From the NCBI GenBank assembly GCA_024277375.1, contig JAJRVD010000104.1, positions 1 through 40,912 on the forward strand: DNA of 40,912 nt, read 5' to 3'. A program made the position numbers and the translations under genes. This document shows, piece after piece, positions 1 to 40,912 of the stretch (its first letter is position 1; each line of letters starts with the position of its first letter). Source of the DNA: Candidatus Omnitrophota bacterium. GTDB lineage: Bacteria; Omnitrophota; Gorgyraeia; Tantalellales; Tantalellaceae. The notes beneath the pieces were generated by a model. It saw only the letters and a list, made by a program, of their open reading frames with translations, did not search any database and was not told the DNA's origin.

Positions 1-159
1 GTTCTTACTTCAACAATAACAACCATTAGGGTATGCCATTTTTTTATTTTTTCAAAGACCTTATGCCAGATCCTTCGACTCGGGCTTCGCCCTCGCTCAG
101 GATGACACTTCGAAAGTGCCCACAATATGTTACACTATCACACATTCATGTCACATCCA

Positions 160-283
160 TTTACACATCAGCAGGGGTTCGATTTATCGAACCCGTTATA
201 ATCATCATTCTCCATTCCCTAGTTACGGAGCATTTTAAATGTATACATATCAGTAGGGGTTCGATTTATCGAACCCGTTATAA
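160..283. repeat. two tandemly spaced half-copies of the GGGGTTCGATTTATCGAACCC palindromic repeat
   Basis: 'catCAGYAGGGGTTCGATTTATCGAACCCGTTATAA' occurs at ~167-203 and ~248-283. It matches half of the longer bipartite repeat at 541-655. Confidence 0.85.
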
Positions 284-291
284 AAGCTCGC

Positions 292-510
292 CTATTTTCC
301 GGTTATGATCTTGTAGAGAGGCGGTATCGAAAGAACAATGCCCGCTACAATTATCCATACGCCATAGCCCCTCATTGATTTGGCAAATACTACGCCGAGT
401 CCAAAGCCGATCATAACCTTAGAAAAAATATGCAAACATATCATCGGTGTCGGTATTTTGCGTAAATTGTCGACATAACTCATAATTCCTCCTTTGTTAG
501 AAGTTTCCAT
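292..510 (-). CDS. small membrane protein, unknown function
   Basis: 72 aa ORF with two hydrophobic segments. An AGGAGG-like site precedes the internal Met (MSYVDNL). Confidence 0.5.
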   Translation of the reverse strand: METSNKGGIMSYVDNLRKIPTPMICLHIFSKVMIGFGLGVVFAKSMRGYGVWIIVAGIVLSIPPLYKIITGK

Positions 511-514
511 GGCC

Positions 515-682
515 TCTGCAAAACGCTGTTTTTTTAATCAGACTGTGTCGTAATGTAGGGGCTTGATTCATCAAGCCCGTTATATCGGGTTCGATAAATC
601 GAACCCCTACGATACATTGTATGCGCCCATTCGCAAAACAAATTACGGCACAGCCCTAATGACAAAAGTTCCGTTTTGCAGA
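515..682. mobile_element. MITE-like bipartite palindromic repeat, copy 1
   Basis: Core 541-655 is GACTGTGTCGTAAT...ATTACGGCACAGCC with imperfect terminal inverted repeats. An outer inverted repeat TCTGCAAAACG...CGTTTTGCAGA bounds 515-682. Further copies are present in this window. Confidence 0.7.
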
Positions 683-735
683 ACTCTAAAAAGTTTCCAG
701 CTACCGCGTAAGATACCGTATATATACGTATCTGT

Positions 736-1074
736 TTACTTCTCGTCGCATTTATGCCCTAAACTCATCTCTTTATTTACGGAATAACTTATTATCGTCC
801 GGATAACTACTATTGAACCCAAGACAGCCAATTCTTGGAGTGTTGGATTCATTACTGAACGGATAAGGTCCGCTGCTATCAAGAATTCCAACCCCATCAG
901 GATATAGGTTCCCAAGTGTTGGCGCATATAGTCCTTTTTTCTACATACATCCCCGCCAAGCAACCCCTTCGTTTCCAAGACAGCAAACTGCAACAAAGAC
1001 AGGACAGCACCCCACACAATAACAATTATTCCGGCTATTCCAATACCAAAAGATAAATAATGTATTATTTTCAT
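736..1074 (-). CDS. DUF1622-like membrane protein
   Basis: 112 aa ORF with three hydrophobic segments and the pattern 'LETKGLLGG...LGTYILMGLEFLIAADLIRSV...IVVIRTIISY'. It starts just after the asparaginase stop, with AGGAGG upstream. Confidence 0.7.
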   Translation of the reverse strand: MKIIHYLSFGIGIAGIIVIVWGAVLSLLQFAVLETKGLLGGDVCRKKDYMRQHLGTYILMGLEFLIAADLIRSVMNPTLQELAVLGSIVVIRTIISYSVNKEMSLGHKCDEK

Positions 1075-1076
1075 CC

Positions 1077-2135
1077 CTACCTCCTAAAGTAGTTTGTAAG
1101 CTTGGTATGGTCTCCTTCTACCTCGGGAAGGGCCAACATAAGAAGAATACGCGCCTTAGCGCCGGGGAGGTCACCTCCGAGAATAACACCTGCTTTCTTA
1201 AGAGTTGCTCCCCCGCCGGCATCACCATAAATCGGGAAAACTCCGCCATTAAAGACTTGTGTAGTTATAATCACGGCTATCCCCTTACTTAAAGCGTATT
1301 GTACGGCTTTATATACTTCCGCGTTCACATTTCCCGCACCGACACCTTCTATAACTATACCATCCGCGCCCTCGGAGACCGCATAGCGAACAAAACTGCC
1401 ATCATCTCCGGCAAACGTCTCAAGAAGAACGACTTTAGGAAGATCTTTTGGTATCGGAAATTTTTGACGGTGAAGACGATCGTTAAAACGTGAAACTTTT
1501 CCCATCGCGATATACCCGAGATATCCTTTCTCTCCGGAATTAAAAGTCTGTATATTAGTTGAACTGGTTTTTCTGACATCCCTGGCAGAATTAATATATT
1601 GGTTAAGCGTAACCGTAACACCCCAATCACCTGCTTCATCGGAGCACACCTGCGTAACGGCATTTAAAATATTCACGGGCCCATCCGGAGACAAGTCGGA
1701 CGCGTCACGCATGGCCCCTACAAAAGTCACGGGTTTCTCGGTCTTGAGCGTAAGATCGAGAAAATATGCTCCTTCCGCCATCGTATCTGTTCCGTGAGTT
1801 ATGACCGCCCCTTTTACCGTGGGATCCAGAAGTTCCTTATCAACTGCTTTTGAAAGTCCCGCCCATAATTCGGGCGTCATTTGAGAGCTATCAATATTCG
1901 AGTAGCTGACAACCTTGATCTTCGCGACGTCTCTCAGGGCCGGTACCGCATCAATAAGAGCTTTTCCTGTGAGCGCGGGAATCGCCCCGCCGCCTTTAGG
2001 GTCGTCTTTTTCGGCTATAGTGCCTCCGGTCGTTACCACAACAACTGTTGGCAATTCCGCTTGTGAACTATTAGCGAAAAACATACACGACAAAACAAAA
2101 CAAATTATAAGGCTAATATTTTTCAATATCTTCAT
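1077..2135 (-). CDS. ansB: type II L-asparaginase, exported
   Basis: TTGGTIAEK and THGTDTMAE motifs. N-terminal signal peptide (MKILKNISLIICFVLSCMFFANSSQA). Start set at the internal ATG (2135). Confidence 0.9.
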   Translation of the reverse strand: MKILKNISLIICFVLSCMFFANSSQAELPTVVVVTTGGTIAEKDDPKGGGAIPALTGKALIDAVPALRDVAKIKVVSYSNIDSSQMTPELWAGLSKAVDKELLDPTVKGAVITHGTDTMAEGAYFLDLTLKTEKPVTFVGAMRDASDLSPDGPVNILNAVTQVCSDEAGDWGVTVTLNQYINSARDVRKTSSTNIQTFNSGEKGYLGYIAMGKVSRFNDRLHRQKFPIPKDLPKVVLLETFAGDDGSFVRYAVSEGADGIVIEGVGAGNVNAEVYKAVQYALSKGIAVIITTQVFNGGVFPIYGDAGGGATLKKAGVILGGDLPGAKARILLMLALPEVEGDHTKLTNYFRR

Positions 2136-2184
2136 TACATTCCTCTCCCCTATCATTCTGAGGCTCCAAAGGAGCCGAAGAATC

Positions 2185-2361
2185 TCAAATAATACTTTCG
2201 TACAAATCCTCCCACTTATTGAATTTTTCGGTAAACCCTTCCACTAGTTTATGTTTGTGTTCATACACCCTTTTCACTAAGTCACTTGTTACTCCTGGAT
2301 ATAAGGAGACTTTATTATGTACATTCGTCAAAATATACGTATATCCATTCTTTTTATTCAT
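2185..2361 (-). pseudogene. internally deleted GIY-YIG endonuclease-like ORF (58 aa)
   Basis: My translation: MNKKNGYTYILTNVHNKVSLYPGVTSDLVKRVYEHKHKLVEGFTEKFNKWEDLYESII*. It resembles the small GIY-YIG family (YVYILTN...LYIGVTxDLxRRVxEHKxKxVEGFTxKY...W.DLYE) but lacks the middle segment. Confidence 0.65.
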
Positions 2362-2441
2362 ATTCCGGATCCTTCGCTTCGCTGGATGACAGCAGAAGCA
2401 TCACTTCCCTTTTAACCACAACCTATCTCCACTGTCATTCA

Positions 2442-2556
2442 GACTGTGTCGTAATGTAGGGGCTTGATTCATCAAGCCCGTTATATCGGGTTCGATAAAT
2501 CGAACCCCTACGATACATTGTATGCGGCCATCCGCAAAACGAATTACGACACAGCC
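2442..2556. mobile_element. MITE-like bipartite palindromic repeat, copy 2
   Basis: 115 bp, nearly identical to 541-655: GACTGTGTCGTAATGTAGGGGCTTGATTCATCAAGCCC...ACGACACAGCC. Confidence 0.8.
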
Positions 2557-2643
2557 TTATTCTGAGGAGCTCATTTGAGAAGCAAATGACAACGAAGAAT
2601 CTCATTCCCAGATCCTTCGTTCGGCCCTCTGGGCCTCTCTCAT
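2557..2643. repeat. TTCTGAGG...GAAGAATCTC / GATCCTTCG...CATGAC dispersed repeat cluster
   Basis: Contains two units of the 'ATTCTGAG...GAAGAATCTC' and 'GATCCTTCG...ATGAC' type. Similar units lie near 69-106, 2153-2186, 2366-2390, 4580-4603 and 27252-27286. Confidence 0.6.
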
Positions 2644-2689
2644 GACAAAAGTAAAGCACCCCAGAACTCAACAAACTCAATAAACACAA

Positions 2690-3118
2690 TTAATCTACCA
2701 AAGTCTTCATCTCATTGGATTTAATTTTGGTTTTTTTCGCGTATTCGCTCGATTCAAGAACTATACCTTTCGCGAAATTCTTTTCATTGAAAGTATAGTA
2801 ATTAATAGATACCGTGTCCCCGGGTGATATCTCTCCAACCGAAGAGACAATCGTGAAATATGTATGCTCTTCAACAAAATAGGTTCCAACATCACCATTA
2901 GCCTTGACGGTTAACGAATTCTCCGCGACATTTACGCTAAGTACTTTGCCGGAAACATTTGAATCCGTCTCTCTTTGGGCTACTCTGGCGTCAGACTCCA
3001 CCTCTTCATTCGTAGTTTTCAAGTCCTCCTCCACATCCCACGGGTTACCCGCAAACGCTGGAACAGTAAGTACGGTAAAAAAACATAAGGACACAATGGA
3101 CATTACATTTTTTTTCAT
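2690..3118 (-). CDS. exported small beta-rich protein, unknown
   Basis: 142 aa with signal peptide (MKKNVMSIVSLCFFTVLTVPAFA). 'GKVLSVNVAENSLTVKANGDVGTYFVEEHTYF' resembles OB-fold/DUF5666-type domains. Confidence 0.55.
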   Translation of the reverse strand: MKKNVMSIVSLCFFTVLTVPAFAGNPWDVEEDLKTTNEEVESDARVAQRETDSNVSGKVLSVNVAENSLTVKANGDVGTYFVEEHTYFTIVSSVGEISPGDTVSINYYTFNEKNFAKGIVLESSEYAKKTKIKSNEMKTLVD

Positions 3119-3121
3119 ATT

Positions 3122-4372
3122 TTATTCCTTAGTCATAACCCCATACGCCTCACCCATAAGGAGATGTTTCCCAACCTCCGCGGTAATTTTAAACCCGGCC
3201 TCTTTCTGAAAAAGCATAACAAAATCAGAACCCCCGAACTTGAAAGTACCAAGCATATCACCTTTCTCATGGGTAATACCCACCTGAACAATGTCCTCAA
3301 AGTTAACGGAAGAGACTTGCGCCATGCCCATCGGAAGGAGCGCTACCAATCCGTATTTATCTGTATCCATGATCACACAACCGCGGGTCTGCGTAAACTG
3401 CCAACCCGTTGAATCTATCGGAGCGTATTTGCCGGCTTTAGCGTCCCATTTTACTTCCAGGGCTACATTCTTCTCTATTATCGCCTTTTCTTTTATCTCG
3501 CCTGTAACCGCAAAATGATACCGGTGATAATCGTTCACATTCAGGAACGTGTGCGTAAGAACGCCGCCGCGAAACGCGTCTTTATACTTACTATCTTTCG
3601 CCAAAAGATCTCCCACATTGTAATACGTCGCAAGTTTTATCTTAAGACCCGATTCCACCTTTATCCTGGAATCTTCGTCTATCGCCCATACTCCCTGAGG
3701 AACAGAATCGGCCGGAGCGACAACTACCGACTCATCGTCCGGTGAAGCTATCGGCCTCTTGTTTTTTGACTTTAAATATTTGGAGAAAAAACGGTTCCAG
3801 GTATCCCAATTAGACGCGGGTTCGTACCAATCTTTTTGTAAGCCGAAACGAGGGTCTGCGTAAAAACCCTTATAAGAGTCTTCATCCCATGACGCTTCGG
3901 TATCCAGAAACGCTCCCCATGTCTTTACATAATCGCGCGTCCATGCTGAAAATGGCCCGTAATACTGAATGGCATTCTTAAACAAACCTTTACCTTCCAA
4001 ATCCGAGAGAGGTTGATCCACAAGAAAATAAAAATAACATATTATCTGCATTATCTGCTGACGTATAAGATTTTTCGGATTATCCAATACTTCTTTAGGG
4101 ATAAGGTCTACCGACCCATCTATAAAATCATAGTATTCCTCGATACTCTGAGCGGGATTCGTCACTTTGTCCGGGTTGATCGCCTTAGCTTTCGCGAGTG
4201 ACTCTTCCAACATCTTACCAACCTCTGGTTTCTCCGCAATAAGCTCAATAAGAGCTTTGGTTAATGGTCTATGCCCAACTTCGGCCGCTACGCCCACACT
4301 GGAACACAACACCATTCCCGCCATCAATACCACAACCATCCAAGACCTTGCCTTACAAATGTTTTTCGTCAT
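3122..4372 (-). CDS. exported phosphatidylserine decarboxylase-like protein (pyruvoyl-dependent family)
   Basis: PSD-family motifs: 'RPIASPDDESVVVAPADS', 'FRGGVLTHTFLNVNDYHRYHF' and the C-terminal 'GDMLGTFKFGGSDFVMLF' cleavage-site region. Predicted signal peptide. Confidence 0.8.
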   Translation of the reverse strand: MTKNICKARSWMVVVLMAGMVLCSSVGVAAEVGHRPLTKALIELIAEKPEVGKMLEESLAKAKAINPDKVTNPAQSIEEYYDFIDGSVDLIPKEVLDNPKNLIRQQIMQIICYFYFLVDQPLSDLEGKGLFKNAIQYYGPFSAWTRDYVKTWGAFLDTEASWDEDSYKGFYADPRFGLQKDWYEPASNWDTWNRFFSKYLKSKNKRPIASPDDESVVVAPADSVPQGVWAIDEDSRIKVESGLKIKLATYYNVGDLLAKDSKYKDAFRGGVLTHTFLNVNDYHRYHFAVTGEIKEKAIIEKNVALEVKWDAKAGKYAPIDSTGWQFTQTRGCVIMDTDKYGLVALLPMGMAQVSSVNFEDIVQVGITHEKGDMLGTFKFGGSDFVMLFQKEAGFKITAEVGKHLLMGEAYGVMTKE

Positions 4373-4431
4373 ACCATCCTCCTTTTTTACAGATCCTTTA
4401 GAATCCTGCAAAATGGAACTTTCGTCATTCG

Positions 4432-4564
4432 AACTGTGTCATAATTCGTTTTGCGAATGGTCGCATACAATATATTGGTCGCATACACTACATTGTGGGG
4501 GTTCGATTCATCGAACCCGATATAACGGGCTTGATGAATCAAGCCCCTACATTATGACACAGTC
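4432..4564. mobile_element. MITE-like bipartite palindromic repeat, copy 3 (inverted orientation, internal 18-bp duplication)
   Basis: AACTGTGTCATAAT...ATTATGACACAGTC. Contains imperfect tandem units TCGCATACAATATATTGG / TCGCATACACTACATTGT. Confidence 0.8.
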
Positions 4565-4646
4565 TGATTAAAAAAACAGCTTCTTCGCTTTGCTCAGGAT
4601 GACGGCTTGGGCAACCATTCCCCATACAACCTATCACTAACCCCTA

Positions 4647-6389
4647 TCACCTTTTTGTTGTTTCTTTCTGCTTTCCATATGTCGTAGGTCCATCCGGCCA
4701 TTTGGATCGCGCGTACCACTCTTCGGGATACCCGACTTCCTGAGCCATTTTGTTTGGCTCGTTAATATAACCGTCGTCATATTTCGCGACAAGCCTCCAC
4801 GCAAAGTCCCACCACCCGGCGACAACCTGATTGGCCTGGTTATTACAATATTCCGTGAGCATAACCCTTGCCTTTTCAGGGTCTTTTTTATATACGCTAA
4901 ACGCCTTCTTATCCATCTTCTTCATACCTTCGATCTCAGCCAACTCTATATCGTTCTGTTTTTCCTGGATATCTTTGATTATGTAACTATATTTTATAGC
5001 CGCCCAGTTGGCTACAAAATTAAAAGCCCACCAAGCACTCTTCTGACTGAATTCTGCCGGATCACAAGTATAATACGGCTCGGCGATACTTTTTACACCA
5101 ACGTAAAAGGGAACATAACAAGTACTCATCGGTTCATCCGGGCCAAACCATACTATCCCGCCTATTGGATCCGGCAACCATCCGCGAGCCTGACACACAT
5201 AACTGAACCCGCATCTGAATATCGAGATCGGTCTTTCCCACGCGCCTTTTTTCGGAGCGTTCGGATCGGATGTATCACCTTTAGCGTCCATTGGCCCGGG
5301 ATAACGATAAGGACTGCCAAAAGGCCCGGCTGTAACACCTTTTGAAAGATCGAACTCGGTGCCCTGGTAATAGTTGCGGTACAAGGCCATAACATCACGC
5401 ACACCAAACTTCTTGTCCGGTTTTATTGAGAACTTGAATTTTTTGGTAAACCCGTCTTTCACCTCAGGAGTCAACTTTAATGAAGGTGCTATTCGACTTT
5501 GCAAACTCCACACTCTTCGCAGAGAGTAGTATGGATGGTTGTATTCACCTAAGCTCACGGTCCTCAGCCAATCCAACTTACCGTCGGAAGGTTTCCACCA
5601 GCCATATTTTTCCGCAACACTATGAAGATTACTTGAGTAAAGCATATCCGGGTCTTTAGTGTCAATTTCGCGAATACGTAGTTCATTTGAAGCGACAAAT
5701 ATTTCACCCGCCGGAACTTTTTTTGCTACCCAGAGCCCCCCTTTCCCTTCGGGGCTGGGTGCCATCTCAATCACCCACCCTTCTTCTGTGTCGCCAATAG
5801 GCAATGTTTCACCCGTACCATAATATCCGTAGGTCTCTATAAGTTCGCCTATCAACTCCACAGCTTCGCGTGCTGTCGTACAGCGTTCCGCCGCTACACG
5901 GCTGAGTTCGGCGCTATAAAAAATAAGTGTTCCCGGAACAGGATCAGGCTGGATCTTCGTCCCATCGGTACACTCACCGAACATCAGCTGATGCTCATTC
6001 ATTATACCGTACGATCCGTCAAAATACGCGTACGTATGTTCAACTTGGGGGATATGGCCCAGCGGTATACTTTGCGGTTGGTCGAGATCAACATAAGTGG
6101 GACCTCGATGAGTACCGACATATCTTCTCAATGTATACCCGTGATATTCGGGTTTGTCCCCCAATGCGCTCGCGTCATAATAAACAGGGCGAAGCGATCC
6201 AGGTTCATGGTCAGCGGCCGGCACATAGACCAGACGTTGATCGAACAGTTCACTGTCATCCGAATGAGCAACAAACACCGAACCGTCTTCCGTCGCTTCT
6301 TTGGTTACAAGTATCGTGGTACAGGCAAACGCTGAAACGGAAGAAAACAAAAAAACCACACTCACGATCAAGCCAATTAATCTCCTCAT
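4647..6389 (-). CDS. exported C69-family dipeptidase (Ntn hydrolase)
   Basis: Signal peptide followed by ACTTILVTKEATEDGSVFVAHSDD, with 'YGIMNEHQLMFGECT' and 'IGDTEEGWVIEM', as in peptidase family C69. Confidence 0.85.
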   Translation of the reverse strand: MRRLIGLIVSVVFLFSSVSAFACTTILVTKEATEDGSVFVAHSDDSELFDQRLVYVPAADHEPGSLRPVYYDASALGDKPEYHGYTLRRYVGTHRGPTYVDLDQPQSIPLGHIPQVEHTYAYFDGSYGIMNEHQLMFGECTDGTKIQPDPVPGTLIFYSAELSRVAAERCTTAREAVELIGELIETYGYYGTGETLPIGDTEEGWVIEMAPSPEGKGGLWVAKKVPAGEIFVASNELRIREIDTKDPDMLYSSNLHSVAEKYGWWKPSDGKLDWLRTVSLGEYNHPYYSLRRVWSLQSRIAPSLKLTPEVKDGFTKKFKFSIKPDKKFGVRDVMALYRNYYQGTEFDLSKGVTAGPFGSPYRYPGPMDAKGDTSDPNAPKKGAWERPISIFRCGFSYVCQARGWLPDPIGGIVWFGPDEPMSTCYVPFYVGVKSIAEPYYTCDPAEFSQKSAWWAFNFVANWAAIKYSYIIKDIQEKQNDIELAEIEGMKKMDKKAFSVYKKDPEKARVMLTEYCNNQANQVVAGWWDFAWRLVAKYDDGYINEPNKMAQEVGYPEEWYARSKWPDGPTTYGKQKETTKR

Positions 6390-6413
6390 AAAGCACCTCT
6401 CTTTTTTTATTAT

Positions 6414-7067
6414 CTATTCGACTTTAACTGCATCAGGATATATGAAGTTTAAAAACCCAAGCGCCGACAAAGCAATGCCATACTTCTTTTTAATACGAAG
6501 AGAGGTTATACTGAATTTCATCTCCCCATCCTGCTTCAATCCCCGAATACTAAGCTCATGATTCAGCGATTTAGTTAGCTGTTCAACCGCATCTTCTTTG
6601 GCTTGGTCCGCGTTTACTATCTCCCCTTTATAAACCCGTTCGTACTCCGCGGCAAACCCGCCTATTTTATCCCCTTTATCATTTATGGCCCATACCCGGC
6701 CAAGACCCGCGGCTACCGTATCACCTTTCAATCCTCCCGCTTTCGCCATAATTGTTTCCAGAACCGCTCCATGATGAAAATACTTTTTCGTTTTAGAGAG
6801 GGCTACCTCTCGAGATTCAGGCGGGAGCACCGAAGTATAATAAACAACATTAAAGTTCTCTATTCCTGCCTCCAAAAGAGCTAAGTCGTACGAAAAAGTC
6901 TCGTATGGATCCGGCAGTATTCCGTCATCGGATTCACCAGTCCCGGTCGTCGCGATATAATCCGTCGGGATCCTGGGGCCAGACGTACTTTCGGCATACG
7001 CCTCCATGCCATTAACCAACCCCAGACTTAACACAAAACATACCATAACGATTTTTAGTGTTCTCAT
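6414..7067 (-). CDS. pyruvoyl-dependent arginine decarboxylase, predicted exported
   Basis: 'AGIENFNVVYYTSVLPPESREV' aligns with the PvlArgDC self-cleavage region (archaeal '..LIRISSIMPP..'). N-terminal hydrophobic signal sequence MRTLKIVMVCFVLSLGLVNGMEAYAES. Confidence 0.8.
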   Translation of the reverse strand: MRTLKIVMVCFVLSLGLVNGMEAYAESTSGPRIPTDYIATTGTGESDDGILPDPYETFSYDLALLEAGIENFNVVYYTSVLPPESREVALSKTKKYFHHGAVLETIMAKAGGLKGDTVAAGLGRVWAINDKGDKIGGFAAEYERVYKGEIVNADQAKEDAVEQLTKSLNHELSIRGLKQDGEMKFSITSLRIKKKYGIALSALGFLNFIYPDAVKVE

Positions 7068-7148
7068 CTTTACTCCTCCCTTTGTGCTTTATTCACGATC
7101 TATCTCCAAAAGCCATGTCGACCCTATGTTATTCCGTACAGAGGTATC

Positions 7149-7228
7149 GGTAGAGGTGCCGCGCGCAGTCCGTAAAAGGTGGGGACTGTCCCCTCCTTTT
7201 ACGCCTGTTTGAGCACGGCACCTCTACC
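7149..7228. repeat. nested palindromic (REP-like) intergenic element
   Basis: Outer arms GGTAGAGGTGCCG / CGGCACCTCTACC. Inner arms CGTAAAAGGTGGGGA / TCCCCTCCTTTTACG around CTG. Confidence 0.7.
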
Positions 7229-7266
7229 AATATCTCTATAATTCAGCACCCATCCGCTAATATTCC

Positions 7267-8946
7267 CTATACCAAATGAACTATTATCGCGCCCCATACA
7301 GTTAGTATAAAATTCCCAAAAGCATATGGAACGGTATATCCAAGCGCCGGAACAGAACTATCAGACGCTTCTTTCAAAACATTAAGTGACGGCGTCGCGG
7401 TCCCCGCTCCGGTAAGCGCCCCCAAAAGAAGGAGAGGATTCATTTTAAGAACGAACCTTCCAAAAATAAGACCAAGTATATGCGGCGTTAGAGTAAGAAC
7501 AACACCGGCAAAGAATAGTATCAAACCGGTGCTACGGAGAGCATCCACCGCTTTAGGACCTGCCGTAAGACCAACGCAAGCTATAAAAAGATTAAGTCCG
7601 AAATTCGTGAACACCCATTGCGCACCGGTAGGAATTTGTCCAAATGTGGGATGAAGCGATCTAAGCCATCCAAAAACTATACCGGACAAGAGAACTCCGC
7701 CGCCTATCCCAAGGGTTAACGGTATGCCCGCGATAGGCACCGCTGCCAAGCCCAGCAAAGTTCCCAAAACACACCCAACGCCGACAATAACCATATCCGT
7801 AGCTACAGTTTGTCGTTCAGGATAGCCTAGGTCCGCGACAAACCTTTCGACATCTTTCTCCGCACCGGCAACATGGAGAATATCGCATTTATGTACCACA
7901 GTATCACGTGCTAACGGTATTTCATGTCCCTGGCGGGTGATCTTTCTTAAAAAACATCCGTGTCCATGCTCGCCACTGATCTGGCCCAACGTTTTTCCAA
8001 CCACTTCTTTTTTCGTAACACAGATACCCAGGATCTCACCAAGAATATCCTCAACATCCTTATCGTCAACTTCAGGCCCTATCATTTCATTCGCCTTCAA
8101 AAACTCCTGGCGATTACCAACTATAGCAACTATGTCGCCGGTCTCTATACGCGTATCCTGAGCAGGATCCATGACGCCATCTGCTTTCTTAAGTTTATCA
8201 ACAACTATCCTACCCTCAAAAAGACCTTCAAATTCCTTGACCGTTTTACCGAAAATTTCTCCCTTCGCAACCTTATAGGCCCTTAGATTTAAACGTTTAT
8301 ACCACGAAAAAAGTTCCGGAGACAATTCTTCATTATCTGAACCTGACATCTCTCTTTCAACCTTTCTCGCTTCTTCCTTAAGGTCCCATCCGAGAAGACG
8401 CGGAACAAGTTTGAAGAATACAATAAGACCGGCAACACCAAAGAGATAAGTTATAGCATACGCGATAGCGACATTACTCTCTAAAAGCGTTTTCTGGGCA
8501 CCCGATATGGCCAAATGTTTTATGGCCCCATCGGCCGTACCTATTATTGAAGACTGTGTCATCGCGCCGCTTATCATTCCGGCAGTGGTACCCGCGTCAA
8601 GATTGAAAGCCTTTCCCAAAAGCACGGCGACTACAAGACCTACCGCGGCGACAAAAAGTGAAAGCCATACATATTTTATGCCGTCTTTTTTAAGCGCACC
8701 AAAGAATTGCGGTCCTACCCTATATCCTACACAAAAGATAAAAAGAGCGAACCCTATGGCTCTAGCCATAGGCGGTACATCTATATTCATTTGACCAAGC
8801 ACGATCGCGGCAATAAGAACACCCGCGGTCGCTCCAAAACTGAAGCCAAAGATCTTTATCTTGCCTATCTGATACCCTATGGCGAGCGCCAAAAAAACCA
8901 CGATCTGAGGATAAGCTCGAAAGGTCTCGATCATGTTTTGAACCAT
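7267..8946 (-). CDS. aspT: AspT/YidE-type transporter (aspartate:alanine antiporter family) with RCK_C domains
   Basis: Two hydrophobic repeats flanking TrkA-C-like domains. The start codon overlaps the aspD stop (TAATG). Confidence 0.85.
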   Translation of the reverse strand: MVQNMIETFRAYPQIVVFLALAIGYQIGKIKIFGFSFGATAGVLIAAIVLGQMNIDVPPMARAIGFALFIFCVGYRVGPQFFGALKKDGIKYVWLSLFVAAVGLVVAVLLGKAFNLDAGTTAGMISGAMTQSSIIGTADGAIKHLAISGAQKTLLESNVAIAYAITYLFGVAGLIVFFKLVPRLLGWDLKEEARKVEREMSGSDNEELSPELFSWYKRLNLRAYKVAKGEIFGKTVKEFEGLFEGRIVVDKLKKADGVMDPAQDTRIETGDIVAIVGNRQEFLKANEMIGPEVDDKDVEDILGEILGICVTKKEVVGKTLGQISGEHGHGCFLRKITRQGHEIPLARDTVVHKCDILHVAGAEKDVERFVADLGYPERQTVATDMVIVGVGCVLGTLLGLAAVPIAGIPLTLGIGGGVLLSGIVFGWLRSLHPTFGQIPTGAQWVFTNFGLNLFIACVGLTAGPKAVDALRSTGLILFFAGVVLTLTPHILGLIFGRFVLKMNPLLLLGALTGAGTATPSLNVLKEASDSSVPALGYTVPYAFGNFILTVWGAIIVHLV

Positions 8947-10571
8947 TATTTTCCCCCTTTCCATCCAGCGTGATATTCTTCCAATAGATCTGAAATACCC
9001 CTGCCAATACTGGCGTATGCGGCATCCGGCAAATTAGCGAGCGAAACACGCACAGACATGTTCGGCGCGTCAAAGCCGCCGCCATCCATTAAGACTATAG
9101 ATTTTTCTTCCGCTAATCGCCACACAAAATCTATCGGTTCGTGCTCTTTGATCATATACTCGCGAAATTCATTCCCATATCTTTTCTTGGCAAGCTGAGG
9201 AATATCTATGGTCGTGTAATAGCGAGCGTCATATTCATTGTCGGGGCCTGGCTCGCCCAAGGCGTCGTACAACGTTTTAAATCTGTGCGCTACTACTGAC
9301 TGCGCTTCTTTTTTATATTCTCCTGCTTTGTCAACAAGACAATACAATGAGAACAGCACCATAAGAACTTGCTGTGGGGTAGAAAGACCTGCCGTGTGAT
9401 GAAGCGCAACGGATCTTGAATCGGCGACCATCCTGTCTATGAACTTCATATTATCCGGATCAAGCGCGACCGTGCCGTACCTCTTATGAAGCGCGTCTCT
9501 ATCTTCTTGCGGAAGTTCTTTTATCTTTTTATCGAAAATGTTGTCTTCATGAATACCTATGACCCCTAGCCTCCATCCGGTAGCGCCAAAATATTTCGAA
9601 TATGAATAGACCAATATTGTATTCGCCGGAGCCACTGCCGCAAGAGATCTGAAACCATTAACAAAAGTCGCGTAAACATCATCCGTAAGAAGGATCAGGT
9701 CTTTTCGTTTTGTTTTTACAAGTTCGGCGATTTTATCAAGTGTTTTTCTCTGCATGCTTACGGATGTCGGGTTTGACGGGTTCACAATAAAAAAAGCTTT
9801 TACTTCAGGGTCTTCAAGTTTTTTTATCTCCGCATCCGAATACTGCCAATCATTATTTTCATCCTGTTCTATCTCAAGCTCTACAAACTCATAATCATTA
9901 AGATTTGGTATTTCCAAATACGGTGTAAATATTGGCGTACCGATAGCTATCTTATCTCCTTTATGCAAGAGTTTGTTCTCCATAAGACTCGAAAAAATAT
10001 AATCCATTGCCGCGGTCCCGCCTTCGGTCGCGAAAAGATCAAACTTGCCCGCCGGCGGCTGGCACGCGCACATCTCTTGATCAAGATACTTATACACTAC
10101 TTTCTCGGAGTAGTTCAACATCCTGTCCGGTGTTGGGTAATGATCTCCCAAAATAGCATCTACCATCTCACATATAAAATCATCGCCATCGTAGTTAAGT
10201 TCATTTCGCACATGATCAAACGCCTTTTTAAGGAACGCTATCCCCGGCGCGTCCCAATTAACTTCAAGATATTTTTGAAACCTGTCGGCGATCCCTTCTT
10301 TTACGGGCGTTGATCCAAGCCTGGTTCTATGAGGCGTTCTTTCGGCTTCTTCAACCGCGAAAAGATTCAGCTGGCTAAAACCCTGCCTCGGAACCATTGT
10401 TATCCAGTTGGGGTTACCCCTTCCGGCATTGAGCATCGTACGTTCATGATGCGACTGGGACATTTTTATAAGTTTGTTTTTTAATTCAAAAGGACTTAAT
10501 CCTTCATAACGTTTCTCTTCAACTCGACTCATAATATACTCCTTTGTTTTATCGTAATCAGGGCTACGCAA
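8946..10571 (-). CDS. aspD: bifunctional aspartate aminotransferase / L-aspartate 4-decarboxylase
   Basis: 'NAGRGNPNWITMVPRQGFSQLNLFA', 'SKYFGATGWRLGVIG' PLP-lysine region, ~535 aa class I/II aminotransferase fold. Adjacent to aspT. Confidence 0.9.
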   Translation of the reverse strand: MRSPDYDKTKEYIMSRVEEKRYEGLSPFELKNKLIKMSQSHHERTMLNAGRGNPNWITMVPRQGFSQLNLFAVEEAERTPHRTRLGSTPVKEGIADRFQKYLEVNWDAPGIAFLKKAFDHVRNELNYDGDDFICEMVDAILGDHYPTPDRMLNYSEKVVYKYLDQEMCACQPPAGKFDLFATEGGTAAMDYIFSSLMENKLLHKGDKIAIGTPIFTPYLEIPNLNDYEFVELEIEQDENNDWQYSDAEIKKLEDPEVKAFFIVNPSNPTSVSMQRKTLDKIAELVKTKRKDLILLTDDVYATFVNGFRSLAAVAPANTILVYSYSKYFGATGWRLGVIGIHEDNIFDKKIKELPQEDRDALHKRYGTVALDPDNMKFIDRMVADSRSVALHHTAGLSTPQQVLMVLFSLYCLVDKAGEYKKEAQSVVAHRFKTLYDALGEPGPDNEYDARYYTTIDIPQLAKKRYGNEFREYMIKEHEPIDFVWRLAEEKSIVLMDGGGFDAPNMSVRVSLANLPDAAYASIGRGISDLLEEYHAGWKGGK

Positions 10572-10602
10572 AACAACAAAATGTTGTCATTCCCGCTTTC
10601 CA

Positions 10603-10736
10603 GGCTGTGTCGCAAGTCACATTGTGAGAGACTGCATACAACATATTATACCGGGTTCGATTCATCGCACCCGATATAACGGGCTTGATGAATCAAGCCC
10701 CTACGTCAAATCAAATCCCCACATTATGACACAGAC
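10603..10736. mobile_element. MITE-like bipartite palindromic repeat, copy 4
   Basis: GGCTGTGTCGCAAG...CCGGGTTCGATTCATCGCACCCGATATAACGGGCTTGATGAATCAAGCCCCTAC...ATTATGACACAG. Outer arm CGTTTTGCAGA at 10762-10772. Confidence 0.75.
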
Positions 10737-10778
10737 TGTTCGCGTGGATGACAAAAAACGCCGTTTTGCAGAACTCAT

Positions 10779-11894
10779 TTATCGTAATGCGCAACGTGTT
10801 TCCCAACACCCTTCACTCTTCACCTTTTGTGTTTTCTTTAATATCCGTCGAACAAGGTGAAGCCATTCTTCGTCTTCATATTTGCTTTTTCTGAACTGCC
10901 AGTACTCCGCTCCCCATAAAAGTATCGTATCAAACCCCAGAGAAATAAATTCCTCCAGAGTCTTTTCCGCCTCTATTGCCTTAGCCGTTAGGGGAGTTTC
11001 CCTATCAGTATACACCAACCTTCCAGGCTCCCATGGTTCCGCCTGAAATTCAACGATCCAGGCCTTTTTACCTTTCTCTTTTATTCTACCAAGAAGACGA
11101 GCGAAATATTTCCTTCTCGTTTTCTCTCGTGTTCTAAAATATAATTTTAAACCCCATGTTTTATGCCCCACTATTGGATATACGTTCAATCCCAGCACAT
11201 CACACATCTCTAAGCTCTCTTCTATCGGATCGTGTTTAACTGACAAGGCTGAAAAGAATCTGAGGAAGCCATTCGGGTATGTCGCGGTAGTTAGGACTAT
11301 TTCTCTCTGGGCTCCATCCAACGACCTCACTAAGTTTATCTCTTCAGCCAAAAACTCTTTTCCTATGTACCAGTAATCTCCACCGAACTTGTTTAGTGCT
11401 TCGTTCTCCACCTGCCAATACTTGATGATATCCTCATCTCTGTACCTCTCAACAACCTTTGTTATGAATTTGAGTGTTCGTTCCCTAAGGTACTCATTTT
11501 CCGACACATCACCCCCGTAAGAGAACGATACTTTCTCTTGAACCCACTTCGGAATAAAATACTCCGGCCAGCGAGGTGCTTTCATTCCCACAGTAAGAAT
11601 AACGGGCACTTTATTGTCCCGAGCCTGGGAGATCTGCCAGTCAAGCATACTAAAATCATAAACGTCTTCGGTCTTCTCTATTTCGTTCCAGTAAGAACCA
11701 AGTCTTATGAGATGAAATCCCTCGCGAAGCGTCAGAAGATAGGTTTCCTTGCTATCAAGCCCTAAATAACCACTTTGCACCTGGCTGTATGTTGTACCTA
11801 TTCTCACGGTATCATCAGAGAACACCGACATCTGACCAAGGACAAAAACCGAAACGAACAGAAAGGCCGTGATCTTAGTTATATTATTTTCCAT
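10779..11894 (-). CDS. exported clan GH-A-like glycoside hydrolase
   Basis: TIM-barrel-like protein with 'KYWQVENEAL' and 'KKAWIVEFQAEPW' as candidate acid/base and nucleophile Glu. Signal peptide. Confidence 0.6.
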   Translation of the reverse strand: MENNITKITAFLFVSVFVLGQMSVFSDDTVRIGTTYSQVQSGYLGLDSKETYLLTLREGFHLIRLGSYWNEIEKTEDVYDFSMLDWQISQARDNKVPVILTVGMKAPRWPEYFIPKWVQEKVSFSYGGDVSENEYLRERTLKFITKVVERYRDEDIIKYWQVENEALNKFGGDYWYIGKEFLAEEINLVRSLDGAQREIVLTTATYPNGFLRFFSALSVKHDPIEESLEMCDVLGLNVYPIVGHKTWGLKLYFRTREKTRRKYFARLLGRIKEKGKKAWIVEFQAEPWEPGRLVYTDRETPLTAKAIEAEKTLEEFISLGFDTILLWGAEYWQFRKSKYEDEEWLHLVRRILKKTQKVKSEGCWETRCALR

Positions 11895-13533
11895 TTTCCC
11901 GAAGCCTGCTTTTATCCGTAACCCAGAACGTCATATATTTGCCCAGCATCAGACGCGTCTGCGCGTCTAACGCGGGAATGGCGCTTAAAAATATGATCGT
12001 AAATGGTATCAAGAGCCATTGAAACGCGTACCCTACCCTTTTCAGGATCGGATTTTTCCCTGATCTTGCCGGCAAAAGGAATAAACTGAGTATTATACTC
12101 ACTATCATCGACAATGACGCTAAGTGAAATATCGTACCGGCTATGCGCGGAGCGCTGTAATAAAGCACTGTATGAGAAAATTCGCGTGTCGCGAAAATAG
12201 CGGGAAGCCACCCTATAACACTCAAGAGGAATGCCCACGTAGTCCACGCGATATGTCCTTCAAATAATTTGAAAGCATGTTTCGCTTTCCGGTATAAAGG
12301 TATTTTTTTGCTTTTGAGAAACGCTCGCATAAGGATGGGAAAATTCTCAACTCCCCATGCCCAGCGCCGCCTCTGTTTATACACATTAACTACCGTCTGC
12401 CACCAAGACTCCGCGACGACAGCATCCATTGAAAGAGTTAAATACATAGGAACAACGTGATAATCGCTGTCATAATGAACAAATGCTTTCCAGAAAATGG
12501 CCGAGTCGTCCGAGATCATATCCACCGGCCAGTATCCGATCTCTACCAGAGCTTTGAAACTCATGCTATGGCTTGAAAAAGTGACCAGCTTATCCGGATT
12601 TGTCGCCTCGATCAGCTGAAAGAACGAAGATCCTGTTTCCAATACTCTCGTTATGCCGGGCGCCTCCCATATATTGTTATTGTAAACCGGTACCGGCTGA
12701 AAACTCGCGCGTTCTCTATCGGGAAACGTAAGGTAATAATATGTAAGACCCGCGAAATAATCGGGTTCGACTACCGTATCCGAGTCAAAACAAGACGCTA
12801 TCACATTCTCATACGGTATATTCTTTTCTTTCAAATATTCCGCGGATTTTCGGGCCGCGTAACTTGTATTGGCTCCCTTAGCTCTTGCTTCACCCGCAAT
12901 CCCATCAGGATGACGGACTTCCAAAATATCGAAGAATCTGTTTTTATAAGACTCAACCAGACTTCTTGTAGCCGCCTTTACTTCTTCCTTAGCTCTTGCC
13001 TCAAGAGCTATAACCACAAGAATCCTCTCGGCGGGAAAAGTTCCTTCCGCTATACTCTTTATCCCGGGTTCTACTATCTCTCTCGTTTCTTTCGCGACCG
13101 GAATGATAACCAATTGATAAATATCTTTAGAAGAGGGAGGTTTCTTATGGGATTTTTCTAGTCTGTCCAGCTCCTTTATATGTGAATCTAATACGATCCT
13201 TTCTTTTAGCCGGTCGGGCTTTTTCTCGTCAAGCATCTGACGGTACTCGTCTATATTGTCTACTCCGCGCACCCTTTCCATCCAATCGGTTTTCTTCTCC
13301 ATAGAAAGCCTCGAGTATGATAATACAAGGAAAAGCGTCATATAAAGCAACCTCATAAGCCAATAAAGATCGAAAGCAATAATTATCATAGCGGCGATAA
13401 TAGGCTTACAGAAAGAGAGTATTATCATTCCTATTATCACACACCAGCTTGTGAGCCCCGGGATGATCTCAAAAAACCTCTGGAGGGTTTTATCCTGACC
13501 CGTAAGACCGCTTGATGAAAACTTAAATTCCAT
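11884..13533 (-). CDS. membrane glycosyltransferase, GT2-like
   Basis: 'VIASCFDSDTVVEPDYF' and a 'QRRRWAWG' motif with N- and C-terminal TM segments. Confidence 0.75.
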   Translation of the reverse strand: MEFKFSSSGLTGQDKTLQRFFEIIPGLTSWCVIIGMIILSFCKPIIAAMIIIAFDLYWLMRLLYMTLFLVLSYSRLSMEKKTDWMERVRGVDNIDEYRQMLDEKKPDRLKERIVLDSHIKELDRLEKSHKKPPSSKDIYQLVIIPVAKETREIVEPGIKSIAEGTFPAERILVVIALEARAKEEVKAATRSLVESYKNRFFDILEVRHPDGIAGEARAKGANTSYAARKSAEYLKEKNIPYENVIASCFDSDTVVEPDYFAGLTYYYLTFPDRERASFQPVPVYNNNIWEAPGITRVLETGSSFFQLIEATNPDKLVTFSSHSMSFKALVEIGYWPVDMISDDSAIFWKAFVHYDSDYHVVPMYLTLSMDAVVAESWWQTVVNVYKQRRRWAWGVENFPILMRAFLKSKKIPLYRKAKHAFKLFEGHIAWTTWAFLLSVIGWLPAIFATREFSHTVLYYSAPRIAGTIFHLASLSMIVSIILSLFLLPARSGKNPILKRVGYAFQWLLIPFTIIFLSAIPALDAQTRLMLGKYMTFWVTDKSRLRENGK

Positions 13534-14954
13534 TATCCTCTTCCTTCTTCTTTTTCGGGTACTATCCCGGTCTCAAAAAGTGGCCCCTTATCAACCGGGA
13601 TAAGATATAGTTTCCCTGTGTTTTCCGAATAAAAAACATCGCGGGCGTCTTTCATCTTCAAGACATCTTGAACAGCATGATCTCCTTCAGGATCCAATGA
13701 GATCAAAAAGATATCCCCGCCATCGCGGAAGAGAAGATGAGAACCATCATAGACCCAATAAACCTGACTTATTTTCTTCCCGGCGGTATACACCCAGGTA
13801 AGCGACGGGCCCTTTTCAAATTCCACGTTTCCTGTTGCCTCGGCGGAAAAATCGATGATGCCTATCTTATCGGTCGTCCAGAAAAGAATTTTCTTCTTCC
13901 CATCATCGGGTTTTATCCCCAGTACCCCTTTATCTGCGAATTTATACGGGAGTCTATTCGCCGAAAGAGCCCCCGAGTCTGAAAGAAAAAGGATAGTTTC
14001 CGCGGAAAGGATCTCTATTTTATAAAAACCAGCACTCTTAAACGCCAGATCGCCTACTTGCGGGTCATCAAGAATAACGCTTAAGTTACTTTTATCAAGG
14101 TTCATTTTCTCAAGCGTATTATCTTTTTTTAGAACATATATTTCGCTGCCGAAAAGCCCACACCCTTTGACATCTTTAACATATTCCGGATATTCCGCGG
14201 CGTTTTCAACATCTGTTCTTGTCAGGGTCTCATTGTGAAGAGAAAAAATGTATCGTTTATCGCCTTGAGCCCATTCCACGTATGATGGGGAACCTTTAAA
14301 ATAAGGGGTTATATCCGTAATGACATTGTCATCGGTTTGCGTCTCTATCCAGAGATATTTCGTTTCACTCTCAAGGGAAGAAAGAAGAATAAACGAATCG
14401 TCATTGTCTGTTGTCACAAGAGAGATCGGAGCGTATCGCGCAAAAGGCGATTTCGGATCGGCTAAAGGCCACTCTTTACCGTTTGATACATTATACACAT
14501 TGATGCTTCCCAATCCCGCGCCGCCATCAAGAAGTATAATTTCGGTACCGGGAAGCTCAATAAGGTCACGATACCCTCCGGATGATATCTCTTTCTCGCT
14601 TCTTTTAGAAGGCATCAAAATGACTTTATCGAATACAGCGGCTTTTTCTTCTCTGACCCGAACGGTCTTCCGCCACTCGTCGTAGCCTGGCAACCGAATG
14701 GTTACATCATAACTTTTCGGCAATAACTCGCGAATGAGTGTTGGGGTTTTTTTAGCGTATTGTTTGCCGTTTATATATACACCGGCCCCGGATGGCGCGG
14801 TAGCAAGTGAGATAAGACCGGTCTTTACAACTCCTCCGGCAACTCCCGGCTCATAAAAATAACCCACCGCGTACAGGATAAGCACCGGACACACGACAAG
14901 ATATATCGCGGTACACACATAGAAAACTATTTTTCTAAAAAATTGCACTCTCAA
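13533..14954 (-). CDS. PEGA-domain membrane-anchored protein
   Basis: N-terminal TM segment, then 'SAPSGAGVYINGKQYAKKTPTLIRELLPKSYDVTIRLPGYDEWRKTVRV'. Confidence 0.75.
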   Translation of the reverse strand: MRVQFFRKIVFYVCTAIYLVVCPVLILYAVGYFYEPGVAGGVVKTGLISLATAPSGAGVYINGKQYAKKTPTLIRELLPKSYDVTIRLPGYDEWRKTVRVREEKAAVFDKVILMPSKRSEKEISSGGYRDLIELPGTEIILLDGGAGLGSINVYNVSNGKEWPLADPKSPFARYAPISLVTTDNDDSFILLSSLESETKYLWIETQTDDNVITDITPYFKGSPSYVEWAQGDKRYIFSLHNETLTRTDVENAAEYPEYVKDVKGCGLFGSEIYVLKKDNTLEKMNLDKSNLSVILDDPQVGDLAFKSAGFYKIEILSAETILFLSDSGALSANRLPYKFADKGVLGIKPDDGKKKILFWTTDKIGIIDFSAEATGNVEFEKGPSLTWVYTAGKKISQVYWVYDGSHLLFRDGGDIFLISLDPEGDHAVQDVLKMKDARDVFYSENTGKLYLIPVDKGPLFETGIVPEKEEGRG

Positions 14955-14986
14955 TCCTCGGTTGTCAGTTAAAAATTATTTTCAGT

Positions 14987-15262
14987 CTATCCATCCGAAC
15001 CGACCTGAAGATTACCGTTTGAAGAATAATTCGCTTCTGCTATTTTTTCTCCGTTCTCATCATATTTCAGAGATTGCGCTAAGGACCCATCGGGCCTAAA
15101 ATATTTCACTTTTCTCTTTTCGCCGGTAGCATTATTGTATTCCGTAGATTTTCTAACTTTACCGTTTTCATAGTATTCGTGCTCTACATCTGCCGCGCAA
15201 GCAGTCGTGGTTATCCCTGCGATACACATAACACCTGTCATGGCTAACACTGTAAGTTTCAT
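14987..15262 (-). CDS. small exported YwqK/MORN-like repeat protein
   Basis: Repeats of the YYENGKVRK / YFRPDGSLAQSLKYDENG type. Signal peptide. Confidence 0.6.
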   Translation of the reverse strand: MKLTVLAMTGVMCIAGITTTACAADVEHEYYENGKVRKSTEYNNATGEKRKVKYFRPDGSLAQSLKYDENGEKIAEANYSSNGNLQVGSDG

Positions 15263-15276
15263 ACTGCTCCTTGTTG

Positions 15277-15378
15277 TCAGGGGAGAAACTCCTCCCTTTT
15301 TATATGGGGCCTTAACTGACCCATGATTTCATTACAACTGATTATTTCCTCATCATTTTTGGCGACTTTTATTTCCAT
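15277..15378 (-). pseudogene. 33-aa N-terminal remnant resembling a GNAT acetyltransferase
   Basis: My translation: MEIKVAKNDEEIISCNEIMGQLRPHIKREEFLP*. The 'I..C..VM.QLRPH....EF' pattern is typical of the first ~30 aa of a GNAT subfamily. The rest of the domain is absent. Confidence 0.55.
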
Positions 15379-15409
15379 CTTAATTCCCTCTTTTCTAATT
15401 CGTTATTCC

Positions 15410-16813
15410 TTAACAGTGTTTCCTGTATTTACCGCGTTTACCGGGTTTCTTAGGCTTATTCCCCGGTTGCTCGGCAAAATGTTTCAGTATACGTTTTAAA
15501 TCGCCTATCAAAAGATCTGCCATATCCCTGCTAAAACCTTCCTTAACAACGATACGCAGGACCGCGATATCTTCGTCGTTAGCCGGTAACGTATAGGCGG
15601 GAATAAGCCAGCCTCTGTCACGAACCATTTCTGATATGTCAAACACGGAAAAATTGGTTTCCTCTTTGAGTTTAAAAGCAAAAACCGGGATATCCGATCC
15701 GTCGGTCAGCAACTTAAAAGGCCCGAGCTTAGCGATCTCACCGGAAAGATACAAGGCAGTCTCATGTAAGGATTTCATAATACGCCTGTATCCGGTTTTA
15801 CCCAAACGCAGAAAGTTATAATACTGCGCAACTATCTGGTTGCCCGGACGTGAAAAATTTATAGCAAATGTCGGCATCTCACCGCCGAGATAATTAACAT
15901 TGAAAATAAGATCCTTCGGCAGTTCCTCCCAATCACGCCAGATAACCCAGCCCACCCCGGGATAAACCAGTCCGTACTTATGTCCGGAGACATTGATCGA
16001 TTTTACCCACTTCAAACGAAAATCCCACTTCAGATCGGGCTGAATGAAAGGCGCGATAAAAGCGCCCGAGGCCCCGTCCACATGGATAGGAACCTCCCAT
16101 CCGGTTTTTGCGTTAAGCTTATCCAACGCTTTGCTTATTTCTTCAATCGGTTCATATTGCCCCGTGAACGTTGTCCCCAGAATAGTTGCAACACCGATAG
16201 TATTCTCATCGACACGTTTGATAACTTCTTCGGCATTAATAATGTAACGGTCACTTTCCATCGGGATAAAACGTGGTTCAACATCCCAGTAACGGCAGAA
16301 TTTCTCCCAACAAACCTGGACATCAACCCCCAAAATCAAATTAGGTTTATCTATCGGTTTTCCTTTAGCTTTCATCCGTTCTCGCCATTTCCATTTGAGT
16401 GCCATTCCGCCCAGCATGACGGCTTCTGAGGAACCGATCGTTGAACAGCCGCAGGCTTCACCCTTTTCCGGGGCGTTGTATAGACGCGACAACATATTCA
16501 CGCAGCGTTTCTCAAGCTCCGCCGTTTGCGGGTACTCATCCTTGTCGATCATATTTTTGTCGAATGTCTCAGCCATCAGTTGCTTCGCTTCCGGCTCCAT
16601 CCACGTCGTAACAAAGGTCGCGAGGTTAAGCCTGGAGTTACCGTCCAGCATCAGCTAATCGTGAACAATATTATACGCCGTCCTCGGAAGCATTTCATTT
16701 TCAGGCATTTCAAATCTTGGTATTGCCTCGTTCAGCTCTCGAGACGCGTATGTTGGTGTAAGTACTTTTTCAGAATCCCCAATTTGATCCAGCCTCACTT
16801 TTTTTGATAACAT
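15410..16813 (-). pseudogene. gadB: glutamate decarboxylase split by one in-frame TAG codon (16655-16657)
   Basis: Segment 16658-16813 encodes MLSKKVRLDQIGDSEKVLTPTYASRELNEAIPRFEMPENEMLPRTAYNIVHD, then TAG. The same frame continues [27 protein letters not shown]... to 15410. GAD family signatures: [19 protein letters not shown]. Confidence 0.9.
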
Positions 16814-16827
16814 TTCGTCCTCCTTGA

Positions 16828-18237
16828 TTAGTGTTTGGAGACCCACTCCGGCCGCTTAAAAAGGTTGATCATTAACGGCGCGGTAACGAAAACTACTATA
16901 CCCACGACAAGAAAAATAACATAAAAAGCCGGACTTCCCACCATAAGTTGTGCCGGAGGAAAAAAACCAACAGTTATCGCGAACACGGCACCAAATATTC
17001 CTATCCCGGAGACTATCCACATCCCGATATTTCCTCCCGGCACTCTGTATGCCCGATGGACTTCAGGCTGCGAATAACGTAATTTTATAGCCGCGGCGAA
17101 AAGCATGATATACATTATCAAGTAAAGGATGACCGTAAGAGCCGTAAGCAGAAAGAACGCGCTACTGATATTAGGCATCAGGAGATAAACCAGCGCAATC
17201 GTCGTTACTATCAGGCCCTGGACGAACAGAATATGTGTTGGAACACCATTAACATTCGTATGTGCCAAAAAAGGAGGTAGATCACCGTCCTCAGCGGTAG
17301 CAAGAAGCCCCTTACTGGGGCCTACTATCCAGGGAGTTACGGCCCCTATGGCCCCAAAAGCAATAAGAAACCCTATAACGGGAAGCAACCAATCCATATT
17401 GAATGAGTGGAGCAAGTCTTTAAACCCTTGCATGATACCGATCGTAAGGCTGATATTCTTTGCAGGGATCACTGCCGCGATAGACAATGAGCTGAAAGTG
17501 AAGACGATCACGATCATAGCTGCCGCAAGAAAGATCGCTTTCGGATAATCGCGTTTTGGGTTCCTTACTTCCAGCGCGTGAACAGCAGACACTTCCATGC
17601 CGGCAAAAAGCAGAACAACTCCGGCAAGAAACGAAATATTGGAAAAATTGCTAAAATCAGGAAAAATGCTGTGTGACGTGATGGCAAACTCAAGTGGGTT
17701 CCCTTTAAGCCACCACGTGACACCCAGAGCGATAATAAGTATACCCGGGAATATAGTGCCTCCTATAACGCCCGCGGTGGTAAGCCATCCGGAAGTTTTC
17801 ATGCCGCGAAAGTTCATCAACGTAGCTCCCCAGTACGCGACAAGTATTACTGTAATATTGAAAATTTTGCTACCGGCAAGTGCCGGATCCAGAAAAAGGT
17901 AGGATAACGCGCCCGCGGCGAACGCCAGTATCGTCGGATACCAGATAACATTCTGGATCCACTGGAGCCAGATAGCCATGAATCCCAGACGTCCCCCGAA
18001 AGCTTCTTTGACCCACCTGTAAACACCTCCGCCAACCGGCCAACCTGTAGCAAGCTCGGCGGATACAACCGATGTCGGGATTAGAAAGATCATTGTCGCG
18101 AACAAAAGAAAAAAGATCATCGGTAATCCTTCCTTAGCCATCATAGGCAGTCCTCTGAGATTCATGATAATGGCCACATTCAGCATCGAGAGAACAAAAA
18201 CACTTAACTGGCGATGTTTTCCGGACCTTTCTTCCAT
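16828..18237 (-). CDS. gadC: APC-superfamily GadC-like glutamate:GABA antiporter
   Basis: 'ELATGWPVGGGVYRWV', 'WIVGPSKGLLATAEDGDLPPFLAHTNVNGVPTHILFVQ', ~12 TM segments. Directly upstream of gadB. Confidence 0.8.
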   Translation of the reverse strand: MEERSGKHRQLSVFVLSMLNVAIIMNLRGLPMMAKEGLPMIFFLLFATMIFLIPTSVVSAELATGWPVGGGVYRWVKEAFGGRLGFMAIWLQWIQNVIWYPTILAFAAGALSYLFLDPALAGSKIFNITVILVAYWGATLMNFRGMKTSGWLTTAGVIGGTIFPGILIIALGVTWWLKGNPLEFAITSHSIFPDFSNFSNISFLAGVVLLFAGMEVSAVHALEVRNPKRDYPKAIFLAAAMIVIVFTFSSLSIAAVIPAKNISLTIGIMQGFKDLLHSFNMDWLLPVIGFLIAFGAIGAVTPWIVGPSKGLLATAEDGDLPPFLAHTNVNGVPTHILFVQGLIVTTIALVYLLMPNISSAFFLLTALTVILYLIMYIMLFAAAIKLRYSQPEVHRAYRVPGGNIGMWIVSGIGIFGAVFAITVGFFPPAQLMVGSPAFYVIFLVVGIVVFVTAPLMINLFKRPEWVSKH

Positions 18238-18302
18238 GCTGACATTATACCCTTAACATATTGATTTGTCTGTTAAATTCTATTTGTAGTATAATGCTTC
18301 CT

Positions 18303-19400
18303 ATGAATATTATTTTAATTGAACCGTACTATGCAGGATCTCATAAAGCCTGGGCAGATGACCTTAAAAAGTACAGCACTCATAACATCGATATCCTTTC
18401 CATGCCGGGCAGCTTTTGGAAATGGCGCATGCATGGCGGCGCGATAACCCTGGCCGAGAAATTCAATAAACTGGATTACCGACCGGATCTCATTTTGGCG
18501 ACAGATATGCTAAATCTGAGTAGTTTCCTTGCCCTTACTCGCAAAAAAACCGCAGGCATACCCACTGCGATATATTTTCATGAAAACCAGCTGAGCTACC
18601 CCTGGTCCCCGATAGACCGGGACGTACAAAAGAACCGCGATCATCACTATTCTTTCATAAACTACATCTCCGCGTATATAGCGGATACGGTCTTTTTTAA
18701 TTCCGCGTACCATAAGGACATTTTTCTTAAAAACCTGAAACCTTTCCTGAAAATGTTCCCCGACAACCAGGGGCTCAAAACAGTCGACGAGATAAACACG
18801 AAAAGCGAGGTTCTGCATCTCGGGGTCGATCTCAAAAAACTATCGCTTCAGGAACCAAAAACCGTAAACCACAAGAAGCCTTTACTTCTTTGGAACCACC
18901 GGTGGGAACATGACAAAAATCCGGAAGACTTTGTCAACGCGTTGATCTCACTGAAGAACAGGAATATAGATTTTAATGTGGCTTTTCTTGGAGAGTGTTT
19001 CAATAAAGTTCCGGAAATATTCTTAAAAGCTAAGAAGCACTTGAAAAAAAATATAGTTCATTTCGGATACGTGGAGAACCAAAACGAATATATTAACTGG
19101 TTATGGAGAGCTGATATCATACCGGTAACTTCTCATCATGACTTTTTCGGCACAAGTATCGTCCAGGCTATCTACTCGGGGTGCGTTCCACTCCTGCCGA
19201 AACGTCTATCCTATCCCGAGCTTGTGCCCATTAAGAAATATCCAGGTAATTTTTATTCGGACCAGGAAGACTTCATGAAAAAACTGGAAGATATAGTACT
19301 TAATCCCGAAAACTACCCTTCACCCTCTGAAGCCGTCACCAAATTCGATTGGTCAAACATAATATCCGAATACAATGAAAAACTAGCGTTAAACCGATGA
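18303..19400 (+). CDS. DUF3524/QTMAN-like glycosyltransferase (putative tRNA-queuosine mannosyltransferase family)
   Basis: 'LIEPYYAGSHKAWADDL', 'MPGSFWKWRMHGGA', 'YFHENQLSYPWSP', 'ALLWNHRWEHDKNP'-like motifs. Confidence 0.75.
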   Translation: MNIILIEPYYAGSHKAWADDLKKYSTHNIDILSMPGSFWKWRMHGGAITLAEKFNKLDYRPDLILATDMLNLSSFLALTRKKTAGIPTAIYFHENQLSYPWSPIDRDVQKNRDHHYSFINYISAYIADTVFFNSAYHKDIFLKNLKPFLKMFPDNQGLKTVDEINTKSEVLHLGVDLKKLSLQEPKTVNHKKPLLLWNHRWEHDKNPEDFVNALISLKNRNIDFNVAFLGECFNKVPEIFLKAKKHLKKNIVHFGYVENQNEYINWLWRADIIPVTSHHDFFGTSIVQAIYSGCVPLLPKRLSYPELVPIKKYPGNFYSDQEDFMKKLEDIVLNPENYPSPSEAVTKFDWSNIISEYNEKLALNR

Positions 19401-19469
19401 GCAACGTAAAGCAAATCAGTTTGGTCCGTTTGTGGGGGAATTTATTTAGGTTCCCAGATAGGCCTTTAT

Positions 19470-21374
19470 TTAATCAATGAATATCTCAGCATAGGTTTTC
19501 AACTTTCGATCGCCTACCCCGTACATCTCAGAAAAGTCTTCCAATGTCACAGGTTTTGAGGAGGCCATGTTTTTTAGCGATTTATCCCCGAAAATAACAT
19601 ACGCGGGAACTCTTCCTTCGCGAGCAAGTTCTGCCCGTTTTTTTCTAAGAACCTGAAACAACCCTTCATCCACACCTTCCCAATCTTTTTCTCTTTGTGC
19701 TTTGCGTTTCTTTTCGATCTTCTTTTTCTTAGCGGCGACAAGCGGTTTAGCCAAAGTCGGCATCATTTTTCCCACCAAAACCAACCTTCCCGCATCCGTT
19801 ACTGAAAGTGTCGAAAATTCTTCTTCTCTTTCAAGAAACCCCTGCCCCACCATCTGCTCGATCATATACCGGATAAAAGTCAATGATGATGAATCCATAC
19901 TACCAAAAGTCGACAGGTGTTGCTGACCCATACGTTCTATTTTCTCGGTATGACTCCCTTTTAACACATTCGCTATATGACCTGCGCCGAAACCATAATG
20001 TCTTCCGGATCTAACATCATCTATACAAGCTACTATGGTTTGGCCAATACTTGCCGCGTCTTCCACCATATCAAGTTCTTTCAAACAATAGTCACATGCC
20101 CCGCAATTCTCTTTTTCATATTCCTGTCCAAAATAATTCACCAAGACCTTATGCCGACACTGCGGCTGAGAACAAAAATTATAAATAGAGTTCAATTTGC
20201 TCATTGGAATATCTTTCTCTGAAGTTTGTTCGATAAAATAACTCCATGTACGATAATCCATCCCACCATACAACATATAACAAGCTGAGGCCAGTCCATC
20301 ACGTCCGGCACGCCCTGTTTCCTGATGATAATGCTCCACGCTTTTAGGCATGGCGGCATGAATGATAAAACGTATATTTGAACGATCTATACCCATGCCG
20401 AAAGCCACTGTCGCCACAATAATATCCACTTCTTCAGTCGCGAACATATCCTGATTATCATGACGAACACTATCCGGAAGCCCAGCGTGATAGGGAAGAT
20501 TTTTATATCCCATTCTATTTAATTTTTCAGATACCGAATCGACATCTTTCCGTCGGAGACAATAAATAATACCCGGCTCATTCTCATGCTTTTTCAAAAC
20601 ATCCACCACTTGAGTCATCATATTTGTACGCGGCGCGACACGATAAGTAAGATTATCCCTGTCAACATGACCTATATGCTTATCAGCCTCTTCTAATCTC
20701 AGTTGTTCAATTATATCCCGCTGAACTTCTTTTGTCGCGGTCGCTGTAAAAGCATGGATTTTCGCGGGATGAAACGCCTCCTTGATCATACAGAGATTAC
20801 GATAATCCGATCTGAAATCATGTCCCCAATGACTAATACAATGCGCTTCATCGATAACAAAAAAAGAAAGCTTCGTTGAACTTAAAAGTTCAACCGTTCC
20901 TTCTTTCTGGAGTCGCTCAGGCGCGATATACAATAACTTCACTTCACCTGAACGCACTTCCTTTATTACTTCACGCTGCAAACTGACAAGCATCCCCGAA
21001 TTTAAACATCGGGCCTCAATACCTTTACCTCTTAAGTCATCCACTTGATCTTTCATGAGAGATATTAACGGTGAAATGACAACGGCCATACCTTCCGTCA
21101 ATAAAGCCGGGAGTTGAAAACAAAGAGATTTCCCGCCGCCGGTGGGCATGACCGTTAAACTCTCCCTCCCCTCTAAAACAGAACTCATTGATTCTGCCTG
21201 AAATGGACGGAGAGTAGTATACCCCCAATATTTTTTTAACGTATCCAGTAAAAGAGGGACAGACACCTGTTTTTCTCCTTGTCTTCTTGATGGTGATAGA
21301 AATATATTATTATCAGGGTGAGGAGACCCTGGCCATAAGACATGCTTTCGTAGTAGAATTTTTTGATATCCCAC
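19470..21374 (-). CDS. recQ: ATP-dependent DNA helicase RecQ
   Basis: 'TLRPFQAESMSSVLEGRESLTVMPTGGGKSLCFQLPAL', 'DEAHCISHWGHDFRSDY', 'HQETGRAGRDG', RecQ zinc Cys cluster and a C-terminal HRDC-like region. Exact start uncertain. Confidence 0.9.
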   Translation of the reverse strand: MGYQKILLRKHVLWPGSPHPDNNIFLSPSRRQGEKQVSVPLLLDTLKKYWGYTTLRPFQAESMSSVLEGRESLTVMPTGGGKSLCFQLPALLTEGMAVVISPLISLMKDQVDDLRGKGIEARCLNSGMLVSLQREVIKEVRSGEVKLLYIAPERLQKEGTVELLSSTKLSFFVIDEAHCISHWGHDFRSDYRNLCMIKEAFHPAKIHAFTATATKEVQRDIIEQLRLEEADKHIGHVDRDNLTYRVAPRTNMMTQVVDVLKKHENEPGIIYCLRRKDVDSVSEKLNRMGYKNLPYHAGLPDSVRHDNQDMFATEEVDIIVATVAFGMGIDRSNIRFIIHAAMPKSVEHYHQETGRAGRDGLASACYMLYGGMDYRTWSYFIEQTSEKDIPMSKLNSIYNFCSQPQCRHKVLVNYFGQEYEKENCGACDYCLKELDMVEDAASIGQTIVACIDDVRSGRHYGFGAGHIANVLKGSHTEKIERMGQQHLSTFGSMDSSSLTFIRYMIEQMVGQGFLEREEEFSTLSVTDAGRLVLVGKMMPTLAKPLVAAKKKKIEKKRKAQREKDWEGVDEGLFQVLRKKRAELAREGRVPAYVIFGDKSLKNMASSKPVTLEDFSEMYGVGDRKLKTYAEIFID

Positions 21375-21403
21375 CGTGACATTAGAAAAGATGCGCTCAA
21401 GCT

Positions 21404-23023
21404 TTAATCATGATACAACTTGTGACGTCTTTCTTCTATGTCCTTGTTGGACAGGTACTCGTCATACTTCATCCCAACTCTGTCAATGTGCCCGCGCGGC
21501 GTTACCTCGACAATGCGGTTTGCTACCGTCTGGACCAACTGGTGATCATGCGATGAAAAAAGAATAGTTCCTTTAAAGCTTGTAAGACCGTCGTTCAATG
21601 CCGCGATAGATTCCAAATCCAAGTGGCTTGTAGGCTCATTCAATATCAAAACATTAGCCTGCGCTAACATCATACGCGCCAGCATACATCGAACTCGTTC
21701 TCCTCCGGAAAGAACATTTACTTTTTTAAAAACTTCTTCTCCCGAGAAAAGCATACGCCCGAGAAACCCGCGGACAAATGTTGACTCCGTATTATCCGTA
21801 TACCGCGAAAGCCAGTCTACCAGATCCATATCCGAGTCAAAATAGCCCGCGTTGTCCTTAGGATAATACGCGCGATTTGTCGATACCCCCCAATTTAATA
21901 CACCCGAGTCCGGCTTTATCTCATCCATAAGTACCTGAAAGAGAGTTGTTTTGACAATGTCATTGTGCCCGACAAAAGCTATCTTATCACCCGGCTCGAC
22001 CCTGATATCAAAATCCTTGAACATGATCTCGCCATCCTGTGACTTGGACAGTTTTTGGATATTTAAAATATTATTTCCGGCATCACGTTCCTGCTCAAAA
22101 TTGATATACGGATATTTCCTTGAAGACGGCTTAATATCTTCAAGTGTAAGATTATCCAGGATCTTTTTTCGGCTGGTAGCCTGCTTTGCTTTGGAAGCAT
22201 TCGCGCTGAAACGCCTTATAAAATCCTGTAATTCTTTACGTTTATCAGCTATTTTTTTATTGGCTTGATCACGTTGCTCAAGGACAAGCTGAGTCGACTT
22301 CATCCAGAAAGTATAATTTCCCGGATACAACTCTATCTTTTCGTAATCGATATCCGCTATATGAGTACAAACTTTATCAAGAAAATGCCGATCGTGAGAA
22401 ATAACTATAGCGGTATTGTTGAAATTGCACAAAAAACCCTCGAGCCAAACACAAGTCTCTACATCCAGATGGTTGGTAGGCTCATCCAAGAGCAGGATAT
22501 CCGGATTCCCAAATAGTGCTTGAGCCAGAAGAACACGAACTTTCTGCCAACCCTCTAGCTGCTTCATCTCTACATCAAGAAGGTCTTGCGAGATACCCAC
22601 ATTGTTTAACAGCTTAGCCGCGTCGGCCTCAGCGTTCCATCCATCAAGTTCGGCAAACTCGCCCTCAAGTTCAGAAACACGCATCCCGTCATCCTCAGAA
22701 AAATCCTCTTTCGCGTAAAGCTCGTCCTTCTGCGTCATTACTTCATAAAGACGTTTGTGCCCCATTATCACCGTCATAAGAACCGTATATTCATCGAAGG
22801 CGAACTGGTCCTGTTTTAAAATGGAGAGTCTTTTCCCGGGCTCAATAAAAATATCTCCGGAAGTAGTCTCAAGGTCACCTGAAAGCATCTTCAAGAATGT
22901 CGATTTACCCGAACCATTCGCGCCTATCAGTCCGTAACAATTACCCTGCACAAAAGTAATATTTACCTTAGAAAAAAGTTTTCGCTTGCCAAATTGAAGC
23001 GACACGCCATTAGCCGTTATCAT
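21404..23023 (-). CDS. ABC-F family ATPase (YbiT/YkpA-like)
   Basis: Two NBDs with the ABC-F linker. NBD1 Walker A GANGSGKS; NBD2 LSGGE signature. Confidence 0.85.
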   Translation of the reverse strand: MITANGVSLQFGKRKLFSKVNITFVQGNCYGLIGANGSGKSTFLKMLSGDLETTSGDIFIEPGKRLSILKQDQFAFDEYTVLMTVIMGHKRLYEVMTQKDELYAKEDFSEDDGMRVSELEGEFAELDGWNAEADAAKLLNNVGISQDLLDVEMKQLEGWQKVRVLLAQALFGNPDILLLDEPTNHLDVETCVWLEGFLCNFNNTAIVISHDRHFLDKVCTHIADIDYEKIELYPGNYTFWMKSTQLVLEQRDQANKKIADKRKELQDFIRRFSANASKAKQATSRKKILDNLTLEDIKPSSRKYPYINFEQERDAGNNILNIQKLSKSQDGEIMFKDFDIRVEPGDKIAFVGHNDIVKTTLFQVLMDEIKPDSGVLNWGVSTNRAYYPKDNAGYFDSDMDLVDWLSRYTDNTESTFVRGFLGRMLFSGEEVFKKVNVLSGGERVRCMLARMMLAQANVLILNEPTSHLDLESIAALNDGLTSFKGTILFSSHDHQLVQTVANRIVEVTPRGHIDRVGMKYDEYLSNKDIEERRHKLYHD

Positions 23024-23053
23024 ACTCTTCCTTCTTAATTACATATAAAGTTA

Positions 23054-23091
23054 AAACAGTAGGGGCACGGCATGCCGTGCCCCTACTGTTT
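23054..23091. repeat. 38-bp perfect palindrome (GTAGGGG...CCCCTAC family)
   Basis: AAACAGTAGGGGCACGGCATGCCGTGCCCCTACTGTTT. Confidence 0.95.
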
Positions 23092-23111
23092 CTATTTCTT
23101 TGAGCGGTTAC

Positions 23112-24566
23112 CTACACCGTGCCTCTGCGCTCTTCAAGTTGTTTGCGGATTTCCGCGGATTTTTGTTTTGTGAGTGGCATACGCAAAACAAAAATAATAG
23201 CGATAACCAGCCCCGCGATCGGTAAAAACGCAAGACTGGCGCGAATACCTAATATGGTTTCGGGTGCTTGCACTTTAAGTTTCCAGGTAAAACCTACCCA
23301 CGACAAAATAAGACCGGAGAAAAAATACCCTAATGAATTCCCCAGTTTAAGGATATAAGAAGCACAAGCGGTAAAAGAACCTTCCCTTCTTTCATGAGTA
23401 TTAAGCTCATCGTAGTCAATAATGTCAGCGCCAATGGAGCTATGCAGCATCCAGAGAGATGCCGCGGCCATTCCCATCAAACCTGACGCGACGGTTTGCA
23501 GCCAGATGATCTTTGGTGTATACAGGAACCAGGAACCGCCATAACCCAATATACCTATACAGCAGGCAACTACTACCGCCCTGCGCTTGCCGATATGATG
23601 TGCTATAGTCGCGAGGATCGGAACACCTATAACGCCTCCCAGCATAAAAGCCACGCCCATCCAAAACTGCCAATTATCTCCGACAATTTTGTCACCGGCG
23701 GATACATAAAAAACCGTGGCATAGTAACCAAGAGAGCCCACCATGCTCGTACCCACGATAAACGCAGCACCCACGATGATCATCTGACGAAAAGGCTTAC
23801 ACTTAAGAGTCTCACCATAGGAACTTAATAAGGAAATTTTCTCAGTAACTTTCACCACAACTTTTTCATAGTAGCGTTCTTTAACCCTGAAGAAAATAAT
23901 AACGGCAAACATAGCCATTACCACACCCAGGATCGATGAATACACCTTAAGCCCCAGGAGTACATTTTTTTCTCCTGTTCCCGGAATAAGAAACCAGGCC
24001 AAATTGGTAAACCTCAGTGCGTAAAAATTACCCAATTCTGATATCTTTTGAGCCATGCTGCGATAGGCCATGAGGGAAGTACGCTCCTCATAATCAGGCG
24101 TCATTTCATTGCTTAAACTGTAGTAAGGCACGGTAAAGGAACTGATTATAGGAATATAGATCATATTGGACAGTATCATATACCAGAATATCACGGACAC
24201 GCCAAGGAATTTATGATCCACCCAGGACGGCGAGATCCAAAACAAGATCGGCAGCATCACGCCGCTTAAAATACCGGCGATCAAAATAAAAGGACGGCGA
24301 CGACCGTGTCTGGTACGCAAATTATCGGACACCCACCCTACCACAGGATCAACAATGGCATCAAAGATGCGGATCAGTGTAAGAGCCAAACCCACCAGCC
24401 ACGGGCTAACACCCAAATACATATTAAAAACAGCGAAAGCTACAGACGGGTACAACCAGAGACCCCACATATCAACTGCCGTGCCAAGACCATAGAACAT
24501 CTTGGTTGGGATCGGAAGACTATCCCGCAGAGTTTTCTTTTCTTTAACAACGTTGGTTTCTTCCAT
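23112..24566 (-). CDS. MFS transporter, glycoside-pentoside-hexuronide:cation symporter-like
   Basis: 'YGLGTAVDMWGLWL', 'RIFDAIVDPVVGWVSDNLRTRHGRRRPFIL' and other GPH family signatures. Confidence 0.8.
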   Translation of the reverse strand: MEETNVVKEKKTLRDSLPIPTKMFYGLGTAVDMWGLWLYPSVAFAVFNMYLGVSPWLVGLALTLIRIFDAIVDPVVGWVSDNLRTRHGRRRPFILIAGILSGVMLPILFWISPSWVDHKFLGVSVIFWYMILSNMIYIPIISSFTVPYYSLSNEMTPDYEERTSLMAYRSMAQKISELGNFYALRFTNLAWFLIPGTGEKNVLLGLKVYSSILGVVMAMFAVIIFFRVKERYYEKVVVKVTEKISLLSSYGETLKCKPFRQMIIVGAAFIVGTSMVGSLGYYATVFYVSAGDKIVGDNWQFWMGVAFMLGGVIGVPILATIAHHIGKRRAVVVACCIGILGYGGSWFLYTPKIIWLQTVASGLMGMAAASLWMLHSSIGADIIDYDELNTHERREGSFTACASYILKLGNSLGYFFSGLILSWVGFTWKLKVQAPETILGIRASLAFLPIAGLVIAIIFVLRMPLTKQKSAEIRKQLEERRGTV

Positions 24567-24586
24567 TCATTTCTCCTTTTTTTATA

Positions 24587-24614
24587 GTAGGGGCGTATTG
24601 CGATACGCCCCTAC
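24587..24614. repeat. GTAGGGG...CCCCTAC palindromic repeat
   Basis: GTAGGGGCGTAT-TGCG-ATACGCCCCTAC, 12-bp arms. Confidence 0.9.
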
Positions 24615-24625
24615 ATAGCAGTCTT

Positions 24626-25405
24626 TTAAGCGATATCCAACCATTCCGTATCAGCTCTATTCCATTCCAGGATCGCGTGTCCCCTATCCTCAAAGAATGC
24701 CCGGATCTTTTCTTGATCGTATTTTAACAGGTCCCTGAGAATAGGCACCAGGACGGACAATACATTATCTGACAGCACACTTCTCCGACAAATATGGCCC
24801 ATATACGGCGCGGGAGACACGGTTATTGTATAACCCTCATAAGACAAAATATGCAACATCACATGGACATCACTTGAACCGTCCCCCACATATATGATGG
24901 CATCCCTGGCAACATTCTCTTTTTGCTTTAACATATCGATGGTAGCTACTTTCGCGTGCCCGGCGTTAGTCCTTTCAACATCCAGGACGATATCATTTTC
25001 ATAGATGAACGTCGTGCCGAAAATGTTCTCACCGGGAAAACTTTGTTCTACCGCTTTCTCGACGCACTCTTTAGGCGCCGCGGATACTATGTACGGGCTG
25101 AAACTATAATCATCAATCCCTTCATTCAGAATATTGATCAGTTCGGAAACGCCTTTTTTCAGTTCAACCTCGCCTCCGACCTCATAAAGAAGGTCACGGC
25201 TCACTTTCCCGACATAATCCGGGTCCCGGATCATCAAATGAGCGAGCTCTCCGCCGAGCTGTACGATGTTTCTGCGTTTTATCTCTTCTATCTTTCGGTC
25301 AAATTGATCCGAAGAAACTCCCAACTTCTCACTTAGTATGTACCCTACGTCTCCCGTAGACAGTGTTTTGTCAAAATCAGAGACAAAGAGAATTTTTTTC
25401 TTCAT
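24626..25405 (-). CDS. HAD-superfamily phosphatase (phosphoserine phosphatase/MtnX-like)
   Basis: 'FVSDFDKTLSTGD' motif I and 'IIYVGDGSSDVHVM' motif IV. Confidence 0.8.
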   Translation of the reverse strand: MKKKILFVSDFDKTLSTGDVGYILSEKLGVSSDQFDRKIEEIKRRNIVQLGGELAHLMIRDPDYVGKVSRDLLYEVGGEVELKKGVSELINILNEGIDDYSFSPYIVSAAPKECVEKAVEQSFPGENIFGTTFIYENDIVLDVERTNAGHAKVATIDMLKQKENVARDAIIYVGDGSSDVHVMLHILSYEGYTITVSPAPYMGHICRRSVLSDNVLSVLVPILRDLLKYDQEKIRAFFEDRGHAILEWNRADTEWLDIA

Positions 25406-25526
25406 TTCGAGCGCACTCCCATTCTTCCTACATTTACGTATCCGTAAGAGAGCCCTTAGTTTACCACCCGCACGATGAAATAACAATAAAAAACTATATA
25501 CTGAAAATCGTAAAGGTAGTAGAATA

Positions 25527-25554
25527 GTAGGGGCACGGCATGCCTCACCCCTAC
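25527..25554. repeat. imperfect GTAGGGG...CCCCTAC palindrome
   Basis: GTAGGGGCACGGCATGCCTCACCCCTAC. Left arm matches 23054-23091; right arm diverges at three bases. Confidence 0.9.
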
Positions 25555-25574
25555 CTTACGGGAGAAAAATTGAA

Positions 25575-26849
25575 TTGATGGACATTAAAGACATATTAAC
25601 AAATAGTCTCGGCATAAACGACCTCACAGAAGCTTCTTTAAAAGAAGCCATAGTATCTCATTATCATCACCAGACCGATGACAAAAAAAGGCGTATAAAT
25701 CGTGAAATCGCCCATGAAGTCATAAAAGCCGTAAGAACCACCGAAAGTAAGAAAGACTGCGAGGACACAGGAAAACCGGGATCTTTACCGGAAACTCGTG
25801 TACTGGGAATAAATTACATCAGTCCTCTTGACGTTACAATTGAATGGAAAACTGAACCCGACGGCACTCTTAAGCTGGCAAAATACCACATAGATTCTGG
25901 GGGAGATCAAATCAACGTCTCAAAGGTATTCAGCCATTTCAATGAAAATATCGCGTTAGTGGCCCTGACAGGAAAAGAGAAGGCGGAAATCACAGATGAA
26001 TGGGAAAGAAATTTCCTAAACAACAGTATAATACCCGTACTTATCCGTTGTGGCGAAGAAGACGGGCAGGTAGCGGTTTTGAACATGATCGACGATGAGC
26101 CGCTTCCCGTAATGTACGGCTGGGCGGATGAACTCTCAAAAGACACAGTAGAGAATATCGATCGGGAAGCGCTACGGGTGCTTGACGCGATGCTTGACGA
26201 CGGAAGAGATAACATCTGGATGGCCCTTTCGGCCGGAGGGCCCGTGAGATATAATAGTGATCTTGCCTATTACGCTTCGCTTGTAAAACAAGTTAAAAAG
26301 AAATATCCGAACCGGGTGAAATTGCTGATCGATTTTAAATATACTTCCGGAGCTGAGGAAGCCCTGTCAGTTTTGAATATCCCCAGAGAAGCACCCCAGG
26401 ATATAATTAAACCTAACTTGGAAGAATTTATACAGATCCTGATCGCAAGCGGCCTGTCAGAAAGTGGCTCACTGGACGAAAATACAATTACTGAAAATGA
26501 CATTAAAACATACGCGATAAAATTGAGAGATAAGTATAATCTCCTGGGAGTGCTTGTTTCAATGGACAAAAATGGCTTGATGCTTGTTATGCAAAATAAG
26601 GTCATTAAGGAAAACGGCATCAAGATAATACCGGCATGCCATACAGCCGCCGGGGATTCACTTAAAGCGGGATTCCTTTACGCCCTTTCCAATGGAAAGT
26701 CATTCGAAGAAGCCATACATACCGGAAACCTTTTCGGAGCCTCAACGGCCTCGATGGAAGGCTCTCAAACTGTCACACTGGAAGTGCTAACTAAGACTGA
26801 GGCATTAGCCGACGCGCAGGGTGTGAAACCGACAGTAGAGCTCGTATAG
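25575..26849 (+). CDS. PfkB-family carbohydrate kinase
   Basis: 'HTAAGDSLKAGFLYALSNG' resembles the PfkB signature 2 (..GAGDxFxAG..), with a ribokinase-like order of motifs. Confidence 0.7.
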   Translation: MMDIKDILTNSLGINDLTEASLKEAIVSHYHHQTDDKKRRINREIAHEVIKAVRTTESKKDCEDTGKPGSLPETRVLGINYISPLDVTIEWKTEPDGTLKLAKYHIDSGGDQINVSKVFSHFNENIALVALTGKEKAEITDEWERNFLNNSIIPVLIRCGEEDGQVAVLNMIDDEPLPVMYGWADELSKDTVENIDREALRVLDAMLDDGRDNIWMALSAGGPVRYNSDLAYYASLVKQVKKKYPNRVKLLIDFKYTSGAEEALSVLNIPREAPQDIIKPNLEEFIQILIASGLSESGSLDENTITENDIKTYAIKLRDKYNLLGVLVSMDKNGLMLVMQNKVIKENGIKIIPACHTAAGDSLKAGFLYALSNGKSFEEAIHTGNLFGASTASMEGSQTVTLEVLTKTEALADAQGVKPTVELV

Positions 26850-26887
26850 CATATAGGCGCATCGTATTCGGATCGTCATACTCCTCC

Positions 26888-27133
26888 TTAAGCCTCTGAA
26901 AACTTAAGCGCTTCAAAAACTAGAAATGCCGGCCAAACCAGTGCTTTTAAAAACCCCAATACACCCGCCCAAAATCCGGACGCAGCTGACATATAATATA
27001 CTGCCGCTCCAATAATGCCGAGAAAATATCCAAACCCTCCGCAAGACTTGTCCTTTCCCCAGCTCTCACAACACGATTCAATCTTCTTCTCCGCCTTTTT
27101 CTCTACATCTTTCTCAAAATCTTTCTCTTCCAT
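26888..27133 (-). CDS. small membrane protein
   Basis: 81 aa from ATG at 27133, which has GGAGGTGATAAAA upstream. Two C-terminal hydrophobic segments. Confidence 0.6.
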   Translation of the reverse strand: MEEKDFEKDVEKKAEKKIESCCESWGKDKSCGGFGYFLGIIGAAVYYMSAASGFWAGVLGFLKALVWPAFLVFEALKFSEA

Positions 27134-27276
27134 TTTTATCACCTCCAAGTTTATTATACGCTTAAGATGGAACAATTGTTTGCTTATTGTTTTTTTTAGC
27201 ATATTCCGGGGCGTATACCCCCTCACATAGAAAGCCTACCTATTTGCGAGGGGATCCTTCAGTCGCTATCGCTCTT

Positions 27277-28092
27277 TCAGAATGACAGATTTTTAGGGGG
27301 AAAATTCCTGCTCTTTTCTTCAAAGACTCCGTTAGGGAAAAGCTCATTAAGGCGCCTATACAACGGTAACGCATCTTTTCCCCTACCCAAAGCTTCATAA
27401 CTCCTGGCAAGAAAAGATAAAACATATCTTTCCTGAAACTTGTCATGGGGAATTTCCCGGAGTAAAACCGCAGCTATGGACAAATATCGCGTAGCTGTTT
27501 CATAATTCTTAACATATTGGAAATAGATACGTCCTAACTCCGCATTTATCTCCCAAGATCCAGGGTTTTTCTCCAGACCCTCCCGTAAAAAGGCTATTCC
27601 CTGATCCGTTTTACCTAGCCTGTCACATAAATAAAATCCTGTAAGCGTATAGGACTGTATGTTTTGAGGATCAATTTTAGCCGCGTAATACAGCCAGGGA
27701 ATAATTTCTTTCACTTGATCATCATGTAAATGCACATGTTCAGTTACATTCATTTCTTGAGATACGCGAAACAGGATATTAACCGGCTCCGTCGTAGCAT
27801 GGCTATGTTCCTCAGGGTTTTCGCAAACCTTGTGATCCTTCTCAACGATCGCAAATCGCTCTTTATGCTCGTCAGCAAAATGCCCCGCACCGCCATGAAA
27901 ATACCGATCCGCCTGAAGAATTGATAAATTGGAAACTATCGCTCTACCTTCTCCCAAAAAACGCATAAAAACCGGAACATCGGACATCGATCGGTCAATA
28001 GCGTAGGTCCGGTTATACGCATCAATACTTAACGCCATCAAACTTGATAGCACTAGACACAAAAAAATAACGAATCCATATTTATTTTTCAA
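27277..28092 (-). CDS. TPR-like protein associated with ABC transporter
   Basis: Helical repeats (LDLxx..YFQYVKNYETATRYL..., YEALGRGKDALPLYRRL). 4-bp overlap with the ABC permease gene. Confidence 0.65.
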   Translation of the reverse strand: MKNKYGFVIFLCLVLSSLMALSIDAYNRTYAIDRSMSDVPVFMRFLGEGRAIVSNLSILQADRYFHGGAGHFADEHKERFAIVEKDHKVCENPEEHSHATTEPVNILFRVSQEMNVTEHVHLHDDQVKEIIPWLYYAAKIDPQNIQSYTLTGFYLCDRLGKTDQGIAFLREGLEKNPGSWEINAELGRIYFQYVKNYETATRYLSIAAVLLREIPHDKFQERYVLSFLARSYEALGRGKDALPLYRRLNELFPNGVFEEKSRNFPPKNLSF

Positions 28093-28856
28093 AGTCTTTT
28101 CCTCTCAAAAATATATCCGGCGAGGGATAAGAGCATACAACAGTAAAGAACTGTATACCCGACCACAGTAAAAACCACCCACATCGGGAGAGGATCCCAT
28201 GCATGCGTGATCCTTATTCTAAGATCAAAAAATTCGAGATGTGGCAACAGACAATAAAGAATGCCATATAAGGTTGCCACAATTCCCTTGGAAAAAAGAA
28301 TAATGCCTCTCAGGAAATCTGAAAACCCTCTTATAGTAAGGTACAACAAAAAAATGAATGTAACATTTGCTGACATTGTTATAAAATTTGAAAAAAACAT
28401 TACAAGAGCCGAAACCATACAAAGGAATAAAACACCAAAGATAAATCCTTGTCCGAGCAAAACCAAACTTTTTCCGCCGCCTGTCATATAAAAACCCGTA
28501 AAAATAGCGTAAAAAATAGTAAAAGAAATGGTCGAGATCATTACCCCTCCGCAAAATTTTCCGAAAATCACCATGTGACGGCTCAAAGGTTTCGCTAAAA
28601 GCGGATATATGGTCTTCGACTCGATTTCGGAGGGAAGCTGTTTCGCCGTAAACGTTACGGCTATAGTAAAAGAAAAAAACATTAACAACGAATATCCAAA
28701 ATCTCTAACATAGCGTGATATCCCTTTTACTTGGAAAAAATTCTGATAAGATAAAAAACCAAGAAGAACAAACATGAATATCACAAGAACATAGAAATCC
28801 TTTTTACGAACAAGTTCTTTTACCATACCATACGCAATGGCCCAAACAGCCCTCAT
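28089..28856 (-). CDS. ABC-2 type transporter permease
   Basis: Six hydrophobic segments, 'PSEIESKTIYPLLAKPLSRHMVIFGKFCGG'. Overlaps the ATPase gene. Confidence 0.8.
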   Translation of the reverse strand: MRAVWAIAYGMVKELVRKKDFYVLVIFMFVLLGFLSYQNFFQVKGISRYVRDFGYSLLMFFSFTIAVTFTAKQLPSEIESKTIYPLLAKPLSRHMVIFGKFCGGVMISTISFTIFYAIFTGFYMTGGGKSLVLLGQGFIFGVLFLCMVSALVMFFSNFITMSANVTFIFLLYLTIRGFSDFLRGIILFSKGIVATLYGILYCLLPHLEFFDLRIRITHAWDPLPMWVVFTVVGYTVLYCCMLLSLAGYIFERKRL

Positions 28857-29596
28857 ACTCTCTCCTCTATCATCTTTAAAAAATAACTTTCTAGGGATTG
28901 CCCCTCCTCTTTTTCACCAAGCAGATCCTTAGCCGAACCAACTGCCAGAAGCTGACCTTTATGCAAAATCCCTATCCTGTCGCTTACCAGCTCCACCTCT
29001 GAGAGTTCATGCGAAGAGAAGAAAATAGTCTTCCCTTTTTCTTTTAAGTCTTGGATCACTCCGCGCATCCTTTTGCGGGAAACAGGATCTAATCCCCCTG
29101 TAGGTTCGTCCAAGATCAACAGATCTGGATCGTTTATCAATGCCTGGGCAAAACTAACCTTCTGCATCATTCCCTTAGAGAATGTTCGCATAAGTCTATT
29201 GGCGACTTCTTCAAGATCAACCAGCTCAAGAAGTATTTTGATCCTCTTATGCAACAGATCCTTATCTATTCCAAAAATGTTGCCATACATGATCAAAAGC
29301 TCTACTGGCGTAAGATACCTATAATAATTCGCTATCTCCGGCATATATCCCACTGTTTGACGCGTATTGGAATTTGACGGCGATTTGTCGAATATGGCGA
29401 GTTCCCCATTCTTAGAAATTAATATACCCAACAAAAGTTTGATAGTTGTGGTTTTACCGGCGCCATTAGGACCGATAAACCCAAAGATCTCACCATTATC
29501 CACGGAAAAATCCACACCCTTCAGAGCTTCTACCCTTTTATTCCCGGTTTCATATGTATAGTACAAATTTTTGGCAATAATAACTTTCTGCTGCAT
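28853..29596 (-). CDS. ABC transporter ATP-binding protein
   Basis: Walker A GPNGAGKTT, signature FSKGMMQK, Walker B LLILDEPTGGLDP. Confidence 0.9.
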   Translation of the reverse strand: MQQKVIIAKNLYYTYETGNKRVEALKGVDFSVDNGEIFGFIGPNGAGKTTTIKLLLGILISKNGELAIFDKSPSNSNTRQTVGYMPEIANYYRYLTPVELLIMYGNIFGIDKDLLHKRIKILLELVDLEEVANRLMRTFSKGMMQKVSFAQALINDPDLLILDEPTGGLDPVSRKRMRGVIQDLKEKGKTIFFSSHELSEVELVSDRIGILHKGQLLAVGSAKDLLGEKEEGQSLESYFLKMIEERV

Positions 29597-29805
29597 ATAT
29601 AACTATCCCCCCCCATATTATCAAATCCTCGAAAAAGCTTCAAGTCGCATAAACAAAAATAGATGACAAAAAGTATATCATTTTCTCGTTCAAAAACATT
29701 CCTGTTGCATTATACCGCTAACCACTTCCAAAATATGATAGAACAGCTCTTTTGGGACCAAGTTCGTCACTGAACGGCAGTTTTGATCCTTTTATTTTTT
29801 GAGAT

Positions 29806-30444
29806 TTAAATACAATCCGACTTTTTTTGCTTCACGGCTTGAATGTATTTAATCGGGAACCCGAATCTCTTCAACGATATATCTTTCTTGTAGTTAAAAT
29901 TATGTTTCGACAAAACGGGCCTGATATCAACAGGATGACATCCCTGGCTTAAAAACGTTATTTTATTAAAAACAAAATTCCAGATTTTACCTGCGATGCT
30001 TGACGGAAAATCCATATACACTGAAAAAATCTTACCTTTATCCTTCAATACTCTTTGAATTTCTAAAGTAATCATATTAAAATCTTTTTCCTGACAAAAA
30101 TCAAAAAAACAATTCGCGAAGACCGCGTCAAAATATCTGTCATTAAACGGAATGGTGAAAAAATTTTCGACACATATATTTAGATTCGTTGTATTATGCT
30201 GGTTTGAATATCTCTCGGCCATTTTCGCTATCTCATCAGAAAAACATAAAAGGAACGTTTCACCTTTGGAATTCATCTCAACCAATGTTTTTATCCCTCC
30301 ATCTGTAGGGGGTGATATGATTAGTATTTTTGAATTTCCGATCTTTGAATCTTCGGCCTCTAATATCCGAGCTGGGCTTTCTATTAGTTTTGTCCAAATA
30401 TTAAAAAACCAAGATATACAAACATATGATTTTGTTATGTTCAC
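29806..30444 (-). CDS. SAM-dependent class I methyltransferase-like protein
   Basis: 'FNDRYFDAVFANCFFDFCQ...EIQRVLKDKGKIFSV' methyltransferase motifs. Alternative GTG start. Confidence 0.6.
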   Translation of the reverse strand: MNITKSYVCISWFFNIWTKLIESPARILEAEDSKIGNSKILIISPPTDGGIKTLVEMNSKGETFLLCFSDEIAKMAERYSNQHNTTNLNICVENFFTIPFNDRYFDAVFANCFFDFCQEKDFNMITLEIQRVLKDKGKIFSVYMDFPSSIAGKIWNFVFNKITFLSQGCHPVDIRPVLSKHNFNYKKDISLKRFGFPIKYIQAVKQKKSDCI

Positions 30445-30496
30445 AAGGATCTCATTAAACGCTTTACCTTCCCTAACATGCCCTGACCAGCCGCCG

Positions 30497-31228
30497 TTAA
30501 CTAGACCCCCGGAGGTTTAGTTTTTCCGGATCTGGTAAATTATTTTGCGGAATTTTTACCCTCAACATTTCATCCGCTCCCCTTTGAAATTCATAATCTA
30601 CTTTTTCTACCGAACATTCATAGCCCTGGGTATCAAGTCTTTCGATTACACTTTCAAGATGACGAGATTTCCTGGCTCCAAGCTCAAGAAGCGGGAAAAT
30701 CCGTGCTTCAACAGCAACCCTGCACATTTCGACAATAGACTCAACATGAAAATCTAATGAGAAATGCTCACTGTATAAGAACAGAAAATGTTAACATAAT
30801 GCCAACTCAAACTCTTTATTCGGGAACTCCAACATTGGCAGCTCACCTACCACATAACGCCCTTGTTTTTCCCCAAATGGATAATCGTCAAGAAACTGCC
30901 GCATTGCATCCATTCTTATTCGACCAAGCTGACCTATATTGTCAATATTCTTCCAAACAAACTCGTCTTTATTTTTCTTAGCTTGTTCTAGTACGGTTAC
31001 ATACGTTTCATTGATCCTTGATTCTAGCTCTTCGGCAGAGAACTGATATAGGGGGTCAACAGATACAATTTTTCCACCTCGTCGTGTTAACCTAGAGTTA
31101 AATGCTGACGGACCGTCACCACACCCAAGAATACTTTTTTCAAGATCAGTGCCAGTTAAAGCGAACATCACTACGTATTCCTCATACGACCTTCCCCAGG
31201 GGACTACCTTTTCCAGAACAAAGCTCAT
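30497..31228 (-). pseudogene. SAM-dependent methyltransferase-like gene split by one in-frame TAA (30791-30793)
   Basis: Segment 30794-31228 ends ...NKEFELALC, then TAA. The same frame continues HFLFLYSEHFSLDFHVESIVEMCRVAVEARIFPLLELGARKSRHLESVIERL... to 30497. Confidence 0.85.
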
Positions 31229-31503
31229 TCCTTTTCCTTATCTTTTGCAATAAAACGTCTTATCTTACACGTTTGTCTGCAATGAATTACATACTAAATA
31301 TTATACTCCTAACATCTGAATTTGTCGTTAGAAATATAATATTTGCTTCGGAACTTCTTCAAGAGAATGGGGTTACATAGAGTGTCTCATGGGAACATGT
31401 GTACGGCAGCACAATTACAGGGCCGTATAAACAAAAATGTCCCCTCTCCCTGTATCCTACTGAATGCAAAAGCGCTCGCATTTCGCGGGAATGACATAGT
31501 TGT

Positions 31504-31536
31504 AAAAAAACCGGCTAATTGTAAAGCCGGTTTTTT
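31504..31536. terminator. strong bidirectional terminator-like hairpin
   Basis: AAAAAAACCGGCT-AATTGTAA-AGCCGGTTTTTT. Confidence 0.8.
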
Positions 31537-31660
31537 AATGGCGGGCTGGAAGCGAGCTAAGTCGAACAATGCAAACCCAATCAATACCGCTACTTGTGAA
31601 AATGCAAAAACGTCGTGATGTCGGAATTCTGGTTAGTTTGAGCTAGCGTAGTCTAAAAAA

Positions 31661-32161
31661 TCAGCAAGATTGTTTTTTTATTAACTCTTTAACTTGTTCA
31701 GGTTTTGCTACATTCATGATAACTACTTCAACTCCGCCTGTTCCAGCTGTACCGATAATTACATTACCATAGCCTAACATTCTTGCCAATATACCCTGAC
31801 TTGTTGTTACACTCCTAATATGTTCGATATCAACTTCGTTAACTCGTTTGGCTATAATGCCTACTCTAGCTGAAACCCTTTTATTCGTAATTGTGTATGT
31901 GTACTGATATCTATTCAAAATTACAACAAAAAGAAACAATAAACCCAACCCCATTAATGGCAATGTAACAATTGATAAAATAAAACCCAAAATACAACTC
32001 CTCCAAACAGGTTTTAACACTTCGAGCGTTGTTTCTTTTTCCTGCTTTATTTGTGCCTTATTTGCTATTTTACCTTCACTACCATTCAACATTTCACTGC
32101 AATGCTTACACTTGATAGCTTCATCTTGTATTTCTTCTGCACAATATGGACATTTTTTCAT
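31661..32161 (-). CDS. zinc-ribbon plus PH-like (bPH2/DUF304) membrane protein
   Basis: '[25 protein letters not shown]', two TM segments and '[48 protein letters not shown]'. Confidence 0.8.
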
Positions 32162-32177
32162 CCAAATACCCCCTTAA

Positions 32178-32570
32178 TTATTCTTCTGTCACAAAAATGG
32201 CAGTACCTTGAACAACTTTCGCATTTACAGGTGCCGCCCATATTGAACCGTTCCCGGAACCCCCAACTATAGCAGATGTCTGTGTTCCCGTATTTGTCAA
32301 TAACACTCCATTTGCGCCAATTTTTGCCGCTTGCTTTTTAAGTTCCGCAACCGCATAATCTTGTGACGCTTGATCCGTCCACCCAGAATCACTCGAAGCT
32401 TCAACAATCCCAAGTGCGTCATATTTTTTTGGTTCCTGAAGATAAAGCTTAACTGATTGTGGGTCCGTAGCTGTCCGAGCATTTCCAGTAAGGATAACGC
32501 TACCTGTTGCACAACCAACAAGAAACAAAGCTGTCAGGCAACAACCAATGAATTTAGAGTATTGTTTCAT
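32178..32570 (-). CDS. lipoprotein, unknown function
   Basis: Lipobox LVGC|A after a signal peptide; 130 aa. Confidence 0.65.
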   Translation of the reverse strand: MKQYSKFIGCCLTALFLVGCATGSVILTGNARTATDPQSVKLYLQEPKKYDALGIVEASSDSGWTDQASQDYAVAELKKQAAKIGANGVLLTNTGTQTSAIVGGSGNGSIWAAPVNAKVVQGTAIFVTEE

Positions 32571-32629
32571 TATTTCCTCCTAACAATTAATATCGGGATT
32601 TTGATTAGTTTGTCCTGATACTTGCCACA

Positions 32630-33928
32630 TCATTTAATACGAACATTTCTGATCGAATGCCACCGCATTCTCCCTAACAACACATAGAACCAATCTTTCT
32701 TCTTAATTACTGCCTCAGAAACACTGTCTACTCCTATTTTTCCATTTTTCGCCACGCTCAGCCTTATAACACCACGTCTAGGAGCCATTTTATCTGCATA
32801 TATTTCAAAAGGTATGTTAAATTTAGTTTTTTTATTCTTTACAACAAATCGCATATTACCAACAATAATGGTTTTATCATGAATAATTGGAATACCAATA
32901 TCCTGCTGATACCTGTTATACGTAATATCATCATTTAAAAGGCGCCTTGAAAAAGGCAAATCAGTTTGCACTTCCTTTGTGTGTATATATTCACTCGGGA
33001 TATTAACTAACACACGTGCCCCAATAACATTATCTCCTCTATTTTCAATTTCTATGCGCTTTTCAACCACAACAGCTTCGTTTTGTATGGCAAAATCTCC
33101 CCCTGACATATTCATACTTAATTGTGGAGCTGAAAACCATGTTATTAAAAAGTTAAGGATAAATCCTGTCACTATACCAGTGACTATAGCTCCCACAATG
33201 GATGATCTCCGTTTAGAAGTTCTCCTGCTTTGTCTTCCCTCAGTTCCCCTATTGCAATTCCTACTTATTATTTTTTTAAAAAAATTGATTAGAACATTGT
33301 ATCCTTTTCGTTCCATTTGATTTTCATGAGAGATACAAGTCAACTTAAAATCCTCTTTTACATCCACGTCATATTTTCGTATCAAAGAAACACCATTTTG
33401 TGTAATCACACGAACTTTGACGATATATTTGCCAACAATTAGTTTATAGTGAGGGGTTTTCCAATCGTTTAAATACGCCTCGTTATTCCATCCATATGCC
33501 TCACTATCTCCATCTTTTTGAACGATGCAATCCAAAGGTTCTCGCTCTCCGGCAAATATACTAATAGAGTCAGGAAATAATGTCCTTTCAACAAAAGAAT
33601 GTGGAGAAATATGCACCATTTCTGGCGTATTCGCCCACCTCCCTCGCATTATAAATAAACTTGTACCGTCTTCATTGAAAAATTCAAGCGTTGCGCTACA
33701 ATTTTGAGCCACCTGCCTCGGCAACCATTTTAAATACCAAGGCATCGCAGTATTTTCAACAAAAAACCGCACAAAATTCCATGTCCCTCTACCTTGATAC
33801 GTATTTATTACCTTTTCTTCTTCGGCATATATAGCCACTTTAGGAAATCTTTTCTTATCAAATATCAAGGCGACAATAACCGCTAATATTGACGGTAAAA
33901 ATGCTGCCCAAAATGTGTTCATAACCAC
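32630..33928 (-). CDS. membrane protein of unknown function
   Basis: 432 aa. N-terminal TM, ~200 aa soluble region, a second TM ('IVGAIVTGIVTGFILNFLITW') and a C-terminal soluble domain. Confidence 0.6.
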   Translation of the reverse strand: MVMNTFWAAFLPSILAVIVALIFDKKRFPKVAIYAEEEKVINTYQGRGTWNFVRFFVENTAMPWYLKWLPRQVAQNCSATLEFFNEDGTSLFIMRGRWANTPEMVHISPHSFVERTLFPDSISIFAGEREPLDCIVQKDGDSEAYGWNNEAYLNDWKTPHYKLIVGKYIVKVRVITQNGVSLIRKYDVDVKEDFKLTCISHENQMERKGYNVLINFFKKIISRNCNRGTEGRQSRRTSKRRSSIVGAIVTGIVTGFILNFLITWFSAPQLSMNMSGGDFAIQNEAVVVEKRIEIENRGDNVIGARVLVNIPSEYIHTKEVQTDLPFSRRLLNDDITYNRYQQDIGIPIIHDKTIIVGNMRFVVKNKKTKFNIPFEIYADKMAPRRGVIRLSVAKNGKIGVDSVSEAVIKKKDWFYVLLGRMRWHSIRNVRIK

Positions 33929-33936
33929 CCCTCCAC

Positions 33937-34653
33937 CTAATTCAACTTCACCGGTCGCTTAATCTTTGTCATGCGTTCAGATCCACCAAGGCTTAAGTTC
34001 TTCTTCGCACTGATTATCCTCAATTGCGCCACTTTCCCATGGTATTCCCTAAACGCCTTTTCTATATCTCTATCCTCAAATGTGGCAACAAATTGATTAT
34101 CTTGTGGAATTGATAACATTGATCTATCCAGTTTTATGCCCCTCCCCGCTATAAAAGTCTGAACTATTACCTGAAAAGTCATCGGTTTCTTATGATCCAA
34201 GTGGCTCTCATATGTTGCGATTTTTACTCCAGTCACTTCACATTCAACTTTTCCATCTTTGTCACCATATTGCTCAAAAAACCTCTTTTTAGCTTCTTCT
34301 AGTGATTGTCCTACAGATTCTCTACATGCTTCTGAAAATTCCTGCAATAGGCTTTTCCCTTTCGCATTTACTGCTGAAGGATAAGAAAACTCAGTGACTG
34401 TCCCATCTGTTCTTTTCAACCAAAAACAACTTGTTCCTTTATCCGTCAATGCTTTATAAAATTTCTTTATTCCACATCCTATTTTTTGCAATGATTCAGG
34501 GTGTCGTTCAATCAAAGCATATAACATATCCGTATCGTCCTCATTAACATCTTGATTATTCCGATACCTACTAAGCATTTCCTTAAAAAACGCTAATGCA
34601 TCTTTTTTAAAAGGAAACTCCATACTTCCAATTTTTATAGGCTTACGAGCCAC
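33937..34653 (-). CDS. DUF3223/DCL-like domain protein
   Basis: 'FPFKKDALAFFKEMLSRYRNNQDVNEDDTDMLYALIERHPESLQKIGCGIKKF' and 'CFWLKRTDGTVTEFSYPSAV' match my recollection of this family. Confidence 0.65.
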   Translation of the reverse strand: MARKPIKIGSMEFPFKKDALAFFKEMLSRYRNNQDVNEDDTDMLYALIERHPESLQKIGCGIKKFYKALTDKGTSCFWLKRTDGTVTEFSYPSAVNAKGKSLLQEFSEACRESVGQSLEEAKKRFFEQYGDKDGKVECEVTGVKIATYESHLDHKKPMTFQVIVQTFIAGRGIKLDRSMLSIPQDNQFVATFEDRDIEKAFREYHGKVAQLRIISAKKNLSLGGSERMTKIKRPVKLN

Positions 34654-34826
34654 TCCAACTCCTTTTATTTCATATTTCCAACACCATCTTTACAAGCTTC
34701 AACTTCTCACTTACTCTCCATGCAAAGTCAAAAGTACACATACCAAAGGATACAATACCACTCAGGCATCATTTGTTTTAAAAATGAATATTCAACAAAT
34801 TTGTTATTCCTCCAAGCCAAAAGCCC

Positions 34827-34964
34827 TTACTTCTTCTTTTTCATTGTTTCCACAATTGCTGTACTTTTACGCCTCTCAGCTTGCTTTACTGTAATAAATT
34901 GTCCGTTTTTAGCGTCTCTTCCAACCTTATACGTACCGCTCGTACCACTTTTTTTCTTAGCCAT
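34827..34964 (-). CDS. small basic protein (45 aa)
   Basis: MAKKKSGTSGTYKVGRDAKNGQFITVKQAERRKSTAIVETMKKKK. Strong GGAGGTGATACC upstream of ATG 34964. Confidence 0.65.
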   Translation of the reverse strand: MAKKKSGTSGTYKVGRDAKNGQFITVKQAERRKSTAIVETMKKKK

Positions 34965-35044
34965 GGTATCACCTCCTTTGTAACAAATTACTGAATTTCC
35001 TTTTGCATAATAACTTGCATTCAATTGTGTCGTAGTCCTATGTA

Positions 35045-35935
35045 TCATTTTTGCTCCCTCTTCTTAATTTTCAAATATTTTTGAGCTTGAGTAAAAGAAG
35101 CCTTCCCATAACGAATTCCCCCAAAAATATTGTGTAATAAAAGCTTAATATGCTTATCTAATTCTGAGTCATTTGAATAATCTGCCGATGCCATAAAGTC
35201 AACTCTTTCAGCATTTAACAAATTTTGGCATACTTCTTTGCCCTTCTTATCCCTCTTCTTAAACACTGCTATTGCAAATCCTCCGTTTTGTCGTATCACT
35301 GTCATGCAAGGAACGTCTGTAAGCCCATCACCTATATACAAGATATTCTGAAAAGGTATTGCCCTTAAAGCACTCGGCATATGAAGATTGATATTTGTAT
35401 GCATTTCCTCCAACCCCTTATTAATTCTGAAAATAAATTGGGTCTTCAGCGTATCATTAACAATAACATTCGGAAAAGTAGCTGCTCCATACTCGTCATA
35501 GTAATATTCAGATGCGAAGATCCTATGAAAATGCTTTGCTATTTTTGTGCCTTCAATTATTTCCTTTAATCCTGCCGAAATGATATAATGCCTTAACTCA
35601 ACATCGCTATTGAATTTATCTTTAACATATTTATTTATGCGACTGAAATACCTTTCAACTCCGGAAAAATATTCGATTTTCGTAGCTAATTTCTTTAATT
35701 TTGCTTTCGTAACCGGATATTTCTGTGCTTTCGATTTCTCTATCATTAGACGCATATATGTGACAATACCTTCCCCCTGCGTCACCTTTGCCTCGACACT
35801 AACTTCCTGCCAAAATCTCTTCCCATCCTTTATGCCTAAATCAGGGAAGATAGTATATTCCTGCATCGGTTGAGGAGTCAGCGTACCATCAAAATCATAA
35901 ACTAGCGCTATCACATTATGTTTATACTTGCCCAT
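35045..35935 (-). CDS. HAD-superfamily hydrolase
   Basis: 'LVYDFDGTLTPQP' motif I and 'NILYIGDGLTDVPCM' motif IV. Confidence 0.8.
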   Translation of the reverse strand: MGKYKHNVIALVYDFDGTLTPQPMQEYTIFPDLGIKDGKRFWQEVSVEAKVTQGEGIVTYMRLMIEKSKAQKYPVTKAKLKKLATKIEYFSGVERYFSRINKYVKDKFNSDVELRHYIISAGLKEIIEGTKIAKHFHRIFASEYYYDEYGAATFPNVIVNDTLKTQFIFRINKGLEEMHTNINLHMPSALRAIPFQNILYIGDGLTDVPCMTVIRQNGGFAIAVFKKRDKKGKEVCQNLLNAERVDFMASADYSNDSELDKHIKLLLHNIFGGIRYGKASFTQAQKYLKIKKREQK

Positions 35936-35970
35936 ACTATCCCCCTACTAACAAATATCTTTCTCTAAGT

Positions 35971-37032
35971 TTATTTTCTCTTTCGCATTGCTGGTAATTT
36001 ATTCACAAAATCAGATATGGATGCACTCCCTTTTATTTTTTTGAGCATAGTTTTATTATAGCACACTGCCTCTTTAGAAATAACCAATCGATATTTTTTC
36101 CGTCCATTAACGATAAACCCATTGAAGTCATATCCATCAAATGCACGACTAAAATCATCTTTTAATCGCCCTATTGCCTGCCAATCACCTTCGCCGGTAT
36201 CAAGCCAGCCTTCATCCGTGGTCTTTAACGCAACAACAAATCTCAATAACAACTTAAAATTAGCCTACGTTAAACCACCTTCTTTATTGTCCAAAGCTAC
36301 GATATATTTCTCATTCTCGATCTTACCTGTCAACTGCAACGCCTTTGGAAGATCAGATTTTGCTTCACTGAAAACAAATCCTGACTTAAATTTGAGATCA
36401 TCCTCAAAAGCTTCATCAAAAACAAATTGACCAACATTAGTGCCATTCAATCTACTCTTTGTTTTCTGGCACGCAATGCAAGAGAACGGACTGATTACTA
36501 TGTACCGAGCATACCGACTAACACTGCTTGGTAGTCCTTTTAATTCTTTTGCGAGATCATCAGCTGAATCATTCAGAGCAAGAAAAATCCCGACACGATC
36601 GCCGGATACATCTTTACTACCAACAAACCACAATCTATCTGAAACACTATTTGTCTGTTCTACTAATTTGTTCTTTTTAGCAATGCGTGAAATCAATTTT
36701 GTGACATCAAATCGATAATGCGGTATATCCTTCTCCTCAACCAGTATACGATCAAGCTCCGGATCGTCCGTCGGATTTGCCCAGTATTTACCATCTTTTC
36801 GCTGTTTCAAATGCCGTGGGTTGCTTTGGTCTCCCTGAATGGATGAAAAGAAAAGATCGTGTTCATAATCGAATTGTTGCCAAATAATCAATTTATCGTT
36901 TTTTAGGGAAGTAAAATCCTTTGGAGATATTGATGTGAGTTCTTGTTCAGAAAAAACATATGCCGGTTCACATTCAACTTTTCGCAAGATATACTGAACC
37001 AGCTTATTTGAAAAGCAAAACTCCCTGTTCAT
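35971..37032 (-). pseudogene. protein of unknown function split by one in-frame TAG (36265-36267)
   Basis: Segment 36268-37032 (255 aa) ends ...DNKEGGLT, then TAG. The same frame continues ANFKLLLRFVVALKTTDEGWLDTGEGDW... to 35971, with no ATG and no evident Shine-Dalgarno for the second segment. Confidence 0.6.
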
Positions 37033-38101
37033 ATAAATAGTCCTCGATTATTTTCTTTTCTCTCTTCTCCGGAATCTTTGTTGTTTCCGGCGGTTTTATC
37101 TCAACCGTAAATTGCTTGCTTTTCTTACCTTCTCTACGAACCCAGAAACGAAGTTTAGCTGACACTATTTCTGTTGTATCTCTCCCTAAGCCGTAAAAAT
37201 CGAGTATGGATGCGACATCTCCACTAGTGACTGCTACTCTTGCCGCTCTTTGTTTTGAATCTATGCGCACCAATTTAACCGATTCTATATGCTCGTTTCC
37301 AGCATAACTGAACGATCCATCTCTTATTGAGTCAAGATTTACTACAGTCTGATCAAAAACCGTATCGTCTAGCTTATCAATCCCCATAACTCGTTTACTG
37401 AAAATCTCCAGATACTTCTGTTTCTCTTCGGTGCCTCTACTGCTGACCTTAACACTTAAAACTTTGTTTTTCTTATCAAATATCAGAATATCTTCTTTTG
37501 CCGGACGAAAAGATCGTATGTGGATATCCCCATTCTGAAAAGTCATATGGGTTTTCATGAAATCACCCCGAGCAATCAATGTAAAACATTTCTCGTCGTC
37601 ATCATACTTTCTAATCCGGCATTGCTCACTTTTACCGTTCTCAGAAAAATACTGCTCAATATCTCTTTTAATTTCCTCAAAAACCTCATCAGCTAAATTG
37701 GCAGTTCCCTTTACAAACCGATGATGCCGTAACGTCTCAGAGTACACGACATATAAGTACTGATCGAAAGCTAAATCATAAGCATCCTTGCTATGCAAAA
37801 AAACTCTAAGTGCTGTCGTCTCTGATGACTCATCTTCTTCGGTGCTGATACTAAACTCCTGAACAGCTTTCTGGACATAATCTCGTGTGGAATCAGCAAT
37901 ATCGTTTATACAATGCAACTGCGCCTCAATATTCGACCTTTTCTCATCCTCGATACTTTTCCAGAAAGACTCAAACTCATCACCGTCAAATTTCATCCCT
38001 TCCGGTGCCGGAACTTCCCACTTGATAAAATACTCTTTTAGAACCGCATCGTCTGCAGCTCTCAGAAACTTTTCTAATTTAAATGACCTGTGTTTTACCA
38101 T
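37004..38101 (-). CDS. protein of unknown function (365 aa)
   Basis: Long ORF whose 3' end overlaps the next gene by 29 bp. No recognised family. Confidence 0.7.
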   Translation of the reverse strand: MVKHRSFKLEKFLRAADDAVLKEYFIKWEVPAPEGMKFDGDEFESFWKSIEDEKRSNIEAQLHCINDIADSTRDYVQKAVQEFSISTEEDESSETTALRVFLHSKDAYDLAFDQYLYVVYSETLRHHRFVKGTANLADEVFEEIKRDIEQYFSENGKSEQCRIRKYDDDEKCFTLIARGDFMKTHMTFQNGDIHIRSFRPAKEDILIFDKKNKVLSVKVSSRGTEEKQKYLEIFSKRVMGIDKLDDTVFDQTVVNLDSIRDGSFSYAGNEHIESVKLVRIDSKQRAARVAVTSGDVASILDFYGLGRDTTEIVSAKLRFWVRREGKKSKQFTVEIKPPETTKIPEKREKKIIEDYLYEQGVLLFK

Positions 38102-38110
38102 TAGTCCTCA

Positions 38111-38344
38111 TTAATGTTTTGTGTCTCTTGGTGGACAAGGATCGTTACCATAACTGTCCTTGTCTCGAATTTTACCATTAACACCGTGAATCACCACTTC
38201 TGATTTTTGATTGATTGCGATATCCCTTGCGGCATTAATTGCATCTTTTTGCGTATTGTGCAACGATGTTGCTCGTGAATTACCCGCACCTTTTACAGCC
38301 CAACCATCGTCGGTCTTTACAACATGCTGATTCTTCTTAGCCAT
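38111..38344 (-). CDS. DUF2188-like small protein
   Basis: MAKKNQHVVKTDDGWAVKGAGNSRATSLHNTQKDAINAARDIAINQKSEVVIHGVNGKIRDKDSYGNDP. AAGGAGGTATTACT upstream of the ATG. Confidence 0.75.
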   Translation of the reverse strand: MAKKNQHVVKTDDGWAVKGAGNSRATSLHNTQKDAINAARDIAINQKSEVVIHGVNGKIRDKDSYGNDPCPPRDTKH

Positions 38345-38375
38345 AGTAATACCTCCTTTTTTTGACCTAAAATAC

Positions 38376-38421
38376 AAAAACCCTCGCTCAGTGAACATAA
38401 TGGCACTAGGCGAAGGTTTTT
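38376..38421. terminator. terminator-like hairpin upstream of the DUF2188 gene
   Basis: AAAAACCCTCGC...GCGAAGGTTTTT, 12-bp stem with one mismatch and T-rich flanks in both directions. Confidence 0.5.
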
Positions 38422-38555
38422 CTTTTTTAATGTCCGGGATTTAACCCTTCCAACACGGGACAAATATTACTTATTTCATATTTTATATCATAATCGTCTA
38501 TAAACTACAAGCAATAATTGTGAACTCTTGTTAGCTTGTCAAAATATCCGTTTTT

Positions 38556-38744
38556 TTAATCACGTAATCTGTCAACTTTAGTAGTATCCTTTTTTCTTTT
38601 TGCTTCAATAACAATATGTAACCTGTTCTCTTTCTCCAATTCAATATCAGTACCACCTCTCATCTGATCACAGTAATTTAGCTAACGTTTTCTCCCGTAC
38701 AGCGTTAATATCCATACTCTTCTCAGATACTCCGACAAAAATAA
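38556..38744 (-). pseudogene. possible remnant of a PD-(D/E)xK nuclease-like gene
   Basis: My translation of the minus strand: ...YCDQMRGGTDIELEKENRLHIVIEAKRKKDTTKVDRLRD*. An upstream alternate-frame segment reads ...VGVSEKSMDINAVREKTLAKLL. Confidence 0.35.
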
Positions 38745-38887
38745 AGGAGATTGAGGGAGACCATCCCACATTATGTATGAAATTACTCTCTTGTTTTTCA
38801 CCATCCCCTAATTATTTCATTGGTTGCATCTTCTTTCTCTGGTATAATTATCGTAATCGGGATAGAACTAACATTATAGGATGTTTT

Positions 38888-39544
38888 ATGTTTACGGTAT
38901 CAAATGATAAAAAAATAAATCAACTTGGTATTACCAAGATTGTGAAAAATATAAATCTTGTAGACTTCTTAAATGAAGTCTATTCCTATAGTGATAATAT
39001 CCTATGCCCTTCACACGCTATAGATATATCAAACGCTTCTATCATTCAAAATAAATGTATTTCCTGCGGACTTTGCTGGTTATTAACAAATGATGTTATT
39101 TCTTTTGATCAAAACTATAATGAGAATGACTTCATGGATTTTTGCAAAAAGAATAAGATGTTCTTATATGCTTGGCTAACGCTAGTGTTAAAGGAATGCA
39201 GTGGCATAGAAATATCTTCTTCTGGCTATAGTAGAACTAAGCGGATTCCCTTAATCGTTTCAGAAAAACCGCATCTTATTCATATTATCAGTGTATGTTT
39301 GTCATCAAAGAATATAGAAAAAGCATACGCTGAAATTGATGATACCATTGATCTTTCTAAAACAGAATTACGCTCTTATTCTATAAAAAAAATAATTATT
39401 ATTGTCGATTTTGATGAAGAATATTTAACTTTTCTTAATAATTTTCAAGATTGTATTTTCTTAGATGCAAAAAAGGTGTTAAAGAGTGTCCTATTAAACA
39501 ACTGTAGGTCTATTTCAAAACTAATAAATCTGAGTGAATGTTGA
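38888..39544 (+). CDS. unknown protein with CP-x(n)-CxxCxxC possible Fe-S or zinc cluster motif
   Basis: 'ILCPSHAIDISNASIIQNKCISCGLCWLL' near the N-terminus; 218 aa from ATG 38888. Confidence 0.65.
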   Translation: MFTVSNDKKINQLGITKIVKNINLVDFLNEVYSYSDNILCPSHAIDISNASIIQNKCISCGLCWLLTNDVISFDQNYNENDFMDFCKKNKMFLYAWLTLVLKECSGIEISSSGYSRTKRIPLIVSEKPHLIHIISVCLSSKNIEKAYAEIDDTIDLSKTELRSYSIKKIIIIVDFDEEYLTFLNNFQDCIFLDAKKVLKSVLLNNCRSISKLINLSEC

Positions 39545-39545
39545 T

Positions 39546-40730
39546 ATGGCTTATTTAATCAATAGAAATCCCTGTGGACGAATAATCTGCCTCCATGCAT
39601 TAACAAAATACTTGCATAATAAGTTTGGAGACAATTCTTTTGCTTTGAACGACTTTAAATATGACGAAAATTCTACCCATAATATACACCAGACATGTGA
39701 ATTGTTAATTAAACACCCCTCTATACTAAAACCAGTTTGCCCATTCCTAGAGAACCCCTTAAGTTTAGCCAAATGTTATTTAACTCAAAGCATCCAGGAA
39801 GACAAACAAAAAAGTAAATCAGTCAGTGATGCTTTTAATGCATTGGAAGGTTTAGGATTTGTAGAGAGAGTTGACTCAACTGGAATACTAACAGAAAATG
39901 GTAAAAAGTTTTCGTCAACCAGTTTTTTCGATGAAGATATGTTACCAATATTAAAAGCGGGTCTTCTTTCATATGGTCCATTCGTTGGACTCATAAACGA
40001 ATTTACTAGGTCAAGTAGCCTTGTTAGCAAATCCGACATAAGGCTTGGTTATCCCAATACTATAGATAAAGTGTTCCATCAAAAACAACTTATAAGATTA
40101 TCTACAGGATCTCAAGAAGATACTATTACGAGAACTAGATCTACTTTGTTTATATGGGCAATAAGTGGTGGTTTTGCTCTCCCCTACAAAATGCCTGTTC
40201 CTACTAATAAAAAACTATGGCACACAGAAGTTTTACCATATATAAAATCGAAAAAATGGAGTGCAAGAAAATTTAAATCTTTTGTTGATAAGGACTTCTT
40301 TAACAATAAGATCTTTGTTGACAACCCCCTAACATATGAATCCATGACGAAAAGCACCAAAGCCTTACGCGAACGAAACCAAGAACTTGAGCGAAGTATT
40401 ACCTTGAAGTTTGAACCAATTGTTAAAAACAGGAGATTTGCACTTATTTACTTACTTGCGAAAGCTTCTACCGACAACAAGAACTTAGATATTTCTAAGA
40501 CAATTTTTCTCTTAAAGAAATATCCTGATCTATTTGTTGTTAATTCTAAAGATTTTGATACTGTAATGATATCTGAACTTGAAATAGCAACCGTAACGGG
40601 GATTCCTTATTCTTTTAAAAAAAACGTACTTTCCCCTTTAACTAAAATAAATATTAAAAAAGCATCACAGGGGGCACCCCCTAAATTGCTTTCAACATTA
40701 AATAAAATATATCCAGGAACTACAATATGA
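39546..40730 (+). CDS. unknown protein, possible winged-helix-containing partner
   Basis: 394 aa from ATG 39546, one base after the previous stop. 'SDAFNALEGLGFVERVDSTGILTENGKKF' looks like a winged-helix segment. Confidence 0.65.
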   Translation: MAYLINRNPCGRIICLHALTKYLHNKFGDNSFALNDFKYDENSTHNIHQTCELLIKHPSILKPVCPFLENPLSLAKCYLTQSIQEDKQKSKSVSDAFNALEGLGFVERVDSTGILTENGKKFSSTSFFDEDMLPILKAGLLSYGPFVGLINEFTRSSSLVSKSDIRLGYPNTIDKVFHQKQLIRLSTGSQEDTITRTRSTLFIWAISGGFALPYKMPVPTNKKLWHTEVLPYIKSKKWSARKFKSFVDKDFFNNKIFVDNPLTYESMTKSTKALRERNQELERSITLKFEPIVKNRRFALIYLLAKASTDNKNLDISKTIFLLKKYPDLFVVNSKDFDTVMISELEIATVTGIPYSFKKNVLSPLTKINIKKASQGAPPKLLSTLNKIYPGTTI

Positions 40731-40804
40731 GCTTAATTAAAATCTCAAACACAATAATTGATGAATGTATACATGTTCGCCGTCAGCAAAAGTGGGAGTA
40801 TTAG
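40727..40804 (+). pseudogene. short ORF in ATGA overlap, possibly the 5' end of a truncated third operon gene
   Basis: My translation: MSLIKISNTIIDECIHVRRQQKWEY*. Overlaps the previous stop by 4 bp and ends just before a large palindrome. Confidence 0.4.
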
Positions 40805-40815
40805 ATAGGTTGTAG

Positions 40816-40853
40816 TTTCAAGGATATTCTCACATGTGAGAATATCCTTGAAA
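40816..40853. repeat. 38-bp perfect palindrome
   Basis: TTTCAAGGATATTCTCACATGTGAGAATATCCTTGAAA. Confidence 0.95.
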
Positions 40854-40865
40854 TCGCGCGATTTT

Positions 40866-40901
40866 AGCTCCATAATCGGGATAATATCCCGGAAAGGAGC
40901 T
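40866..40901 (+). promoter_or_regulatory. hairpin that would sequester the ribosome-binding site of the gene starting at 40908
   Basis: AGCTCC (40866-40871) pairs with GGAGCT (40896-40901) around an inner CGGGAT-AAT-ATCCCG stem. ATG at 40908-40910. Confidence 0.45.
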
Positions 40902-40912
40902 GAAAAGATGAA

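Follow-up and report, generated by a model that had tools for sequence, protein, structure and literature searches.

A predicted exported pyruvoyl-dependent arginine decarboxylase and its PSD-like partner in Candidatus Omnitrophota and several other bacterial phyla

Described systems and the decarboxylase family

As described in textbooks, acid-survival systems built on amino-acid decarboxylases are cytoplasmic and antiporter-dependent. To our knowledge, the known versions of pyruvoyl-dependent arginine decarboxylase (PvlArgDC) work inside the cell and require a partner transporter that brings arginine in and takes agmatine out. In chlamydial aaxBC, the decarboxylase gene lies beside the antiporter gene, and the pH optimum of AaxB is near 3.4 (PMC2720952). 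The nearest described arrangement to the one reported here is that of the two-decarboxylase, one-antiporter systems, in which aaxB or adiA occurs with hdcA (PMC8465708).

A window of 40,912 nucleotides from a Candidatus Omnitrophota bacterium (contig JAJRVD010000104.1), which is the whole stretch of DNA referred to below, was annotated and compared with other genomes in this study (Table 1). The reading that we favor, at a probability of roughly 0.55, is a periplasmic, transporter-free decarboxylation of arginine by a self-processing exported PvlArgDC that has a PSD-like partner, likely for acid buffering.

As judged from its sequence, the ORF at 6414-7067 is confirmed as a genuine member of the PvlArgDC family. 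It matched PF01862 over residues 33-205 with 95.6 bits (cut-off 22.7; E=3.8e-27), and its score against TIGR00286, the archaeal-type PvlArgDC equivalog, was 49.7 bits, below the cut-off of 106.95. A phmmer search of the single window protein against the PDB gave no match, whereas profile searches did. AlphaFold modeling of the mature chain, with the signal peptide removed and two divergent viral-contig homologues added to the input, reached a pLDDT of 88.9; a model of the precursor built with nine close sequences (pLDDT 56) was not used. All nine PDB matches of the mature model at E<=0.001 were to Methanocaldococcus jannaschii PvlArgDC (PDB 1n2m, 2qqd; Foldseek E 1e-12, with a TM of about 0.8 to the target).

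The M. jannaschii enzyme and the window protein are 22-24% identical and have in common the fold and four aligned active-site positions. In the profile alignment, D61, N73, T78-S79, and E141 of the window protein correspond to D35, N47, S52-S53, and E109 of M. jannaschii, which we take to be the catalytic and self-cleavage residues; N47 and S53 are named as mutated positions in PDB titles. These residues are invariant in all nine close sequences (the window protein and eight relatives), and the T78-S79 pair lies within YYTSVLPPES (residues 76-85). The first cleavage position is T in the window protein and S in M. jannaschii, and the window protein further carries a signal peptide and an HHG motif that is absent from the M. 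jannaschii chain. The initial annotation had proposed a PvlArgDC domain with a preserved TS/VLPP self-cleavage region, and had pointed to a structural comparison with M. jannaschii and to possible loss of active-site residues as ways to check or challenge it; the domain, the region, and the modeled fold all hold up, and every residue checked is kept.

Chlamydial AaxB and the AaxB-like proteins of Lichenicola and the Desulfovibrio phylum belong to the same family and have cores of 193-195 aa, compared with 192 aa in the mature window protein. The T-S cleavage pair is at 52-53 in the Lichenicola copy, matching Ser53 in AaxB.

Table 1. Features of the window that concern the decarboxylase gene and its neighbors
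Feature	Position	Strand	Basis
Asparaginase, predicted exported, likely start ATG 2135	1077..2156	(-)	PF00710/PF17763; 67% identical copy in WOR-1 locus (tblastn)
Small protein, predicted exported, 3 bases after PSD-like gene	2690..3118	(-)	No Pfam match; signal-peptide-like N-terminus
PSD-like pyruvoyl decarboxylase, predicted exported, likely start ATG 4372 with signal peptide; cleavage motif FGG/S	3122..4411	(-)	PF02666, 132.9 bits
C69-family peptidase/dipeptidase, predicted exported	4647..6389	(-)	PF03577, 192.8 bits; signal-peptide-like N-terminus
PvlArgDC, AaxB-related, predicted exported, 217 aa	6414..7067	(-)	PF01862, PDB fold match, invariant active-site residues
T78-S79-V80 codons, predicted site of self-cleavage by serinolysis, source of the pyruvoyl group	6828..6836	(-)	Invariant in nine sequences; aligned to M. 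jannaschii S52-S53
Predicted Sec signal peptide coding region, residues 1-25, cleavage AYA/ES	6993..7067	(-)	Hydropathy and site scan; 9/9 sequences; dN/dS <1 in two relative pairs
Shine-Dalgarno region AAGCACAAAGGGAGGAGTAAAG	7068..7089	(-)	Sequence read
AspT aspartate-alanine antiporter	7267..8964	(-)	TIGR03802, 597 bits (cut-off 547)
AsdA aspartate 4-decarboxylase, PLP, cytoplasmic (no signal peptide)	8946..10571	(-)	TIGR03801, 738 bits (cut-off 435); hydropathy
GadB glutamate decarboxylase, PLP, no signal peptide	15410..16651	(-)	TIGR01788, 666 bits (cut-off 380)
GadC-like amino acid/GABA antiporter	16828..18237	(-)	Best model TIGR03813, 527 bits (below cut-off 650)

Signal peptide and distribution of the exported type

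The N-terminus of the window protein has the elements of an SPase I-type signal peptide: a positively charged n-region (M-R-T-L-K), a hydrophobic core (hydropathy of 3.11 on average in the best 10-residue segment), and small residues at -3 and -1 of a site that follows residue 25, as scored with a simple home-made hydropathy and cleavage-site scan. A scan of 84,980 species genomes recovered eight relatives from several phyla, whose identity to the window protein across the full alignment is 57-68%, namely those of a Deltaproteobacteria MAG, WOR-1, Thermodesulfovibrionales, Pseudodesulfovibrio pelocollis, a Proteobacteria MAG, Desulfocapsa, a bacterium MAG, and a Desulfovibrio MAG. All nine sequences have a positively charged start, a core with a best 10-residue mean of 2.6-3.5, and an acceptable cleavage site before a conserved GPRIPT. 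By contrast, a signal peptide was found in none of 69 other, more distant PvlArgDCs even when any upstream start was allowed (top value 1.83), which makes chance untenable as an explanation. In two pairs of relatives, dN/dS was about 0.19 and 0.43 in the signal region and 0.06 and 0.12 in the mature part, indicating that both parts are translated and constrained. The predicted signal peptide is a trait of a clade and not of one gene call, and in this the clade differs from the aaxABC system with its cytoplasmic AaxB.

The hydrophobic N-terminus might instead be a start-codon artefact or an uncleaved anchor of a cytoplasmic enzyme, as relatives with the same core and no signal peptide exist and internal in-frame ATG codons are present (e.g., M21). 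This is very improbable, because the first ATG (first base 7067) is preceded by a strong Shine-Dalgarno site (AAGGGAGGAGTAAAG-ATG), the hydrophobic stretch and cleavage site recur across phyla, the N-terminal codons are under purifying selection, and no antiporter was found in the searches described below. A better-supported downstream start, which the initial annotation had considered as an objection to its cleavable signal sequence, is disfavored by the same ribosome-binding site, conservation, and selection, and the signal sequence is upheld.

No further exported-type gene was present among 384 genomes of the window's own phylum or in eighteen other genomes of its family. PvlArgDCs were identified in 100 of these 384 genomes, most of the ordinary type at about 200 bits and six in a group at about 100 bits; at several loci of the latter group, the neighbors resemble, by reading, agmatine deiminase and N-carbamoylputrescine amidase. 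Carriers of the exported type amount to one of 395 Pseudodesulfovibrio-phylum, one of 296 Thermodesulfovibrionales-phylum, and one of 74 WOR-1-phylum genomes, each being the genome on which its sample was centered. This sporadic occurrence, together with identities above 60% across phyla, suggests that the gene spread by horizontal transfer. One genome (G386) encodes the exported enzyme plus two ordinary PvlArgDCs, which rules out that the exported gene is a plain replacement of the cytoplasmic one in every genome. One carrier, Pseudodesulfovibrio pelocollis SB368, is listed as a strain and not as a MAG, which may open the prediction to tests in culture.

In a tree that was calculated without chlamydial AaxB and two viral-contig homologues, the nine exported sequences and three AaxB-like ones formed one supported clade (95/89), which did not indicate a direction of change. 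The two viral-contig homologues are AaxB-like PvlArgDCs on IMG/VR contigs of 230 kb (L130:4992-5600, + strand) and 436 kb (L131:5001-5573, + strand); they have no signal peptide, are 41-45% identical to the window protein, and possibly represent a virus-borne arginine decarboxylase.

PSD-like partner, neighboring genes, and antiporters

The PSD-like protein of the window, whose gene stands two genes from the PvlArgDC gene, retains D235, H296, H299, and G394-S395. This Asp/His/His plus GGS cleavage pattern is common to PsiD-type tryptophan decarboxylases (PDB 9jer, 8x4q) and phosphatidylserine decarboxylase, neither of which has the signal peptide found in the PSD-like protein. By sequence, two bacterial PSD-like copies matched PsiD-like tryptophan decarboxylases and phosphatidylserine decarboxylase in the PDB, so that a free amino acid is plausible as the substrate.

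The association of the two enzymes is seen in other genomes as well. In WOR-1 (L045), the first gene downstream of the PvlArgDC gene encodes a PSD-like enzyme, and genes for a predicted exported asparaginase and for another PSD-like enzyme, which shares 63% identity with that of the window, follow within about 4 kb. In the Thermodesulfovibrionales MAG (L046:4287-6155, + strand), one protein of 622 aa consists of a signal peptide, PvlArgDC, and then a PSD-like domain. The PSD homology sets in at the mature PSD start, with no further signal peptide ahead of it, which implies that the two enzymes share a compartment. It is unlikely that the fusion is an assembly artefact, because this would require the loss of the whole signal-peptide stretch. 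Close PSD-like kin were found in five of the nine exported-type genomes, compared with three of 390 genomes sampled from a phylum (Fisher test, P about 1e-7, or 2e-6 with two related genomes collapsed; relatedness and sample differences are not fully corrected in these values); they were not found in the other four exported-type genomes, and no relative of the PSD-like enzyme was found on plasmids. Like the described two-decarboxylase systems (PMC8465708), these loci place an arginine decarboxylase gene beside a second pyruvoyl decarboxylase gene; unlike in those systems, both decarboxylases are predicted to be exported, no shared antiporter was found, and the second enzyme is PSD-like and not HdcA. 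Elsewhere (L122:7257-10232, + strand), a predicted exported PSD-like gene stands directly ahead of a PLP decarboxylase gene (PF00282); no exported PvlArgDC was seen in that genome.

Immediate neighbors in the window include a C69 peptidase gene that starts 24 bases downstream of the decarboxylase gene and is probably co-transcribed with it. Together with the asparaginase, this peptidase could make the two decarboxylases a catabolic pair that turns periplasmic peptides into amines, CO2, and ammonia for scavenging, with secondary effects on pH. The asparaginase accompanies the pair in both the window and WOR-1; however, asparaginase and peptidase neighbors are missing at most other loci, and no gene for the use of agmatine nitrogen was found beyond an agmatinase-like one, agmatine deiminase being absent from eight of the nine genomes. 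We regard such a catabolic function as quite improbable. A C69 dipeptidase is also a neighbor type shared by the window and a Parabacteroides distasonis plasmid record (L053:5986-10923, + strand), in which PvlArgDC is followed, some way on, by the Na+/H+ antiporter NhaD and the dipeptidase.

The window also presents a contrast between cofactor types: the PLP decarboxylases AsdA and GadB are free of signal peptides and have antiporter genes next to theirs, whereas each pyruvoyl decarboxylase carries a predicted signal peptide and is not paired with an antiporter. Acid-stress genes adjoin the exported PvlArgDC in the window only, and unrelated neighbors occur at the other loci. Base composition gave no sharp island boundary around the decarboxylase gene, and neither an Rfam match nor a tRNA (ARAGORN) was detected within the window. 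A family of 52-nt repeats, consisting of the inverted units GGGTTCGATTCATCGAACCC / GGGCTTGATTCATCAAGCCC, surrounds the gene cluster (175-226, 559-610, 2460-2511, 4499-4550, and 10653-10704). Further along, where GC falls to about 0.37, a DUF3223 protein (33937-34653, - strand) matching PADLOC HamC2 (216 bits) and a HAD-like protein (35045-35935, - strand) matching PDC-S34 (332 bits) are possible defence gene products.

Among relatives in bacterial genomes that lack a signal peptide, the three closest (48-50% identical) are one protein from a Lichenicola plasmid and two from the Pseudodesulfovibrio phylum. They begin at the mature N-terminus, and each adjoins a basic amino-acid/polyamine antiporter, which is the layout of chlamydial aaxBC; the antiporters beside the latter two are 46-48% identical to that of Lichenicola. 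AaxB-type genes start at the mature N-terminus, lack a signal peptide, and stand beside an arginine/agmatine-type antiporter, whereas genes of the exported clade encode the signal peptide, and their genomes yielded no antiporter of this type. Specifically, a genome-wide search for the Lichenicola-type (AaxC-type) antiporter at E<=1e-30, a threshold that could miss more distant AdiC-type antiporters in a set that includes some incomplete genomes, gave no match in the nine exported-type genomes and matched both control genomes. Agmatine deiminase was not found in the window's genome or in seven of the eight others. For this transporter type, the initial suggestion that no dedicated antiporter is involved is therefore supported, and the gene context, with neither such an antiporter nor, in most of these genomes, a deiminase, gives no sign of a cytoplasmic location.

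The main rival to acid buffering concerns the fate of agmatine. The enzyme may be exported and active in order to supply agmatine, either for uptake and conversion by agmatinase and AdoMet decarboxylase into putrescine and spermidine or for secretion as a signal or nutrient. The window's genome contains an arginase/agmatinase-family gene adjoining an AdoMet decarboxylase gene (L129:7403-8672) and, as far as searched, no PvlArgDC besides the exported one and no agmatine deiminase, and a protein of this family, arginase and agmatinase being counted together, occurs in eight of the nine exported-type genomes. On the other hand, G386 has two ordinary PvlArgDC genes, one of them separated by about 120 bases from a gene of the arginase/agmatinase family; polyamine synthesis there therefore needs no exported enzyme, and a biosynthetic detour via the periplasm would be wasteful. 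Agmatine supply as the purpose appears rather unlikely.

Proposed mechanism and its implications

For the periplasmic, acid-buffering reading, we infer the following course. PvlArgDC would be made as a pre-proenzyme, exported unfolded by Sec, and trimmed after AYA; the trimmed chain would then fold in the periplasm and cleave itself between T78 and S79 to generate the pyruvoyl cofactor. Given a periplasmic supply of arginine, which is assumed here, each turnover of the mature enzyme would consume one proton and release CO2 and agmatine in the envelope. An arginine/agmatine antiporter would be unneeded, because substrate and product never have to cross the inner membrane. The second exported pyruvoyl enzyme, probably an amino-acid decarboxylase, would work alongside, and in the window's genome the C69 peptidase and the asparaginase may supply free amino acids.

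The Sec pathway passes unfolded chains, and a PLP enzyme is not easily loaded with its cofactor outside. A cofactor derived from the backbone may accordingly mature outside where a PLP enzyme hardly could: the pyruvoyl enzyme carries its cofactor in its own chain and would be suited to export, whereas PLP would not pass Sec. Arginine decarboxylation consumes a proton, and together with the AaxB optimum near pH 3.4 this favors acid buffering of the periplasm as the likely purpose, beside the transporter-linked AsdA/AspT and GadB/GadC pairs. Such a design would not conserve energy, since proton use in the periplasm would lower and not raise the proton-motive force.

A wider proposal, which we put forward tentatively, is that the system has been exchanged between distant phyla, sometimes as one fused polypeptide, and forms a periplasmic counterpart of decarboxylase-antiporter acid resistance that relies on pyruvoyl chemistry because loading PLP after Sec export is hard. 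The initial annotation had noted neither the conservation across a clade nor the PSD-like partner enzyme and its fusion to PvlArgDC, and no description of an exported PvlArgDC or a PvlArgDC-PSD fusion was found in the literature searched, which is weak evidence of novelty because subscription journals lay largely outside it.

If the proposal is true, an exported version that is self-sufficient in its cofactor would be a second way to build a decarboxylase system for acid survival, and it would suggest a reason for the retention of pyruvoyl enzymes alongside those that use PLP. Agmatine would then arise outside the inner membrane, where it could possibly act on neighboring cells.
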